A stretch of 64,000 nt of DNA from Oceaniradius stylonematis (GTDB lineage: Bacteria > Pseudomonadota > Alphaproteobacteria > Rhizobiales > Rhizobiaceae), in assembly GCF_003149475.2 (NCBI RefSeq), contig NZ_QFWV02000002.1:49614-113613 (forward strand), written 5' to 3'. The position numbers and the translations under genes were made by a program. Below, piece after piece: positions 1 to 64,000 of the stretch; position 1 is the stretch's first letter; every line of letters begins with the position of its first letter. The notes under the pieces are model-generated. The model was not told the DNA's origin. It saw only the letters and a list, made by a program, of their open reading frames with translations, and ran no database searches.

Positions 1-529
1 TGAAGTCGACAAGCTGGATGCCGATGCCCAGAAACAGGCCCGACAGGAAGTCGTTGACGCGGATGGCCAGCGCCATCATGTCGTCGATCTCCTGCGGATT
101 GGCCCAGCCGAACGCGGTGACATGTTCCTCCGAGACCAGCGGATCTCCGAGCGGATCGGACTTGTAATAGAATTCGATGATCGAGCGGGGCAGCACCGTG
201 CCTTCCTCGATGCCGAGCCGCTCGGCCAGCGAGCCGGCGGCGATGTTGCGCACGACGATCTCGACCGGAATGATCTCGACTTCGCGGATCAACTGCTCGC
301 GCATGTTGATGCGCTTGACAAAGTGGGTCGGCACGCCCATCCGGTTGAGCGCCGAGAAGATGTGCTCGGAGATGCGGTTGTTGAGGACGCCCTTGCCCTC
401 GATCACGTCGTGCTTTTGCGCGTTGAAGGCGGTCGCATCATCCTTGAAGTGCTGTACCAGCGTGCCCGGTTCGGGGCCTTCATAGAGGATTTTTGCCTTG
501 CCCTCATAGATGCGGCGGCGCTGTTTCAT
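1..529 (-). CDS. purC: Phosphoribosylaminoimidazole-succinocarboxamide synthase (SAICAR synthetase), C-terminus cut by window edge
   Basis: Cytoplasmic de novo purine enzyme that joins CAIR and aspartate using ATP to give SAICAR. Translating the minus strand from the ATG at 529 gives an N-terminus with [11 protein letters not shown] (nucleotide-binding beta strands of the family), then [17 protein letters not shown] and [11 protein letters not shown], all typical of PurC. About 176 codons are present; family members run to roughly 250 residues, so the last third lies outside the window. An AAAGG ribosome site lies about 9 nt before the ATG. It is divergent from the zeta-inhibitor gene at 783. 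The identification is secure; only the end is missing. Confidence 0.95.
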
Positions 530-693
530 GCATTGGCCTTTTGCTGCTCCGCAAGCGGGCGCGCGGGCGCCTGGCGGGTCGGACGAAACGTTCGCCCGGT
601 TTATCCGAAACGGTGCGCCAAAACAAATGGCCATTGGCGGCTTCAACCGGAAATCGCACGGCCCCGGATATGCGGCGATCGGCTGGTTGATCT

Positions 694-712
694 TTGACAA
701 ACCATTTGGTTT
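694..712 (+). promoter_or_regulatory. TTGACA element overlapping an AAACCA-TT-TGGTTT inverted repeat
   Basis: In the 253-bp purC/783 divergent gap, a perfect TTGACA (694-699) is followed directly by a 6-bp inverted repeat AAACCA/TGGTTT (699-712). No convincing -10 box lies 16-18 nt downstream, so the TTGACA may be chance. The dyad could be an operator for either divergent gene. The remainder of 530-782 shows nothing else that I recognise. Confidence 0.25.
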
Positions 713-782
713 AGACCGGCGCTAGGCTTACATGTGAGCCACCACCATCAAGCCCGGCCCTGACGGCCCCGGAGGAGCGACA

Positions 783-1100
783 ATGAGCATCAAGGACCGC
801 AAGGACGCATTTGAAAACAAGTTTGCCCATGACGCCGAGCTGCGCTTCAAGGCCGAGGCGCGCCGCAACAAGCTTCTGGGCCTTTGGGCGGCGGAACTGC
901 TGGGCAAGACGGGTGACGACGCGGAAGCCTATGCCAAGGAGGTCATCGCCGCCGACTTCGAGGAGCCGGGCGACGAGGACGTGTTCCGCAAGGTGCGCGG
1001 CGATTTCGATGCGGCCGGCGTCGAACAGTCCGATCACCAGATCCGCCGCACCATGGACGAACTGATGGTCCGCGCCGCCGAGGAAATCGAAAAGAGCTGA
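783..1100 (+). CDS. DUF1476 protein, F1FO-ATPase inhibitory zeta subunit
   Basis: 105-residue, highly charged, all-helical protein matching the DUF1476 family. In Paracoccus denitrificans this family was shown to be the zeta subunit that blocks ATP hydrolysis by F1-ATPase in alphaproteobacteria. Visible family features are the N-terminus MSIKDRKDAFENKFAHD, the LGLWAAELLG helix and a C-terminal acidic helical region (DHQIRRTMDEL). Length is normal for the family. A strong GGAGGAG site precedes the ATG. It stands alone between purC (divergent) and an aldolase gene 25 bp downstream. The function is by homology. Confidence 0.9.
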   Translation: MSIKDRKDAFENKFAHDAELRFKAEARRNKLLGLWAAELLGKTGDDAEAYAKEVIAADFEEPGDEDVFRKVRGDFDAAGVEQSDHQIRRTMDELMVRAAEEIEKS

Positions 1101-1125
1101 CCGGCGCCGCGCGCGGGGAGGGCAG

Positions 1126-1908
1126 ATGACCGCCTATGGCTATGAACTGGCCGGTGCATTGCGCGCCGGCCAAACGGTGCTGACCGCCTGGTCGGCCCTG
1201 CCGGAGACCGGTTTTGTCGGCCTTGTGGCCGGCGCGGGCTTCGATGCCGTCACCCTCGACATGCAGCATGGCGGTCACACCGAGCAGTCGGTCTGGCATG
1301 GCATCGAAGCGATCACCGCGCAACGCGTGCCCGCAATCGTTCGTGTGCCGGTCGGCCGGTTCGAGATGGCCTCGCGGGCGCTCGACTTCGGCGCCGATGC
1401 GGTGATCGCGCCGATGATCAATTCGGTCGACGATGCGCGCGCCTTTGCCGCCTTCATGAAATACCCGCCGCTCGGCGAACGGTCATGGGGGCCGACCCGT
1501 GCCATCGGCGTGCGCGGCATCGAGGGCGGCAATGCCTATCTGGGGCGCGCCAACGCCGAAACGCTCGCCTTTGCGATGATCGAAACGCGTGCTGCGCTCG
1601 ATTCGCTCGATGCGATCCTCGCCGTCGAGGGCATCGACGCGGTGTTCGTCGGCCCGGCGGACTTTTCCATCGCATGGACCGGCGGCGAGCGGCTGGAGCC
1701 GACGCTCGACGACATGATGGACGCGGTCGCCGGCATCGCCACGCGCGCCAAAAAGGCCGGCAAGCTGGCCGGCATCTTCGCCGCCGATCCGGCCATGGTG
1801 CCGCGCTATGCGCAGATGGGGTACGGGCTGATCGCCGCGGGCTTCGATGCGGCCATCGTCAGGAAGGGCGCCGACGCCGTGTTGTCGGCGGCGCGCGGCG
1901 ATCGCTGA
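1126..1908 (+). CDS. HpcH/HpaI aldolase family protein
   Basis: 260-residue TIM-barrel aldolase/citrate lyase-type protein. Family members cleave or form 2-oxo-3-hydroxy acids with a divalent metal. Visible: an N-terminal strand region with LDMQHGG (catalytic His region), the metal ligand Glu in FAMIETR (about residue 150) and the Asp-containing VFVGPADFS segment. A GGAGGG site precedes the ATG. The substrate cannot be read from sequence: the closest named relatives are 4-hydroxy-2-oxoheptanedioate and 2-keto-3-deoxy-rhamnonate aldolases, but there are no aromatic or sugar pathway genes nearby. Its stop touches the stop of the convergent hydrolase gene at 1909. Confidence 0.88.
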   Translation: MTAYGYELAGALRAGQTVLTAWSALPETGFVGLVAGAGFDAVTLDMQHGGHTEQSVWHGIEAITAQRVPAIVRVPVGRFEMASRALDFGADAVIAPMINSVDDARAFAAFMKYPPLGERSWGPTRAIGVRGIEGGNAYLGRANAETLAFAMIETRAALDSLDAILAVEGIDAVFVGPADFSIAWTGGERLEPTLDDMMDAVAGIATRAKKAGKLAGIFAADPAMVPRYAQMGYGLIAAGFDAAIVRKGADAVLSAARGDR

Positions 1909-2472
1909 CTAAAGCCGCTTCATGAATTCGGCGAACACCATCAGCCCTTCCGGCCAGGGGCCGTGGCCCGATTCGGCGTTGATATGGCCCGATTGGCCCG
2001 CATCGACCAGAAACGCGCCCCAGTCGGCGGCGATCTCCTCGGCTTTTTCATAGCTCGAATAATGGTCGTTGCGGCTCGCAACCACAAAGGCCGGAAACGG
2101 CAGAGGGTCGCGCGGATAAGGGCCGAACGTCATCAGGTGCCGGGGCCGGATCGCCGGGTTGGTCACGTCCGGCGGCGCGACGAAAAACCCACCTCGCACC
2201 TTGCCGGAGAGCGCGGCGTCCTCGTCGTCCTGGATCGCATGAACGGCGCAGGCAACACCCAGCGAATGGGCGACCAGCACAACGGGAGCAGAGGCTTCCG
2301 CTATCGCATTGCGCACTTCACGCACCCAATCCTCGCGCACCGGCTTGGTCCACTCGGCCTGTTCGACGCGGCGCGCCGTCTTCATCCTGGCCTGCCAGCG
2401 GCTCTGCCAGTGCCCCGGCCCCGAATTTCGGTAGCCGGGGACGAGCACGATGTCGGCGTCACGGATCTTCAT
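1909..2472 (-). CDS. RBBP9/YdeN-family alpha/beta hydrolase
   Basis: 187-residue serine hydrolase of the RBBP9/YdeN (DUF1234) type, probably cytoplasmic. Seen: VPGYRNSGPGHWQSRW near the N-terminus (the family's GHWQ signature), the nucleophile elbow VAHSLG with Ser about residue 70, the SRNDHYSS Asp segment and the C-terminal GHINAESG with the catalytic His. I chose the ATG at 2472 because homologues begin just before the IVLVPGY strand; an upstream in-frame ATG at 2547 would add an unusual Arg/Pro-rich leader. It is convergent with the aldolase gene with no gap. The natural substrate is unknown. Confidence 0.85.
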   Translation of the reverse strand: MKIRDADIVLVPGYRNSGPGHWQSRWQARMKTARRVEQAEWTKPVREDWVREVRNAIAEASAPVVLVAHSLGVACAVHAIQDDEDAALSGKVRGGFFVAPPDVTNPAIRPRHLMTFGPYPRDPLPFPAFVVASRNDHYSSYEKAEEIAADWGAFLVDAGQSGHINAESGHGPWPEGLMVFAEFMKRL

Positions 2473-2556
2473 GGTCCGCGAGGTGGCCCCGCGAACCGGC
2501 GATGTCAACTCCGGACAAGGCGGCCGGCGTCCGGCGCCGGCCATCATCCGGTTCGG

Positions 2557-2787
2557 CTATTGCACCGGAGCCGGTGCGGTGTTGGGCACCGGCGTTTCGA
2601 CCGGTGCGGGCGCCATGTCCGGCGCACCGGTGCCGTTCTCTGCCCCGCCGCCCGAAAACAGATAGAACGTGGCGATCAGCACGAAGAGCGCGAGAATCGC
2701 CAGCCCGGCCCACAGGCCGCCGCCCGAGGACGCACCCAGCTCGGCTCGCGTGCGATGATTGGAATAATAGTCGCGTTCGTCGGTCAT
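2557..2787 (-). CDS. Small single-span membrane protein, unknown function
   Basis: 76 residues. A charged, Tyr-rich N-terminus (MTDERDYYSNHRTR) is followed by a Gly/Ser linker, one hydrophobic helix (LWAGLAILALFVLIATFYLF) and a Pro/Ala-rich tail of about 30 residues. This suggests an inner-membrane protein with a periplasmic tail. Start chosen at 2787 because GGAGG lies 8 nt upstream; in-frame ATGs further up have no such site. I do not recognise a named family. Confidence 0.65.
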   Translation of the reverse strand: MTDERDYYSNHRTRAELGASSGGGLWAGLAILALFVLIATFYLFSGGGAENGTGAPDMAPAPVETPVPNTAPAPVQ

Positions 2788-2938
2788 GATGTCCTCCATG
2801 ATTGGCTTGAACATCGCCACGATGCGCGCCCATCATGCCCGAACCGCGTCATCGCCGGACAAGCGGCGTTGCATCGCGTCATGAAAGCCGCCACAGTCGT
2901 GATCGTGCGGAAAGCCACCGCAAAATCAGGGGTTTGCG

Positions 2939-3559
2939 ATGAGAAATGCCGCTTCAATTCCGGTGACAACCTGTCATCTGACGCTTGTCGCTGGCATCGG
3001 TCTGGCGCCATTTCCCGCGGCCGCCGGCGATTGGCCCGTCGACAGGATCGTCTCGGTTGCGACCGGCGATCTGGACGGGGACGGCGCCCGGGACGCGGCG
3101 CTTCTGGTCGCGCCCGACCCCGACGGCACCGACGACCACGCGCTGATCATCCTGCGCGGCACCGGCTTTGACGAAGGCGCCATGGAGCCTTGGCTGTCCT
3201 TTCCCGATGCGGCCTGGGGCGGCGCGGGCATGATGGTGGGCAACCGTCCCTCGGTCGATTTTGCCGCTTCCGGTTCGCTCCTTTTGAAATCGGGCAACGA
3301 GGCGATCGGGCGCAACCGCTGGAACCAGACGGTCACGCTGGCATGGCGCGACGAAACACTGCTCATCGCCGGGTTTACCCACAGCTTCTACGACACGCTC
3401 GATCCCGACGCCAATGGCGGCTGCGACATCAACGTGCTGACCGGCAAGGGTATCGTCCGCGAGGAGACCACGGAAACCGCCGTTTCACTGTCCCCGCAGC
3501 GGCTGACGCTCGAGCAATGGCTGGCGCAGGGCAGCCCGTCGCTCTGTCCTGACAGCTGA
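2939..3559 (+). CDS. Secreted protein with a calcium-loop-like motif, unknown function
   Basis: 206 residues with a likely Sec signal peptide (hydrophobic stretch to AAA, cleavage near residue 29). Just after it, DLDGDGARD (residues 44-52) matches the DxDxDG loop seen in FG-GAP and dockerin-type calcium sites. The rest is beta-rich, with Cys at NGGCDIN and near the C-terminus (SLCPDS) that could pair in the periplasm. An AGGGG site lies 8 nt before the ATG. It is convergent with purB (2-bp gap). The family is not recognised; a periplasmic calcium-binding role is only an inference from the motif. Confidence 0.7.
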   Translation: MRNAASIPVTTCHLTLVAGIGLAPFPAAAGDWPVDRIVSVATGDLDGDGARDAALLVAPDPDGTDDHALIILRGTGFDEGAMEPWLSFPDAAWGGAGMMVGNRPSVDFAASGSLLLKSGNEAIGRNRWNQTVTLAWRDETLLIAGFTHSFYDTLDPDANGGCDINVLTGKGIVREETTETAVSLSPQRLTLEQWLAQGSPSLCPDS

Positions 3560-3561
3560 CT

Positions 3562-4869
3562 TCAGCTCTCGCCGAACACCCGCTCGAAGATCGTGTCGAC
3601 ATGCTTGGTGTGATAGCCGAGATCGAACTTGTCGCGGATCTCGTCTTCGCCCAGATGGGCGCGGACATCGTCGTCGGCGAGCAGTTCGGTCAGGAAGTCT
3701 TTGCCCTGTTCCCAGACCTTCATGGCGTTGCGCTGGACCAGCCGGTAGGCGTCCTCGCGGCTCACACCGGCCTGGGTCAGCGCCAGAAGCACGCGTTGCG
3801 AATGAATCAGGCCGCGGAAGCGGTTCATGTTCGCCGTCATCGCGTCGGGATAGACGACGAGCTTTTCGATGACCCCGGTCAGGCGGGCCAGAGCGAAATC
3901 GAGCGTGATCGTCGCATCGGGGCCGATCATCCGTTCGACCGAAGAGTGCGAAATGTCCCGCTCATGCCACAGCGCGACATTTTCGAGCGCCGGCGTCACA
4001 TAGCCGCGCACCATGCGCGCAAGACCGGTCAGGTTTTCGGTCAGCACCGGGTTGCGCTTGTGCGGCATCGCCGACGAGCCCTTCTGGCCGGGCGCGAAAT
4101 ATTCCTCCGCCTCAAGCACTTCGGTGCGCTGCAGATGGCGGATCTCGACGGCCAGCCGCTCGACGGACGAGGCGATCACGCCGAGCGTGGCAAAGAACAT
4201 CGCATGCCGGTCGCGCGGGATCACCTGCGTCGAGACTGGTTCGGCGGTCAGGCCCATCGCTTCGGCCACATGGGCCTCGATGGCCGGGTCGATGTTGGCG
4301 AATGTGCCGACCGCGCCGGAAATCGCGCAAGTGGCGATGTCGGCACGCGCCGCTTCAAGGCGGCACTTGCACCGTTCGAACTCGGCATAAGCCTGGGCGA
4401 GCTTGAGACCGAACGTCGTCGGCTCGGCATGGATACCGTGGCTGCGGCCGATGGTGACGGTGTCCTTGTGCTCGAAGGCCCGCGTTTTCAGCGCGGCGAG
4501 CAGCGCGTCGAGATCGGCGAGAAGAATGTCCGCCGCGCGCGAGAGCTGTACGGCCAGACATGTGTCCAGCACGTCCGACGAGGTCATGCCCTGATGCACG
4601 AACCGCGCTTCGGGCCCGACGATCTCGGCCAGATGGGTCAGGAAGGCGATCACATCATGCTTGGTCTCGCGTTCGATCGCGTCGATGCGTTCGACATCGA
4701 ACGTCGCCGAGCCGGCCTTTTCCCAGATCACCTGCGCCGCGCGCTCGGGGATCACGCCGGCCTTGGCGAGCGCGTCGCAGGCATGGGCCTCGATCTCGAA
4801 CCAGATGCGGAACTTGGTTTCGGGCGACCAGATGGCGACCATGTCGGGGCGCGAATAGCGGGGAATCAT
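3562..4869 (-). CDS. purB: Adenylosuccinate lyase
   Basis: 435-residue fumarase/aspartase superfamily enzyme. It acts twice in purine synthesis, releasing fumarate from SAICAR and from adenylosuccinate. Seen: MIPRYSRPDMVAIW at the N-terminus, the TSSDVLDT segment, HGIHAEPTTFG, and the superfamily signature SSAMPHKRNP at about residues 263-272, which carries the flexible catalytic Ser loop. Length is normal. It is the last gene of a leftward run rpe - DUF2259 - membrane protein - purB. purC lies on the same strand about 3 kb further on, outside this run. Confidence 0.97.
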   Translation of the reverse strand: MIPRYSRPDMVAIWSPETKFRIWFEIEAHACDALAKAGVIPERAAQVIWEKAGSATFDVERIDAIERETKHDVIAFLTHLAEIVGPEARFVHQGMTSSDVLDTCLAVQLSRAADILLADLDALLAALKTRAFEHKDTVTIGRSHGIHAEPTTFGLKLAQAYAEFERCKCRLEAARADIATCAISGAVGTFANIDPAIEAHVAEAMGLTAEPVSTQVIPRDRHAMFFATLGVIASSVERLAVEIRHLQRTEVLEAEEYFAPGQKGSSAMPHKRNPVLTENLTGLARMVRGYVTPALENVALWHERDISHSSVERMIGPDATITLDFALARLTGVIEKLVVYPDAMTANMNRFRGLIHSQRVLLALTQAGVSREDAYRLVQRNAMKVWEQGKDFLTELLADDDVRAHLGEDEIRDKFDLGYHTKHVDTIFERVFGES

Positions 4870-4930
4870 GTGATGAACCTGCGGGTAGGAGAGGTGTGCG
4901 CGGTCCGCCTAACAGGCCTCAGCGCAACAC

Positions 4931-5428
4931 TCAATGCGCCGTGCGGTGCACCCACCAGCTTGCGGCGACGATCAGCGCCAGCGCACCGACACCGAAATAG
5001 CGAATGCCCATCACCGCGAATTGGGCGGCCCCACCCAAAGCCGTGAAAGCCTGCTGCCAGAACCAAAGCCGCGTCAGGGCGGCATCGTGCCACTGGCTGT
5101 AATAGCTTCGGTGTTCGAGAAAGAAGATGAAGTAGGTGGCACCCAGGACGGCGAGAACGGCAAGCAGGACCGTCACCATTGTGCGCCGGCGCCTGCTGGC
5201 ATGCGGCATGGCAAGGCTGGTTGCAAAAAGCGATGCCGCAAAACCGGTACCGGCCCCCGCTGCATAGATCGCGCTGACGATGCCGATATGTCCGGCGTCC
5301 GACCAGCCATATTGCCAGCGCAGCGTCAGCACCGTCAGAAGCCCCGCCACAACCGCGCATGCCAGGCTGGCTGTCGCCGCGCGCCGCAATGTCAGCCGCG
5401 ATGCGGCCAGTCGCCCCCAAAGTCTCAT
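4931..5428 (-). CDS. Four-helix integral membrane protein, unknown function
   Basis: 165 residues with a basic N-terminus and about four hydrophobic segments: residues 20-38, 48-70, 85-103 and 135-158. A charged connector HASRRRRT separates segments two and three. There is no recognised motif. It lies 9 bp after the DUF2259 gene and about 60 bp before purB on the same strand, so it is probably cotranscribed with them. The AGGCG before the ATG is a weak ribosome site. Confidence 0.7.
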   Translation of the reverse strand: MRLWGRLAASRLTLRRAATASLACAVVAGLLTVLTLRWQYGWSDAGHIGIVSAIYAAGAGTGFAASLFATSLAMPHASRRRRTMVTVLLAVLAVLGATYFIFFLEHRSYYSQWHDAALTRLWFWQQAFTALGGAAQFAVMGIRYFGVGALALIVAASWWVHRTAH

Positions 5429-5437
5429 GCGCCTCGC

Positions 5438-6202
5438 CTAAGGCATCATCGGCGCTGTCACCGCCATCCAGCGGAAGTCCGGTCCCTCGAAGCCGAACGA
5501 GCGGATGGCGATCAGGACGGCAAAGACCGGGTCGGCCTTGTCGGGGTAGAAGGTCTGGATGCCGCCGATGGCATAGCCGAGCGGGCAGCCACGGCTTGAA
5601 GGAACGCTTTCGTCCTCGTTGAGAAGCTCAGTGGACCCGCCCGGCGTCGGATCGATCTTGACGAGCCGGAAGCCGATGCTGGCGTCCGTCACGCCGTCGC
5701 AGGGCGGCTCGGCGAGGAAGCTCAATTCGGTCAACCGCACTTCGAGCGGCGCATCGATCGGCGGATTGACGGGACGCGGATTGACCACCATGCGGAACGG
5801 ATCGGCGCCGATCTCGGTGATCGGGTTGAAACCGGCCAGCACGCCTCCATTGGCGGCGAGCAACGCATCGGAAATCGTCGTCTCGCCCACCGCCCGCGCC
5901 TGGGCGCGTGCCTCGGCGACGCTCGCCGTCTCGTCGTCGATCCGCTTGCGGATCGGCGAGCCGGGCAGGAACGTGTCGGTCGCCGTGTCGATGTAATAGC
6001 GGTTCGCATAGGGAAAGCCGGACCCATCCTGGACGCCATATTCCTCGAAGGCGAAAATCGCGCCGTCCGACGAAAAGCCCAGAACGTTGAGGGTCGCCGC
6101 ATCACCGGCCTTCGCCGGTGCCAGTGCGCCAAAGACGGCGAACGCCGTCAGCAGCGCCAGGGCGAGGCAGGCGCGAAGCCTGCAGAAAAACCGTTCAACC
6201 AT
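5438..6202 (-). CDS. DUF2259 family secreted protein
   Basis: 254 residues with a signal peptide (hydrophobic core ALALLTAFAVFGALAP, cleavage near AKAG at about residue 33). It then has the family's opening strand LNVLGFSSDGAIFAFEEYGVQDG, which resembles one blade of a beta-propeller (sensing 'features with the state of the cell'). Two Cys (PPCDG, RGCPLGY) may form a disulfide. This is a known but uncharacterised alphaproteobacterial periplasmic family, often found beside rpe and purB as here. An AGGAGG site lies 5 nt before the ATG. It sits 9 bp after rpe in the same leftward run. Confidence 0.82.
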   Translation of the reverse strand: MVERFFCRLRACLALALLTAFAVFGALAPAKAGDAATLNVLGFSSDGAIFAFEEYGVQDGSGFPYANRYYIDTATDTFLPGSPIRKRIDDETASVAEARAQARAVGETTISDALLAANGGVLAGFNPITEIGADPFRMVVNPRPVNPPIDAPLEVRLTELSFLAEPPCDGVTDASIGFRLVKIDPTPGGSTELLNEDESVPSSRGCPLGYAIGGIQTFYPDKADPVFAVLIAIRSFGFEGPDFRWMAVTAPMMP

Positions 6203-6211
6203 ATCGACCTC

Positions 6212-6886
6212 CTATGGCCGGTTGTCCGTCGCCGCCGCCCGAATGGCCTCGATGTTAGCACGGTAGGCGTCCACTGTCCCGCCCTTGAAGACCGCCGAGC
6301 CTGCAACGAACGCATTGGCGCCGGCCTTCGCGCAGGCGGGCGCGGTGTCGGCCGTCACCCCGCCATCGACTTCAAGGTCGATCGGGCGGTCGCCGATCAG
6401 CGCATCGATGGCGGCGATCTTCGGCACCACGGCGTCGATGAACTTCTGGCCGCCGAAGCCCGGATTGACGCTCATCACCAGAACCAGATCGACCATGTCG
6501 ATGACGTGTTCGATGGCCGACACGGGCGTTGCCGGGTTCAGCGTCACCCCGGCCTTCTTGCCGAGCGCGCGGATCGCCTGCAGCGAGCGGTGCAGGTGCG
6601 GCCCCGCCTCGGCATGGACCGTGATCGTGTCGCAGCCGGCCTTGGCGAACGCCTCGAGATAGGGATCGGCGGGCGCGATCATCAGATGGCAGTCGAAAGG
6701 GATGTCGGTGTGCGCGCGCAGCGCGGCGATAACATCGGGTCCATAGGAGATGTTGGGCACGAAATGGCCGTCCATCACATCGAGATGAATCCAGTCTGCG
6801 CCCGCCTCGGTGACCGCGCGCACCTCTTCGCCGAGCTTCGAGAAGTCCGATGCGAGAATGGACGGAGCGATCTTGATGTCGCGCAT
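6212..6886 (-). CDS. rpe: Ribulose-phosphate 3-epimerase
   Basis: 224-residue TIM-barrel enzyme interconverting ribulose-5-phosphate and xylulose-5-phosphate in the pentose phosphate and Calvin pathways. Seen: [10 protein letters not shown] at the N-terminus, the metal/catalytic segment [16 protein letters not shown], the second His in FDCHLMI, and [12 protein letters not shown], plus a C-terminal phosphate-binding VAGSAVF. Length is normal. A GGAGAG site precedes the ATG. It heads the run continuing into DUF2259, a membrane protein and purB; the peptidase gene upstream ends 59 bp before. Confidence 0.97.
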
Positions 6887-6945
6887 GGCTGGTCTCTCCT
6901 CGATGATGCGGCTGGGCTGTCAGTGGCGCGCGTGCCGCCGGCCTG

Positions 6946-7959
6946 TCAACGGCGCGACGACCAGACCGGCATGATATCCCCCGGCTCTTCGTGAGCGGCA
7001 TAGACGCCCCGTGCCACCGCGCGCGCCATGGTCGCGGACGCCGCCGCGCACAGATCGACAAACACATCGAGATCGGGACCGATCTCGGTCCGGCCGGTCG
7101 CCAGCGCAAAGATGCAATCGCCGTCGAACGGCGTGTGCGCCGGCCAGATGGCGCGCGCCAGCCCGTCATGGGCGGCGATCGCCAGCCGCTTGCATTGCGC
7201 CTTGGTCAGCTTGGCGTCGGTGGCGACGACGCCGATCGTCGTGTTCACCGGCGCGCCGTCGGAGACCAGATCGCGGAACTTGATGCGCAGATCGGTCGCA
7301 TTGGCGGGCATCGGTTCGGGCAGGCCCTCATCGCCGAACTCCCCGTCCTGTTCGAAAGGGGCGGCCCAGAAATGGCGGGTGCCGCCGACCATCGGCGTGC
7401 CCAGGCTGTTGACCGCAACCAGCGATCCGACGGTGATGCCGGTGCGTTCGAGCTCTGCCGAGGCCGAGCCGAGGCCGCCCTTGAGGTCGGCTGTCAGTGC
7501 GCCGGCGCCCGCGCCATGGCTGCCGATGGCGAACTCGGTCGCCGCCGTCTGCGCGGCAAGCGTGCCCAGCGCCCGATAGGGCGATTTGTCGCCCCAGTCC
7601 TTGTCGCCGCCATTGATCAGGTCGAACAGGATCGCCGACGGCACGATCGGCACCCGGTGCGGGCCGACGGGAAAGCCGCGTCCCTGTTCGGCCAGCCAGT
7701 CCTGAACGCCGGAAGCGGCGTCCAGCCCGAAGGCCGATCCGCCCGAAAGAACGATGGCATCGACCGCCTCGACCGTGTTGTGCGGCGCAAGAAGATCGGT
7801 CTCCCGCGTGCCGGGCGCGCCGCCGAGAACCTGCACGCCCGCCGCGGCCGGCGCGTCGCAGATGATGGCGGTGACGCCGCTCTTGATGCGGGCATGGGTC
7901 GCCTGGCCGACCTTGAGGCCTGCAATGTCGGTGATCAGGTTGCGCGGGCCGGGAGTCAT
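6946..7959 (-). CDS. P1 (DmpA/NylC) family peptidase
   Basis: 337-residue N-terminal nucleophile hydrolase of the group that includes the nylon-oligomer hydrolase NylC and the aminopeptidase DmpA. Such proteins cut themselves so that a new N-terminal Thr or Ser becomes the nucleophile. Here VNTTIGVVATDAKL places the predicted cut between Asn239 and Thr240, as in NylC. Also seen are the family motifs LSGGSAFGLDAASGV and AVNSLGTPMVGG. The ATG at 7959 lies just past the end of the binding-protein gene (stop 7964-7966), so the two are probably translated together; an ATG at 7971 is an alternative. The physiological substrate is unknown. Confidence 0.88.
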   Translation of the reverse strand: MTPGPRNLITDIAGLKVGQATHARIKSGVTAIICDAPAAAGVQVLGGAPGTRETDLLAPHNTVEAVDAIVLSGGSAFGLDAASGVQDWLAEQGRGFPVGPHRVPIVPSAILFDLINGGDKDWGDKSPYRALGTLAAQTAATEFAIGSHGAGAGALTADLKGGLGSASAELERTGITVGSLVAVNSLGTPMVGGTRHFWAAPFEQDGEFGDEGLPEPMPANATDLRIKFRDLVSDGAPVNTTIGVVATDAKLTKAQCKRLAIAAHDGLARAIWPAHTPFDGDCIFALATGRTEIGPDLDVFVDLCAAASATMARAVARGVYAAHEEPGDIMPVWSSRR

Positions 7960-7963
7960 GGGG

Positions 7964-8968
7964 CTATCCATCCATGTCGGGGGTGAGCGGTTCGGGGCGG
8001 CCGTTCCGGAATGTGTGGATGCGGAAGAACCGGGCATCGGGCTCGCCATCGTCGCCGAAGGCGAGGGGGCCGATATCGGTCTGGAATGTCAGCGTGCGCA
8101 GCGCATCGATCACGGGCATGTCCGCCGCAAGTGCCGCCTGCGCGACCTGCGCGGCGATCCGCGCCGGATCGATGTCGGCGGGCACGGCGACGGTGATCGT
8201 GCCGTCCGGAAGGCGCCCGTCGGCGGGCGGCGCGACCAGAATGCTGCCGCCGGCAATCGCAAGCCGATAGCCGATCCGCGCCGCGTCGGCCGCGATGATC
8301 GCCGCATCGCGCGCCTCTCCACCGATCAGCACATGGCTTGCGCCCGACCGTTGCAGCCGCCGCACCAGCGCGGCCTGACTTTCGAGCAGCGGCCGATATG
8401 TGTCGACGAAGACCGGCTCCAGTGCTGCATCGGCCAGCAGCAGGCGGACATTTTCGGCCAATTGCCGGCCATAGAGCGTGCCGTCATCGATGATCGCGAA
8501 ACTGGCCTCGCGCCAGGCACGGGCGAGATGGCCGGCCAGCACGGCGAATTCGGTGTGCGCCGCCGGTCCGGAGCGAAACACCGGCCATCGCGTTGCACCG
8601 CGCGGCGCGGTCGTGATGTCCGCGGCGCGAACGTCCACCGCGATCACCGGCACGCCGGCGTCGGCAAGCGCCGGCATGGCGGCATCGAACGCATCGATGC
8701 AGGGCAGGCCGATCACCAGCGCGTCGCCGGCCTCGATCACGTCTCGGGCCGCACTTTCGGCCATCTGCGCATCGCAGCCATCGTCCAGCGCGGGCACATC
8801 GTCGCCGAGCACGGCCCGGACGCTCTCGTCGAGCGCCCGGCCGACCGGCGCATAGGGCCCGCTGAGCGGGGCGACGACCGCCGCGCCGTCGGCGGCGTGC
8901 GCCGGCTGGCCGGCCGTGGCGGCCAGCAGCAGGGCGAATGCGGCACATGTCGAAACGAGCCGGAACAT
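7964..8968 (-). CDS. Periplasmic binding protein, branched-chain amino acid type (Peripla_BP_6)
   Basis: 334 residues. The signal peptide (MFRLVSTCAAFALLLAATAG) is probably cleaved after AHA at residue 25. It is followed by a two-lobed LivK-like fold: AAVVAPLSGPYAPVGRAL, the GLPCIDAF and VPVIAVDV strands, FAIIDDGTLYGRQLAE, and a hinge to DALRTLTFQTDIGPLAFGDDG. Start chosen at the ATG at 8968, which begins the signal peptide; an upstream in-frame start at 9034 would bury it. No ABC permease or ATPase is adjacent, and the gene overlaps control of a P1 peptidase. It may therefore be an orphan binding or sensing protein. The ligand is unknown. Confidence 0.8.
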   Translation of the reverse strand: MFRLVSTCAAFALLLAATAGQPAHAADGAAVVAPLSGPYAPVGRALDESVRAVLGDDVPALDDGCDAQMAESAARDVIEAGDALVIGLPCIDAFDAAMPALADAGVPVIAVDVRAADITTAPRGATRWPVFRSGPAAHTEFAVLAGHLARAWREASFAIIDDGTLYGRQLAENVRLLLADAALEPVFVDTYRPLLESQAALVRRLQRSGASHVLIGGEARDAAIIAADAARIGYRLAIAGGSILVAPPADGRLPDGTITVAVPADIDPARIAAQVAQAALAADMPVIDALRTLTFQTDIGPLAFGDDGEPDARFFRIHTFRNGRPEPLTPDMDG

Positions 8969-9039
8969 GGCAGTTGTGATGCACCGGACCCCTGCAAAGG
9001 GCAAGGCTGCCGCGCTTTTCCAACCTCCGTCCATGGCCT

Positions 9040-9402
9040 ATGGTGGCTGCCGTGAACGAGACAACGCCCACACAGACCGACCATGCCGCCGACCACGATC
9101 CGTTGCGCTTTGCCGAATCGGCGATGCGCGCGGGCCGCGATGTTGCGCTTGCGACGGTGGTCGAGACCTGGGGCTCGGCGCCCAGGCCGCCAGGCAGCCA
9201 TCTGGCGGTCGATGCGGACGGTCTTTTCGAGGGATCGGTCTCTGGCGGCTGTGTCGAGGGCGAGGTGATCGTCGCGGCGATGGACGTGATCGCAACCGGT
9301 GAACCGCGCATGCTCGAATACGGCGTCGCCGATGAAACCGCCTGGCGCGCGGGCCTGTCCTGCGGCGGCCGCATCCGCGTCTATGTCGAAAGGGTCGGCT
9401 GA
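9040..9402 (+). CDS. XdhC/CoxI family protein, N-terminal domain only
   Basis: 120 residues matching the short XdhC_CoxI domain (VALATVVETWGSAPRPPGSHLAV, then GSVSGGCVEGEVI and the cysteine-containing GLSCGGRIRVYVE). The full-length relatives bind molybdenum cofactor and insert the sulfurated cofactor into xanthine dehydrogenase or CO-dehydrogenase-like enzymes. Here the N-terminal domain and the Rossmann domain are two genes, 2 bp apart, an arrangement common in rhizobia. No molybdenum hydroxylase gene is in the window. A GTG 12 nt downstream of the ATG is an alternative start. Confidence 0.82.
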   Translation: MVAAVNETTPTQTDHAADHDPLRFAESAMRAGRDVALATVVETWGSAPRPPGSHLAVDADGLFEGSVSGGCVEGEVIVAAMDVIATGEPRMLEYGVADETAWRAGLSCGGRIRVYVERVG

Positions 9403-9404
9403 CC

Positions 9405-10097
9405 GTGGAGCCCGCCGTTCTGAAAGCGCTAAACGCGGCACGGGACGAACGGCGGGCGGTTGCCGTGGTCACCGATCTGGGCGATGGCCGCGACCGGGTG
9501 GTGAGCGAGGACGACGCGATCCCCGGCGAACTCGGCGCGGCAATCGCCGAGGCGTTCCGGTCGGGCAAAGCGGCACCGGTGTCGGTTTCCGGCCGCGACT
9601 TCTTCATCAATGTCCATCTGCCGCCGGTGCGCATGGTGATCGTCGGCGCGGTGCATATCAGCCAGGCGCTGGCGCCGATGGCTTCCGCCGCCGGCTTCCA
9701 CCCGGAGATCATCGATCCGCGCACTGCCTTCGCAACGCCCGAGCGTTTCGCCGGCATCGAACTGTCGGCGGATTGGCCGGAGATGGTGCTGGCCCAACGC
9801 CCGCTCGACCGCTGGTGCGCCCTGGTCGCCCTGACCCATGATCCGAAGATCGACGATCATCCGATCCGCGCCGCGCTCGAGGCGGAGTGCTTCTATGTCG
9901 GCGCGCTGGGCAGCCGGAAGACGCATGGGCGCCGCATCGAGCGGCTGATCGCCGCCGGCGCCGATCCCGATGCTGTTTCGCGCATAAGGGGACCGATCGG
10001 CTTGCCGATCGGCGCATCGACACCGGCCGAGATCGGCGTCTCCATTCTGGCCGAAATCATCGGCGAACGCCGCAAGTCACGCTCCGCGCCGGTTTAG
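9405..10097 (+). CDS. XdhC family protein with C-terminal Rossmann domain
   Basis: 230 residues starting at GTG, two bases after the previous stop. An N-terminal region (residues 1-70) is followed by the XdhC_C Rossmann fold: RMVIVGAVHISQALAPMA, IIDPRTAFATPERF, ALTHDPKIDDHPI, YVGALGSRKTHGRR and the closing GLPIGASTPAEIGVSILAEI. These are standard family motifs. The canonical GxGH is GAVH here. It probably works with the preceding short XdhC protein in molybdenum-cofactor handling. A CCTTCCCG hairpin follows at 10111 without a T run. Confidence 0.85.
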   Translation: MEPAVLKALNAARDERRAVAVVTDLGDGRDRVVSEDDAIPGELGAAIAEAFRSGKAAPVSVSGRDFFINVHLPPVRMVIVGAVHISQALAPMASAAGFHPEIIDPRTAFATPERFAGIELSADWPEMVLAQRPLDRWCALVALTHDPKIDDHPIRAALEAECFYVGALGSRKTHGRRIERLIAAGADPDAVSRIRGPIGLPIGASTPAEIGVSILAEIIGERRKSRSAPV

Positions 10098-10230
10098 CGG
10101 CCGGTCTTGACCTTCCCGTGGCGGGAAGGGTTAACCATGGCCGTTCGCGCACGTTGCGGACACATTATTGTCAAAAGGCCGTCACCGGCCATCGGGTGTA
10201 AAGACGTGGACAGGGCACCACATTGCGACC

Positions 10231-10434
10231 ATGACCGAGCGACAGATGGCAACCGAACCGGAACTGGGCCAGCGCGAACCGGCCGCGTGCGAACCGGCCA
10301 GCTTTGCCCAGTTTTTGCGGCGCGCGCGGATGCTGGGCTTCACCGATGCGGAGATCGACCGGCTGCGCGCCACCTACGGCGCATCGAAACTGGGGACGGG
10401 CAATGAACATCGGCTCGGCGGCGCGCGCGACTGA
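10231..10434 (+). CDS. Small helical protein overlapping cueR, unknown
   Basis: 67 codons with codon usage like the neighbouring genes (G or C in most third positions). The centre reads FAQFLRRARMLGFTDAEIDRL, a plausible amphipathic helix-turn-helix. Its last 32 bp overlap the start of cueR in another frame, which suggests translational coupling. There is no strong ribosome site. I do not recognise a family, and it could be a chance open frame. Confidence 0.4.
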   Translation: MTERQMATEPELGQREPAACEPASFAQFLRRARMLGFTDAEIDRLRATYGASKLGTGNEHRLGGARD

Positions 10435-10789
10435 GCTGCCCAGAAAGACCATCCGCTACTATGAAGAGATCGGTCTGGTCCATCCGGCGCGGGCGCACAA
10501 TGGCTATCGCGACTATTCCGATACGGACGTGCACAGGCTGAAATTCGTGCAACGCGCCCGCAGCCTGGGTTTTTCGATCGAGGAGTGCCGGCTGCTGCTG
10601 TCGCTTTATGACGACGAGCACCGGGCCAGCGCCGACGTCAAGGCGCTGGCGCTGGAGAAGATCGGCGAGATCGACCGCAAGCTCGACGAATTGCAGTCGC
10701 TGCGCGCGACGCTGTCGCGGCTCGTCGAGACGTGCCAGGGAAACGACCGGCCCGACTGCCCGATTATCGACGATCTGGCACGCGCCTGA
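10403..10789 (+). CDS. cueR: MerR-family copper-responsive regulator (CueR/HmrR type)
   Basis: 128-residue regulator: N-terminal winged helix-turn-helix (MNIGSAARATELPRKTIRYYEEIGL), a dimerisation coiled coil (residues 75-108), and a C-terminal metal loop with Cys111 and Cys119 separated by seven residues (TCQGNDRPDC). That spacing is the Cu(I)-binding pattern of CueR/HmrR, which activate copper-efflux promoters. Start chosen where homologues begin; the frame is open further upstream but the extra residues are not regulator-like. No copA or other copper gene is adjacent, so its targets lie elsewhere. Confidence 0.9.
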   Translation: MNIGSAARATELPRKTIRYYEEIGLVHPARAHNGYRDYSDTDVHRLKFVQRARSLGFSIEECRLLLSLYDDEHRASADVKALALEKIGEIDRKLDELQSLRATLSRLVETCQGNDRPDCPIIDDLARA

Positions 10790-10826
10790 CGGCGCGATGC
10801 GCTCGATGCTGCAATGAGAGAGAAAG

Positions 10827-10902
10827 TGGCACGCCCAACGGGACTCGAACCCGTGTTTCCGCCGTGAAAGGGCGGCGTCCTAGACCGCTAGACGATGGGC
10901 GC
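10827..10902 (-). tRNA. tRNA-Glu (anticodon UUC)
   Basis: Read on the minus strand: acceptor GCGCCCA pairs with TGGGCGT (one G-U at the first pair). The anticodon stem CCGCC/GGCGG encloses the loop CTTTCAC with anticodon TTC, and the T-arm contains GGTTCGAGTCC. Discriminator G and an encoded CCA at the 3' end give 76 nt in total. All arms fold without gaps. Confidence 0.97.
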
Positions 10903-11031
10903 GCATCAAGGTGAGCGGTGTATAGGCACATTCAAACGCCGCCGCAACCCTGATCGCAAACCGGAAAACCGATTTTTTGCGACCGGGCAGTCACATAGGT
11001 TTCCGCCCGGCCCACGGCAAGCGATCGGCGG

Positions 11032-12228
11032 TCAGCTCCGCCGGCGGCAGCGCCAGTTCCAGTCGCGCTGGGGACCGATGTCGATATGCACCGACTTGGT
11101 GTGACAATAGGTGCCGACGCCGCCACGGCCGGGCACCGAGCGCAGATAGGCGGCCAGATCCCATTTGCTGACGCCCTCGACCTGGATATCGGCGGCCGCG
11201 CAATACATGTGCAGCGAATTCTTGGCGCCGCGCGCCCGGCGGTTGCGTTGCGGGCTGCGATAGCCGGACGTGACGACCACGGGCCTGCCGTAACGCTGCT
11301 CGACGCGCTTGAGAAGGCGCACAAGCGCCGGCTTGAGGCAGGCGACATCGACACCCGAATGCTGTGTGCGCAGGCCGTTTGGCGCCAGACGCGCCAGGCC
11401 GGCGGCCGACGCAAGCTGAACAGGCGCATCGGGCGTCACCGCACCCTGATTGATGCCAAGCGCCCGTTCCCGGCTGAAACCCGGCAGGGCGGCGGTGCTG
11501 CCGCTGGCCGACGCGCGGGCGATCACCGGCTGCGGAGCGGCGGGCTGCTCGATCACCGGCGAAGGCGCGCTTTGACTTGATGCTGTGGCGACCAGAGGCC
11601 GCGGGCGGCCCTGTGTATCGCGGCGGCTGCCGAACAGGGCATTGAGAAAACCCGGACGGTTCCCGGTGGCCGCGGCAGGCGCGGTGATGGCCGGTGGCGG
11701 CGCGGTGGCCACCTGGGGTTCCGGTTCGACCGGTTCGGTGCCGTTGGCGGTCGGCGCGTTGCTGGCCGCGAGAATGCGCTGGGTGGCGACATCGTCGGTG
11801 GCGGGCGCGGCGGGAGCCGGGGATTCGGCCGAAGGAGCGGGTGCGGAACCCGGTGTTGCCGCCTCGGCGGCTTCGGCTGCGATGACGGACTGCGCCGGCG
11901 CCTCGGCGATGGAGGTCGGTTCTGCCGCCGCGGTCTGAAGCGGTGCAGGCTCCGTCGGCGTCGGTCCGGCAAAGGCCACCGTGGCGCTGTCGGCGACCGG
12001 CGCGGTCTCGCCGATCGGCGCGGCGGGCCGCACGTCGGGAGCGGGCAGGGCTTCACCGTCGCTCAGCGCCATCATGGTGCCCGTATCGACGCCGGGTGCG
12101 GGGCCGAGCCCGGTCGCGACCGTGTCCAGGGAGGAAGTCGTGCACGCCGACACCAGCAGCGCGGCCGTGACGATGGCGAGACCCCCCGGCGCGCGGCCTT
12201 GAACAGCAAAGCGGAGCGATGACTTCAA
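11032..12228 (-). CDS. Lipoprotein with C-terminal peptidase M15-like (DUF882/YcbK-type) domain
   Basis: 398 residues from the proposed TTG at 12228 (AGGGG 10 nt upstream); an ATG at 12288 would add 20 residues ahead of the signal. The N-terminus has a basic region, a hydrophobic core and the lipobox LVSAC, so it should be lipid-anchored in the envelope. Residues about 30-260 are low-complexity Ala/Pro/Thr-rich linker. The C-terminal 120 residues carry the metal-peptidase-like motifs TSGYRSP (about 319), HMYCAAADI (about 338) and SVHIDIG (about 379), as in proteins acting on peptidoglycan peptides. Whether it is catalytic or only binds murein is not certain. It stands alone. Confidence 0.82.
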   Translation of the reverse strand: MKSSLRFAVQGRAPGGLAIVTAALLVSACTTSSLDTVATGLGPAPGVDTGTMMALSDGEALPAPDVRPAAPIGETAPVADSATVAFAGPTPTEPAPLQTAAAEPTSIAEAPAQSVIAAEAAEAATPGSAPAPSAESPAPAAPATDDVATQRILAASNAPTANGTEPVEPEPQVATAPPPAITAPAAATGNRPGFLNALFGSRRDTQGRPRPLVATASSQSAPSPVIEQPAAPQPVIARASASGSTAALPGFSRERALGINQGAVTPDAPVQLASAAGLARLAPNGLRTQHSGVDVACLKPALVRLLKRVEQRYGRPVVVTSGYRSPQRNRRARGAKNSLHMYCAAADIQVEGVSKWDLAAYLRSVPGRGGVGTYCHTKSVHIDIGPQRDWNWRCRRRS

Positions 12229-12456
12229 AAGTACGTTTCCCCTCGGGCCCCCGATCGAACAATCCCGTCGGCTATCCGGCGATCTCATGATCGCATCTCT
12301 GGCTTGCCGCGGGCTGTCCCGCCATCATCGCCGCAAAATATGCGCAATGGCTTAATGCTGGCGCGAACCGATAAGGAGCGATTACGGCCAAATCGTGAAG
12401 CAATCAAGGCAGCGGGGCAAACCGCGATGCGGCCCCGGGCCGCAGGGCGGCCCGGC

Positions 12457-12897
12457 CTACCAGCTTCCGGTGTTTTCCATGCTCGCCCAAGGCTCCTTCG
12501 GCGCCAGCGCGTCGCCCTTTTGCAGCAACTCGATCGAAATGCCGTCGGGCGACCGCACGAAGGCCATATGGCCGTCGCGCGGCGGGCGGTTGATGGTCAC
12601 GCCATTGTCGGCCAGCCGCTGGCACGTCGCATAGATGTCGTCGACCAGATAGGCCAGGTGACCGAAGTTGCGTCCGCCCTGATAGTCCTCGGGGTCCCAA
12701 TTATAGGTCAGTTCGATCAGCGGCGCCTTGTTGGCCAGCGCGGCCTCCTTGTCCTCGGGCGCGCACAGGAAGATGAGCGTATAGCGCCCCTTTTCGCTCT
12801 CGTGACGCCGGACTTCCTCCAGCCCCAGCTTGTCGCAGTAAAATGCCAGCGATTCGTCGATGTCGCGAACGCGGACCATGGTGTGTAGATAGCGCAT
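12457..12897 (-). CDS. gloA: Lactoylglutathione lyase (glyoxalase I)
   Basis: 146-residue glyoxalase I, which converts the methylglyoxal-glutathione hemithioacetal to lactoylglutathione. Two beta-alpha-beta-beta-beta modules are visible: LHTMVRVRDIDESLAFYCDKLGL with the first metal His, LIELTYNWDPEDY with the Glu ligand, then GRNFGHLAYLVDDI (second His) and FVRSPDGISIELLQKG (second Glu). The His/Glu/His/Glu set is complete. It is monocistronic; the 168 bp between it and the lipoprotein start holds nothing that I recognise. Confidence 0.95.
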   Translation of the reverse strand: MRYLHTMVRVRDIDESLAFYCDKLGLEEVRRHESEKGRYTLIFLCAPEDKEAALANKAPLIELTYNWDPEDYQGGRNFGHLAYLVDDIYATCQRLADNGVTINRPPRDGHMAFVRSPDGISIELLQKGDALAPKEPWASMENTGSW

Positions 12898-13177
12898 TGT
12901 CGGGTTCCGGATCCTGAATTTCGGTTGCGGCGATGCTGACCCGGCGTCACCTTCGCTGTGCGCCGCGCCGTGGCTGTCGCATTTCCGACGCGCATGGCGA
13001 CGGCGCGTGACTTATTCACAGTATCGGGCCGCAATTCGGCTGGCTAGCCCGGTATTCCGGGGCAAATCGGGATTTCGCTCTTGCCGGAATCGGGCGTCGT
13101 GATGCTATCCTTGCCTCGAATCACGGCTTGCGCGCTCCTGGTCCGACTGCGCCAAGCGTGCGGGGGATGTCGATCGT
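12898..13177. other. Divergent intergenic region gloA / cold-shock gene
   Basis: 280 bp between two divergent starts. A CTTGCC (near 13080) and CTATCC (near 13105) pair lies on the plus strand, but the spacing is about 2 nt longer than usual, so I do not call it a promoter. No hairpin terminator or repeat is seen. Confidence 0.4.
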
Positions 13178-13771
13178 ATGAGTGACGAGTCGCAATCAGG
13201 CAAGGACAAGACCGTCGGCCAACGCGCGCCGCTTGCGCACGAGGCCGGTGTGGGCGCCCTTGTCGAGATCGCCGGCAAGATCAAATGGTTCGACATCGCA
13301 AAGGGCTATGGCTTCATCGTGCCCGACGATGCCGCTTTCGGCGACGTGATGCTGCATGTCACCTGCCTGCGCCGCGACGGATACCAGACCGCGTTGGAGG
13401 GCGCGCGCATCGTCTGCGAGGCACAGCGCGGCGAACGCGGCTTTCAGGCCTTCCGCATCATGTCCATGGACGCATCGACCGCTGTTCATCCGGCCTCCAG
13501 CGAGCCGCGCACCCACGCCAATGTCACGCCGACCAGCGGCTTGGAGCGGGTGATCGTCAAATGGTTCAACCGCACCAAGGGCTTCGGCTTCCTGACGCGC
13601 GGGGAGGGCACGCCCGACATCTTCGTGCACATGGAGACGCTGCGCCGCTTCGGCCTGACCGAACTCAGGCCCGGCCAGGTGGTCATTGCCCGTTTCGGCG
13701 AGGGCGAGAAGGGACTGATGGCGGCTGAAATCTACCCCGATATCGGGGTTCAGCCGCCATCGTCCCATTGA
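13178..13771 (+). CDS. Cold-shock protein with two CSD domains
   Basis: 197 residues with two nucleic-acid-binding cold-shock domains. The first starts near residue 33 (KIKWFDIAKGYGFIVPDD, an RNP-1-like GYGFI). The second starts near residue 127 (VIVKWFNRTKGFGFLTRGEG, then DIFVHMETL, the RNP-2 region). The first lacks a textbook RNP-2 (DVMLHVTCL instead of DVFVH). Two-domain proteins of this length are a rhizobial variant of the single-domain CspA. A GGGGGAT stretch precedes the ATG. The DUF192 gene follows 30 bp later, a frequently seen pairing. Confidence 0.9.
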   Translation: MSDESQSGKDKTVGQRAPLAHEAGVGALVEIAGKIKWFDIAKGYGFIVPDDAAFGDVMLHVTCLRRDGYQTALEGARIVCEAQRGERGFQAFRIMSMDASTAVHPASSEPRTHANVTPTSGLERVIVKWFNRTKGFGFLTRGEGTPDIFVHMETLRRFGLTELRPGQVVIARFGEGEKGLMAAEIYPDIGVQPPSSH

Positions 13772-13801
13772 TCGCCGCCGCGCGCGCTCATATCTGAGCG
13801 C

Positions 13802-14302
13802 ATGCACCGAAACGCTCCGCTCCGATCCCCCGTTTCCGCGATGGTGTTGGCTGCGCTCATGGTTCTGGGCGCGTCGTTTGCCGTTCTGGCGAACGAGCCG
13901 ATGCGGCTGCCGGTCGATCCCGCCCAATTGTCGGTCCTGTCGGCTGAAGGCGAAGTCAGGGCCCGCTTTGACCTCGAAATCGCGCGCACCGGCGAGCAGC
14001 ACATGCGCGGGCTGATGCACCGCACCGATCTGCCCGAGAACCGCGCCATGCTGTTCGTCTTCGAGGTGTCCGGCCCGCGCGCCTTCTGGATGAAGGACAC
14101 GCCGCTGCCGCTCGACATCGTTTTCGCCGCCGCCGACGGCACGATTGTCCGCGTCGCCCGCGACACGGTGCCCTTTTCGACCGTGCCGATCCGGTCGGGC
14201 GCGCCGGCGCTCTACGTGCTCGAGGTTCATGCCGGCACGGCCGAGACACTGGGCATCGAAGCCGGCGACCGGCTGGTTCATCCGGCGATCGGTGGGGGCT
14301 AG
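13802..14302 (+). CDS. DUF192 family exported protein
   Basis: 166 residues: a signal peptide or N-terminal anchor (residues 10-30, ending LANEP) and then the compact DUF192 beta fold with its signatures HMRGLMHRTDLPENRAMLFVF, FWMKDTPLPLDIVF and VLEVHAGTAETLGI. The family is widespread, with known structures but no agreed function. It follows the cold-shock gene by 30 bp and is probably cotranscribed. Confidence 0.88.
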   Translation: MHRNAPLRSPVSAMVLAALMVLGASFAVLANEPMRLPVDPAQLSVLSAEGEVRARFDLEIARTGEQHMRGLMHRTDLPENRAMLFVFEVSGPRAFWMKDTPLPLDIVFAAADGTIVRVARDTVPFSTVPIRSGAPALYVLEVHAGTAETLGIEAGDRLVHPAIGGG

Positions 14303-14335
14303 GGGCGCAACCGCGCCCAAGGCGGCACAGCTCTG

Positions 14336-14548
14336 CTACTGATCCTGATTGGGCTCGTGGTCCGGCTCTGCCTCTTCACCGTCGATCTTGGGAAGTTCGT
14401 CTTCGGCCTTGTCATAGACTGGCAGAATTTCGAGCGGCAGCCCAGCCGGATTGCGGGGGGCGACCCGAGGCGGCGAATGCTCGTCTTTCGGCGCGCCGGG
14501 CATCCCGCGCGGAGCATTTGGGATGTGGGGAACAAATCCTCGTGCCAT
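14336..14548 (-). CDS. Small acidic, proline-rich protein, unknown
   Basis: 70 residues from the ATG at 14548, which has AGGAGGATGAT directly upstream; an earlier in-frame ATG at 14590 lacks a site. Pro-rich N-terminal half (FVPHIPNAPRGMPGAP) and acidic tail (KAEDELPKIDGEEAEPDHE). It is likely disordered, with no membrane segment. The family is not recognised. It is convergent with the DUF192 gene. Confidence 0.55.
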   Translation of the reverse strand: MARGFVPHIPNAPRGMPGAPKDEHSPPRVAPRNPAGLPLEILPVYDKAEDELPKIDGEEAEPDHEPNQDQ

Positions 14549-14770
14549 ATCATCCTCCTCTTGACCGATGCAGCAACGCTCACACTGCACGACAGCGGCC
14601 GGACGATCCTGCCGGGCCGCCGTTACGAATGAGGCTGCCGCGCCTGAACAGCGGCGTCAAGTGGACCCCGCTGCCCGGCACGGTTCGTAGCCCCAATGCG
14701 CGCGATTTGCTCCCTTGCCGAACCCGGGTTTCCGGTTTAGAGCGTCGGCCCATCGCCGGTGTCCGGCATC

Positions 14771-14847
<77 letters not shown>

Positions 14848-14900
14848 CGATACGCCGACCGTACGCCGGCGGCAGATGTTTGGCAGAGGAGACCAATGCC

Positions 14901-15206
14901 ATGAGCGCGCGAATTTTCAGTCCCGCCAAGACCGCCATGCAGTCCGGCAAGGCCAAGACCGGCCACTGGGTTCTGGAATTCGACCGCGAGCAGCCGCGTC
15001 GCATCGAGCCGCTGATGGGATACACCTCTTCGTCGGACACCCGCACGCAGGTGCATCTGCGCTTCGACACCATGGAAGCCGCGGTTGCCTATGCCGAAAA
15101 GCACGGTCTGACCTATCGCATCGAAAAGCCGCAAAAGGCCGAACGGCGGCGCCAGGCCTATTCTGATAACTTCAAGTTCGACCGCCGTATCCCCTGGACC
15201 CACTGA
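14901..15206 (+). CDS. ETC complex I accessory subunit (NDUFS4/AQDQ-like)
   Basis: 101 residues of the ETC_C1_NDUFS4 family, the bacterial counterpart of the mitochondrial 18-kDa complex I subunit found mainly in alphaproteobacteria. It is expected on the peripheral arm of NADH:quinone oxidoreductase at the cytoplasmic face. Seen: ARIFSPAKTAMQSGKA, HWVLEFDRE, PLMGYTSSSDTRTQVHLRF, AVAYAEKHGLTYRI and the C-terminal YSDNFKFDRRIPWTH. The start at 14901 has GGAG 9 nt upstream. It lies alone between tRNA-Pro and tRNA-Arg. Confidence 0.93.
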   Translation: MSARIFSPAKTAMQSGKAKTGHWVLEFDREQPRRIEPLMGYTSSSDTRTQVHLRFDTMEAAVAYAEKHGLTYRIEKPQKAERRRQAYSDNFKFDRRIPWTH

Positions 15207-15296
15207 AGGGTTCCGACCGGCAGGCGCCGGCATCGCCGAATCCGTCCCGGCATGCGATTGCGCCGTGCCGTGCCCAGCGTCTATATCTGCACCGAC

Positions 15297-15373
15297 GGAC
15301 CCGTAGCTCAGCTGGATAGAGCAGGTGACTTCTAATCATCAGGTCGCAGGTTCGAATCCTGCCGGGTTCGCCA
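15297..15373 (+). tRNA. tRNA-Arg (anticodon UCU)
   Basis: 77 nt. Acceptor GGACCCG/CGGGTTC (one G-U), anticodon stem GGTGA/TCATC (one G-U) around CTTCTAA with anticodon TCT, T-arm with GGTTCGAATCC, discriminator G and encoded CCA. Confidence 0.96.
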
Positions 15374-15409
15374 TCTACTTCAGATAATTGCAGGCGTTTC
15401 TTCAAGTAT

Positions 15410-15430
15410 CCCAACGGTCTGGCCGTTGGG
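15410..15430 (+). terminator. Hairpin after tRNA-Arg
   Basis: 8-bp perfect stem CCCAACGG/CCGTTGGG with a 5-nt loop, 37 nt after the tRNA. It is followed by GTTATCG rather than a T run, so it is more likely an RNA 3'-end or processing hairpin than a strong intrinsic terminator. Confidence 0.4.
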
Positions 15431-15456
15431 GTTATCGTGCGGGCATCCGGTTTTCC

Positions 15457-15485
15457 TTGCCGAGCGATAAACCGGCGTCCTAGAC
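15457..15485 (+). promoter_or_regulatory. Candidate promoter for the oxidoreductase gene
   Basis: TTGCCG (15457-15462), a 17-nt spacer and CTAGAC (15480-15485). This resembles the rhizobial housekeeping pattern CTTGNC-N17-CTATAT and sits about 155 bp before the ATG at 15640. The evidence is the pattern only. Confidence 0.35.
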
Positions 15486-15639
15486 TGATCGCAATTGGAA
15501 ACACGAACCGTCGCGCGGTCCGTGTGCAAATGACCGGTCGGGTGCGCAGGGAGGGGCTGCGCCTGCCATTGATCCGTCGGGAGCCCGCGATGCCGTGCCG
15601 CTCCACCGCCATGATCGGCGCGTGGGGGAGGATTGACCG

Positions 15640-18600
15640 ATGAACATCGCAGCCGTCCGTCTGGACGACACCTACACCGCGTCCGGGGGCGCGGTGTATA
15701 TGAGCGGCATGCAGGCGCTCGTCCGCCTGCCGATGGTGCAGATGCGCCGGGACCGCGCCGCCGGCCTGAACACCGCCGCCTTCGTGACCGGCTACCGCGG
15801 CTCGCCGCTTGGCGGCTACGACCAGCAACTGGTTCGCGCCAGGAAGCACCTCGATCCGCTCGACATCACGTTCCAGCCCGGCGTCAACGAGGAACTCGCC
15901 GCAACCGCGGTCTGGGGTACGCAGCAGGTCGGTCTGTCGCCGGGCGCCCGAAAGGACGGCGTACTGGGCATCTGGTACGGCAAGGGGCCGGGCGTCGACC
16001 GGTCGGGCGATGTCTTCAAGCACGGCAATGCCGCCGGGTCCGCGCCCCATGGTGGCGTGCTGTGCCTTGCCGGCGACGACCACACTTGCAAGTCGTCGAC
16101 CGTGCCGCACCAGTCCGACCATGCGTTTGCCTCGGCGATCATCCCGTGTCTGTACCCGTCATCCATCCACGAATTTCTGGAGATCGGCCTGCTCGGCATC
16201 GCCATGTCGCGCTATTCGGGCCTCTGGGTCGGCATGAAATTCATTTCCGACACGGTGGAGACCACATCGGTGGTCGATTTGTCCGCAGAAAGCCGCCAGT
16301 TCGTCATTCCGGACTTCGGGCTGCCGCCCGGCGGTGTGAACCTGCGATGGCCGGATGCGCCGCTGGTTCAGGATCAGCGCCTGCAGGAGATCAAGCCCTA
16401 TGCGGCGCTCGCCTTTGCGCGTGCCAACGGGGTCGACCAGATCACCATGGATTCGCCAAAGGCCCGGTTCGGCATTGCCGGCTCCGGCAAGGCTTATGAG
16501 GATGTCCGCCAGGCGCTGTTCGAACTGGGCATCGGAGACGAAGAGGCCGCCCAAATCGGTCTGAGGCTCTACAAGGTGCGGATGACCTGGCCGCTCGAAC
16601 CCGAGGGCGTGCGCGAATTTTCCGAAGGTCTCGAAGAGGTCTTGGTTGTCGAAGAGCGCCGCGAGATCATCGAGAACCAGATCAAGATGCACCTGTTCAA
16701 CTGGCGCGCCGATGTGCGCCCGCGCATCGTCGGCAAGTTCGACGAGCACGACCGGCCTTTCCTGTCGCTGTCCAAGGCGCTGTCGGTGGGGGCGGTGGCG
16801 CGCGGTATCGCCGACCGGGTGCTCAGGCTCGACGGCATCGATGACGGCCTGCGCGACCGGATCGGAGACCGGCTCGCCTATCTCGAAGAGCGCGAGCGTT
16901 TCGCCGAAAGCCATGTGCCGGCCGTCACGCGCCAGCCGCATTATTGCGCCGGCTGCCCGCACAACACCTCGACCAAGGTGCCCGAGGGCTCTCGCGCGCT
17001 GGCCGGGATCGGCTGCCACTACATGGTCCAGTGGATGGACCGGAACACCGAGACCTTCACCCAGATGGGCGGCGAGGGCGTGCCGTGGACGGCCATCGGC
17101 CGCTACACCGATGAAAAGCACGTCTTCGTCAATCTGGGCGACGGCACCTATTTCCACTCCGGCATTCTGGCGATCCGCCAGGCGGTCTCGGCGGGCGCCA
17201 ACATCACCTACAAGCTGCTCTACAACGATGCCGTCGCCATGACCGGCGGCCAGCCGCTCGACGGCAGCCTGACGCCGCAGCAATTGACGCACCAGCTCAA
17301 TCATGAAGGTGTCGGCTCGATCGTCCTGATGAGCGACAATATCGATGCCTACAGCGCGCCGGACTTGCCGCCGGGCACCGACATTCGCCATCGCGACGAG
17401 ATCGATACGGTAATGAAGGAGCTGCGCGAGCAGCCCGGCGTGACGGCGATCGTCTATGTGCAGACCTGCGCGGCCGAAAAGCGCCGCCGCCGCAAGCGCG
17501 GGCTGATGGAAGACCCGGACATGCGCGTGCTGATCAACCCGGCCGTCTGCGAAGGTTGCGGCGACTGTTCGGTGCAGTCCAACTGCATCGCCATCGACCC
17601 GCTTGAAACGGAAATGGGCCGCAAGCGGACGATCAACCAGTCGGCCTGCAACAAGGATTTCTCCTGCGTCAAGGGCTTCTGCCCGTCCTTCGTGACGGTG
17701 CGCGGCGGCGAACTGCGCAAGAGCGCGCGCACCACGGCACCTGATGTTTCGGCCCTGCCCGTGCCCGACCTGCCCGAAATGGCGCCAAGCTGGAACATCG
17801 CTGTGACCGGCGTCGGCGGCACCGGCGTTCTGACCATTGGCGGCATCATCGCCATGGCGGCCCGGCTCGAAAACGTCGCGCCGCTGGTGCTCGACATGGC
17901 GGGTCTCGCGCAGAAGGGCGGCGCGGTGATGAGCCATATCCGGCTGTCGGCCGGCGACAATCCGCGCAAGAGCCCGCGCATCGCGCCAGGCGGGGCCAAC
18001 GTCCTGATCGCCGCCGACAGTGTGGTCGCCGCCTCGCGCGACGGCACCGTGCGCTGCGATCCCGAGCGCACCCATGCGGTGGTCAATGCCAGGCTGACGC
18101 CGGTCGCCGAATTCGTGCGCCAGCGCGATTTCGATTTCCGCAAACAGACGGTCGAGGACACGGTGCGCTCCGTCGTGCGGCCCGATGCCCACTTCCACGA
18201 TTTCGGCAAGGCGGCGATGGCGGTCGCCGGCGACGAGATCGCCACCAACATCCTGATGGTCGGCTTTGCCTGGCAGAAGGGGCTGATCCCGCTGTCGGCC
18301 GATGCGATCGAGCAGGCGATCGCGATCAACGGCGTCGCCGTCGATGCCAACATCGACGCGTTCCGCTGGGGCCGCGTCATGGCGCACGATCCCGCCGCGA
18401 TCGAGGCGATGGAAACCCGTGCCAACGGCTTCAAGCCGATGGCGGAGATGACGGCGGACGAACTGGTTCGCCATCGCGCCGCCCATCTGACCGCCTATCA
18501 GAACGATGCGCTCGCCAAACGCTATCGCGACATGGTCGCGCGTGTCGCATCGGTTGCCGAGGACCGCCTGTCGCAGCCCGCCGACCGCGACGCGTTGGTG

Positions 18601-19125
18601 CGCGCCGTTGCCCATAACTATGCGAAGCTGCTCGCCTACAAGGACGAATATGAGGTGGCGCGGCTGTTTGCCGATCCGGCCTTCGACCGCTATCTGACGC
18701 AGACCTTCACCGGCGATTTCAGACTGTCCTTCAATCTGGCGCCGCCGCTGCTGCCCGGCGAGGACGCCGAGGGCCGGCCCAAAAAGCGCGAGTTCGGTCC
18801 CTGGATGCTGCGCGCCATGCGCCTACTGGCCCGGCTGAAGGGGTTGCGCGGCACCCGGCTCGATCCGTTCGGATACACCGCCGAGCGCCGTGCCGAGCGG
18901 GCGCTGATCGAACAATATGAGGCCGATGTGGAGTTGGCGCTCGCAAGGCTGGATGAGGCGCGGTTCGAGACGTTGCGCGATCTTCTGTCGGTGCCGGAGA
19001 TGATCCGCGGCTTCGGCCCGGTCAAGGAGGAGGCGATGGAAAAGGCCGCAAACGAACGCCGGCGCCTGCACGCCGAGCTTGACAGGCCGCCCGAACAGGC
19101 GCGACTGGCCGAAGCGGCCGAGTAG
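15640..19125 (+). CDS. Indolepyruvate ferredoxin oxidoreductase family protein, alpha-beta-gamma fusion
   Basis: 1161-residue single-chain 2-oxoacid:ferredoxin oxidoreductase, converting aryl (indolepyruvate-like) or branched 2-oxoacids to acyl-CoA with TPP and Fe-S clusters. Domain order: N-terminal pyrimidine-type region with a GYRGSPLGGYD motif (residues 20-60), the TPP domain with CAGCPHNTSTKVP and NLGDGTYFHSG (about 440-560), a 4Fe-4S segment CEGCGDCSVQSNC plus CNKDFSCVKGFCPSF (about 638-690), the gamma domain opening NIAVTGVGGTGVLTIGG (about 720), and a C-terminal domain of about 200 residues found in the aerobic fused forms. A GGGGGAGG site precedes the ATG. It stands 27 bp before liuA and is probably cotranscribed; the 2-oxoacid is not determined by sequence. 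Confidence 0.92.
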   Translation: MNIAAVRLDDTYTASGGAVYMSGMQALVRLPMVQMRRDRAAGLNTAAFVTGYRGSPLGGYDQQLVRARKHLDPLDITFQPGVNEELAATAVWGTQQVGLSPGARKDGVLGIWYGKGPGVDRSGDVFKHGNAAGSAPHGGVLCLAGDDHTCKSSTVPHQSDHAFASAIIPCLYPSSIHEFLEIGLLGIAMSRYSGLWVGMKFISDTVETTSVVDLSAESRQFVIPDFGLPPGGVNLRWPDAPLVQDQRLQEIKPYAALAFARANGVDQITMDSPKARFGIAGSGKAYEDVRQALFELGIGDEEAAQIGLRLYKVRMTWPLEPEGVREFSEGLEEVLVVEERREIIENQIKMHLFNWRADVRPRIVGKFDEHDRPFLSLSKALSVGAVARGIADRVLRLDGIDDGLRDRIGDRLAYLEERERFAESHVPAVTRQPHYCAGCPHNTSTKVPEGSRALAGIGCHYMVQWMDRNTETFTQMGGEGVPWTAIGRYTDEKHVFVNLGDGTYFHSGILAIRQAVSAGANITYKLLYNDAVAMTGGQPLDGSLTPQQLTHQLNHEGVGSIVLMSDNIDAYSAPDLPPGTDIRHRDEIDTVMKELREQPGVTAIVYVQTCAAEKRRRRKRGLMEDPDMRVLINPAVCEGCGDCSVQSNCIAIDPLETEMGRKRTINQSACNKDFSCVKGFCPSFVTVRGGELRKSARTTAPDVSALPVPDLPEMAPSWNIAVTGVGGTGVLTIGGIIAMAARLENVAPLVLDMAGLAQKGGAVMSHIRLSAGDNPRKSPRIAPGGANVLIAADSVVAASRDGTVRCDPERTHAVVNARLTPVAEFVRQRDFDFRKQTVEDTVRSVVRPDAHFHDFGKAAMAVAGDEIATNILMVGFAWQKGLIPLSADAIEQAIAINGVAVDANIDAFRWGRVMAHDPAAIEAMETRANGFKPMAEMTADELVRHRAAHLTAYQNDALAKRYRDMVARVASVAEDRLSQPADRDALVRAVAHNYAKLLAYKDEYEVARLFADPAFDRYLTQTFTGDFRLSFNLAPPLLPGEDAEGRPKKREFGPWMLRAMRLLARLKGLRGTRLDPFGYTAERRAERALIEQYEADVELALARLDEARFETLRDLLSVPEMIRGFGPVKEEAMEKAANERRRLHAELDRPPEQARLAEAAE

Positions 19126-19152
19126 CGCCAACGAGCAGGACGGGGAGGGGAT

Positions 19153-20316
19153 ATGTTTACGGCGACGATGAATTTCGCGCTCGGCGAGGAGATCGAGGCG
19201 CTGCGCGACATGGTGCACCGTTTCGCGCAGGAGCAGATCGCCCCGCGCGCTGCCGAGATCGATGCGACCAACCGGTTTCCTGCCGACCTGATACCGAAAC
19301 TGGGCGAATTGGGCCTGCATGGCATCACCGTGCCCGAGGCCGATGGCGGCGCTGGCATGGGCTATCTGGCCCATGTGGTCGCGATGGAAGAGGTCAGCCG
19401 TGCTTCGGCGTCGCTGGCCCTGTCCTATGGCGCCCATTCCAACCTCTGCATCAACCAGATCGCCCGCAACGGCACTGACGCGCAGAAAGCGCGCTATCTG
19501 CCGGGCCTGATCTCCGGCGAACAGGTCGGCGCGCTGGCGATGAGCGAGCCGGGTTCGGGGTCCGATGTCGTCTCCATGAAGCTGCGCGCCGACAAGAGAA
19601 ACGACCGCTACGTTCTGAACGGCAACAAGATGTGGATCACCAACGGTCCCGTCGCCGACACGCTGGTCGTTTACGCCAAGACCGATCCCGAAGCCGGCCC
19701 GCGCGGCATCACGGCGTTCCTGATCGAAAAGCAGATGACCGGCTTTTCGACCGCCCAGAAGCTCGACAAGCTTGGCATGCGCGGCTCGGACACCTGCGAA
19801 CTGGTGTTCGAGGATTGCGAAGTACCGTTCGACAATGTGCTGGGCGAGGAGGGCCGCGGCGTCAACGTGCTGATGAGCGGCCTCGATTATGAGCGCATCG
19901 TCCTCGCCGGCGGCCCGCTCGGCATCATGGCCGCGGCGATGGACGTCGTCATGCCCTATGTGCACGAGCGCGAACAGTTCGGCCAACCGATCGGCGAGTT
20001 CCAGCTGATGCAGGGCAAGCTGGCCGACATGTATACGGTGATGAACGCCTGCCGCGCCTATGTCTACGCCGTCGCGCAGGCCGCCGACCGGGGCGAGACG
20101 ACGCGCAAGGACGCCGCCGGCTGCATTCTCTATAGCGCTGAAAAGGCGACGCAAATCGCGCTGGAAGCGATTCAGTGCCTGGGCGGAAACGGCTATATCA
20201 ACGAATACCCGACAGGACGCCTGCTGCGCGACGCCAAGCTCTACGAGATCGGCGCGGGCACGAGCGAAATCCGCCGCATGCTGATCGGCCGGGAACTGTT
20301 CGCGGAGACGCGGTGA
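19153..20316 (+). CDS. liuA: Isovaleryl-CoA dehydrogenase
   Basis: 387-residue flavin acyl-CoA dehydrogenase of leucine catabolism, oxidising isovaleryl-CoA to 3-methylcrotonyl-CoA and passing electrons to ETF. Seen: [11 protein letters not shown] (FAD region), [34 protein letters not shown] and the C-terminal [17 protein letters not shown]. Glu247 in [14 protein letters not shown] matches the base position used by isovaleryl-CoA dehydrogenases, unlike the C-terminal Glu of most relatives. A GGGGAGG site precedes the ATG. Its stop lies only 2 bp from the antisense hicB stop. Confidence 0.95.
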
Positions 20317-20318
20317 TG

Positions 20319-20681
20319 CTAGCGATTTCGGATCCGAATGCGCCGACGATCATTTTCGGCCGATGCGGCTTCAGAAACAGTATCCATGATCCACTGATTG
20401 AGCGATCGTCCGGTACGTTTTGCGGCTTCATCGGCCATGGCGTGCACCTCGGGATCCAGTCGGAGCGCAAGGCGACCCGAGTACGGCTTCTTGGGCTCGA
20501 TCCCCTTCTCGGCGCAGAACTCCAAATAGTCATCGACGCTGTCTTCGAACGCATTCTGCAATTCAGTCATCGACCCTGCCGAAAAATGAATCATATCGGA
20601 GACATTGGAAACACGGCCATGAAAGGCGGCGTCGTCCTCTTCCCACCAAATATCGGGCACAAATCCTCTATAGCGCTTCAT
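20319..20681 (-). CDS. hicB: HicB-family antitoxin
   Basis: 120 residues. The N-terminal degraded RNase H-like HicB fold (MKRYRGFVPDIWWEEDDAAFHGRV, then LQNAFEDSVDDYLEFC) neutralises HicA. The C-terminal ribbon-helix-helix domain (GRLALRLDPEVHAMADEAA, then RSLNQWIMDTV; about residues 69-101) should bind the operon promoter. Its ATG overlaps the hicA stop by 4 bp (ATGA). It is read antisense to the flanking leucine catabolism genes, and its base composition is lower in GC than theirs. Type II toxin-antitoxin assignment is by family. Confidence 0.9.
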   Translation of the reverse strand: MKRYRGFVPDIWWEEDDAAFHGRVSNVSDMIHFSAGSMTELQNAFEDSVDDYLEFCAEKGIEPKKPYSGRLALRLDPEVHAMADEAAKRTGRSLNQWIMDTVSEAASAENDRRRIRIRNR

Positions 20682-20932
20682 GGTCTGACACCCGCTTGTT
20701 CCAAGAACTCACATAGAGCAACAATAGCACCCTTGTCCGTCGTTGGCCGTGGATGCGGTCGATGGAAAGTCGCAACCTCGCCGTTCAGGAGAACCCGAAT
20801 TCGCGACCCTCGGCCTTCTGAGACCTCGGCTCCCATTGCAACAAGCATCCGCTCGATATCCTGCCACCGAATGTCATTGGCGACCGGCCTACGAAACAGT
20901 TTGGTCAGAGTTCGCTTGTTCTTCGAGTTCAT
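20678..20932 (-). CDS. hicA: HicA-family mRNA interferase toxin
   Basis: 84 residues with the double-stranded-RNA-binding-like HicA fold: IRWQDIERMLVAMGAEVSEG (helix and turn), GSRIRVLLNGEVATFHRPHP with the catalytic-type His (His57 in FHRPHP), and DKGAIVALCEFLEQAGV at the C-terminus. HicA toxins cut mRNA in a translation-independent way. Start chosen at 20932 because GAGGAG lies just upstream; an in-frame ATG at 20962 is less likely. Toxin first, antitoxin second with a 4-bp overlap is the usual hicAB order. Confidence 0.9.
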   Translation of the reverse strand: MNSKNKRTLTKLFRRPVANDIRWQDIERMLVAMGAEVSEGRGSRIRVLLNGEVATFHRPHPRPTTDKGAIVALCEFLEQAGVRP

Positions 20933-21001
20933 GACGCTCCTCGCAAAAGGCATTGACCACAAATGGTCATTCGGCGTGGCACGTCATGCGCTCGATCCGG
21001 C

Positions 21002-21041
21002 ATTGAGATATCAATTTATGATACCACTCCTTGATTGTCAA
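21002..21041 (-). promoter_or_regulatory. hicAB promoter with dyad operator
   Basis: On the minus strand a perfect TTGACA (21041-21036) is followed by a 17-nt spacer and TAAATT (21018-21013). An inverted repeat with ATTGA/TCAAT arms (21002-21015) overlaps the -10 and probable start, as expected for HicB autorepression. It lies about 70 nt before the hicA ATG. The same stretch abuts the liuB start on the other strand. Confidence 0.6.
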
Positions 21042-21058
21042 CGACGTAGGGCGGCCGC

Positions 21059-22615
21059 GTGACAAACCTCCTCCGCACCCAGACCGAACAGACCGCCGCC
21101 GAAGCCGCTCGCATCATGGCCGGCGGGTCCGAGGCGTCGCGCGAGCGGCATCTCAAGCGCGGCAAGCTGCTGCCGCGCGACCGCGTGCAGGGGTTGCTGG
21201 ACCCCGGTGCACCGTTTCTCGAAATCGGGCTCTTTGCCGCGCGCGGCGTCTACGAGGACGACATTCCCGCCGCCGGTGTTATCGCCGGTGTCGGCAAGGT
21301 GTCGGGCCGCGACTGCATGATCGTCTGCAACGACGCGACGGTGAAGGGCGGCACCTACTATCCGCTGACCGTCAAGAAGCATCTGCGTGCCCAGGAGATC
21401 GCCGCCGAGAACCGGTTGCCGTGCCTCTATCTGGTCGATTCCGGCGGCGCCAACCTGCCCAATCAGGACGAGGTGTTCCCGGATCGCGACCATTTCGGCC
21501 GCATCTTCTACAATCAGGCGCGGATGAGCGCGGCGGCCATACCCCAGATCGCCGTCGTGATGGGCTCGTGCACGGCGGGCGGCGCCTATGTGCCCGCGAT
21601 GAGCGACCAGACGATCATCGTGCGCGAACAGGGCACGATCTTCCTGGCCGGCCCGCCGCTGGTCAAGGAAGCCACGGGCGAGGTGGTCGATGCCGAAACG
21701 CTCGGCGGCGGCGACACGCACACGCGGCTTTCCGGCGTTGCCGACTATCTGGCCGATGACGACCATCACGCGCTGGCGCTCGCCCGCCAGATCGTCGCCG
21801 GCCTCGGCCCGGCGCCGGAACCGAGTGTTGCGATCAGGCAAGCGAAAGCGCCTGCTTACGATCCGGACACCCTGTTCGACCTGATCCCCGACGACACCAA
21901 GACGCCCTACGACGTGCGCGACGTCATCGCCCGGATCGTCGACGGTTCCGATTTCGCCGAGTTCAAGCCGCGTTACGGCACGACGCTCGTTACCGGCTTC
22001 GCCCATATTGACGGCGTGCCGGTGGGGATCATCGCCAACAATGGCGTTTTGTTTTCGGAATCGTCGCTCAAGGGCGCGCATTTCATCGAACTGTGCTGCC
22101 AGCGGAAAATCCCGCTCCTGTTCCTGCAAAACATCACAGGCTTCATGGTCGGCTCGAAATATGAGGCCGGCGGCATCGCCAAGGACGGCGCCAAGCTGGT
22201 GCAGGCGGTCTCCACCGCCGCCGTGCCCAAGGTGACGGTGATCATCGGCGGCTCCTATGGCGCGGGCAATTACGGTATGTGCGGCCGCGCCTACGGCCCG
22301 CGCTTTTTGTGGATGTGGCCGAACGCGCGCATCGCCGTGATGGGCGGCGCGCAGGCGGCCGGCGTCCTGGCCACCGTCAAGCGCGCCGGCATCGAGGCAA
22401 AGGGGGCGACGTGGAGCGCGGATGAGGAAGCGGCGTTCAAGCAGCCGACGCTCGATCTGTTCGAGGAGCAATCGCATCCGTTCTACGCCTCGGCGCGGCT
22501 TTGGGATGATGGCATCATCGATCCGCGCACCACGCGCGACGTGGTGGCGCTGAGCTTGCGCGCCGCGCTTAACGCGCCGGTCGAAGAGACGCGCTTCGGC
22601 GTGTTCCGGATGTGA
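21059..22615 (+). CDS. liuB: Methylcrotonoyl-CoA carboxylase beta (carboxyltransferase) subunit
   Basis: 518 residues. It transfers CO2 from carboxybiotin to 3-methylcrotonyl-CoA, giving 3-methylglutaconyl-CoA. Seen: [68 protein letters not shown], the [13 protein letters not shown] segment of the C-terminal crotonase half and [17 protein letters not shown]. The start is GTG, with an in-frame TAG only 12 nt upstream. About 21 residues precede the conserved GG..A..RH..RGKLLPR block, whereas typical family members have roughly 35-40. The 5' end lies directly at the hicAB junction. Confidence 0.94.
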
Positions 22616-22619
22616 CGCC

Positions 22620-24587
22620 ATGATCACCCGTCTCCTCATCGCCAATCGCGGCGAGATCGCCTGCCGCGTGATCCGGACTGCCAAACGCTTGGGCATTACC
22701 ACGGTCGCGGTCCATTCGGACGCGGATGCAGGCGCGCTGCATGTCGAAATGGCCGACGAAGCCGTGCGGATCGGACCGGCGCCGGCTGCTGAAAGCTATC
22801 TGGACATCGATGCGATCCTAAAGGCCGCCAAGGCGACCTGCGCGGACGCGATCCATCCCGGCTACGGGTTCCTGTCCGAAAACCCGGCCTTCGTCGAAGC
22901 GGTCGAGGCGGCCGGGCTGGTCTTCGTCGGCCCGTCGGCGGATGCGATCCGCGCCATGGGCCTCAAGGATGCAGCAAAGGCGCTGATGGAAAAGGCCGGC
23001 GTGCCGGTGGTGCCGGGCTATCACGGCGACAGTCAGAACGCCGATTTCCTCGCCGGCGAAGCCGACCAGATCGGCTACCCGGTGCTGATCAAGGCGCGCG
23101 CGGGTGGTGGAGGCAAGGGCATGCGCAAGGTCGAGCGCGCCGGCGACTTCAAGAGCGCGCTCGAAAGCTGCCGGCGCGAGGCGCAGGGCGCCTTCGGCGA
23201 CGATGCGGTGCTGATCGAAAAATATGTGACCGCGCCGCGGCATATCGAGGTGCAGGTGTTCGGTGACGCGCATGGCAATGTCGTGCACCTGTTCGAGCGC
23301 GATTGCTCGCTGCAGCGGCGCCACCAGAAGGTGATCGAGGAGGCGCCTGCGCCGGGCATGACCGAGGAGGTGCGCGCGGCGATGACGGGCGCGGCGGTGC
23401 GCGCCGCCAGGGCGATCGGATATCAGGGCGCCGGCACGGTCGAATTCATCGCCGACGGTTCGGGTCCGCTCCGGCCCGACGGGTTCTGGTTCATGGAGAT
23501 GAACACGCGGCTGCAGGTCGAGCATCCGGTGACCGAGGCGATCACAGGCCTCGATCTGGTCGAGTGGCAGTTGCGTGTGGCGTCCGGCGAGCCGCTGCCC
23601 AGAGATCAGGACGAGATCGCCATATGCGGCCATGCCTTCGAGGCGCGGCTTTACGCCGAAGACCCGGCCAACGGTTTCCTGCCGCAGACCGGAACGCTCG
23701 CGCATCTGGCGTTCGGCGATGCACGCATCGACACCGGCGTCCGGTCGGGCGATGCCATCTCGCCCTTCTACGATCCGATGATCGCCAAGCTGATCACCCA
23801 TTCGGGTTCGCGCGAACAGGCGCTTGGCCGGCTGCGACGGGCTCTCGCCGAGACCCATGTCGCCGGAACCATGACCAACCGCGCCTTTCTTCTGGCGCTG
23901 GCAAGCCATGACGGATTTGCCGCAGGCGAGCTGGATACCGGCCTGATCGACCGCGATGTGGATGCGCTGACCGCGAAACCGGAGACATCAGACATGGCGG
24001 TGGCTTTGGCAGCCATCGCCGCGCTTGATCTCGATCCGGCCGATCCGCGCCTGGGCTGGCGGCTCTGGGGCGAGGCCAGCCATCAGGTGCGGCTTCTGCA
24101 GGGCGATACCATGATCGGGCGCCGGCTGATCCTGCACGGGCACGGTAGCGTGACGCTGGAGGGCGAGACGCCGTTCCGGCTCGACAATCTGGTTCGCGAC
24201 ACGACGACCATCGGCGGCAATTCGGGCAGCCGTGGCTTCGCCGCCGGTCTCGTGCGCTACCAATCCGCCGGCGCGACCCATGTCTCGGTTCTGCTCGGTG
24301 GCGCGTCGCATGATTTCACGGTGCCCGACCCGCTCACCGCGGGCGCCGATATCGCGGGCAGCGGTGACGCGGTGACCGCGCCGATGACCGGCATCGTGCG
24401 ATTGATCGACGTCGATGTCGGGCAGGCGGTTTCGGCCGGCGACCGGCTGGCGGTGGTCGAAGCGATGAAGATGGAACATCCGCTGACCGCGCCGCGCGAC
24501 GGCACCATTGCCGCGATCCATGGCGAACCGGGCAGCGCGGTGGAGGGCGGTGCCGTGCTGATCGCGCTTGAGCCGGACGAAGACTGA
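22620..24587 (+). CDS. liuD: Methylcrotonoyl-CoA carboxylase alpha subunit (biotin carboxylase + BCCP)
   Basis: 655 residues. The biotin carboxylase half starts ITRLLIANRGEIACRVIRT, with the ATP-grasp glycine loop ARAGGGGKGMRKV (about 160), FLEMNTRLQVEHPVTE-like FMEMNTRLQVEHPVTE (about 290), and the intermediate domain. The C-terminal biotinyl domain ends with EAMKMEHPLTAPRDG, in which Lys617 is the biotin site. It works with LiuB as an alpha6-beta6 type complex in the cytoplasm. It starts 4 bp after the liuB stop. Its own stop overlaps the next ATG by one base. Confidence 0.96.
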   Translation: MITRLLIANRGEIACRVIRTAKRLGITTVAVHSDADAGALHVEMADEAVRIGPAPAAESYLDIDAILKAAKATCADAIHPGYGFLSENPAFVEAVEAAGLVFVGPSADAIRAMGLKDAAKALMEKAGVPVVPGYHGDSQNADFLAGEADQIGYPVLIKARAGGGGKGMRKVERAGDFKSALESCRREAQGAFGDDAVLIEKYVTAPRHIEVQVFGDAHGNVVHLFERDCSLQRRHQKVIEEAPAPGMTEEVRAAMTGAAVRAARAIGYQGAGTVEFIADGSGPLRPDGFWFMEMNTRLQVEHPVTEAITGLDLVEWQLRVASGEPLPRDQDEIAICGHAFEARLYAEDPANGFLPQTGTLAHLAFGDARIDTGVRSGDAISPFYDPMIAKLITHSGSREQALGRLRRALAETHVAGTMTNRAFLLALASHDGFAAGELDTGLIDRDVDALTAKPETSDMAVALAAIAALDLDPADPRLGWRLWGEASHQVRLLQGDTMIGRRLILHGHGSVTLEGETPFRLDNLVRDTTTIGGNSGSRGFAAGLVRYQSAGATHVSVLLGGASHDFTVPDPLTAGADIAGSGDAVTAPMTGIVRLIDVDVGQAVSAGDRLAVVEAMKMEHPLTAPRDGTIAAIHGEPGSAVEGGAVLIALEPDED

Positions 24588-26212
24588 TGCTGCCCGAAGC
24601 GGCAACATACGAGGAGTTGGCCGACCGGTTCCGCTGGGATGTGCCGGAGCGCTTCAACATGGGTGCGGCCTGCTGCGACCGCTGGGCGGAGGCCGATCCC
24701 GACCGGCCGGCCCTGATCCTCGACGATGAAGACCGCACGATCAGCTTTGGCGAACTGCGCGACATGTCGAACCGCATCGCCAATCTGCTCGCGGCCCAAG
24801 GCGTTTTGCATGGCGACCGTGTTGGCGTCCTGTTGCCGCAGGCGGTCGAGACCGCCGCCGGCCATATCGCCATCTACAAGATGGGCGCGATCGCCGTGCC
24901 GCTGTTCGTGCTGTTCGGCCCCGATGCGCTGGAGCATCGCATCGTCGATGCCGGCATCGGGCACGTGATCACGAACCGGGACGGGGCCGCCAAGCTGCGC
25001 GCCATGTCCAAGGGCGCGCAGGAGGGGCTGACGATCGCGACGATTGACGGCGCCCATGACGCTCTCGAAACCGTCGACCTGCACGCGCTGCTGGCGGGCC
25101 AGCCAGCCGATTTCGATGTGATCGACACCGCCGCCGGCGATCCGGCTTTGATCATCTACACGTCTGGCACGACGGGGGCGCCCAAGGGCGCGCTGCACGC
25201 CCACCGGGTGTTGCTCGGCCATCTGCCGGGTGTCGAGATGCACCATGAGTTCTTCCCGCAGCCCGGCGATGTCATCTGGACGCCGGCGGACTGGGCATGG
25301 ATCGGCGGCCTGCTCGATGTGCTTCTGCCGGCGCTGTTTCACGGCGTGCCGGTGGTTGCGCGGCGCTTCGACAAGTTCACTGCCGAGGACGCGTTTGCGC
25401 TGATGGCGCGGCGCAAGGTCACCAACGCCTTCCTGCCGCCGACGGCGCTGAAGATGATGCGCGCGGCGTATCCCGAGGCGCCGCCGCGACGGCTGCATCT
25501 GCGCACGGTCGGCTCGGGTGGTGAGTCGCTTGGTGCCGAGCTTGTCGACTGGGGCCGGAGGGTGCTCGGCGTGACGATCAACGAGTTCTACGGCCAGACC
25601 GAATGCAATCTCGTGATTTCCTCGTGCGCGGCGCTGATGCCGCCGCGCCCCGGCGTGATCGGCCGGCCGGTGCCCGGGCATTCGGTCGCCATCCTGCGCG
25701 AGGATGGCACCGAATGCGCCGAAGGCGAGCAGGGGCTGATCGCCGTGCGCCGGCCCGATCCGGTCATGTTCCTGGAATACTGGAACAATCCTGATGCGAC
25801 GGCTGAAAAGTTCATCGGCGACTGGCTGATCATGGGCGATGTCGGGGTGCGCGAGACGGGCGGCTGGATCCGCTTTGTCGGCCGCGACGACGATGTGATC
25901 ACATCGGCCGGCTACAGAATCGGGCCGGGGAGCATCGAGGATTGCCTGATCCGCCATCGAGCCGTGCGCATGGCAGCCGCCATCGGCAAGCCTGATCCGG
26001 AACGCACCGAAATCGTCAAGGCCTATGTGGTGCTGGCCGAAGGATACGCGCTCGATGCGGCGCTGGAGGCCGGGTTGAAAGCGCACGTCAGGGACCGGCT
26101 TGCCGCGCACGAATATCCGCGCGAGATCGAGGCCGTCGACGAGCTGCCGGTGACGACCACGGGCAAGATCATGCGGCGTGTCCTGCGCGACAGGGCCGCA
26201 CGGGAAGGATGA
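24587..26212 (+). CDS. AMP-binding acyl-CoA synthetase (acetyl/medium- or branched-chain type)
   Basis: 541-residue ANL-family ligase activating a carboxylic acid to its CoA thioester through an acyl-adenylate. Seen: YTSGTTGAPKGALHAH (P-loop, about residues 190-205), INEFYGQTECNLV (A5-type), RFVGRDDDVITSAGYRIGPGSIE (hinge) and the C-terminal Lys in TTTGKIMRRVLRD. It overlaps the liuD stop by 1 bp and precedes liuC by 6 bp, so it belongs to the leucine/isovalerate operon. It probably activates isovalerate or a related short branched acid; the substrate is inferred from context. Confidence 0.88.
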   Translation: MLPEAATYEELADRFRWDVPERFNMGAACCDRWAEADPDRPALILDDEDRTISFGELRDMSNRIANLLAAQGVLHGDRVGVLLPQAVETAAGHIAIYKMGAIAVPLFVLFGPDALEHRIVDAGIGHVITNRDGAAKLRAMSKGAQEGLTIATIDGAHDALETVDLHALLAGQPADFDVIDTAAGDPALIIYTSGTTGAPKGALHAHRVLLGHLPGVEMHHEFFPQPGDVIWTPADWAWIGGLLDVLLPALFHGVPVVARRFDKFTAEDAFALMARRKVTNAFLPPTALKMMRAAYPEAPPRRLHLRTVGSGGESLGAELVDWGRRVLGVTINEFYGQTECNLVISSCAALMPPRPGVIGRPVPGHSVAILREDGTECAEGEQGLIAVRRPDPVMFLEYWNNPDATAEKFIGDWLIMGDVGVRETGGWIRFVGRDDDVITSAGYRIGPGSIEDCLIRHRAVRMAAAIGKPDPERTEIVKAYVVLAEGYALDAALEAGLKAHVRDRLAAHEYPREIEAVDELPVTTTGKIMRRVLRDRAAREG

Positions 26213-26218
26213 GGGGCC

Positions 26219-27013
26219 ATGGCGCGCTACGAAACGATCAGGATTGAAACCGACGCGCGCGGCGTTGCCACGCTGACGCTCGACCGGTCCGACAAGCATA
26301 ATGCGCTCAGTGCGCAGATGATCGCCGAACTGACCGAGGCCGGCAATGCACTTGCCGCCGATCCGGCGGCCCGCGTGGTCGTGCTCCGGTCGGAAGGTCC
26401 GACATTCTGCGCAGGCGGCGATCTGAACTGGATGCGCCAGCAGATGGAAAAGGACCGCGCCGGCAAGATGGAAGGCAGCCGCGCGCTGGCCGATATGCTG
26501 GCGACGCTGAACGGGCTTCCCAAACCACTGATCGCCCGCGTCCAGGGCAATGCCTTCGGCGGTGGCGTCGGCATGCTCTCGGTGTGCGACATCGCCATCG
26601 CCGTGCCCGAAATGCGCGTCGCACTCACCGAGTCCAAGCTGGGCCTGGCGCCGGCGACCATCGGACCGTTCGTCGTCAGGCGGCTGGGAGAGGGGTTTGC
26701 CCGCCAGATGCTGCTGGCCGGCAGGGCCTTCGACGCCGAATTCGCGCTGCGCGCCGGCCTGATCGCCGAAATCTGCCCGGCCGAGACGCTTGATGAGGCC
26801 GTGGACCGGGCCGCGACCGCTGCGCTGATCGGTGCACCGGGCGCGATTGCCGACGCCAAGCAATTCTGCCTGACGTTCGAGCGGCTCGATCCGGCAACGC
26901 TCACCGAGGAGACGGCAGCGCTTCTGGCGGATCGCTGGGAGACGGAAGAGGCGGCCAAAGGCATCGCCGCCTTCTTTGCGCGCAAGCCGCCGCCCTGGGC
27001 GCCCGAAAGCTGA
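26219..27013 (+). CDS. liuC: Enoyl-CoA hydratase family, probable 3-methylglutaconyl-CoA hydratase
   Basis: 264-residue crotonase-fold protein. Seen: TLTLDRSDKHNALSAQMIAEL, the first oxyanion-hole region SEGPTFCAGGDLNWM, NAFGGGVGMLSVCDIAIA (second oxyanion loop) and a Glu-containing TESKLGLAPATI loop. Position as the last gene after liuB, liuD and the synthetase supports 3-methylglutaconyl-CoA hydratase, giving HMG-CoA. The HMG-CoA lyase gene (liuE) that would finish the pathway is not in this window. It is convergent with metC (3-bp gap). Confidence 0.86.
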   Translation: MARYETIRIETDARGVATLTLDRSDKHNALSAQMIAELTEAGNALAADPAARVVVLRSEGPTFCAGGDLNWMRQQMEKDRAGKMEGSRALADMLATLNGLPKPLIARVQGNAFGGGVGMLSVCDIAIAVPEMRVALTESKLGLAPATIGPFVVRRLGEGFARQMLLAGRAFDAEFALRAGLIAEICPAETLDEAVDRAATAALIGAPGAIADAKQFCLTFERLDPATLTEETAALLADRWETEEAAKGIAAFFARKPPPWAPES

Positions 27014-27016
27014 GCG

Positions 27017-28246
27017 TCAGCCTGCGGCCTTGGCGGCGGCGAGCCCGCGCTCAATGTCCGCCCGCAGGTCAATCTCGTCTTCCAGACCGATCTGCAAACG
27101 GATGACTTCGCCGCCATGGTCGCGCGCCGAGACGGTGCGATCCTTCAGATAGACGTGGGTGACGAGGCTCTCATAGCCGCCCCAGGAATAGCCCAGTCCG
27201 AAGAGTTCGAGTGCGTCGAGGAAGGCATGCGCCTGCGCTTCGGTTCCATCCTTGATGACGAACGAAAAGATGCCGCACGCGCCGCAGAAATCACGCTTCC
27301 AGAGGTCGTGACCGGGAAAGCTCTCGAGCGCGGGGTAGAGCACGTCGCCGACGATCGAGCCGGGCTCCTTGGCCATGTCTTCCAGCCAACGGGCGAGAGC
27401 CAGGGTCGTTTTCTGGTGCCGCTCCAGCCGGATGCCCATGGTCCTGAGGCCACGCAGAACGAGATAGGCGTCGTCCGGTGCGCCGCACGTGCCGAGCGCG
27501 ACCTGCGTGTTGTAGAGCTGGCCCCACGTCGCCGCGTTGGCGCTGACCATACCCATGATCACGTCCGAATGGCCGCCGGGATATTTTGTCGCGGCATGGA
27601 TCGAGATATCGACGCCATGGTCCAGCGGCTTGAAGAAGAGCGGCGTCGCCCACGTGTTGTCGATCATGGTGACGATGCCGCGCTCCTTGGCCGCGGCCGT
27701 CATGGCCGGCACGTCCTGGATCTCGAATGTGTTCGAGCCCGGCGCCTCCATGAAAACGACCTTGGTGTTGTCGCGGAACAGGGTCGCAATGTCGGCGCCG
27801 ATTTCGGGCAGATAATATTCGACCTCGACGCCCATACGCGCGAGCATCGTGTCCGCAAAGCGCCGCGTCGGATAATAGACCGTATCGACGATCAGAACGT
27901 GATCGCCCGCCGACAGAAAGGCGAGCAGCGGCACGGTGACGGCTGCAAGACCGGAGGGGACGAGAATGGTGCCCGCGCTGCCTTCCAGCGCATTGACGGC
28001 CTCGCACAGCGCATCCGTCGTCGGGCTGCCATAGGTCGCATAAGTATAGGGCTGGACGCGGCTTCGGCTTGTCGCGTCGGCATTGCGGACCTGTGTCGCC
28101 TTCATGGTCGCCGCGTCGGGGAACAGCACCGTCGAGCCATGCACGACCGGCGGGTTCACCCAGCCGAAATAGGCGTGCGGGTCGTTCCCCGAATGCGCCA
28201 ATTGCGTGTTGATGCCGCGTTTGCCGCCCTTGCCGCCGCCTGCCAT
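27017..28246 (-). CDS. metC: Cystathionine beta-lyase
   Basis: 409-residue PLP enzyme of the Cys/Met metabolism family, splitting cystathionine to homocysteine, pyruvate and ammonia. Seen: YTYATYGSPTTDALCEAVNALEG, LVPSGLAAVTVPLLAFL, MEAPGSNTFEIQD, and SIHAATKYPGGHSDV with the PLP Lys at residue 221. Length fits the family. It is transcribed away from aapJ; the metC-aapJ divergent pair is a familiar rhizobial arrangement. Gamma-synthase or beta-lyase on other sulfur substrates cannot be fully excluded. Confidence 0.93.
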   Translation of the reverse strand: MAGGGKGGKRGINTQLAHSGNDPHAYFGWVNPPVVHGSTVLFPDAATMKATQVRNADATSRSRVQPYTYATYGSPTTDALCEAVNALEGSAGTILVPSGLAAVTVPLLAFLSAGDHVLIVDTVYYPTRRFADTMLARMGVEVEYYLPEIGADIATLFRDNTKVVFMEAPGSNTFEIQDVPAMTAAAKERGIVTMIDNTWATPLFFKPLDHGVDISIHAATKYPGGHSDVIMGMVSANAATWGQLYNTQVALGTCGAPDDAYLVLRGLRTMGIRLERHQKTTLALARWLEDMAKEPGSIVGDVLYPALESFPGHDLWKRDFCGACGIFSFVIKDGTEAQAHAFLDALELFGLGYSWGGYESLVTHVYLKDRTVSARDHGGEVIRLQIGLEDEIDLRADIERGLAAAKAAG

Positions 28247-28595
28247 GGTCCGGTGATCTCCTTGTCTCGTTCAGCGCCCAGCGCCTAGGCGGTCGTCCCG
28301 CCGGCGTCAACCTCAACCGGCCGGCAGGCGACGCGTCGCATGGATGCCGGCACTTCGCCAGGTCTTGCGGTGGCCTCGCACGAAAGCCGCCGGAGGCACC
28401 CAAACCGGCTCTCAAAACGCTTTGACGTTAAGTTAACCGGCGACCAAACCGGCAGATAGTCCTTGACCGGTCTCGTTTTTTGGCCTTGTCTCACATGCGG
28501 GAAGGGAGGTGCCGTTCGCGTTCTGGCTGTGGCCGGAGCACGCGGTAAGTCGGCGCTCAAGCCCAAAGCAACTTGAGCAACCATGAGGAAAAACG
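28247..28595. other. metC-aapJ divergent intergenic region
   Basis: 349 bp without a gene. It holds a TTAAGTTAACC cluster near 28428-28438 and a TTGACC (28463) followed 17 nt later by the poor -10 TTGTCT; the latter may be part of the aapJ promoter but is weak. A 105-codon open frame on the minus strand (28285-28602) has no homology-like features and is ignored. Confidence 0.4.
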
Positions 28596-29615
28596 ATGAC
28601 AAAAACTGTACTCACAGGTGTCCTGGGAGCCGCCGTGCTTGCGCTCGGCGCGTCGACCGCATCGGCGGCAACGCTCGATGATGTCAAGGCCAAGGGCTTC
28701 GTGCAGTGCGGCGTGAGCCAGGGTCTGCCGGGGTTTTCCAACCCTGACGCCGATGGCGAATGGAGCGGCATGGATGTCGATCTGTGCCGGGGCATCGCCG
28801 CGGCGATCTTCGGCGACGCCACCGCTGTGAAGTTCACGCCGCTGTCGGCCAAGGAGCGTTTCACCGCGCTGCAGTCGGGCGAAGTCGATGTTCTGTCGCG
28901 CAACACGACCTGGACGATGAGCCGCGACACGCAGCTCGGCCTGAACTTCGCCGGCGTCAACTATTATGACGGCCAGGGCTTCATGATCCGCACGGACATG
29001 AACATCAATTCGGCGCTCGAACTGTCCGGTGCCTCGATCTGCACCAACACGGGCACGACGACCGAGCTGAACGTGGCCGACTATTTCCGTGCCAACAACA
29101 TGGAGTACGAGCTGGTCGCCTTCGAAAAGGCCGATGAGGTCGTCGCCGCCTATGACGCCGGACGCTGCGACGTCTACACGACCGACCAGTCGGGCCTTTA
29201 TGCGCAGCGCCTCAAGCTGACCGATCCCGGCGCCCACAAGGTTCTGCCGGAAATCATCTCCAAGGAGCCGCTCGGTCCGGTTGTCCGTCAGGGCGACGAC
29301 CAGTGGTTCAACATCGTCAAGTGGGTACATTTCGCAACGCTGAACGCCGAGGAACTCGGTGTGACGATGGCCAATGTCGAGGAGATGAAGGAAAGCGACA
29401 ATCCGTCGATCCGCCGCCTTCTCGGCACCGAGGGCGAGTTCGGCAGCGATATCGGTCTCGAAAACGACTGGGCCGCCAAGGCCATCGCCGCCGTCGGCAA
29501 TTACGGCGAGATCTTCGACCGCAACGTCGGCCCGGACACCGAACTGGCGATCGGACGCGGCGTGAACGCACTGTGGTCGCAGGGCGGCCTGCAATACGCA
29601 CCGCCGATCCGCTGA
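28596..29615 (+). CDS. aapJ: General L-amino acid ABC transporter, periplasmic binding protein
   Basis: 339 residues: signal peptide (hydrophobic LGAAVLALGASTASAA, cleavage near residue 23), then a family 3 solute-binding fold with VKAKGFVQCGVSQGLPGFS, GMDVDLCRGIAAAIFG, FTPLSAKERFTALQSGEVDVLSRNTT and the hinge YDAGRCDVYTTDQSGLY. It captures a broad range of L-amino acids for AapQMP. AGGAAAA precedes the ATG. A stem-loop follows the gene (29633), consistent with higher expression of the binding protein than of the membrane genes. Confidence 0.96.
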   Translation: MTKTVLTGVLGAAVLALGASTASAATLDDVKAKGFVQCGVSQGLPGFSNPDADGEWSGMDVDLCRGIAAAIFGDATAVKFTPLSAKERFTALQSGEVDVLSRNTTWTMSRDTQLGLNFAGVNYYDGQGFMIRTDMNINSALELSGASICTNTGTTTELNVADYFRANNMEYELVAFEKADEVVAAYDAGRCDVYTTDQSGLYAQRLKLTDPGAHKVLPEIISKEPLGPVVRQGDDQWFNIVKWVHFATLNAEELGVTMANVEEMKESDNPSIRRLLGTEGEFGSDIGLENDWAAKAIAAVGNYGEIFDRNVGPDTELAIGRGVNALWSQGGLQYAPPIR

Positions 29616-29632
29616 AGACCGGCTGAAAAAGG

Positions 29633-29656
29633 GCCCGGGCGGCATTCCGCCCGGGC
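29633..29656 (+). terminator. aapJ-aapQ intergenic stem-loop
   Basis: Perfect 10-bp GC stem GCCCGGGCGG/CCGCCCGGGC with a 4-nt CATT loop, 18 nt after the aapJ stop and followed by ACGTCC rather than T residues. It is best read as an mRNA 3'-end-stabilising or partial-termination hairpin inside the operon. Confidence 0.6.
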
Positions 29657-29783
29657 ACGTCCAGACGGCACGCACCAGCGGGATACGTCACGATCGTGAC
29701 AGTGTGATCCCTGGGCCGCGTGGTCGATGGCGCCCGTTCAGGTCCCGACCGGTACCGACGACAAGAGCAAGGCAGGAGGTCGA

Positions 29784-30986
29784 ATGGCTGTCACGGATAT
29801 GGGGCGCGGGGTCGCCGATGCACCGCCCAAGGTGGCGCTGCTCAACAATCCCAAGTTTCGCAGCTGGCTGTTCCAGATCCTTTTGGGCGTGGCGGTCGCC
29901 TATCTCGTCTACTCGGGCTGGGTGAACATGAACGCCAACCTGCAGGCGGCCGGCGTCGCCTCGGGCTTCGGGTTCCTTGGCGAAAATGCCGGCTTCTCCG
30001 TTGCGCAGTCGCTGATCGACTATGACCAGGGCACATCATCCTATGGACGGGTCTATGTCGTTGGCGTCCTGAACACGCTCATCGTCGCCGTCGTCGGGAT
30101 CGTTTTCGCGACCGTCATGGGCTTCCTGCTCGGCATCGCCCGGCTCTCCAACAACTGGATCGTCAGCCGCCTTGCCACCTCCTATGTCGAATTTGCCCGC
30201 AACGTCCCGCTGCTGCTGCAGATCTTCATCTGGTATTTCGGCGTCTTGCGGCTTCTGCCACAGCCGCGCGACAGCCTCGATTTCGGCCCGCTCGGCCTTC
30301 TGAACATTCGCGGCTATTTCGCGCCCAAGCCCGTCTGGGGCGATGGCTCGGCGTTCGTCCTTTACGCGCTCATCGCCGGCATCGTCATCGCGATCGGCGT
30401 ATCGCGCTGGTCGTACCGGCGCCAGATGGCGACCGGTCAGCGCTTTCCGTCGCTCTGGGTCGGTCTTGGCGCCGCTGTCGGTCTTCCGCTTGTCGTGTTT
30501 CTTGCGCTTGGCGCGCCGCTCACCTGGGACATGCCTGTCCTGGGCGGGTTCCGGCCATCGGGCGGCATGACGGTCATCCCCGAATTCATCGCGCTGCTCG
30601 TCGCGCTGTCGACCTACACGGCCGCCTTTATCGCCGAGATCGTGCGCGCGGGCATTCTCGGCGTCAGCAAGGGACAGTCCGAGGCTGCCCACGCACTGGG
30701 ACTGCGGCAGGGGCAGAACCTGCGGCTTGTCGTCATCCCGCAGGCGCTGCGGATCATCATTCCGCCGCTCACCAGCCAATATCTCAACCTGACCAAGAAT
30801 TCGTCGCTCGCGGTCGCGATCGCCTATCCCGAGCTGACGTCCGTGTTTGCCGGAACGGCACTGAACCAGACCGGTCAGGCGGTCGAGATCATCTCGATCA
30901 CCATGCTGACCTATCTGACCTTCTCGCTGCTGACCTCGGCATTCATGAACTGGTACAATGCGCGCGTGGCGCTGGTGGAGCGCTGA
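29784..30986 (+). CDS. aapQ: General L-amino acid ABC transporter permease AapQ
   Basis: 400 residues from the ATG at 29784, which has GGAGG upstream (a further in-frame ATG at 29727 has none). Several inner-membrane helices are present (first near residues 35-52), a long loop between helices three and five, and a C-terminal permease core with the EAA-like loop SKGQSEAAHALGLRQGQNLRLVVIPQA, which contacts the ATPase AapP. Its N-terminal part contains FARNVPLLLQIFIWYF, typical of polar amino acid permeases. It pairs with AapM, whose gene starts 1 bp after this stop. Confidence 0.95.
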   Translation: MAVTDMGRGVADAPPKVALLNNPKFRSWLFQILLGVAVAYLVYSGWVNMNANLQAAGVASGFGFLGENAGFSVAQSLIDYDQGTSSYGRVYVVGVLNTLIVAVVGIVFATVMGFLLGIARLSNNWIVSRLATSYVEFARNVPLLLQIFIWYFGVLRLLPQPRDSLDFGPLGLLNIRGYFAPKPVWGDGSAFVLYALIAGIVIAIGVSRWSYRRQMATGQRFPSLWVGLGAAVGLPLVVFLALGAPLTWDMPVLGGFRPSGGMTVIPEFIALLVALSTYTAAFIAEIVRAGILGVSKGQSEAAHALGLRQGQNLRLVVIPQALRIIIPPLTSQYLNLTKNSSLAVAIAYPELTSVFAGTALNQTGQAVEIISITMLTYLTFSLLTSAFMNWYNARVALVER

Positions 30987-30987
30987 T

Positions 30988-32349
30988 ATGATCGATCGAA
31001 CCAATGTCACCGCTCCGCCCGAGAACGTCGGTCCCGCAACGGCGTTCGTCCGCGGCAAGATGCTGGCCGAGCAGGCCGCCCCTTCCGTCAGTCGCGGCCC
31101 CGTCGGCTGGATGCGCGAGCACCTGTTTCCGAGCGTCCCACAGACAATCCTCACGCTGGTCTGTATCTATGTGCTCTATCTGATCGTTCCGCCGATCGCC
31201 AATTTCATGGTCTTCGATGCCGTCTGGTCGGGTACCGACCGGACCGCATGCGCGACCGAGGCGCAGGGCGGCGTTCAGCCCAATGGATGGTTCGGCGCGT
31301 GCTGGGCCTATGTCGGCGCCTACATGAACCAGTTCATCTATGGCCGCTATCCGGACGAGGAGCAGTGGCGTGTGAACATCGTCTGGCTGATGTTCTTCGG
31401 TGGGCTGATCCCGCTCCTGATGCCGTCGCTTCCGTTCAAGCGCGAGAACATCGCCTTCATGGTGCTGGCCTTCCCGGTGATCACGCTGATCCTGCTGACC
31501 GGCGGCAATTTCGATGTAATTGGCACCTATCTGCCGCTTGCCATCCTCACCGTGCTGGCGCTGGCAGTGGCCTACGGCTTTGCCAGGGGATCGCAATCCG
31601 ACCCGATGCCGGGGCTGAAGGCCACGGCGGTCATATTCGCCAGCCTGTTCGTGATCGTCGCGGTGCTCGGCATCGACTTCGGCCTCGAACGGGTGCGGAC
31701 CGACGTCTGGGGCGGACTGCTCGTGACGATGGTGATTGCCGTCACCGGCATCGCCGCATCGCTGCCGATCGGCATCGCGCTGGCGCTAGGGCGCCGGTCC
31801 GACATGCCGATCGTCCGCTTCATCTGCATCGTCTTCATCGAGTTCTGGCGCGGCGTGCCGCTGATCACCGTCCTGTTCATGTCCTCGGTCATGCTGCCGC
31901 TGTTCCTGCCCGAGGGCGTGACCTTCGACAAGTTGCTCAGGGCGCTGATCGGCGTGGCGCTGTTCTCGTCGGCCTACATGGCCGAGGTGGTGCGCGGCGG
32001 GCTTCAGGCGCTGCCCAAGGGCCAGTATGAGGGCGCGATGGCGCTCGGTCTCAACTGGGGCCAGATGATGCGCATGATCATCCTGCCGCAGGCGCTCAAG
32101 CTGGTCATTCCCGGCATCGTCAATACCTTCATCGGCCTGTTCAAGGACACCACGCTGGTGCTGATCATCGGACTGTTCGACTTCCTTGGCATCATCCGGT
32201 CTTCGACGAGCGATGCGACGTGGGCGACGCCGGTACAGAGCATTACCGGTCTGATCTTCGCCTCGATCATCTATTTCATCTTCTGTTTCGGCATGTCCCG
32301 CTACTCCATGTACATGGAGCAGCGTCTCGACACGTCACACCGCAGCTAG
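30988..32349 (+). CDS. aapM: General L-amino acid ABC transporter permease AapM
   Basis: 453 residues from the ATG at 30988, immediately after the aapQ stop. A hydrophilic N-terminus of about 45 residues is followed by multiple membrane helices. [18 protein letters not shown] and the EAA loop [20 protein letters not shown] mark a His/Glu/Gln-type permease. A periplasmic loop with two Cys ([16 protein letters not shown]) lies between the first helices. It forms the heteromeric channel with AapQ. Confidence 0.95.
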
Positions 32350-32360
32350 GAGCCGCCTTC

Positions 32361-33161
32361 ATGAGCGCAAACGCCGTCAAACCCGATGAAATCCATGTCG
32401 ACCGGTCCAGGATGCAGGTGTCGGAGACCGATGTCGCCGTCGAGATCAACGACATGCACAAATGGTATGGCGAATTCCATGTCCTGCGCGACATCAATCT
32501 GAAGGTGATGCGCGGTGAGCGGATCGTCATTTGCGGCCCGTCCGGCTCGGGCAAGTCGACGCTCATCCGCTGCATCAATCGCCTGGAAGAACACCAGAAG
32601 GGCCAGATCGTCGTCGACGGGATCGAACTGACCAACGATCTGAAGAAGATCGACGAGGTGCGCCGCGAGGTCGGCATGGTGTTCCAGCACTTCAACCTGT
32701 TCCCGCATCTGACGATTCTCGAGAACTGCACGCTGGCGCCGATCTGGGTGCGCAAGATGCCCAAGAAGGAAGCCGAGGAGCGGGCAATGCATTTCCTGAC
32801 GCGGGTCAAGATCCCCGAGCAGGCCCAGAAATATCCCGGCCAGCTCTCGGGCGGCCAGCAACAGCGCGTGGCGATCGCGCGCTCTCTGTGCATGAACCCG
32901 CGCATCATGCTGTTCGACGAGCCGACATCGGCGCTCGATCCGGAGATGATCAAGGAGGTGCTGGACACGATGGTCGGCCTTGCAGAGGAAGGCATGACCA
33001 TGCTGTGCGTCACCCACGAGATGGGCTTCGCCCGCCAGGTGGCAAACCGCGTCATCTTCATGGACCAGGGCCAGATCGTCGAGCAGAACGAGCCCGATCC
33101 ATTCTTCGACAATCCGCAGCACGAGCGGACAAAGGAATTCCTCAGCCAGATCCTGCACTGA
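32361..33161 (+). CDS. aapP: General L-amino acid ABC transporter ATPase AapP
   Basis: 266 residues from the ATG at 32361 (AGGAG upstream). Walker [16 protein letters not shown]-loop [14 protein letters not shown] signature [15 protein letters not shown], Walker [15 protein letters not shown] and switch His in [11 protein letters not shown] are all present. Length is normal for polar amino acid importers. It powers AapQM from the cytoplasmic face and is the last aap gene. Confidence 0.97.
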
Positions 33162-33185
33162 TCCGCGCGCAAGGCCGCCGGGCCG

Positions 33186-33884
33186 ATGCGCCGCCTTGCC
33201 GCCGTCCTTGCGATCGTCCTCGCGCTGCCGGCACTCGCGCTCATGGCGGGCGCCGTACCGTTCCCCGCATCTGTGCCTGCCGGCGGCCCCGTGACGGCGG
33301 AGCAGCGCCACCGCATCTACGTCCTGTCGAACGGCTTTCATGCCGGCATCGCGCTGCCAGCCGATGCGATGCTGGCCGATGTTGATGGCGAGCGCGGGAT
33401 CATGGCCGCGATCGGGCTCGATGAAGCCCATCACCCGGTCGATCCGGACGCCGTGCGGTACTGGCTGTTCGGCTGGGGGTCGCGCACCGCCTACACCAGC
33501 CTGCGCGAGGTGCGCGACCTGACAGTCGGCATCGCCGCTCGGGCACTCGCATTCGACGAAGCGGTGATGCATGTCCAGCCCCTCGGCGATCTCGGCACGC
33601 CGCGTCCGGGACTTTATGCAATCGAGGTGACCGAAGACCAGCTTGCCATGCTGACCGGTTCGATCGCCCCGTGGTTTGCGGCCCATGAACCCTTTGCAGG
33701 CATCAGCCAGGGGTTCGGCGACCGGTTCTTTGCCGGTCATGGCCGTTTTTCGCCGTGGCACAGTTGTAATGCCTGGGCCGGACGGCGCCTGCGCGACGCG
33801 GGGATCGGCGTCGGACACTGGACACCGTTGGCGCAGACGCTGGAGTTCGGGCTGGCGCGCGTGGCCGTCGGTCAGGCGCGATAG
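33186..33884 (+). CDS. DUF2459 (TIGR02117) family exported protein
   Basis: 232 residues: signal peptide or anchor (RRLAAVLAIVLALPALALMAG), then the family block YVLSNGFHAGIALPADAM, FGWGSRTAYTSLREV and HSCNAWAGRRLRDAGI. In relatives the Cys in the C-terminal N-x-C-N segment is conserved. The function of the family is unknown; the fold is thought to resemble papain-like enzymes, which is only a suggestion. It starts 24 bp after aapP and overlaps the convergent monooxygenase gene by 13 bp. Confidence 0.85.
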   Translation: MRRLAAVLAIVLALPALALMAGAVPFPASVPAGGPVTAEQRHRIYVLSNGFHAGIALPADAMLADVDGERGIMAAIGLDEAHHPVDPDAVRYWLFGWGSRTAYTSLREVRDLTVGIAARALAFDEAVMHVQPLGDLGTPRPGLYAIEVTEDQLAMLTGSIAPWFAAHEPFAGISQGFGDRFFAGHGRFSPWHSCNAWAGRRLRDAGIGVGHWTPLAQTLEFGLARVAVGQAR

Positions 33885-35053
33885 CCGTAGAGCCAGTCGA
33901 GATCGGCGCGAAAGGCGCTCGCCGGCCGCAGCCTGAAACCGAGATTGCGGGCGAGGCGCCCGATGCCGGCCTGATGATAGGTGAAGCGGTTGAAGGCGGT
34001 GCGCTGGGCGACGCGGCGGACCCGTTCGGCCCGTGCGGCGTGAAAGGCCTTGAAGGCGTTGGTGAAATCGGTGCCTGCGTCGGCGATCGCCTTGGCGAGA
34101 ACCTGCCCGTCCTCGATCGCCATCGCCGCGCCCTGCGCCGCGAACGGTTCCATTCCGTGTGCCGCATCGCCCAACAGGCAAATGCGGTCCGAGTGCCACT
34201 GGCCGTGCGGATCGACCGAATAAAGCGGCCATGCGGTCCACTCGGCATGATCGTTCAGATCGCCATAGGGTGTGTGGTCGAGCTTCTCGAATAGGTGTTC
34301 GAGCGTGTCGAGATCGATGCTTTCCGACCAGCTCGTCTTGCCGGTCGTTCCGCGAATGACGGCGACGAGATTGCGCGTTTCGGCGTTGCGCACCGGATAG
34401 GTGACCAGATGGGCATGCGGCGCCATCCAGGCAACCACCGCATTGGCCTGCGCTCCGGCCGGGGCGGGCACCACGGCGCGCATGGCGATGCGGCCCGTCG
34501 GCTGCGGCGTGCCTGCGCCGGCCACGGCATGCCGCAGGATCGACCAGATGCCGTCGGCGCCGATCACCGCCGGCGCGTTGAGTTCGGCACGGTCGCCGCC
34601 ATGGGCCGCCGTTACCGTCACCGCATCGTCGCCTTCGGCCACGTCGACGATCCGGTGGCCGGCCAGCAGCGTGATCGAGGGGTGTGCCATTGCGGCATTG
34701 TAAAGAACGCCATGGAGCAGCGCCCGGTGGGCGGTCAGATAGGTGCCATCGTCGGCGCCGTCGCGGTTCACATCGAGGCTGAGCACGATCCGCCCGCTGA
34801 CCGCATCGCCGAGGCAGATACGGTCGGGCACCGATGCCTTCTTCTTCAGTTCGTCCAGAACGCCAAGCGAATCGAGCACATGGCAGGCATTGGGCGGAAC
34901 CTGCAGGCCGGCGCCGATCTCCGAGGGCGCTTCGAACGCTTCAACGATCGTCACCGCGCGACCGCGCTGCGCAAGGCCGAGGGCCGCGGTCAGCCCGCCA
35001 ATGCCGGCACCCGCCACGAGAATGCCATCGAGCGCGTCGCCCATGTTCGCCAT
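33872..35053 (-). CDS. FAD-dependent aromatic-ring monooxygenase (salicylate hydroxylase-like)
   Basis: 393-residue group A flavoprotein monooxygenase. Seen: ILVAGAGIGGLTAALGLAQRG (dinucleotide fold), the DG motif VIGADGIWSILRHA (about 165) and the GD motif ICLLGDAAHGMEPFAAQGAAMAIEDG (about 275-300). It uses NAD(P)H and O2 to hydroxylate an aromatic or similar substrate that sequence does not reveal. A second ATG at 35044 is equally possible. It lies 15 bp after the zinc-finger gene on the same strand. Confidence 0.87.
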   Translation of the reverse strand: MANMGDALDGILVAGAGIGGLTAALGLAQRGRAVTIVEAFEAPSEIGAGLQVPPNACHVLDSLGVLDELKKKASVPDRICLGDAVSGRIVLSLDVNRDGADDGTYLTAHRALLHGVLYNAAMAHPSITLLAGHRIVDVAEGDDAVTVTAAHGGDRAELNAPAVIGADGIWSILRHAVAGAGTPQPTGRIAMRAVVPAPAGAQANAVVAWMAPHAHLVTYPVRNAETRNLVAVIRGTTGKTSWSESIDLDTLEHLFEKLDHTPYGDLNDHAEWTAWPLYSVDPHGQWHSDRICLLGDAAHGMEPFAAQGAAMAIEDGQVLAKAIADAGTDFTNAFKAFHAARAERVRRVAQRTAFNRFTYHQAGIGRLARNLGFRLRPASAFRADLDWLYGYRA

Positions 35054-35068
35054 CGCCGGTTCCGCGCG

Positions 35069-35320
35069 TCAGGCTGCGTCGGCGGCAATGTCGAACGCGC
35101 AGCCCGCCGGCTCTGTCTGCCCCGCAGAAAGGCTGGCATCGTGCACATACAGCGTCGAGCAATAGGGGCAGACAATGTCATTGTCGTCGCCCATGTCGAG
35201 GAAGACGTGCGGGTGATCGTAAGGCGGCGTTGCGCCCACGCACATGAATTCCTTGACGCCGATCGCGATGCGGGGGTGCCCGGCATCATTGTGGAAATGG
35301 GGCGTTTTGCCACCGGCCAT
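35069..35320 (-). CDS. Zinc-finger (zf-CHCC, NDUFS6-like) protein
   Basis: 83 residues. The finger is FMCVGATPPYDHPHVFLDM followed by IVCPYCSTLYV, supplying the Cys/His/Cys/Cys ligands of the CHCC family, which includes the complex I subunit NDUFS6. The start at 35320 has GGAG 8 nt upstream; an upstream in-frame ATG at 35431 is not supported by the family length. It may be a complex I accessory protein in alphaproteobacteria, a role known for the family rather than seen here. Confidence 0.87.
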   Translation of the reverse strand: MAGGKTPHFHNDAGHPRIAIGVKEFMCVGATPPYDHPHVFLDMGDDNDIVCPYCSTLYVHDASLSAGQTEPAGCAFDIAADAA

Positions 35321-35459
35321 TGCGGGTCTCCGGTCTTGTGCCTCGGGATTGCGGCAAGGCGCAGCCCTTTCGCTGCACTGCAGAACTTGGTAGCCAGTCG
35401 CGCGGCGAATTTCCACCCGTCTTTCGCTCAATTGTCGATCGGTTGCGCAAGGAAGCCCT

Positions 35460-36224
35460 ATGCCCCGTTTTCACAATGACGGTCTTGACCTCGCCTTTTT
35501 CGACGAAGGCCCGCGCGACGGCACGCCGGTGCTGCTGGTGCACGGCTTTGCGTCGAATAGAGCCGTCAACTGGATCGGTCCGGGCTGGGTCGAGACATTG
35601 ACCGGCGCCGGCTATCGCGCGGTCGCGCTCGACAATCGCGGCCATGGCGACAGCGACAAGCCGCACGACACCGAGGCCTATACGCCGCAGAAAATGGCGG
35701 GCGACGCAATCGCGCTGCTCGATCATCTGGGCATCGGTGCGGCGCATCTGTTCGGCTATTCGATGGGCGCGCGCATCTGCGCGTTCGCCGCGCTCGATCA
35801 TCCGGGCCGCGTGCGGCGCCTCATCTTCGGCGGTTTGGGCATCGGCATGGTCGAGGGCGTCGGAGACTGGGACCCCATCGCCGATGCGCTGCTCGCGCCG
35901 TCGCTTGACGATGTCACGCACGAACGCGGCCGCATGTTCCGCGCCTTTGCCGATGAGACCGGCAGCGACCGGCTGGCGCTGGCCGCCTGCATCCAATCGT
36001 CGCGAACGCTTCTGACGCCCGACGAGATGGGCGCGATCGCCGCGCCGACGCTGATCGGCGTCGGCACGAAGGACGACATTGCCGGCGCGCCGCAGCCGCT
36101 GGCCGACATGATGCCGGACGCCCGTGCTCTCGACATCGAACGCCGGGATCACATGCTCGCGGTCGGCGATCCGGCGTTCAAGCGAGCGGTTCACGCGTTC
36201 CTGGGCGAGGCCGGCGCGTCTTGA
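35460..36224 (+). CDS. Alpha/beta hydrolase
   Basis: 254 residues with the full hydrolase fold: LLVHGFASNRAVNW (oxyanion His-Gly), ALDNRGHGDSDKPHD, the nucleophile elbow FGYSMGARI with Ser101, the Asp strand LIGVGTKDDIAG and the C-terminal His in ERRDHMLAV. A cap domain is short. The substrate is unknown. It is divergent from the zinc-finger gene and 75 bp before cysE. Confidence 0.87.
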   Translation: MPRFHNDGLDLAFFDEGPRDGTPVLLVHGFASNRAVNWIGPGWVETLTGAGYRAVALDNRGHGDSDKPHDTEAYTPQKMAGDAIALLDHLGIGAAHLFGYSMGARICAFAALDHPGRVRRLIFGGLGIGMVEGVGDWDPIADALLAPSLDDVTHERGRMFRAFADETGSDRLALAACIQSSRTLLTPDEMGAIAAPTLIGVGTKDDIAGAPQPLADMMPDARALDIERRDHMLAVGDPAFKRAVHAFLGEAGAS

Positions 36225-36299
36225 ACCCGGCGCCGGCGGTTCCAAATGTGAGGGTTCTGGGCTAGGTTTGGCACCGACAATCGGCTTGGGAGAGCATCC

Positions 36300-37115
36300 A
36301 TGTCCCGCGAAGCACCGCGCAATCAGGCGCCGGCGGTCAACCCCGTCGATCCGATCTGGCACCGCATCCGGCAGGAAGCTGCGGCGGCGGCGGACAGCGA
36401 TCCGGCGATCGCGACCTTCTTCTTCACCAACGTGCTCAACCAGCCCGGTCTCGAACAGGCGGTCACGCACCGCATCGCCGAGCGGCTGGATCATCCCGAT
36501 CTGCCGGCCGACCTTATCCGGCAGGCTTTCGATGCCATGCTGTCGGCGAACACCGATTTCGCCGAAGCGGTGCGGATCGATCTGCAGGCGGTGCATGACC
36601 GCGACCCGGCCTGCACGCGGCTGATCGAGCCCATGCTCTATTTCAAGGGCTTTCACGCCATCCAGACCCATCGCCTGGCCCATTGGCTGTGGAACGGCGG
36701 CCGCCGCGATTTTGCGCTCTATCTGCAGAGCCGTTCGTCCTCCGTGTTCCAGACCGACATCAATCCGGCCGCGCGCATCGGCAAGGGCATCTTCCTCGAT
36801 CATGCCACCGGCCTGGTGGTCGGCGAGACGGCGACCATCGGCGACGATGTGTCGATCCTGCACTCGGTCACCCTGGGCGGAACCGGCAAGGAAGGCTCGG
36901 ACCGCCATCCCAAGATCGGCCACGGCGTGTTGATCGGCGCGGGCGCAAAAATCCTCGGCAACATCAAGGTCGGCCATTGCTCCAAGGTGGCGGCCGGGTC
37001 GGTCGTCTTGTCGGACATTCCGCCGTGCAAGACGGTCGCGGGCGTGCCGGCCAAGGTCGTCGGCGAAAGCGGCTGCGCCGAACCCTCCCGCGCCATGGAC
37101 CAGATGCTGGATTAG
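36300..37115 (+). CDS. cysE: Serine O-acetyltransferase
   Basis: 271-residue cysteine-synthesis enzyme that acetylates serine from acetyl-CoA. A helical N-terminal domain (residues 15-140) precedes the left-handed beta-helix of hexapeptide repeats: IGKGIFLDHATGLVVGETATIG with the active-site Asp/His, LHSVTLGGTGK, IGHGVLIGAGAKILGNIKVG and KVAAGSVVLSDIPP. Family enzymes are usually inhibited by cysteine through the C-terminal tail. A GGGAG site precedes the ATG. A DUF3126 gene follows, a common rhizobial neighbour. Confidence 0.96.
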   Translation: MSREAPRNQAPAVNPVDPIWHRIRQEAAAAADSDPAIATFFFTNVLNQPGLEQAVTHRIAERLDHPDLPADLIRQAFDAMLSANTDFAEAVRIDLQAVHDRDPACTRLIEPMLYFKGFHAIQTHRLAHWLWNGGRRDFALYLQSRSSSVFQTDINPAARIGKGIFLDHATGLVVGETATIGDDVSILHSVTLGGTGKEGSDRHPKIGHGVLIGAGAKILGNIKVGHCSKVAAGSVVLSDIPPCKTVAGVPAKVVGESGCAEPSRAMDQMLD

Positions 37116-37227
37116 CGCCGGACCGGCGCCGGGATTTGCCGCCACCCCTTGAACGGCGCCGTACGGCGTGTATGTCAGGGCCAGCCGGCGGCAAAAGCCG
37201 GACACTCGAATCGATCCGGAGGCCTCC

Positions 37228-37440
37228 TTGAAAGCCAGCGAACTCGAACAGCTCACCGCCTATTTCCGGCGCACCTTCGGCAATGCCTCGCTGGCGGTGA
37301 AGGCGCGCCCCAAGCTGAGCGATTCGGCGGAACTCTATCTGGGCGAGGAGTTTCTGGGCATCATCTCGCGCATCGAGGATGAGGGCGAGGTCTCCTACGA
37401 TTTGTCCATGTCGATCCTGGACATCGATCTGGAAGAATAG
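37228..37440 (+). CDS. DUF3126 family protein
   Basis: 70 residues from a TTG at 37228 with GGAGG 5 nt upstream. The family begins at this position (KASELEQLTAYFRRTFG), so the longer open frame from 37168 is not used. Conserved features: AELYLGEEFLGIISRIEDEGE and the C-terminal MSILDIDLEE. It is a small alphaproteobacterial family of unknown function, usually beside cysE as here. Confidence 0.85.
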   Translation: MKASELEQLTAYFRRTFGNASLAVKARPKLSDSAELYLGEEFLGIISRIEDEGEVSYDLSMSILDIDLEE

Positions 37441-37449
37441 CGTTCCGGC

Positions 37450-38214
37450 CTATTCGGCGCGCACCTGAAGTCCGTGGAGAAACGCATCCAGCTCGGAGCG
37501 GAACCGCGCCCAGTCCGCAAGGAAATGGGCCGGAAAACGGATGCGCGCCTCAAGCGTCTCGCCGAAGAACAGGTCGGTCTCGCACGCCAGAAGCAGCGGC
37601 GTCGCGCCCGCCGCCGGTTCGTTGCAGCGGGCGATGAAGGCAGGCAGCGCCCCGCCATTGGCGGACGGCGCGAAATAGAGCGTTTCATCGACATAGCCGT
37701 GCGCCGGGTCGAGGCGTAAGGCGGTCAGTCCGTGGAGCGGGCGCGGCGCGGCGGATGCATCGGCGGCCTTTCCGTAGACCAATTCGAGCCGTCCGGCCAT
37801 GTCGAGCAGCCATTGCCGCTTGGCGACCGAAATCAGGACGGTCTGTGTCGTTTCGGGATCGGTGTCCGAAAATGCGTCGGCATGGCTGAGGCGATAGCCC
37901 GCGCGTTCCGGCCAATAGAGCCGCAGATCGACACGGCCGGTCACGCCCGGAACGCGCTGGGCCTCGTGCCGGATCATGTTTTCGGGCACGTCCAGGACAT
38001 CGTTGCCGATGACCAGCTGAATCGGTTCGGGCGATGTGCTCATGCTCGATTGCAGCAGACGCGAGCCATAAAAATGGCCGGCAACGACCATAATGGCGGA
38101 CAAGCCCGCAATGACGGCCAGAACCCGGAAAGCGGTCCATGCGGCGGCGGGCAGGCCGTTTGCGGCCGGATGGGGCGACGGTGAGGCGGCAGCTGTGTCA
38201 TAGGCCGGTGTCAT
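37450..38214 (-). CDS. Membrane-anchored protein, unknown function (rhizobial conserved)
   Basis: 254 residues from the ATG at 38214. A Pro/Ala-rich cytoplasmic N-terminus, one transmembrane helix (VLAVIAGLSAIMVVAGHFYG, about residues 32-51) and a periplasmic domain of about 190 residues with GNDVLDVPENMIRHEAQR and LRLYWPERAGYRLSHADAF; two Cys (ARCNEP, LACETD) could pair. I have the impression of a conserved rhizobial family, without a function. It is divergent from 38306; a CtrA-type box lies 71 bp upstream of the start. Confidence 0.72.
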   Translation of the reverse strand: MTPAYDTAAASPSPHPAANGLPAAAWTAFRVLAVIAGLSAIMVVAGHFYGSRLLQSSMSTSPEPIQLVIGNDVLDVPENMIRHEAQRVPGVTGRVDLRLYWPERAGYRLSHADAFSDTDPETTQTVLISVAKRQWLLDMAGRLELVYGKAADASAAPRPLHGLTALRLDPAHGYVDETLYFAPSANGGALPAFIARCNEPAAGATPLLLACETDLFFGETLEARIRFPAHFLADWARFRSELDAFLHGLQVRAE

Positions 38215-38284
38215 GGCGGGTCGGTGTCCGTATATGGCGCGCGGATCTTGGCATCGGAATTGCACTCACTGGAGCGGGACAGGG

Positions 38285-38299
38285 TTAATTCCCGGTTAA
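38285..38299. promoter_or_regulatory. TTAA-N7-TTAA, CtrA-type binding site
   Basis: Exact match to the full CtrA box of alphaproteobacteria: TTAA (38285-38288), seven bases, TTAA (38296-38299). On the minus strand both halves read TTAACC. It lies in the short divergent gap between two membrane-protein genes. Binding by CtrA is an inference from the pattern. Confidence 0.55.
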
Positions 38300-38305
38300 G
38301 AGTGG

Positions 38306-38617
38306 GTGAGGGCGATGGTGTTGTGGATCGTTGTGGTGGGCTTCGCGGTGGCGCTGAGCACGTTTTTTCTTCTCGAGGCGGCGCTTGATGGCCAGCCCGC
38401 TTTCGATGAGGCGACGGTCTTGCGTCTCGGGATCGCGCCATCGGTCTTGTTTTTCGCCCTGTGCGGACCGGTGATGATTGTCCGGGCCGGGCTTTCGCCC
38501 AATCGAAGGGGTCGGCGGTCGCGCTGGCCGCTGACGGCCCTCGTCGCGGCGGGCGCATGGGCCGGCCTTGTCGGAATCGTCGCGGTGGAAACGGGCCGGC
38601 TGATCGCCGTCGCCTGA
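38306..38617 (+). CDS. Small three-helix membrane protein, unknown function
   Basis: 103 residues from a GTG at 38306 (an ATG at 38315 is an alternative). Helices at about residues 5-25, 42-60 and 75-97, with a basic loop SPNRRGRRSRW between the second and third. No motif beyond this. The CtrA-type box ends only 7 bp before the start, so if it controls this gene it would probably repress it. It is 61 bp before the carbonic anhydrase gene. Confidence 0.65.
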   Translation: MRAMVLWIVVVGFAVALSTFFLLEAALDGQPAFDEATVLRLGIAPSVLFFALCGPVMIVRAGLSPNRRGRRSRWPLTALVAAGAWAGLVGIVAVETGRLIAVA

Positions 38618-38678
38618 TTGAAGCGGGCCGGTTTCTCTGTCAAAGCATGCTGCAACATCGCTTGAGCAGGGGACGGAC

Positions 38679-39209
38679 ATGGCCATTTACGCGTTGGACG
38701 GAGTTTCGCCGCGGTACTTCGGTGCGGGGCCGGCATTCGTCGCCGACGATGCTCATGTGATCGGTCAGATCAATCTGCACGAGGATTGCAGCGTCTGGTT
38801 CGGCTGCGTGCTGCGTGGCGACAATGAGCCGGTGACCATCGGCGCCCGCACCAATGTGCAGGAGCACACGGTCATGCACACCGACATGGGCTTTCCGCTT
38901 GTGGTCGGCGAGGGGTGCACGATCGGCCATCGCGCCATGCTGCATGGCTGCACCATCGGCAACAACAGTCTGATCGGCATCGGCGCGATTGTCCTCAACG
39001 GTGCGGTGATCGGCAACAATTGCCTGGTCGGCGCCGGCGCGCTGGTCACCGAAGGAAAAGAGTTTCCCGACAATTCGCTGATCATCGGATCGCCGGCGCG
39101 CGTCGCGCGGACGCTGGACGATGCGGCGGTTGCGATGCTCACGGCTTCGGCCGAGCATTATGTCGACAATGCGCGCCGCTTCGCGACCGGCTTGTCCGAA
39201 TCCACTTGA
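38679..39209 (+). CDS. Gamma-class carbonic anhydrase-like hexapeptide protein
   Basis: 176 residues of left-handed beta-helix: [21 protein letters not shown], the zinc-binding [12 protein letters not shown] with one His, and [15 protein letters not shown] with two more, so all three metal His are present. Typical of YrdA/PaaY/CaiE relatives. Carbonic anhydrase activity is not proven for all members. It is followed by a minus-strand terminator shared with the convergent protease gene. Confidence 0.9.
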
Positions 39210-39237
39210 TCACAACTCGCCTGCGGTCCTCAGAAAC

Positions 39238-39271
39238 GAAAAAGAGCCGGCTCTCTTGCGAGAGCCGGCTC
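39238..39271 (-). terminator. Intrinsic terminator of the LapG-like protease gene
   Basis: On the minus strand a 12-bp perfect stem GAGCCGGCTCTC/GAGAGCCGGCTC with a 4-nt loop is followed by TTTTTCGTTT. No T run follows it on the plus strand. Confidence 0.85.
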
Positions 39272-39322
39272 CGGCCCGGTCTGGGGGACGGGTGGGTGGG
39301 GACTTGACCGGGCAGTCTCGGT

Positions 39323-40000
39323 TTACTGTGCCTGTGAGAGCCTCGTGCGGCTGTCACGGATGGTTTCCCAACGGCCCGCGTGACGTGTGCTCTGCCGTTT
39401 GAGATAGGTGTAGGGCGTGTCGCGCCAGTCGGCGATTTCACCGACCAGATTGTCGAGGATGAAGTCGCCCCGGTCGGTGCGCACCGTCAGAACGGCATGC
39501 CCCTCGCCATTGGGTTGGCGCACCACGGTGATCAAAAGGTTTGAGGGGTGAAACCCGCGCTGCATCAGCGCGTTGCGCTTGGCCAGAACGAAATCCTCGC
39601 AGTCACCGACTTCGCTCGGATAGGACCAAAGCTCTTCGCGGCCCCAGATCTGCATGTCTGTGCGCGGCTGGACCGTGGTGTTGAAATGATTGTTCACCTC
39701 GATCATCTGCGCCCAGCCCTTGCGGTCGAGCGTGTGCGGCGCTGCTTCCGAAATCGGTCGGCATTCGGCCGGATCGCGCTGACAGAACTCGTAATGGCCG
39801 ATCGGCTGCGTCGTCCGGCCCGCGGTCGGCATGGTCACCGCATGGGCGCCCATGGTTGCCGTGAACAGAAGCGAGCCGGCCAGCGATGCGGTTGCCGCCA
39901 TCCGGCGCCGAATCTGGCGCGGCAATGCTGCCTGTCCATCGCTTCGGCAATTGTCTGTCGAGTCTATTGTCTGCTTGGGCGCAGTCTTTGTATAAGTCAT
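39323..40000 (-). CDS. Transglutaminase-like cysteine peptidase (BTLCP, LapG-related)
   Basis: 225 residues from the ATG at 40000 (GGGAGAC upstream). A long basic N-terminus and a hydrophobic signal (SLAGSLLFTATMGAHA) indicate export. The catalytic triad is Cys in VGDCEDFVLAKR (about 131), His in GEGHAVLTV (about 166) and Asp in FILDNLVG (about 181). The W-REE-W-P-S-E block before the Cys is family-typical. The LapG member cuts a surface adhesin under c-di-GMP control; this relative has no lapD or large adhesin nearby, so its substrate is unknown. It ends in a strong terminator. Confidence 0.88.
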   Translation of the reverse strand: MTYTKTAPKQTIDSTDNCRSDGQAALPRQIRRRMAATASLAGSLLFTATMGAHAVTMPTAGRTTQPIGHYEFCQRDPAECRPISEAAPHTLDRKGWAQMIEVNNHFNTTVQPRTDMQIWGREELWSYPSEVGDCEDFVLAKRNALMQRGFHPSNLLITVVRQPNGEGHAVLTVRTDRGDFILDNLVGEIADWRDTPYTYLKRQSTRHAGRWETIRDSRTRLSQAQ

Positions 40001-40251
40001 GTGTCCGTCTCCCTTGTACGGACAACATGACAAAAACAAATCTACACGAGACCAACATCGGTATGTGTATTCAAATCAAAACTATGCGAAAACTATGCAG
40101 TATTTCATTAAAGCAAGAATAGAATAAATATTAAATGAGAGACGTATTCGCCTAAAAATGGTTCAGCGACGGGGACAAACGCTTAACCACACCATTGCCG
40201 ATGAATGAGACGCATGAAACCGGCCCGCCAGCCGGCGGCCGACCGGTCAAC
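40001..40251. other. AT-rich intergenic region upstream of the protease gene
   Basis: About 250 bp, clearly richer in A+T than the rest of the window (for example 40120-40135, ATAAATATTAAA). It must hold the leftward promoter of the protease gene, but I cannot pick one -35/-10 pair with confidence. No gene is seen. Confidence 0.5.
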
Positions 40252-40274
40252 AAAAAACCCGCCTTGCGGCGGGT
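40252..40274 (-). terminator. Intrinsic terminator of the PilZ gene
   Basis: On the minus strand ACCCGCC/GGCGGGT (7-bp stem, 4-nt loop) is followed directly by TTTTT (40256-40252). It lies 40 bp after the PilZ stop and insulates it from the protease gene. Confidence 0.85.
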
Positions 40275-40313
40275 CCGGTCTGTCAGCTTTCTGGAAGCGG
40301 CGGGACCGCTTGG

Positions 40314-40922
40314 TCAGCCCAGATATTGGGAGAGCGATTCGGGCCGCTGGACGAAGGCGAACTCGACCGCGATGCCCTCGTCGAAGTGGCGCACGACCGA
40401 ACCGCGCATGCCGCCAAGGCTGACCAGTGTTCCGATGGCCGGACGGACCGCGATGGAGACGGCGGCGCCGGACAGGGACAGATCGATGATGCGGCAGCGA
40501 TATTGGCGCCCGTCGGCAAGTGTCAGGATGGAGGCGGGGTTCTTCGGCATGACGCGCTCGTGGCGCCGGTCTTCGGGCAGGTCCAACTCGTGCTTGTTGG
40601 CCAGCCAGATGAGCTGGGCCGCCAGCTTTTCGCGCTTGCGCGGCGATGTGGTCAGATCCACCGCAAAACCGCCATCGAACGAACGCACCACATGGCCTTC
40701 GACGCGGCCGATATGGTCGATGTAAGCGACCACGCGCTCGCCGTCGCGCGCATGCGCCTCGGTGTAGAGCGTTGCCGTGGCCGGAGACATGTCGAGAATC
40801 TGGCACGGATGCTCGGAGCGGTCCTGCAGCATGAACCGGCCGTGCAGATTGACCTTCACCCGCTGAAAGGCACGGCGATTCGGTCCGGTATCGCGTGGTT
40901 CGGCAGCGACGGCGCTGAGCAT
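40314..40922 (-). CDS. Tandem PilZ-domain protein
   Basis: 202 residues with two PilZ domains, the fold that binds cyclic di-GMP. First domain: RRAFQRVKVNLHGRF with RxxxR, but the second motif reads DMSPAT instead of DxSxxG. Second domain: RRHER and DLSLSG, both canonical. The first is therefore probably a non-binding companion and the second the sensor. Start chosen at 40922, since the longer frame reaches back into an Arg/Pro-rich stretch. It lies downstream of the PAS-like gene on the same strand, with a 133-bp gap. Confidence 0.87.
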   Translation of the reverse strand: MLSAVAAEPRDTGPNRRAFQRVKVNLHGRFMLQDRSEHPCQILDMSPATATLYTEAHARDGERVVAYIDHIGRVEGHVVRSFDGGFAVDLTTSPRKREKLAAQLIWLANKHELDLPEDRRHERVMPKNPASILTLADGRQYRCRIIDLSLSGAAVSIAVRPAIGTLVSLGGMRGSVVRHFDEGIAVEFAFVQRPESLSQYLG

Positions 40923-41055
40923 GAACGGGCTTCCGTAAGGCAAGTGGAACTGTTCCGACCTTAGGCGAGCGCTGGTTAACAAGCGGTAAGAATCCGCCTT
41001 CGCGAATTTTTGGGGGGCACCCGTTCGAGCCATGGTTTCCGGACGATGAAGCGGT

Positions 41056-41733
41056 TCACCGGCGGTCATCTCCGGTGCGGCCGCCATCGATCAGGTGCAG
41101 GGCCGGGCGTTCACGCTGAACAATTGCGGCCGCGCGGTTGCCGTCGATCACACGCAGCAGCCTGCGTGGGGCGCTCGGCCGGCCGTCGCTGCGCCGCCGC
41201 GCGAGCGGTATCGCCGGCCGGTTGGCAAGGTTGAACAGCGGCCGGTCCGGATCGATCAGCCGCACGCCGGTCACGCGGGCCGGCCCGAGCGGAAACGCGC
41301 CCAGCCAGAACGGTTGGCCGCATGGATGGATGGCGCCCAGGACCCGCGAGGGTTCGCCGGCCAGCGGCAACAGCACCATTTCCATGTCCAGCAGGCGTTC
41401 CGGGTCGGCCTTCGCGGTCAGATCCAAGATCGCGACGGCGCTTTCGCTGCGAACGGCATCCACCACCCGCTGCGCCAGCATCCGGTCGTCACGGCCGAAC
41501 AGCGCGCCGAAGGCATGGCCGGTCAGTTCGTGTCCGAACGCGGAGCCGAGCCACGTGCCGGCGAGACGAAACCGGCCAGGGACATCGCCGGCGTCGAGAA
41601 TGAAGAGATGGGCAAGCGAGCGACCGAGCGCGGCCGGAGCGATGTCCGAACGCGCCGGCGCGGCGTGCTGGCCGCGCAGTTCGTTCCAGTACTCGTAGAC
41701 CCTTTGTGTTCCGTTCTGGTGCATCTGCTTCAT
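41056..41733 (-). CDS. PAS-like (PAS_5/DUF1457) domain protein
   Basis: 225 residues. Residues 10-150 match the PAS_5 family found in many alphaproteobacteria: VYEYWNELRGQHAAPARSDI, LFILDAGDVPGRFRLAGTWLGSAFG and a mid-domain VLLPLAGEPSRVLGAI. No output domain follows; the C-terminal 60 residues are Arg/Pro-rich. It is probably an accessory sensor. A GGCGGG stretch precedes the ATG. A CtrA-type box lies 157 bp upstream of the start, and the tandem PilZ gene follows. Confidence 0.82.
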   Translation of the reverse strand: MKQMHQNGTQRVYEYWNELRGQHAAPARSDIAPAALGRSLAHLFILDAGDVPGRFRLAGTWLGSAFGHELTGHAFGALFGRDDRMLAQRVVDAVRSESAVAILDLTAKADPERLLDMEMVLLPLAGEPSRVLGAIHPCGQPFWLGAFPLGPARVTGVRLIDPDRPLFNLANRPAIPLARRRSDGRPSAPRRLLRVIDGNRAAAIVQRERPALHLIDGGRTGDDRR

Positions 41734-41889
41734 CCCGCCGCCTTGCGAAGCATCGAACCCGTGTCAGGATGACACGGTGTTTCACCTCGCATTGCCCCTG
41801 CGCAGAACGATGCAAGCGACGGGCCAGCTCGCGGCGGAGGGCCCGGTCGCCATTAACCCTAAAGGGGATCTCGGCTTGTGGAGGCTGCG

Positions 41890-41904
41890 TTAATCTGGCA
41901 TTAA
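41890..41904. promoter_or_regulatory. TTAA-N7-TTAA, CtrA-type binding site
   Basis: TTAA (41890-41893), seven bases, TTAAC (41901-41905): an exact full CtrA box. An extra CATTAACCC half-site-like copy lies at 41851-41859, matching CATTAACCC at 41899-41907. The region separates the leftward PAS-like gene from the rightward rhomboid gene. Confidence 0.55.
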
Positions 41905-42010
41905 CCCAATTCGAAACGGGAGCGGCTTGCCGCAGCACAAATTGACCGGTTACGGGGTGGGCAGGGGACTCGCCGGGCCATCCAGGGCGACCTGGATGGC
42001 CTCTTTTTTT
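41905..42010 (+). ncRNA. Candidate small RNA or attenuated leader
   Basis: A strong forward terminator (41976-42010) ends a stretch that has no forward gene: the gene to the left runs the other way. Any transcript ending here must start between about 41740 and 41960. A GCGGC-TT-GCCGC mini-hairpin lies at 41922-41933. Its start is not defined and no promoter is clear; the left limit given is arbitrary. The alternative is a 5'-leader attenuator of the rhomboid gene. Confidence 0.35.
41976..42010 (+). terminator. Strong intrinsic terminator with no forward gene upstream
   Basis: 11-bp perfect stem GGCCATCCAGG/CCTGGATGGCC, tetraloop GCGA, then TCTTTTTTT. It ends 29 bp before the rhomboid ATG. 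There is no T run on the minus strand. Confidence 0.9.
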
Positions 42011-42038
42011 GCCGTGGCGGCTGGCCTATCTGGCAAGC

Positions 42039-42821
42039 ATGGCTGATCCAGACCGTATTCCCGGCACGCCGCCCTTGTCCGGTCACGACCCGTCCGGCGA
42101 AAATCCGTCCGATCACGTCCCGTCCGGTGATCGCCGGCCGTCGCCGGCTTTCAACCTGCACGGCGCGATCGTCCTGATGGCCGGCCTTTGCATCGGCGTT
42201 CACCTGATGCGCACGCTGGTCTTCGACGGCCAGATCGACCGCTGGCTGATCGTCAATTTCGCCTTCTTCCCCATCCGCTATGCGCCCGGCTATTTCCAGC
42301 TCGACTGGCCGACGCTCGTCTCGCCCTTCACCCACACGCTGCTGCATGGCGACTGGGTGCACCTGGGCTTCAACATGATCTGGCTCGTCGCCTTCGGCGC
42401 GCCGGTGGCCTACCGGCTTGGCTGGGCCCGTACGATCGCGTTGTGGGCGATCACGGCATTCGGCGCGGTCGTCCTGCACACCGCGCTCTATTTCGGCGAC
42501 TGGGTGCCGCTGCTTGGCGCATCCGGCGCTGTCTCGGGCTTTCTGGGCGCCGCTGCCCGCTTCGGGTTCCGCGCCGACCGCCGCAATCCGCGCCGCGGCT
42601 TTGCCGGCCCGCTCCTGCCGCCGCTGGCATCGCTGCGCCAGCGCGGCGTTCTGGCATTCATCATCGTCTGGATGGTGATCAACTATGCCACCGGCGCCGA
42701 TCTGTTCGGCCTCGCCGGCGGCGCGTCGATCGCCTGGGAAGCCCATATTGGCGGGCTCTTGACGGGCTTTTTCGCCATCGGCTGGCTCGACCGGCATCCG
42801 ACCGCGCGCCGTCCGGCCTAA
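42039..42821 (+). CDS. Rhomboid family intramembrane serine protease
   Basis: 260 residues. The soluble N-terminus (residues 1-45, Pro-rich) is followed by about six or seven helices. Catalytic Ser about 161 in LLGASGAVSGFLG and His about 235 in AWEAHIGGLLTGF; the helix-2 region has LLHGDWVHLGFNMIWL with the conserved His/Asn. Such proteases cut membrane proteins inside the bilayer. Start at 42039 has only a weak site. The strong terminator just upstream may limit read-in. Confidence 0.9.
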   Translation: MADPDRIPGTPPLSGHDPSGENPSDHVPSGDRRPSPAFNLHGAIVLMAGLCIGVHLMRTLVFDGQIDRWLIVNFAFFPIRYAPGYFQLDWPTLVSPFTHTLLHGDWVHLGFNMIWLVAFGAPVAYRLGWARTIALWAITAFGAVVLHTALYFGDWVPLLGASGAVSGFLGAAARFGFRADRRNPRRGFAGPLLPPLASLRQRGVLAFIIVWMVINYATGADLFGLAGGASIAWEAHIGGLLTGFFAIGWLDRHPTARRPA

Positions 42822-42897
42822 CCCATTGGCTGGCTTGTCAAGCGCGGAACTTTCGCCGATGCTTTGCTTCTTTGAACGGCAGGAGGAGGTCGCGCAA

Positions 42898-43332
42898 ATG
42901 TCGGTTGCCCGGATATTGGAAGAAAAGGGCTCGGACGTGTTCACCCTGTCCGAGGACGCCAGCATTCTCGACGCGGTGCGTGAGCTGGGCGATCACAAGG
43001 TGGGCGCCATGGTCGTCGCCGATACGGATCGCACGATCAAGGGCATCCTGTCGGAACGCGACGTGGTCGGCGCGATCGCGAAGCGGGGCGTCGGCGCGCT
43101 GTCTGAGCCGGTGTCGGCGCTGATGACGCGCAATGTGATCACCTGCACCGAGGACATGGCGATCAACACGCTGATGGAACTGATGACCACCGGCCGCTTC
43201 CGGCATTTGCCCGTCGAACGCGACGGCAAGCTGGCGGGGATCGTGTCGATCGGCGACGTCGTCAAGCGGCGGATCGCCGAGATCGAGCAGGAGGCGGCCG
43301 AAATCCGCCACTACATCACCTCGTCGGCCTAG
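42898..43332 (+). CDS. CBS-domain pair protein
   Basis: 144 residues from the ATG at 42898 (GGAGG upstream; a longer frame to 42826 is not used). Two CBS domains: VFTLSEDASILDAVRELGDHKVGAMVVAD with GILSERDVVGAI, and ALMTRNVITCTEDMAINTLMELMTTGRFRHLPVERDG with GIVSIGDVVKRR. Stand-alone CBS pairs bind adenine nucleotides and act as regulators; the partner is not evident. It lies 76 bp after the rhomboid gene. Confidence 0.87.
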   Translation: MSVARILEEKGSDVFTLSEDASILDAVRELGDHKVGAMVVADTDRTIKGILSERDVVGAIAKRGVGALSEPVSALMTRNVITCTEDMAINTLMELMTTGRFRHLPVERDGKLAGIVSIGDVVKRRIAEIEQEAAEIRHYITSSA

Positions 43333-43337
43333 GCCGT

Positions 43338-43805
43338 TCATCCGTTGCCATAGACCGTGGCCGGATCGAAGCGCGGCCGGTCGCCCTCATCGAAGGTCAG
43401 CCGCGCACCATTTTCGCCATCGCTGACGATATGGCGGTAAAAGCAGCTCTTGCGGCCCGTGTGGCAGGCCGAGCCGTGCCCGTCCGTGCGCACGGCAACA
43501 AGCACCACATCCTGGTCGCAATCGGTCCGCATTTCGGCGACGCGCTGGAGATTGCCCGAGGTCTCGCCCTTCTTCCAGAGTTGCCCGCGCGAGCGGGACC
43601 AGTAATGCGCGATGCCTGTCTCGAGCGTCAGCGCCAGCGCTTCGGCATTCATGTGGGCGACCATCAGCACCGTGCCGTCATCGGCGTCGGTAACGACGGC
43701 GGTCACAAGCCCGTCGGACGAAAAGCGCGGCCGGAAGACCGACCCGTCCTCGGTTTCGTTTGCGTCCGCCACGGGCGGTGCGAAGGGTGTGTTGGGGCTG
43801 GTCAT
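43338..43805 (-). CDS. hisI: Phosphoribosyl-AMP cyclohydrolase
   Basis: 155 residues, third step of histidine synthesis (opening of the PR-AMP ring). Seen: [38 protein letters not shown], the metal-binding [11 protein letters not shown] and [11 protein letters not shown] with the zinc Cys residues. It is the mono-functional form without the HisE part. It lies 59 bp downstream of folE on the same strand. Confidence 0.96.
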
Positions 43806-43863
43806 GTCGACGCTCCAGGCCGCCGGGCGTCGGCAATCAAGCCCGACGCACAGGCGGCCGATA

Positions 43864-44469
43864 TCAGCGGGTGCGGATCAGATCGGTGAAGCGGTTTTGC
43901 CATGCGGGATCGTCGAACGCGCCGGTGAACCGCGTGGTGATCGTCGTCGAGCCGTGCTTGCGGATGCCGCGCATCGCCATGCACATATGTTCGGCCTCGA
44001 CCATCACGGCAACGCCGCGCGGCGCCAGCGCATCGTCGATGGATGTCGCGATCTGCGCCGTCATCGTCTCCTGGGTCTGAAGGCGCCGGGCAAAAATGTC
44101 GACCACCCGCACGATCTTGGAAAGGCCCAGCACGCGTTCGCGCGGCAGATAGGCGACATGCGCCTTTCCGATGATCGGCACCATGTGATGTTCGCAGTGC
44201 GAGTGGAACGCGATATCCTTGACCAGGACGATATCGTCATAGCCGGCCACTTCCTCGAATGTGCGGCCCAGAATGTCGGCCGGATCGCTGTCATAGCCGC
44301 CGAACATCTCCTCATAGGCCTTGACCACGCGCGCGGGCGTATCGATCAGCCCTTCGCGCGCCGGATCGTCGCCGATCCACTTCAGAAGCGTCAGGACGGC
44401 CGCTTCGGCCTCCGCGCGGCTCGGTTTTTCGTCAGAAGGGTGGGTAGAGGTCGGCGCGATGGCGTCCAT
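43864..44469 (-). CDS. folE: GTP cyclohydrolase I
   Basis: 201 residues from the ATG at 44469 (AGGA upstream; a GTG at 44508 would add 13). First enzyme of folate/pterin synthesis, GTP to dihydroneopterin triphosphate. Seen: the zinc Cys/His in [45 protein letters not shown] and the second Cys in [11 protein letters not shown]. The zinc set marks type IA. It is followed by hisI and is divergent from the Fe-S scaffold gene. Confidence 0.96.
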
Positions 44470-44692
44470 ATCCTGCTTCCTTGTTTGAGCACCGGTCTTG
44501 TTACGCACGAAAATCCAGCCGGACCGAATCTGCTCATGTTTCCCGGATCGGCACCGGCGCAGGCAACCCTTGCGCGTCGGCCCCTTCGCCGTGCCCTTGC
44601 CTGCGCGGCATCGCCCTTCCTATATATGTCGGGAGCGTTTGAAAACCATAGCGCCGTCCGGCGGAACCGGACCGCCAGGGCCATGGCAGCCG

Positions 44693-45133
44693 ATGATCGA
44701 CGACATCTACAACTCCCGCATCCTGGAACTCGCCGGAAACCCGCCGCCCGCCGGACGCCTCGAGGCGCCCGATGCGACCGCCAAGGCCCACTCGAAACTC
44801 TGCGGATCGACGGTGACGGTCGATCTGGCAGTCGAGGACGGCCGGGTGACGGCCTATGGCCAGGACGTCAAGGCTTGCGCGCTGGGCCAGGCCTCCTCAG
44901 CGGTGATGGCGCGCGAAATCGTCGGCACGCCGCTCGCCGAATTGCGGGCCTTGCGTGAAACCATGACGGCGATGCTGAAAAAGGGCGGCCCCGCGCCCGA
45001 CGGCCGATTCGCCGATCTGGCGTGGCTCGAGCCGGTGCGCGACTATCCGGCGCGTCACGCATCGACGCTTCTGGTGTTCGACGCGGTGGTCGATGCGCTC
45101 GACCAGATCGAGGCGCGCGCAAGCGCGGCCTGA
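44693..45133 (+). CDS. IscU/NifU-like Fe-S assembly scaffold protein
   Basis: 146 residues from the ATG at 44693. Two of the usual three cluster Cys are present: SKLCGSTV (about 38) and VKACALGQASS (about 64). At the third position the sequence reads ARHASTLLVF with Ser, not Cys. This two-Cys form recurs in alphaproteobacteria next to yidD (family knowledge). It probably still holds or transfers Fe-S units, but that is an inference. Its stop is 2 bp before the yidD start. Confidence 0.8.
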   Translation: MIDDIYNSRILELAGNPPPAGRLEAPDATAKAHSKLCGSTVTVDLAVEDGRVTAYGQDVKACALGQASSAVMAREIVGTPLAELRALRETMTAMLKKGGPAPDGRFADLAWLEPVRDYPARHASTLLVFDAVVDALDQIEARASAA

Positions 45134-45135
45134 TC

Positions 45136-45465
45136 GTGTGCGCCGATCATCCGCGCAGCGGCCGGACGCGCTCGCGCAACTGGCAGGGGCCATGGCCGAA
45201 AACGCCGGGCAGGGTGCTCGGCACCTCTCTTGTGCGGCTTTACCAGCTGACGCTTTCGGGCTTTGTCGGCAATTCCTGCCGCCACATGCCCACCTGTTCC
45301 GAATATGGCTATGAAGCGATTGCCCGGCACGGCCTGTTGACCGGCGCGATCCTCGCTGCCCGCCGTGTCGGCCGCTGCGGCCCGTTCGGAACATCGGGCA
45401 TCGACAATGTGCCCGAGACGATCGCAGGGCCGCTTGCGGCGCTGCGCCATCGCCCCACACACTGA
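45136..45465 (+). CDS. yidD: Membrane protein insertion efficiency factor
   Basis: 109 residues from a GTG at 45136, directly after the scaffold gene stop. Core: LVRLYQLTLSGF, then CRHMPTCSEYGYEAIARHG and ARRVGRCGPFGTSGIDNVPE, all YidD signatures, including the conserved Cys pattern. In other bacteria it sits at the inner membrane near YidC and aids insertion. The N-terminal about 25 residues are basic and variable. The gap that follows contains a repeat-bounded element. Confidence 0.9.
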   Translation: MCADHPRSGRTRSRNWQGPWPKTPGRVLGTSLVRLYQLTLSGFVGNSCRHMPTCSEYGYEAIARHGLLTGAILAARRVGRCGPFGTSGIDNVPETIAGPLAALRHRPTH

Positions 45466-45523
45466 GGCGAAAAAACGCGGCACGGCGCGGTTGTGCCGTT
45501 TCTGTTTCGCATCCGTCCCGCTG

Positions 45524-45830
45524 GAGCGGTTCATCGTTAGCTGGAATCGTTTGAGCGCCGGGATTTTGTGGTCTGGCAAGGCGCGCAAGGCGACGCGGTG
45601 CAGGCACCGTTAGCCTTGCGCAACGCCGTCCAGAACGCAAAAGACCAAGCTCGGGCGATTGGCGGATATCGTTATCCGTCAATGGCTTGAGGCGTGACGG
45701 CTTGGCCGTCTTTTCCGCGGGCAGCAGCGTCGAAATCCTCACGCGATCGTCAGATCGCGCTGCGGTGTTCTCCTTGCTGCCGCGAAAAATCCTGTCCATC
45801 ATTCCGCTTCCATCTAAAGATGAACCGCTC
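45524..45830. repeat. 307-bp element bounded by 23-bp inverted repeats
   Basis: Left end GAGCGGTTCATCGTTAGCTGGAA (45524-45546, first 20 given by position only) and right end, read on the other strand, are identical at 21 of 23 positions. Further inward, GGATTTT..GCAAGG appears in both arms, so the repeats extend in degenerate form to about 55-60 nt. No convincing gene lies inside. It resembles a miniature inverted-repeat element or a pair of opposed repeats. It occupies most of the yidD-mgtE gap. Confidence 0.6.
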
Positions 45831-45878
45831 TAACTGTCTTGTTTAGAGGCGCAAATCCAGACACGGGAGCGGAGCGGC

Positions 45879-47282
45879 ATGGCCGGCGCGGACCAGCCAA
45901 ACTATTCCGAGACCGGCGGCCCGGCGATCTACGCCGAGGACGGCTCCATCCGTGCCGACTATCTCGATCAGGTGACCGCGGCCATCGCGGCGGGCAATGC
46001 CGAAACGCTCGGCGAGGTCACCGCGCCGCTGCACGAATCGGAGATGGGCGACCTTCTGGCGACGCTCGAACCGGCCGAACGCCAGGAACTTGTCGCGCTT
46101 CTGGGCGAGAGCTTCGACTATTCCGCCCTGACCGAAGTCGACGAGGCCATTCGCCTGGAAATCATCACGGTTCTGCCCAACGAGCAGATCGCGCTCGCTC
46201 TCCAGGAACTGGAAAGCGATGATGCGGTCTACATTCTCGAAGACATGGACGAGAGCGAGCAGGCCGACATCCTCGCCCGCATTCCGTTCACCGAACGCAT
46301 CCGCCTGCGCCGCTCGCTCGACTATCCCGAGGAAAGCGCGGGCCGGCGCATGCAGGCCGATTTCGTCGCTGTCCCGCCCTATTGGAATGTCGGCCAGACG
46401 ATCGACTATCTGCGCGACAATGCCGATCTGCCCGAACGGTTCAGCCAGATCTTCGTCATCGACCCGACGTTCCGGCTCGTGGGCGCCGTCGATCTCGACC
46501 GTATCCTTCGCGAACAGCGCGATGGCCGGATCGAGGAGATCATGCGCGAAACGCGCCATGCCGTCCCCGCCGAGATGGACCAGGAAGAGGCGGCGCAGAT
46601 CTTCGAGCGCTACGACCTTCTGTCGGCCGCCGTCGTCGACGAGAACGAGCGTCTGGTCGGCGTTCTGACGATCGATGACGTCGTCGACGTGATCAACGAG
46701 GAGGCGCAGGAGGACATTTTGCGCCTGGGTGGCGTCGGCGACGAGGAATTGTCGGACTCCGTGGTCGAAACGACCAAGTCGCGCTTCACCTGGCTGCTGG
46801 TCAATCTGGGGACGGCGGTGCTCGCATCCGTCGTCATTGGCCTGTTCGATGCGACCATTCAGCAGATGGTGGCGCTGGCCGTGCTGATGCCGATCGTCGC
46901 CTCCATGGGCGGCAATGCGGGCACGCAGACCATGACGGTGACCGTGCGAGCGCTCGCGACCAAGGACCTCGACATCTACAATGCCGGCCGCATCATCCGC
47001 CGCGAACTGATGGTCGGCGTTCTGAACGGTGCGCTGTTCGCGCTTCTCATCGGCGTCGTGGCGACCGTCTGGTTTTCGACCATCGGCCTTGGCTTCGTGA
47101 TCGCCATCGCGATGATCATTAACATGGTGTCCGCCGCGCTCGCGGGCATTTTCGTCCCGCTGATTCTCGACCGGCTCGGCGTCGACCCGGCCATCGCGTC
47201 CAGCGTTTTCGTCACCACCGTGACCGATGTCGTTGGCTTCTTTGCCTTTCTCGGCCTGGCCGCTTTGTGGTTCGGCATCTGA
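45879..47282 (+). CDS. mgtE: Magnesium transporter MgtE
   Basis: 467 residues. The N-terminal superhelical domain (residues 15-145) is followed by two CBS domains (SAGRRMQADFVAVPPYWNVG... and HAVPAEMDQEEAAQIFERYD...VGVLTIDDVVDVI). Five C-terminal helices carry the selectivity segment GGNAGTQTMTVTVRALATKDL. Cytoplasmic Mg2+ closes the pore through the N and CBS domains in characterised homologues. The start has GGGAGCGGAG just upstream. It probably has its own promoter in or beside the repeat element. Confidence 0.95.
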   Translation: MAGADQPNYSETGGPAIYAEDGSIRADYLDQVTAAIAAGNAETLGEVTAPLHESEMGDLLATLEPAERQELVALLGESFDYSALTEVDEAIRLEIITVLPNEQIALALQELESDDAVYILEDMDESEQADILARIPFTERIRLRRSLDYPEESAGRRMQADFVAVPPYWNVGQTIDYLRDNADLPERFSQIFVIDPTFRLVGAVDLDRILREQRDGRIEEIMRETRHAVPAEMDQEEAAQIFERYDLLSAAVVDENERLVGVLTIDDVVDVINEEAQEDILRLGGVGDEELSDSVVETTKSRFTWLLVNLGTAVLASVVIGLFDATIQQMVALAVLMPIVASMGGNAGTQTMTVTVRALATKDLDIYNAGRIIRRELMVGVLNGALFALLIGVVATVWFSTIGLGFVIAIAMIINMVSAALAGIFVPLILDRLGVDPAIASSVFVTTVTDVVGFFAFLGLAALWFGI

Positions 47283-47308
47283 AGGTTGGGATCGGTCCCG
47301 TTGCGCAA

Positions 47309-47340
47309 TTGACTTTTACGTAAGAATTTTTAAGCTGTAT
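47309..47340 (+). promoter_or_regulatory. Long-spacer promoter with TTACGTAA dyad upstream of the MerR gene
   Basis: TTGACT (47309-47314) is separated by about 20 nt from CTGTAT (47335-47340). The spacer carries the perfect 8-bp palindrome TTACGTAA (47316-47323). An overlong spacer with a central dyad is the hallmark of promoters controlled by MerR proteins, which fits autoregulation of the gene at 47386. Confidence 0.5.
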
Positions 47341-47385
47341 CGATTGAAACAGGTTGCACAGGCGCATGGCGCCCTTGGGGAACGA

Positions 47386-47772
47386 ATGCGCGAATTCTAC
47401 ACCATAACCGAACTGACACGCGAATTCGGCGTTTCGACCCGAACCTTGCGCTTCTACGAGGACGAGGGGCTCATCGCACCGGTCCGTCGCGGCCGCACCC
47501 GCCTGTTCCGGCCCGGAGACCGGCACCTGATCAAGCAGATCATGCGCGGCAAGCGCCTGGGCTTTTCGATCGCCGAGATTCGCGAGATTGTTCAGATGTA
47601 CAAGGAACCGCCGGGCGAGGCGGGCCAGATGCGGGCGATCGTCGATCGCGTCGAGGAAAAGCGCGCCGAACTGCGCCAGAAGCGCAAGGACATCGAGGAA
47701 ACGCTGGCTGAACTCGATCAGGTCGAGGAAAATTGCCTCAACCGGCTGGCCGAACTGCGCGTGGCCTCCTGA
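47386..47772 (+). CDS. MerR-family transcriptional regulator (LiuR-like)
   Basis: 128 residues from the ATG at 47386. N-terminal MerR helix-turn-helix FYTITELTREFGVSTRTLRFYEDEGL and wing RRGRTRLFRPGDRHLIKQIMRGKRLGFSIAEI, then a long C-terminal coiled coil (EEKRAELRQKRKDIEETLAELDQVEENC). There is a single Cys, so it is not a classic metal sensor. The sequence resembles MerR regulators of branched-chain amino acid and fatty acid breakdown (LiuR group); this is from recollection of family sequence and unproven. It might control the liu genes at 19-27 kb. Confidence 0.78.
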   Translation: MREFYTITELTREFGVSTRTLRFYEDEGLIAPVRRGRTRLFRPGDRHLIKQIMRGKRLGFSIAEIREIVQMYKEPPGEAGQMRAIVDRVEEKRAELRQKRKDIEETLAELDQVEENCLNRLAELRVAS

Positions 47773-47791
47773 CGGGGCGGCCCGGGACGCC

Positions 47792-48277
47792 TTAAATCCA
47801 GCGGTTCACGCTTTTCTTGTAATCGCGGTAGGTTTTGCCGAAGCGTGCCTCCAGATGCGCTTCCTCGCGCTCGATGGCGAGCTTTTGCGTCGCGAACCCG
47901 TCGACGGGCGCCAGCAGCACCAGCCACCAGTTTCCGAAGAACAGGCCGATGCCGGCGATCAGCATCACATTGGCGACATAGATCGGATTCCGGCTGAACC
48001 GGAAGACGCCTTTCGTCACCAGATGGTCGGATTTCCGGTGCGGCAGAACGGTCGTCTTGGCCGCCGACATGGTGCGCATGGCGCTGACATCGACGATCAG
48101 CGCGACGATGATCAGGAACAGGCCAAGCCCGGTCAGCAGATCGCCCCACATGCCGGCGGGCCATCCAAGCGGGACGAACGCACCGAGCGCCACGCCGAGC
48201 ACAACAAAGCCGATCAGCAGAACCGGCGGCCACGGGAACGTGCTTGGGCGGTCTTCGGGATGTTGCCGGTCGGTCAT
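47792..48277 (-). CDS. Isoprenylcysteine carboxyl methyltransferase-like membrane protein
   Basis: 161 residues, four likely helices, with the family's C-terminal block GVFRFSRNPIYVANVMLI and the cofactor-side AHLEARFGKTYRDYKKSV. Bacterial members are SAM-dependent membrane methyltransferases with mostly unknown substrates. The start at 48277 makes an ATGA overlap with the preceding acyltransferase-like gene. It is the last of three overlapping membrane-protein genes. Confidence 0.82.
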   Translation of the reverse strand: MTDRQHPEDRPSTFPWPPVLLIGFVVLGVALGAFVPLGWPAGMWGDLLTGLGLFLIIVALIVDVSAMRTMSAAKTTVLPHRKSDHLVTKGVFRFSRNPIYVANVMLIAGIGLFFGNWWLVLLAPVDGFATQKLAIEREEAHLEARFGKTYRDYKKSVNRWI

Positions 48278-49263
48278 CGGTTGCGTCCATCGCCGGTAAT
48301 GCCGGCCTCGAACGCACACTGGACGATGATCGCCGATGTCTCAAGGTCGCTCTGCGCGCTTGCCGGCTCGCTCAGCAGGCTTTCAAGCTTTCCGGCGGCT
48401 TCCAGTTCCGCTTCGGCGCAGGCGCAATAGACGGCGCATGGCTCCGCCTCGAACTGCGCGGTGCAGGCGGCGTTGCAACCCGCTGAAAAGCTTGGCGGCT
48501 GTGCGGGGAACGCAAGCGAGACCAGAAACACAAGCCCGATCAGGATCGGCTGGTGCAGCAGGTAGAAGGTCAGGCTCCAGCGCCCGAACAGGGCCAGAAG
48601 CCGGGACAGGGGACTGTTCGCCGACCAGCCTTCCGGCGTCAGGACGCGTGGCGGCGTGCGCGCGATGAAGACAAGCTTTGCCGCCGCCATGCCAGCCAGC
48701 ACGGCCGAGAACCAGGGCAGGACCGGCACGAAATCGTTCGAACGCGGCGGCGTCGAGGAAAGGCCTGTCCAAACCATGCCAAGCGGCGTGAAGATCGGCG
48801 ATTGCAGAAACGGGGTTCCAATGAAGATCGCCGCCGCGATCGCAGCCAGCGCCCACCAGGGCAGGCCCAGGAAGAACAGGCCCGCAAGGCTTGCGAACGC
48901 GATGTGATGCAGGATGCCGAAGAAGACGAAGGTCTCGCGGGTTGCGAACCATGTGGCGATGGTGATCAGCGCCGCGGCCGCGGCGATCTTCAGCCAGCGC
49001 CTTGCGAACGCAGGCCAGCGAATGCCGTTCGCATGGGCGAGCATGATGCCGACGCCGACCAGGAACAGGAACGAAGCGGCAATCGACCGGGCATAGTGTT
49101 TCAGGGCGCCCGTCGTCGATGTGCCGGGCTCCAGATAGCCGAAGAATTCGAGATCCCACGAGAAATGATAGGTCGCCATGGCGACGAGCGCGACGCCGCG
49201 GGCCACATCGAGCGCGTCGATGCGCTTGCGGGGCACCGTCTCGGTCGTCGAAACGTCCGTCAT
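48274..49263 (-). CDS. DUF1624/heparan-alpha-glucosaminide N-acetyltransferase-like membrane protein
   Basis: 329 residues. It begins RIDALDVARGVALVAMATYHFSWD with the His that is conserved in this acyltransferase superfamily, then about eight to ten helices and a C-terminal soluble tail of about 70 residues rich in Cys (AGCNAACTAQ, PCAVYCACAE). The Cys-rich tail is not part of the usual family. It overlaps both neighbours by 4 bp (ATGA), so the three genes form one unit. The transferred group is unknown. Confidence 0.8.
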   Translation of the reverse strand: MTDVSTTETVPRKRIDALDVARGVALVAMATYHFSWDLEFFGYLEPGTSTTGALKHYARSIAASFLFLVGVGIMLAHANGIRWPAFARRWLKIAAAAALITIATWFATRETFVFFGILHHIAFASLAGLFFLGLPWWALAAIAAAIFIGTPFLQSPIFTPLGMVWTGLSSTPPRSNDFVPVLPWFSAVLAGMAAAKLVFIARTPPRVLTPEGWSANSPLSRLLALFGRWSLTFYLLHQPILIGLVFLVSLAFPAQPPSFSAGCNAACTAQFEAEPCAVYCACAEAELEAAGKLESLLSEPASAQSDLETSAIIVQCAFEAGITGDGRNR

Positions 49264-50216
49264 GACGGGCGCTTCCGGGCAGGGTGCGCAATCGCCGCGC
49301 CGCTGCCGGCGCGCGCGAAGAACAGGCCGGCCATGATCAGCCCGAGCGCGATCAGCATTTTCGGCTGCGGCTCTTCATCGAGAATCAGCACCCCCAGCAA
49401 CACACCGAACGCCGGAATCATGTAGATCGACAGGGCAAACGTGGAAAAGCCGATCGCACGGATGAGCTGGTAGCGCATCACATAGGCAAGGCCGGTCGGA
49501 AACGCACCGAGATAGACAAGCGCCCAGATTGCCGAACCTGACGGCATCGCGGTCGGTACGCCGTCTACCAACGCGGCCAGCGGGATCAATAGCGCCGCGC
49601 CGACGCACAGCGCCAGAAACGCCATGCGCGTCGGCGGAATGTCGATGCGCCGCACCAGAAGACCGGAGGTCGAATAGCACAGCGAGGCGGCCAGCGTCGC
49701 CAATTGCGCCACGATGTGGGCGCCGCCGAGCCCGCCAATGGTCGCGCCGCCGACAAGCACGATGACGCCGGAAAAGCCGAGCGCCACCGCGATCAGCTTG
49801 AGTGCGTTGATCTTGTCGTCGACGGTGAACAGATGGCTGCCGACAAGCGCCATCAGCGGGCCGGTGCCCATCAGGAGTGCCAGCATGCCGGCATCGATCG
49901 TCAATCCGGCCCATGAAATCAGGAAGAAAGGCACGGCGACATTGAGCATCGCCATGGCCACCACAAGGCCCCAGACCTTCGCTGTATCGGGCAGCACCAA
50001 CCCGCGCCAAAGGGCGTAGGGCGCCAGCACCAGGGCGCCGATGGTCACGCGGATCGCCGCCAGCCACAGCGGACCCGTGTGCGGCACGGCGATCTTGATC
50101 GCGATGAAGGCGGAGGCCCAGATGATCGCCACCAGCACCAAGAGGCTCACATCGATCGGGCCGGCCCTGCGGATCGTCCCGTCCGGCGCGGGCAGGACGG
50201 ATGTCTGCTGGCTCAT
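49260..50216 (-). CDS. EamA-family (DMT) transporter
   Basis: 318 residues from the ATG at 50216 (AGGGA upstream; an earlier ATG at 50294 has no site). Two EamA repeats, ten predicted helices: LLVLVAIIWASAFIAIKIAV opens the first and MAFLALCVGAALLIPLAALV the second. YEAL-like PTGLAYVMRYQLIRAIG belongs to the second repeat. Family members export amino acids or other metabolites; the substrate is unknown. It is the first gene of the three-gene unit. Confidence 0.87.
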   Translation of the reverse strand: MSQQTSVLPAPDGTIRRAGPIDVSLLVLVAIIWASAFIAIKIAVPHTGPLWLAAIRVTIGALVLAPYALWRGLVLPDTAKVWGLVVAMAMLNVAVPFFLISWAGLTIDAGMLALLMGTGPLMALVGSHLFTVDDKINALKLIAVALGFSGVIVLVGGATIGGLGGAHIVAQLATLAASLCYSTSGLLVRRIDIPPTRMAFLALCVGAALLIPLAALVDGVPTAMPSGSAIWALVYLGAFPTGLAYVMRYQLIRAIGFSTFALSIYMIPAFGVLLGVLILDEEPQPKMLIALGLIMAGLFFARAGSGAAIAHPARKRPS

Positions 50217-50471
50217 TTGGTGTTCCCTTGCGGTCCAAAGCGGTGGCACAGGCCGCAACGCCTTGCAAGGCCGGGGTGGCATTGAGGGCGTCAATGTTGC
50301 GGCGCACCTGTTTCAGGCCGCACTGCAGCGAACTCACGACAATCTTTGGTCGCAAATCCTAACCGGAATTAACCTCAGCCAAGCTGCGCAAGCCGCTGAC
50401 TGCAATGCAAAAACGCCGATGACCGCGAGATGCGCGCGGAACCGTTGCCGCTTTTTCGCCATTTTTTGCAC
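50217..50471. other. Intergenic region between EamA gene and small membrane protein gene
   Basis: About 255 bp with no gene. It contains the leftward promoter region of the EamA gene, not identifiable by eye, and TAACC/TTAACC repeats near 50360-50376 that do not have CtrA spacing. Confidence 0.4.
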
Positions 50472-50500
50472 TTGCGGGCCCCCGGCGATCTGCCTATACG
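50472..50500 (+). promoter_or_regulatory. Promoter of the 48-residue membrane protein gene
   Basis: TTGCGG (50472-50477, preceded by C), a 17-nt spacer and TATACG (50495-50500, preceded by C), fitting the rhizobial pattern CTTGNN-N17-CTATAC. Expected transcript start about 50507, 50 nt before the ATG. Confidence 0.55.
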
Positions 50501-50557
50501 CCGCGCCACCAAGAGCCGATGGGAATGCCGTCCGCAGGGCGGCCAACAGGAGCACTC

Positions 50558-50704
50558 ATGGATCGACACACTGCAAAGCCGGGCTGGAACCTCACAATGT
50601 GGGCCCTGGCCGGATTTGTCTTGGTCGCGCTGGCCGTCTACGTCGCCGGCGCCAAACCGGGCGGTGATCTGGTGGTCACGGAGACCACGGCCACCGCGTC
50701 CTGA
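50558..50704 (+). CDS. 48-residue single-span membrane protein, unknown
   Basis: From the ATG at 50558 with AGGAG 5 nt upstream. A basic N-terminus (MDRHTAKPGW) is followed by one helix (TMWALAGFVLVALAVYVAG) and a short Thr-rich tail (VVTETTATAS). It has its own promoter and a strong terminator, so it is a complete small transcription unit. The family is not recognised. The tail probably faces the periplasm if the basic end stays inside. Confidence 0.7.
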   Translation: MDRHTAKPGWNLTMWALAGFVLVALAVYVAGAKPGGDLVVTETTATAS

Positions 50705-50741
50705 CGGGTCGTTCAACGGTCCAACGCACAATCGATGAGAA

Positions 50742-50774
50742 AAGGGCTGCCGTGCCGGCGGCCCTTCTTTTTTT
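50742..50774 (+). terminator. Intrinsic terminator after the small membrane protein gene
   Basis: 11-bp stem AAGGGCTGCCG/CGGCGGCCCTT (one G-T), triloop TGC, then CTTTTTTT. It lies 38 bp after the stop. Confidence 0.9.
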
Positions 50775-50881
50775 GTCCGTGCTTGACCATGTCGCGCCCG
50801 TGGCACTTGATGTCGGTCCGGGCGGCGTCCGCCGCGTACGGCGCGCGGACAATGGCCGAATTCGGCAATCACGGTGGTGCC

Positions 50882-52282
50882 ATGTTTCTTTCGGTGTTTG
50901 ACCTCTACAAGATCGGCATCGGCCCGTCCTCGTCGCACACGATGGGACCGATGAGCGCCGCCGCGCGGTTTCTCGACGAGTTGAAGTCCGATGCCTGGCC
51001 CAGACCGTCCGGCGCCGTCGTGACCCGGCTCGGCGTTTCGCTACACGGCTCGCTCGCCTTTACCGGCGTCGGCCATGCCACCGATCGCGCGGTGATTCTC
51101 GGTCTGGCCGGCGAACGGCCCGATACGGTCGATCCCGACGCGATGCAGGCGATCCTCGACAGGGTGCGGGCGACCGGACGCGTCGAACCGCCCGGCCATT
51201 CCGGCTACGCCTTCGATGCCGATGCGGATCTGGTCTTGGACAAGGTCGAGGCGATGCCCGGCCACGCCAACGGTCTGGCGTTTTATGGCTATGACGATGA
51301 CGGCCGGCTGCTCTTGAGGCGCGGCTACTATTCCGTCGGCGGCGGCTTCATCGTCGGCGAGGACGAGATTGCGGAGACGACGGTCTACGGCGCCAGGGCC
51401 GAGGACGATCACGTGCCGTACCCGTTCGCGAGCGCCGCCGAGATGTTGCAGATGGCGGACAAATCCGGCCTGTCCATCGCCGAGATGAAGCGCGCCAACG
51501 AGCTCGCCCGCGCGCCCGACAGCCATCTCGATGCGCGTCTCGATGCGGTCTGGGAGGCGATGGAGGGCTGCATCGAGCGCGGCATGAAGGCGACCGGCGA
51601 ACTGCCCGGCGGGCTCAAGGTGCGCCGCCGTGCCGCCGTCCTGGCAGAAAAACTCACCGAGCGCGCCAAGTCCAACCGTTTCAATCCGATGGCCGCCAAT
51701 GACTGGCTGACGGTCTATGCGATGGCTGTCAACGAGGAGAACGCGGCGGGCGGCCGCGTCGTCACCGCGCCCACCAACGGCGCGGCAGGCACGGTGCCGG
51801 CGGTGATCAAGTTCATGACGCAGTTCCACGAGGGCGCGACGAAGGAGGATGTGCGCACCTTCCTTCTGACATCGGCGGCGATCGGCGGGCTGATCAAGCA
51901 CAATGCCTCGATCTCGGGGGCCGAGGTCGGCTGTCAGGGCGAGGTGGGCAGCGCTGCCGCGATGGCCGCCGCCGGTCTTGCCGCGGTGATGGGCGGCACG
52001 CCGCAGCAGATCGAAAACGCGGCGGAAATCGCGCTTGAGCATCATCTGGGCATGACCTGCGACCCGGTGGCCGGGCTTGTCCAGGTGCCCTGCATCGAGC
52101 GCAACGGCATCGCAGCGGTCAAGGCGGTCACTGCCGCTTCGCTGGCGATCAACGGCGATGGCGAGCATGTGGTGCCGCTCGACAATTGCATCGAGACGAT
52201 GCGCCAGACCGGCGCCGACATGGATGTGCGCTACAAGGAAACATCGCTGGCGGGCCTGGCCGTCAACCTGCCGGCCTGCTGA
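50882..52282 (+). CDS. sdaA: L-serine ammonia-lyase (single-chain, 4Fe-4S type)
   Basis: 466 residues from the ATG at 50882, where the family begins ([23 protein letters not shown]); frames open further upstream are not used. Converts serine to pyruvate and ammonia with an oxygen-labile 4Fe-4S cluster, whose Cys ligands appear in [12 protein letters not shown] (about 351), MTCDPVAGL (about 393) and VQVPCIERN (about 404). The N-terminal beta domain and C-terminal alpha domain are fused in one chain. It is monocistronic upstream of DUF1489. Confidence 0.95.
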
Positions 52283-52346
52283 ACAGGCCTGTGGATGGCG
52301 GCACATGCCGCATTGATCCGCGCCGACGAGACGCCACATTGGACCG

Positions 52347-52784
52347 ATGGCCCTGCACCTTCTCAAACTGTGCGTTGGCGCAGAGAGCGTCGAGGATCAC
52401 CGCGCCTGGATCGAGGCGCGCATTGACGCGCTGCGCAAGGCCGGCCTGCCGCCCGAACAGACACACACCACACGGATGATCCCCAAACGCGCCGACGAGA
52501 TCATCGGCACCGGGTCGCTCTACTGGGTGACCAAGGGCAAGGTGCAGAGCCGTCAGCGCATTGTCGACATCAGGCCGTTCGTCGATGCCCAGGGCATATC
52601 GCGCTGCGATCTGGTGCTCGATCCCGAACTGGTTCTGACCGTGCCGCAGCCGCGCCGTCCGTTCCAGGGCTGGCGCTATCTGAAAGCGGAGGATGCACCG
52701 CGTGATCTGTCCGACGCTGCCGCAGCGCTCGCCGAAATGCCGTCGGAGATGCGCGCCGAACTGTCGGAACTTGGGCTCCTGTAA
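52347..52784 (+). CDS. DUF1489 family protein
   Basis: 145 residues of an alphaproteobacterial family of unknown function: ALHLLKLCVGAESVEDHRAW, HTTRMIPKRADEIIGTGSLYWVTKG, SRQRIVDIRPFVD and CDLVLDPELVLTVPQPRRPFQGWRYL. No signal peptide or helix; probably cytoplasmic. It lies 64 bp after sdaA. Confidence 0.87.
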   Translation: MALHLLKLCVGAESVEDHRAWIEARIDALRKAGLPPEQTHTTRMIPKRADEIIGTGSLYWVTKGKVQSRQRIVDIRPFVDAQGISRCDLVLDPELVLTVPQPRRPFQGWRYLKAEDAPRDLSDAAAALAEMPSEMRAELSELGLL

Positions 52785-52865
52785 GCTCACGGTGCGCCAA
52801 TTTGGCCGGAATCGATCGAACGCATTCCATCTTGCATCCGCCGCACAGAACGCCATCTTGGCATC

Positions 52866-53600
52866 ATGAGCAAATCACCGGTCAGAACCGATCGATCGGA
52901 ACGCAGGCCCGAAGCCAAGACGTCGTCGTCGGGCGACATCGCCGCGTTCCTTAACGCGGCCAGGGCGGTCAAACCGGGCGAAGGCGGCGCCGGCCGCATC
53001 GTGCTGGCGCTCGACGCCACGATGAGCCGCCAGCCGACATGGGACATGGCGTCCGCCATCCAGGCCGAGATGTTCGAGAGCGTTGCAAGCTCCACCGCGC
53101 TGACCATGCAGCTTGTCTATTTTCGCGGATTCGGCGAATGCCGCGCCTCGCGCTGGGCGCAAAACGGCCGCGAGCTCGGCACCATGATGACCCGGATCGA
53201 CTGCCGCGCCGGCCGCACCCAGATCGGCAAGGTACTCAAGCATGCGCTCAAGGAGCACGGCAAGTCGCCGATCTCGGCGCTGATCTATATTGGCGATGCG
53301 ATGGAGGAGGACGCCGATGCGCTTGGCCATGTGGCCGGCCAGCTCGGCGTACGCGGCGTGCCCGCCTTCATCTTCCAGGAAGGCCGCGAGCCGGGCGCTG
53401 AGCTTGTGTTCCGGGAGATTGCCCGGCTGACGCGCGGCGGCTGGTTCCGCTTCGATCCGTCCTCGCCCAGGGTGCTTGCCGACCTCCTCAAATCCATCGC
53501 CGTCTATGCGACCGGCGGGCTGAAGGCGCTGGAAGCGCGGGGCACGGGGTCCGACAAACGGCTCCTGACCCAGCTCAAGGGAGGCGCGTCGGGACGATGA
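52866..53600 (+). CDS. VWA (von Willebrand factor A) domain protein
   Basis: 244 residues. The domain starts with the metal-site strand IVLALDATMSRQPTWD, giving a MIDAS-like D-x-T-x-S (about residues 50-54), followed by LVYFRGFGECRAS and YIGDAMEEDAD in the expected order. No membrane segment. Its stop overlaps the J-domain gene start by 4 bp, so they are translated together and may act in one complex. Partner and ligand are unknown. Confidence 0.83.
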   Translation: MSKSPVRTDRSERRPEAKTSSSGDIAAFLNAARAVKPGEGGAGRIVLALDATMSRQPTWDMASAIQAEMFESVASSTALTMQLVYFRGFGECRASRWAQNGRELGTMMTRIDCRAGRTQIGKVLKHALKEHGKSPISALIYIGDAMEEDADALGHVAGQLGVRGVPAFIFQEGREPGAELVFREIARLTRGGWFRFDPSSPRVLADLLKSIAVYATGGLKALEARGTGSDKRLLTQLKGGASGR

Positions 53601-54301
53601 ACGCGCTGCTCGTGCTGATCGGAACGCTCGGTTTCGCAGGGCTGGCGGTCTGGTACTTCGTCGTCACGCCGCCCGAAAAGGTTGCCCGGACGTTGCGCTA
53701 TGTGGTGCCGGCCCTGGTCGCGCTGCTCGGCGTCATCATGACCCTGACGGGCCGGATCGGACTTGGCGCGCCGCTTCTGTTTTTCGCCTACGCGCTGTTT
53801 GCCCGGGCGCGGCGGACCGCCAGCGTTCGCGCAACGCCGGGTCAGCGATCGACAGTACGCAGCGCCATGCTGGAAATGATGCTCGACCACGATACTGGAG
53901 AGATGGACGGCATGGTGCTCGGCGGCACGTTCGAGGGCCGCCAGTTGAACCAGATGAGCGAAGCCGAACTTTTGGAGCTTGCGCGCGAGGTGCGCGACGA
54001 CGCCGAAAGCGCGCAGCTATTGGAGGCGTATCTTGACCGCCGCATGCCCGGCTGGCGCGACGACGCGGAGCCGGACGACACCGCGCGGCAGAGAAGCACG
54101 GCTGAGGCGGGCGCCATGACAGAGCAGGAGGCCTACCAGATCCTTGGCCTTGAGCCGGGGGCGGATCTTGCCGCGATCCGAAAGGCCCATCGCAGCCTGA
54201 TGCAGCGCGTCCACCCCGATCTCGGCGGCAGTTCCTTTTTGGCGCAGCGGATTAACGAGGCGAAGGATTTTCTGTTGCGGCTTCATGGCGAGCGGTCCTG
54301 A
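53597..54301 (+). CDS. Membrane-anchored C-terminal J-domain protein (TIM14-like)
   Basis: 234 residues: two N-terminal helices (residues 2-22 and 35-66), a charged middle region, and a C-terminal J domain (TEQEAYQILGLEPGADLAAIRKAHRSLMQRVHPDLGG) with the HPD motif at about 205-207 that stimulates Hsp70 ATPase. The topology resembles mitochondrial Pam18/TIM14 and bacterial DnaJ-like proteins of alphaproteobacteria. It overlaps the VWA gene by 4 bp. Confidence 0.87.
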   Translation: MNALLVLIGTLGFAGLAVWYFVVTPPEKVARTLRYVVPALVALLGVIMTLTGRIGLGAPLLFFAYALFARARRTASVRATPGQRSTVRSAMLEMMLDHDTGEMDGMVLGGTFEGRQLNQMSEAELLELAREVRDDAESAQLLEAYLDRRMPGWRDDAEPDDTARQRSTAEAGAMTEQEAYQILGLEPGADLAAIRKAHRSLMQRVHPDLGGSSFLAQRINEAKDFLLRLHGERS

Positions 54302-54340
54302 TACGCGGATACAAAAACGGGACGGCGAAATGCCGCGGCA

Positions 54341-55651
54341 CTAGTTCTGGTAGGCGAGGCACGAATAGTTGTGGCTCTTGAGCGCCGAACAGGCGTTCCA
54401 TGCCTGCGACTTCGACGCAAAGCCGGCAAAGCGCGCCCTGTGGTAGGTCACGCCGCTCTTGACGAACTGCTCGACGAACGGCTCGCGTGCACCGAGAATG
54501 CCCGGCGCGCGGGCCTGTGCGACGCGCAGATAATCGACCGCCTGGTCCTGCGTTTCGAGCGCCGCAATCTGGATCACCCAGCCCGAACGGCTTTCGGCCG
54601 TTGCGGTCACGATCGGGTCGACGCTGGCGCGCGGCTGCGGTGTCGGCGCGTAGGCGACGACGGGCGCGGCCGGCGCGGGCGCGGCCTCCGCCACCCGGTC
54701 GGTGAAGGCTGGAATTGGCAGGCGGTTGAGCGGGATCGAGGCGATCGACGCGCCGCGGATGGCGAAATTGGTCGAACCGTTGCGCGCGATCAGCGGGCCG
54801 CGATCGCGGCGCGATGCCTTGGGGAAGTATTGGGCGACCAACTTTTCCATCTGGGCGTTGCGCGATGCGCCGGTGCGCCCACCCATCACCACGGCGACGA
54901 TCGAGCGGCCATTGTGGTTGACCGACGTCACCAGGTTGAAACCTGACGCGCGGATGTAGCCGGTCTTGATGCCATCGACGCCACGCACGCGGCCAAGAAG
55001 GCGGTTGTGGTTGCGGTGGGTTACGCCCGCATAGCGGAACGAGCGCGTCGAGAACATATCGAACTGGCGCGGGAAATGCTCCTGCAAGGCGATGCCGAGG
55101 CGCGCCATGTCGCGTGCCGTGGTCACCTGGCGTGAATTGGGCAGTCCGGACGCGTTGCGGAACGTCGTCGAACTCATGCCGAGCTGCCGTGCCTTGCGCG
55201 TCATCATCTGCGCGAATTCGCTTTCGGTGCCGCCAAGATGTTCGGCGACGGCGGCGGCGACATCATTGGCCGACTTGGTGATCAGCGCCTTGATGGCGTT
55301 TTCCGCCGTGATCGTACCGCCGGCCCGTATGCCGAGCTTCGAGGGAATCATGGATGCCGCGTGGGGCGAGATGCGGATCGGCGTGTTGGGCCGCAGCTTT
55401 CCCTGCTCCATGGCCTCGAACATCATGTAGACCGTCATCATCTTGGTCAGCGATGCGGGAAAACGCTGGCTGTCGGCGCGATAGGCATAAAGCGTTTCGC
55501 CGGTGTTGGCGTCGATGACGATGCCGGCATATTTGGGATTGGCCTTGGCGGGCGAGGGGGCCGCAGCGGCAAGGCACAGCGCAATCAGGGCAAGAGCGAC
55601 AAGGCGGACAGGCGCAAACGCAGCGCCGGAGGCGAGGGGTGACTGGAACAC
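54341..55651 (-). CDS. D-alanyl-D-alanine carboxypeptidase (S11) with SPOR domain
   Basis: 436 residues, signal peptide (VALALIALCLAAAAPSPAKA, cleavage near 38). The penicillin-binding triad is SLTK at residues 67-70, SAN at about 129 (KSANDVAAA) and KTG at about 226 (DGIKTGYIRASG). It trims D-Ala from peptidoglycan peptides in the periplasm. A C-terminal SPOR domain (SGWVIQIAALETQDQAVDYL, about 358-436) can bind denuded septal glycan and may target it to division sites. It is convergent with the J-domain gene. Confidence 0.93.
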   Translation of the reverse strand: MFQSPLASGAAFAPVRLVALALIALCLAAAAPSPAKANPKYAGIVIDANTGETLYAYRADSQRFPASLTKMMTVYMMFEAMEQGKLRPNTPIRISPHAASMIPSKLGIRAGGTITAENAIKALITKSANDVAAAVAEHLGGTESEFAQMMTRKARQLGMSSTTFRNASGLPNSRQVTTARDMARLGIALQEHFPRQFDMFSTRSFRYAGVTHRNHNRLLGRVRGVDGIKTGYIRASGFNLVTSVNHNGRSIVAVVMGGRTGASRNAQMEKLVAQYFPKASRRDRGPLIARNGSTNFAIRGASIASIPLNRLPIPAFTDRVAEAAPAPAAPVVAYAPTPQPRASVDPIVTATAESRSGWVIQIAALETQDQAVDYLRVAQARAPGILGAREPFVEQFVKSGVTYHRARFAGFASKSQAWNACSALKSHNYSCLAYQN

Positions 55652-55794
55652 GGGCGGGCACTCTCGTTACACGGGACGCACACGGCCGGACGGGCCGGCA
55701 AACTGGAAAGAGGCTACGGCGCCAGCGTTACCAATCGGTTTATGGTAACCGGTTCCTTGACCGAACCTGTTCGATTTGTGTCAAAGTTTTTTTG

Positions 55795-55840
55795 TGCAAT
55801 GCAAAAAATTCTTGCATTTTTGTGCAGTGCACACTATACA
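55795..55840 (+). promoter_or_regulatory. Phasin promoter with five TGCA boxes
   Basis: TTGCAT (55812-55817), 17-nt spacer, TATACA (55835-55840). Five TGCA copies lie at 55795, 55800, 55813, 55823 and 55828 and overlap the -35 and spacer. PhaR repressors of polyhydroxyalkanoate genes are reported to bind TGC-rich sequence, so this is a candidate PhaR operator. Start expected near 55847. Confidence 0.6.
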
Positions 55841-55905
55841 GGGTGCGAGGACGTCATCGCGTCACGATGCCGACCCGAGATAAATGCAAACCGACAGGTG
55901 ACACC

Positions 55906-56238
55906 ATGATGAAAGCATTTGAAGATATGAGCAAATCCAACAAGGAAATGATGGACAGCTCGCTGAAGAGCTATGCGGCCGTGACCAAGGGCATGCAGGC
56001 CATCGCCACCGAAGCCACCGACTATTCGAAGGCTTCCTACGAAGCCGGTGCCGCCGCTTTTGAAAAGCTGGCCGCTTCCAAGTCGCTGGAAAAGGCAATG
56101 GAAGTTCAGACCGAATACGCCAAGTCGGCTTATGAAGGTCTGGTCGCTCAGGCCACCAAGATGGGTGAACTCTACACCGATCTGGCCAAAGAAGCCTACA
56201 AGCCCTTCGAAGGCATGGTTCCCGCAGCCACCAAGTAA
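55906..56238 (+). CDS. Phasin family protein
   Basis: 110 residues, helical and without Cys or a signal: MKAFEDMSKSNKEMMDSSLKSYAAVTKGMQAIATEATDY, then YEAGAAAFEKLAASKSLEKAMEVQTEYAKSAYEGLV. Phasins coat polyhydroxyalkanoate granules and stabilise them. Starts at ATG 55906 (a second ATG follows at 55909); AGGTGA is just upstream. It stands alone between an operator-like promoter and a terminator. Confidence 0.9.
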   Translation: MMKAFEDMSKSNKEMMDSSLKSYAAVTKGMQAIATEATDYSKASYEAGAAAFEKLAASKSLEKAMEVQTEYAKSAYEGLVAQATKMGELYTDLAKEAYKPFEGMVPAATK

Positions 56239-56283
56239 GCTGTGTCGAATCGGGCGCGCGTTTCAACGCTGCGCCGCCATCAG

Positions 56284-56313
56284 GCCCGCGCGCTCCGGCA
56301 CGCGGGTCTTTTT
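56284..56313 (+). terminator. Intrinsic terminator after the phasin gene
   Basis: Stem CCCGCG (56285-56290) / CGCGGG (56301-56306) with a 10-nt loop that can pair further, followed by TCTTTTT. Confidence 0.75.
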
Positions 56314-56469
56314 CGTTGCCGGACGCGGCAAGCGAAATCGGCCGCCCATTGACACCGATCTGTGTCTTGCGCCTCGATGGCAGGGACTTAAAATGCGCTG
56401 AATACGACCTAGATAATGCGGGAATCGGACCCACCGGTTAATCCAGACGACCAATCGAAACCGGAGATC

Positions 56470-56870
56470 ATGGACAGCTTGCCGGATACCAGCAAACCAC
56501 ACCGCGTGCCCGCCCGCACGAACATGTCGCCGATCAGGGCCGCGGCCGGCGACGATGACCGCCAAGGCGGCACCGGCCGCGGCACCTCGGTCATCACCCG
56601 AACCGAACCAAAGACCAAGAAACCAAGCCTCTACCGGGTGCTCCTGCTCAACGACGATTACACGCCGATGGAATTCGTCGTCCATGTGCTCGAGCGCTTT
56701 TTCCAGAAAGACCGTGATCAGGCCACGCGCATCATGCTGCATGTGCACAATCACGGCGTCGGCGAATGTGGCGTCTACACCTATGAGGTTGCCGAGACCA
56801 AGGTGACCCAGGTGATGGATTTCGCCCGCCAGAACCAGCATCCCCTGCAATGCGTGATGGAGAAGAAATA

Positions 56871-56871
<1 letters not shown>
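56470..56871 (+). CDS. clpS: ATP-dependent Clp protease adaptor ClpS
   Basis: 133 residues from the ATG at 56470 (GGAG upstream); the core domain is residues 48-133 and a disordered N-terminus precedes it. [21 protein letters not shown] and [22 protein letters not shown] match ClpS, which delivers N-degron substrates to ClpA. A start at 56416 or 56524 is also possible. Its stop TAA overlaps the clpA ATG by one base. Confidence 0.93.
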
Positions 56872-59372
<2,501 letters not shown>

Positions 59373-59394
59373 CCACCAGCAATACCGGTTAGGG

Positions 59395-59420
59395 AAAACC
59401 CGCCTTCGGGCGGGTTTTTC
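59395..59420 (+). terminator. Intrinsic terminator of the clpSA unit
   Basis: Stem AAACCCGCC/GGCGGGTTT with a TTCG tetraloop followed by TTCTTT. It lies 25 bp after the clpA stop. Confidence 0.9.
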
Positions 59421-59508
59421 TTTGGGCCGACCAGATCGCTCGGCGCTGCGAACCGTTCGTTCGTCTTGGCATCTCGTCGCGCGCGTCCATCCGTGCTAGC
59501 GCGATCCA

Positions 59509-60267
59509 ATGACCGAAAGTGCCGTGCCGAAACACGATGAGCCGATTGCCAGCGGCGGATTTTGGTACTGGTACGGACGCGGCCTGCGCGAGGTCTTTTC
59601 GCTGCCTGCCCTGATGCTGATGACGGCATTTGTCGGCTTTGCCGGTTTTGCGCGCGAGGCCGGCCTTCCCGCCGGGCAGGTCGTTTTGATGACGCTGATG
59701 ATCTGGGCGCTGCCGGCCAAGTTCGTCCTGGCCGCCGCCATCCAGTCCGGTGCGTCGCTGGCCGCCGCCTTCATCGCCGTGACCCTGTCGTCGGCGCGGC
59801 TGATGCCGATGGTCGTCTCGATCGTTCCCGAAATGCGCACGAAGGGCACGCGCACCTGGGTGCTGGTCTTCCTGTCGCATTTCGTAGCGATCACAGCCTG
59901 GGTCATCGCGATGGATCGGTTCCGGGAGGTTCCGCGCGAGTGGCGGACGACGTTCTTTGCAGGCCTCGGCTGCACGCTGACGCTCGGCAACACCGCTTTG
60001 GTCGGCGTGGTCTACGGGCTCGCGCCCAGCCTGCCGGCGGAGCTGCTCGGCGCGCTGTTCTTCCTCACGCCGGTCTATTTCCTGTGCTCGCTGTGGGGGT
60101 CCGCGCGCGAGCCGTCCGGCCAGTTGGCCATGGTTTTCGGCCTGCTGCTGGGGCCGGTCTTCTACCTGCTCGTGCCAGGCGTCAGCCTTCTGGCGACCGG
60201 CGCGGTGGCTGGCGTTGCGGCATACGGGGCAGGGCGCTTTGCGCGCTGGTGGGCCAACCGGACATGA
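59509..60267 (+). CDS. azlC: AzlC-family branched-chain amino acid exporter subunit
   Basis: 252 residues, about seven helices, with the AzlC opening GLREVFSLPALMLMTAFVGFAGFAREAG and VLMTLMIWALPAKFVLAAAIQ. AzlCD pairs export branched-chain amino acids or analogues. The last 4 bp overlap azlD (ATGA). Both lie after the clpA terminator, so they form a separate unit. Confidence 0.88.
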   Translation: MTESAVPKHDEPIASGGFWYWYGRGLREVFSLPALMLMTAFVGFAGFAREAGLPAGQVVLMTLMIWALPAKFVLAAAIQSGASLAAAFIAVTLSSARLMPMVVSIVPEMRTKGTRTWVLVFLSHFVAITAWVIAMDRFREVPREWRTTFFAGLGCTLTLGNTALVGVVYGLAPSLPAELLGALFFLTPVYFLCSLWGSAREPSGQLAMVFGLLLGPVFYLLVPGVSLLATGAVAGVAAYGAGRFARWWANRT

Positions 60268-60617
60268 CCTACCAATCGATCGATGCGCTGTGGTGGCAGA
60301 TCGCCTTCATCCTGATCGCCGGATGGATCGCAACCGACCTGTGGCGGGTTATGGGCGTGCTGCTCGGCAACCGGATCCGCGAAACGTCGGAAGTGCTGGT
60401 CTTCGTTCGCGCCGTGGCCACCGCGCTCGTCGCCGCGGTCATCGCCCAGCTGATCGTCTTTCCGAGCGGCGCGCTGGCCGAGCAGACGTCGCTTGGTCTG
60501 CGGCTTGCAGCCGGCGGGGCCGGCTTTGCCGCCTTCCTGGCTTTCGGCCAGCGCGTCGCCGTGGGTGTGTTCGGCGCGCTGGGCGTTCTGGGCGTGGGGA
60601 TGGCGCTCGGCCTTTGA
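60264..60617 (+). CDS. azlD: AzlD-family small membrane protein
   Basis: 117 residues, four helices (about 10-30, 45-65, 68-90, 95-115): WWQIAFILIAGWIATDLWRV and a mid helix VRAVATALVAAVIAQLIVF. It is the partner of AzlC, overlapping its gene by 4 bp. The frame is open far upstream, but the ATG at 60264 is where the family begins. It is convergent with the helicase gene (9 bp). Confidence 0.85.
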   Translation: MTYQSIDALWWQIAFILIAGWIATDLWRVMGVLLGNRIRETSEVLVFVRAVATALVAAVIAQLIVFPSGALAEQTSLGLRLAAGGAGFAAFLAFGQRVAVGVFGALGVLGVGMALGL

Positions 60618-60626
60618 CCGAGCGCT

Positions 60627-62078
60627 TTAGCGGCCGATCATCATGAAGGCAGGAATGTCGTCACCGAAGCCGACCGGCGCATCGCCGCGCTCGGACTTGT
60701 CGCGCTCGGGCTTGCGCGACCGCGACCGGCCGCGCTTGTCGCCCTTGCCGGCATCATCGTCATTGGCAGCCGCAGCCGGCCGCGCCTCATTGTCGGTTTT
60801 GGCCGGCGCCGTGTCTTCGACCGCTTCATCGGCGGCCTTGGCGCGCTGGCGATTGTCGTCCTTGATCTTGTCGCGGCGCGGCTTGCGGTCCCGTCCGCGC
60901 CCGCGCGCCGGCCGGGTGTCATCCTCCTCGCCGTCGGTTTCGGCGGGCGCGGCGATACCGTCGACATAATCGAGCGACTTGTCGATCAGCTTTTCCACCG
61001 ATTCGAGATATTTCATCGTCGACCGGTCGACCAGCGTGAACGCCTTGCCGGCGCGCCCTGCGCGGCCCGTCCGGCCGATCCGGTGGACATAGTCCTCGGC
61101 GTGGATCGGCACGTCGAAATTGAACACATGGCTCACATCGGGAATGTCGAGCCCGCGCGCGGCCACGTCGGACGCAACCAGAAGCTGGATCTTGTTGTTG
61201 CGGAACCCGTCGAGCATCTGCGTGCGCGAATGCTGGTCCATGTCGCCATGCAGTGCGCCGACCGAAAAGCCGTGCTTGTCGAGCGAACGGAACAGCGTCG
61301 CCACATCGCGCTTGCGGTTGCAGAAGATGATGCCGTTCTTGATGTCGTCCTGGGAGCGCAGAAGATCCCGCAGCGCGGCGCGCTTCTCGAAGTCCTTGGA
61401 GCCCGTCTTCAGGAGTTTTTGTTCGACGGTCAATGCGGTCGACGAGGCCTTGGCCACCTCGATGCGCACCGGCGCGGACAGGAACTTGTCGGCCAGGCTG
61501 GCGATCTCCGGCGGCATGGTCGCCGAGAAGAACAGCGTCTGGCGGGTGAAGGGAATAAGGCCGGCAATCCGCTCGATATCGGGAATGAACCCCATGTCGA
61601 GCATCCGGTCGGCCTCGTCGATCACCAGAATTTCGACGCCGTTGAGCAACAGCTTGCCGCGTTCGGTGTGATCGAGCAGCCGGCCCGGCGTTGCGATCAG
61701 GACGTCGACGCCGCGCTCCAGCTTGCGGTTCTGATCGTCGAACGAGACGCCACCGATCAGAAGGGCCACCGACAGCTTGTGGTGGATGCCGTATTTCTGG
61801 AAGTTCTCGTCCACCTGCGCGGCCAGTTCGCGCGTCGGCTCCAGGATCAGCGTGCGCGGCATGCGTGCCCGCGCGCGCCCGCGTTCCAGGCGCGTGATCA
61901 TCGGAAGCACGAAAGAGGCGGTCTTGCCGGTTCCGGTCTGGGCGATGCCGAGGACATCCTTGCCTGCGACCACATGGGGGATCGCCTGTTCCTGGATCGG
62001 CGTGGGCTCTGTGTAACCGGCGTCCTCGACGGCCTTGATCACCTTGGGTGACAAGGGAAGTTCGGCAAATGCGACCAA
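60627..62078 (-). CDS. DEAD-box RNA helicase (RhlE-like)
   Basis: 483 residues from a proposed TTG at 62078; homologues begin just before FAELPLSPKVIKAVEDAGY, and the frame upstream is not family-like. Motifs: Q (TPIQEQAIPHV), I AQTGTGKT (about 45), Ia PTRELAAQV, II VIDEADRMLDMGF (about 150), III SATM, and VI HRIGRTGRAGR (about 330). A Lys/Arg/Asp/Glu-rich tail of about 110 residues follows and ends GDDIPAFMMIGR. It remodels RNA in ribosome assembly or decay. The start is the least certain part. Confidence 0.9.
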   Translation of the reverse strand: MVAFAELPLSPKVIKAVEDAGYTEPTPIQEQAIPHVVAGKDVLGIAQTGTGKTASFVLPMITRLERGRARARMPRTLILEPTRELAAQVDENFQKYGIHHKLSVALLIGGVSFDDQNRKLERGVDVLIATPGRLLDHTERGKLLLNGVEILVIDEADRMLDMGFIPDIERIAGLIPFTRQTLFFSATMPPEIASLADKFLSAPVRIEVAKASSTALTVEQKLLKTGSKDFEKRAALRDLLRSQDDIKNGIIFCNRKRDVATLFRSLDKHGFSVGALHGDMDQHSRTQMLDGFRNNKIQLLVASDVAARGLDIPDVSHVFNFDVPIHAEDYVHRIGRTGRAGRAGKAFTLVDRSTMKYLESVEKLIDKSLDYVDGIAAPAETDGEEDDTRPARGRGRDRKPRRDKIKDDNRQRAKAADEAVEDTAPAKTDNEARPAAAANDDDAGKGDKRGRSRSRKPERDKSERGDAPVGFGDDIPAFMMIGR

Positions 62079-62305
62079 AAGTAATATCCGTTTGGGTTTG
62101 GGATGTGCGCCAAGCCCCTCTCGGGCCGCGCTCCTGCGCCGGCGATAGGCAAAAGCCGGCCCAATGTCAACCAGAACCCCCGGAATCAAAGGCATTTGGG
62201 CTGCTTATGACGGCAATTGTGACTTTAAAGGCCCGCCGGGTTCAAAGCCGCATCGTTGTCTTCACCCCCGTCTGGAAGAACCGTCGGCCTGGCTGTGCGT
62301 AGAAG

Positions 62306-62343
62306 GGTGTGAGGCGCGCAATGACCGCGCATCTCGTCACACC
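62306..62343 (+). promoter_or_regulatory. Leader stem-loop of the fasciclin gene
   Basis: GGTGTGA (62306-62312) pairs with TCACACC (62337-62343), and inside them GCGCG (62314-62318) pairs with CGCGC (62326-62330). It ends 20 nt before the ATG, just upstream of the GGGAGA ribosome site. It could stabilise the mRNA or be a DNA operator. Confidence 0.45.
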
Positions 62344-62363
62344 TCAATACGGGAGACTATTCG

Positions 62364-62858
62364 ATGACCATCATCAAGACCGCCATCGCTGCCATCGCTG
62401 CCACGGGCATCATGACCGGCGCCGCGCTGGCCGGCGGCATGGGCGCCAAGGATATCGTCGACACCGCCGCAGCAAACGACGACTTCGAGACCCTGGTCGC
62501 CGCGGTTCAGGCCGCCGGACTCGTCGAAACGCTGAAGGGCGAAGGACCGTTTACGGTTTTCGCGCCGACCGATGAAGCCTTTGCGGCGATCGGAGCCACC
62601 GTTGAAGAACTGCTCAAGCCCGAGAACAAGGACGCGCTGACCGCAGTCCTGACCTATCACGTGGTAGCCGGCAAGGTGATGTCGACCGACCTGGTCGATG
62701 ATGCTTCGGTCGCCACCGTCCAGGGCCAGAACATCACGATCGATCTCGACAATGGCGCCATGGTCAACGATGCCAACGTCGTGACCGCCGACATCGAAAC
62801 GTCGAACGGCGTCATCCATGTGATCGACAAGGTGATCGTGCCCGAAGGCATCATGTAA
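62364..62858 (+). CDS. Secreted fasciclin-domain protein
   Basis: 164 residues, signal peptide ([21 protein letters not shown], cleavage near 23), then one fasciclin (FAS1) domain: [56 protein letters not shown] and [12 protein letters not shown]. Family members are extracellular adhesion-type proteins; in bacteria the single-domain forms are of unclear role. It has a leader hairpin and a strong terminator. Confidence 0.93.
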
Positions 62859-62900
62859 GCCTTCAAGACACGGGCGGTTTTGGCCGCCCGCTTTCATCAC

Positions 62901-62929
62901 GCCGGACGGGCAACCGTCCGGCGTTTTTC
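62901..62929 (+). terminator. Intrinsic terminator after the fasciclin gene
   Basis: 9-bp stem GCCGGACGG/CCGTCCGGC, GCAA loop, then GTTTTTC. A first GC hairpin (GGGCGG/CCGCCC) precedes it at about 62873-62890. Confidence 0.9.
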
Positions 62930-62953
62930 ATGTTTGAGCGGTCCGCGACGCGC

Positions 62954-63424
62954 TCAGAACGTCTCGATGATCAGCCGCGCATCGCACGAACTGCCGTCAT
63001 AGGTGCCCACCCAGACGTCGAAGATCCCGTCGCCGGCCGGCCGCGTCAGCCGGATCTTGGCGTCGCCGGCGCCCAGATCGTCATCGTCGAAATACCAGTT
63101 GCGCGCGGCCGTGTTCACCAGAAGCACCGAGTCGCACTCGCTGCGCACGCGAAACTCGATCGAGTAGCCGCTGATGCCCTGGACGGTGATCGAAAAGTCT
63201 GGGCTGCTGGTGGTGTAGCCCGGCAGTGCGCCGCGATAGTTCTGCGCCCTGATGCCGCATTTGGTCAGGCTGTTCTGACCGCCAGCGACCACCGAAAGCG
63301 ATTTCGGCGAATACAGTTCGTCGCCCGAGAATGTGTATTTGTCGCCCCAGATCGTATAATCCGGACAAGCAAACGCGGCTGTGGCCAAACTCGCCATCAG
63401 TCCCGCGAGGATCAATCGCATCAT
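62954..63424 (-). CDS. Secreted beta-rich protein, unknown function
   Basis: 156 residues from the ATG at 63424 (GGGAGG upstream). Signal peptide MMRLILAGLMASLATAAFA, cleaved before CPDY. Four Cys (ACPDY, TKCGIR, SECDSV, SSCDARL) could form two disulfides. The mature part is beta-rich with Asp-rich FDDDDLGAG and DGIFDVWVGTYDG near the C-terminus. The family is not recognised; the C-terminal segment resembles short pre-peptidase or lectin-like repeats only in a general way. Confidence 0.7.
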   Translation of the reverse strand: MMRLILAGLMASLATAAFACPDYTIWGDKYTFSGDELYSPKSLSVVAGGQNSLTKCGIRAQNYRGALPGYTTSSPDFSITVQGISGYSIEFRVRSECDSVLLVNTAARNWYFDDDDLGAGDAKIRLTRPAGDGIFDVWVGTYDGSSCDARLIIETF

Positions 63425-63525
63425 GGTAAGCCTCCCTGAAAGCCGATTGAGACTATTTGTCGCACTGCGTGATGTCAATTTTCCGAAGCGGAGGCGCGGC
63501 GGCGGGCAGGGAGCGGCAGGCCGCT

Positions 63526-64000
63526 TCAGTAGCGGAACTGCTCGGCCAGGATACGCTCGTCCCAGGAGTGGTTCGCGTCGAACAGGATCGTCGCCGTCGC
63601 GTCACGGGCCTCGCGCACGGTCACCCTTTGCACCGACTTGACCTCGGTGTGATCGGCAACGGCGTTGACGGGGCGCTTGGACGCTTCCAGCACCTGGATG
63701 TCGACCGTCACCCGGTTGGGCAGCAGCGCGCCGCGCCAACGCCTTGGCCGGAACGCGCTCACCGGGGTCAGCGCCAGAAGCGGCGCGTCGATCGGCACGA
63801 TCGGCCCCTGGGCCGACAGATTGTAGGCGGTCGAGCCCGCAGGCGTTGCCACCATGACGCCGTCGCAGACCAGTTCCTCCATGCGCACCTTGCCGTCGAC
63901 CGTGATCTTCAGCTTGGCGGCCTGGTAGGATTGGCGGAACAGCGAAACCTCGTTGATCGCCAGCGCGCGGTGCGCGGTGCCGTCCTCGCCGATGGCGGTC
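63526..64000 (-). CDS. nadK: NAD kinase, N-terminus cut by window edge
   Basis: The C-terminal 158 codons of the ATP-dependent NAD kinase that makes NADP. From the window edge the frame reads ..[21 protein letters not shown].., then the substrate-binding block [43 protein letters not shown], and the last beta-sandwich ending [11 protein letters not shown]. The TAYNLSA and NE motifs are diagnostic. The gene begins outside the window on the right; the GGDG motif is therefore not visible. Confidence 0.93.

Follow-up and report, generated by a model that had tools for sequence, protein, structure and literature searches.

The HicAB system of Sinorhizobium meliloti is a hicA-hicB pair whose HicB has been reported, in the excerpted text of the paper, to bind its operator through a ribbon-helix-helix-type part (PMC6327479). 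The pair described here, from Oceaniradius stylonematis, shares with it the two-gene composition, a HicB made up of an N-terminal part and a C-terminal part of ribbon-helix-helix type, and the bacterial family. As far as the excerpt of that report goes, the present pair differs in lying antisense inside a catabolic operon, in belonging to a group found mainly at this site and in a G-S-R motif in HicA; operator binding has been reported for S. meliloti, and the counterpart here is a palindrome over a predicted promoter, recognised in sequence only (PMC6327479).

An opposite-strand unit lying between the genes of one operon is known from the noncontiguous operon menE-menC-MW1733-ytkD-MW1731 of S. 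aureus, described in the excerpted text of a review (PMC7154746), and the same layout is found in the present locus. Unlike that example, as the excerpt presents it, the interposed unit here is a toxin-antitoxin pair that is replaced by another pair in other species, and co-transcription across it is presumed (PMC7154746). The Tha/ith immune locus of S. aureus prophages is likewise a noncontiguous operon, one that joins a toxic RNase system to a gene on the opposite strand. In the part of the source drawn on, this gene encodes the inhibitor and the operon is carried by phages, whereas the present operon is a metabolic one and the strand opposite to it encodes both toxin and antitoxin (PMC11087260). 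In congeners and in many other genera the same junction is taken up by a VapBC-like pair, with an antitoxin of MazE/AbrB type and a PIN toxin; this pair is unrelated to hicAB, is encoded in sense and usually lies just before liuB.

HicAB, VapBC and noncontiguous operons are each already known. We consider it probable that the liuA-liuB junction of the Rhizobiaceae is a slot within a closely spaced operon at which small toxin-antitoxin modules are gained, lost and substituted for one another. The occupant is most often a sense vapBC-like pair and less often an antisense hicAB. The usual picture of chromosomal toxin-antitoxin pairs is of mobile, scattered units; in the present case two unrelated kinds keep reappearing, in many species, within the same few nucleotides of a single metabolic operon. 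A search of the open literature by titles and abstract openings has found no description of an intra-operon slot with alternating unrelated toxin-antitoxin pairs.

The window, that is, the whole stretch of 64,000 nucleotides analysed, encodes on its plus strand a presumed operon that begins with an indolepyruvate ferredoxin oxidoreductase-like gene (iorAB-like, 15640-19125; NCBIfam PRK13030, 1578 bits). It continues with a liuA-like acyl-CoA (isovaleryl-CoA) dehydrogenase (19153-20316; Pfam acyl-CoA dehydrogenase domains, called liuA from gene order), a liuB-like carboxyltransferase subunit (21059-22615; GTG start, PF01039, E 5.1e-158), a liuD-like biotin carboxylase/biotin carrier subunit (22620-24587; Pfam biotin carboxylase and biotinyl domains), an AMP-forming acyl-CoA synthetase (24587-26212; Pfam AMP-binding) and a liuC-like enoyl-CoA hydratase (26219-27013; NCBIfam PRK07468, just above the cut-off). 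The names liuA to liuD have been assigned from domains together with gene order.

The gap between liuA and liuB is filled by an antisense pair on the minus strand. The hicB antitoxin gene (20319-20681) encodes 120 residues with a match to PF05534 (E 2.2e-19), and the hicA toxin gene (20678-20932) encodes 84 residues from an ATG, with a possible alternative TTG start at 20962, and matches PF07927, HicA_toxin (E 2.7e-10). Both genes are intact and exceed the Pfam cut-offs, and with a HicA-family toxin domain and a HicB-family antitoxin domain side by side they form an adjacent, co-directional two-gene unit of the HicAB type with an overlap of 4 nt. The stop codon of hicB begins at 20319 and liuA ends at 20316; the 2 nt between these convergent genes leave no room for a terminator. 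The single terminator-like site observed, on the minus strand within the hicA leader, does not exceed chance (0.9 expected). On the other side, 126 nt with a GC content of 53.2% separate hicA from the liuB GTG at 21059. The GC content is 54.4% for 20317-21058, 54.3% for hicB and 54.9% for hicA, against 64.3% for liuA, 66.5% for liuB and 65.1% for the window. The sequence-only reading was therefore right in describing an intact antisense pair at 20319-20932, starting 2 nt past the liuA stop and poorer in GC (about 54% against 64-67%) than the flanking genes. It was also right about the neighbours, to which the indolepyruvate ferredoxin oxidoreductase-like gene and the acyl-CoA synthetase gene are now added. 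The end of liuA contains TGATG (20314-20318, plus strand), the same stop/start overlap that is seen at many short junctions of relatives, and it could, very tentatively, be a vestige of a former liuB start.

Residues 70-108 of HicB match TacA1 (PF08681, E 7.3e-07) and constitute the ribbon-helix-helix-type C-terminal part. A single-sequence model of HicA (mean pLDDT 79) has an extra N-terminal helix followed by a helix, three strands and a helix. Against solved structures, with no match at E 0.001, the first-ranked entry is the HicA chain 6g26_E, a weak match at E 0.095 and probability 0.97. Sequence searches of the PDB gave no relative of HicA at E under 1, and for HicB no more than weak matches, at E 0.41 and above, to a hypothetical protein and to antitoxins of the DUF1778 type. 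Residues G42, S43, R44, H57 and H60 are invariant in all 12 junction HicAs of the survey described below. The arginine of the G-S-R triplet sits where we take the catalytic histidine near the G-S of other HicAs to lie, so that this HicA is a putative toxin. At position 74 the window HicA has a cysteine, and 99% of the other HicAs have arginine. The window's own genome (G000; G, g and L numbers are survey codes for genomes, genera and loci) has two further matches to the HicA profile, at C22:553348-553509 and C18:304517-304678, one above and one below the Pfam cut-off.

A sigma-70-type scan predicted one promoter for hicAB, TTGACA-17-TAAATT (21013-21041, minus strand), against 0.2 expected in shuffles; it stops 17 nt short of liuB. 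A palindromic candidate HicB operator (21007-21025, minus strand) lies over it. Sites 1-5 mismatches away from the 19-nt consensus GATATCATATTTTGATATC occur in all 12 junction hicAB loci; the consensus was itself drawn from these loci, and sites with at most 5 mismatches also occur in 10 of 59 non-junction loci (L265 with 1) and in 3 of 2000 shuffles. Beside the operator-like site TTGAC is kept in 11 of the 12 loci, and in five of nine loci aligned it directly adjoins the liuB ATG, with TTGAAA in a sixth. The ribbon-helix-helix-type part of HicB and the palindrome over the predicted promoter together support a type II toxin-antitoxin pair, and the window slot may be described as holding an intact, probably autoregulated hicAB. 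A further motif, GCACGTCATGCGC (20979-20991, plus strand), is identical in four of nine aligned hicA-side intergenic regions. As a general element it was rejected (one match in the window with at most one mismatch, against 0.61 expected, and one copy in the non-junction locus L035), and it is notable solely for recurring between hicA and liuB.

The DNA of the window hicAB was not found in any of the four congeners (G001-G004) with which the source genome (3.58 Mb in 23 contigs) was compared, nor do they have a HicA relative at E 1e-5. Three of them (G001, G003 and G004) have liuB at 93-95% identity, and G002 has no liuB match at E 1e-100. All three readable junctions hold a sense vapBC-like pair, which in G001 consists of an antitoxin-like gene (PF04014) and a PIN-type gene (PF01850); the antitoxin-like protein of G003 has no Pfam match. 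The vapC stop codon overlaps the liuB start, which is GTG in G001 and G004 and, by analogy, TTG in G003. The VapC proteins of G001 and G004 are 87% identical, and that of G003 is only 49 and 45% identical to them; between G001 and G003, liuA is 98% identical over 146 residues, against 49% for VapC. Four species with very similar flanks therefore have three different cassettes at one place. The window's genome has no VapC match at E 1e-10, and no vapBC remnant was noticed on reading the window's own junction.

These observations bear on the proposal that a mobile hicAB cassette was recently acquired by chance insertion into an empty liuA-liuB spacer, as the sequence-only reading had largely envisaged. 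Its absence from all four congeners, a GC content some 10-12 points below that of the flanking genes and the description of HicAB modules as mobile in the excerpted text of PMC2701414 would agree with an acquired cassette, but the congeners have vapBC and not an empty native spacer in all three junctions that could be read. The GC argument loses its force when other genomes are considered. In all 11 junction hicABs with a readable liuA, the pair is 3.4-11 GC points below liuA and follows it (r=0.87), and two other junction hicABs are also GC-poorer than their liuB. Since the deficit is common to all 11 and tracks the host, low GC is a trait of the module and does not date its arrival. The nearest kin of the window pair are, moreover, junction hicABs of other genera with the same promoter layout, and an antisense hicAB at or beside the junction in 13 genomes of 12 genera and on one plasmid speaks against a one-off event. 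We regard a recent chance insertion as very improbable.

In the wider family, 301 of 394 Rhizobiaceae genomes have a liuB match at E 1e-150. The name Rhizobiaceae was assigned from 100% matches to loci of Rhizobium sp. C4, Rhizobium sp. C1, Ciceribacter lividus, Gellertiella hungarica and Aminobacter aganoensis, all of one GTDB family. The junction was read in 147 loci and kept in the 137 with both liuA and liuB in the stretch; as the 10 loci left out lacked one or the other, large inserts are under-counted. The 137 loci were taken non-randomly from the best-listed liuB matches, in stretches of limited length, and are weighted to close liuB relatives. They comprise 89 gaps shorter than 300 nt, 24 vapBC junctions, 18 junctions with other genes and six with hicAB, of which two (L010 and L031) were pre-selected for hicAB, since L009, L010 and L031 entered the survey through hicA hits. 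More than one junction state occurs in 11 of the 47 genera. The gap lengths were measured to the window's liuB start, which is further in than that of other genera, and the true spacers were obtained by applying a simple rule for start codons. On this basis 42 of the 89 short junctions have a liuB start that overlaps the stop of liuA, a further 13 have one within 30 nt, and the median is 2 nt. The unfilled arrangement is thus often a tightly coupled liuA/liuB pair, and the expectation that the two genes usually lie close together is borne out by 55 of the 89. Comparison of the junction in relatives, which the same reading had proposed, gave a divided answer: hicAB recurs there, against a single acquisition, but as a minority state (6 of 137) and not in most relatives.

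Relatives with nothing, with a different toxin-antitoxin pair or with other small genes at the junction make the slot look like a place of exchange. It could also be merely a permissive gap in which any insertion survives, with no tie between toxin-antitoxin modules and the site. Other genes account for 18 of the 48 filled junctions, among them DUF1622, LprI-like, FMN-reductase-like, diacylglycerol kinase-like and PcfJ-like genes and an acyl-CoA synthetase, and the liuB-liuD junction varies too, as a permissive gap would lead one to expect. The vapC relatives are nevertheless concentrated at the site: of the 50 loci read with a VapC relative, 40 include liuA, liuB or both in the stretch, and vapC matches in 80 named loci number four, all upstream of liuB and none downstream. 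On a VapC tree the 51 junction rows of 61 need four changes against 9.4 when shuffled, the four changes meaning that a few junction rows group with non-junction rows. An unselective gap is, on this evidence, unlikely.

A vapBC-like pair has also been observed upstream of liuB in Acuticoccus yangtzensis (L071) and Nitratireductor soli (L135), and the liuA-liuB interval of G221 (L343) contains two vapC relatives.

Among the 71 HicA-relative loci read, 12 are junction loci in which hicAB is antisense to the liu genes (G000, G388, G171, G162, G210, G247, G015, G175, G203, G028, G240 and G154). Both liuA and liuB are found within a few kb on either side in nine of them. In G162 an FMN-reductase-like and an LprI-like stretch separate liuA from hicB, and the acyl-CoA synthetase gene separates hicA from liuB. 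In G203 hicAB adjoins liuA, with liuB about 6.5 kb from liuA, and in G240 it adjoins liuB, with liuA about 15 kb away on the same strand; the slot is therefore not always small. In G388 hicAB comes after liuA and an LprI-like gene, with liuB on a different contig. A thirteenth case, G090, emerged from the search with VapC. The fourteenth was found in Rhizobium sp. BG4, whose 1.6-Mb plasmid pRPC1 (L381) has a liu operon with antisense hicAB. The plasmid locus is a possible route between species, though PLSDB types the plasmid as non-mobilizable. The 14 pairs, each situated between liuA and liuB or next to one of them, thus come from one plasmid and 13 genomes, the latter representing 12 genera. 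From an order-wide search with HicB 24 further loci were read, and in none of these stretches does liuA or liuB occur.

Searches for a donor were carried out with HicB. It matches 1054 plasmid records, all under 60% identity; the best of them, the one record whose context was checked, is itself the liu junction of Rhizobium sp. BG4, and a plasmid source was set aside. A phage source was set aside likewise: 11 phage records match HicB, and the 10 listed do so at 31-37%.

The junction hicABs are related to one another. On a combined HicA and HicB tree of 69 rows (L028 and L029 dropped as near-copies of L027), the 12 junction rows need two changes, against a shuffled mean of 11.3, and none of 500 shuffles was as low. 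An overlap of 4 nt between hicA and hicB occurs in nine of the 12 junction loci, and also in G090 and BG4, against none of 59 other loci, as judged from extrapolated match ends. The junction hicABs do not form one clade in the best tree, since the free tree places 19 non-junction rows, on a long branch, inside their group (fork 92/99); a tree that forces the 12 rows into one clade is 9.98 log units worse, which the test does not reject (p-AU 0.231). The hicABs of g11 and g64 group together. The window hicAB, itself a long branch (0.78), groups with those of g78, g11 and g64 (support 87/93, not starred), and the window liuA does not.

The hicAB and vapBC modules might instead be old in the family and inherited vertically, the present pattern being mostly repeated loss with no exchange between species. 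The single clade that the tree test leaves standing, the tracking of host GC by hicAB and the grouping of the g11 and g64 pairs would all suit such a history. The liuA tree (138 rows, a quick method with many weak forks) gives a mixed account of it: the 24 vapBC rows need 18 changes against 22.4 when shuffled, with none of 500 as low, and the 10 hicAB rows need 10 changes against a shuffled mean of 9.8. The vapBC pairs are thus partly clustered, which fits some inheritance, but hicAB is scattered, and the window hicAB keeps company that its liuA does not. Of 17 vapBC pairs compared within a genus, 13 show a VapC identity of only 44-64% with liuA at 88-98%, and VapC identity in the remaining four is 87-96%; vertical descent alone would not easily produce such a contrast between flank and module. 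Both modules are still present in two genomes, as old inheritance followed by loss would allow. Taking the two sides together, we judge purely vertical inheritance rather unlikely.

Exchange within a slot, the reading preferred here, is illustrated by the mixed and intermediate states. Five genera (g1, g25, g29, g78 and g129) have one species with hicAB and one with vapBC; the hicAB species of g129 has vapBC too, and g78 also has a species with an empty junction. In G090 (L336) hicAB lies against liuA and is followed by a PcfJ-like gene and then by vapBC before liuB. In G203 (L274, L382) hicAB and vapBC are side by side beside liuA, with several kb of other sequence before liuB. In G028 a VapB-like frame of 105 residues lies between liuA and hicAB, 41.8% identical to the G003 VapB over residues 73-145 (E 5.9e-12); no vapC match was found in this junction, and the congener G274 has vapBC. 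The site, its alternative occupants, the kinship of the junction hicABs and these mixed and replacement states can all be read directly from the genomes compared. Empty, single, double and half-replaced junctions form a natural series of how pairs arrive, compete and displace one another, and the series also allows one to ask whether the pairs help to hold the operon in place and whether antisense placement couples the toxin to nutrient use.

The modules would be exchanged by recombination within the conserved flanking genes liuA and liuB. No target-site duplications were recognised among the short repeats found at the cassette edges. Over the 100-nt flank bins identity to the congeners is roughly even, at 79-89% for the 200 nt that open liuB and 85-95% for the 100 nt that close liuA, and no recombination tract was seen beside the window cassette. 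In g85 the 148-157-nt gaps of three congeners of G175 contain no convincing hicAB remnant.

Within the window, HicB would repress its own predicted promoter, and the liu transcript would read through hicAB to give a noncontiguous operon. If the liu transcript reaches liuB, the liu mRNA must cross hicAB as antisense; the HicB complex would for its part sit just before liuB, and mutual interference between liu and hicAB expression would be expected. The genes liuB-liuD-acs-liuC might alternatively have a promoter of their own in the hicA-liuB gap and form a second unit, in which case the antisense overlap would matter little; such an arrangement is compatible with the explanations of origin. The 126 nt of GC-poorer sequence before liuB offers a place for it, but the sigma-70-type scan found a promoter on the minus strand only and none on the plus strand of the gap, other promoter types lying outside the scan. 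A separate liuB promoter is accordingly possible, if somewhat doubtful.

More tentatively, we suggest that the junction could be a docking slot to which particular lineages of hicAB and vapBC have become specialised, spreading from species to species by recombination through the flanks, with their expression wired to leucine catabolism: read-through liu RNA would act as antisense on hicAB, and HicAB at its operator would be a roadblock before liuB. If this coupling is real, the abundance of a growth-arrest module would depend directly on the supply of leucine or isovalerate.

Variation has also been observed elsewhere in the operon. Between liuB and liuD the window has 4 nt (22616-22619); G001 and G004 have about 168 nt there, with an inverted sequence that resembles a repeat, and G003 has about 720 nt. 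The acyl-CoA synthetase gene, which lies between liuD and liuC in the window, separates liuA from liuB in genomes of g64 and g11 (L171, L162 and L263). In the genera g15 and g131 (L040, L044-L050, L064 and L065) liuA is only about 66-72% identical to that of the window and liuB is 84-88% identical, which suggests different histories of the two genes.
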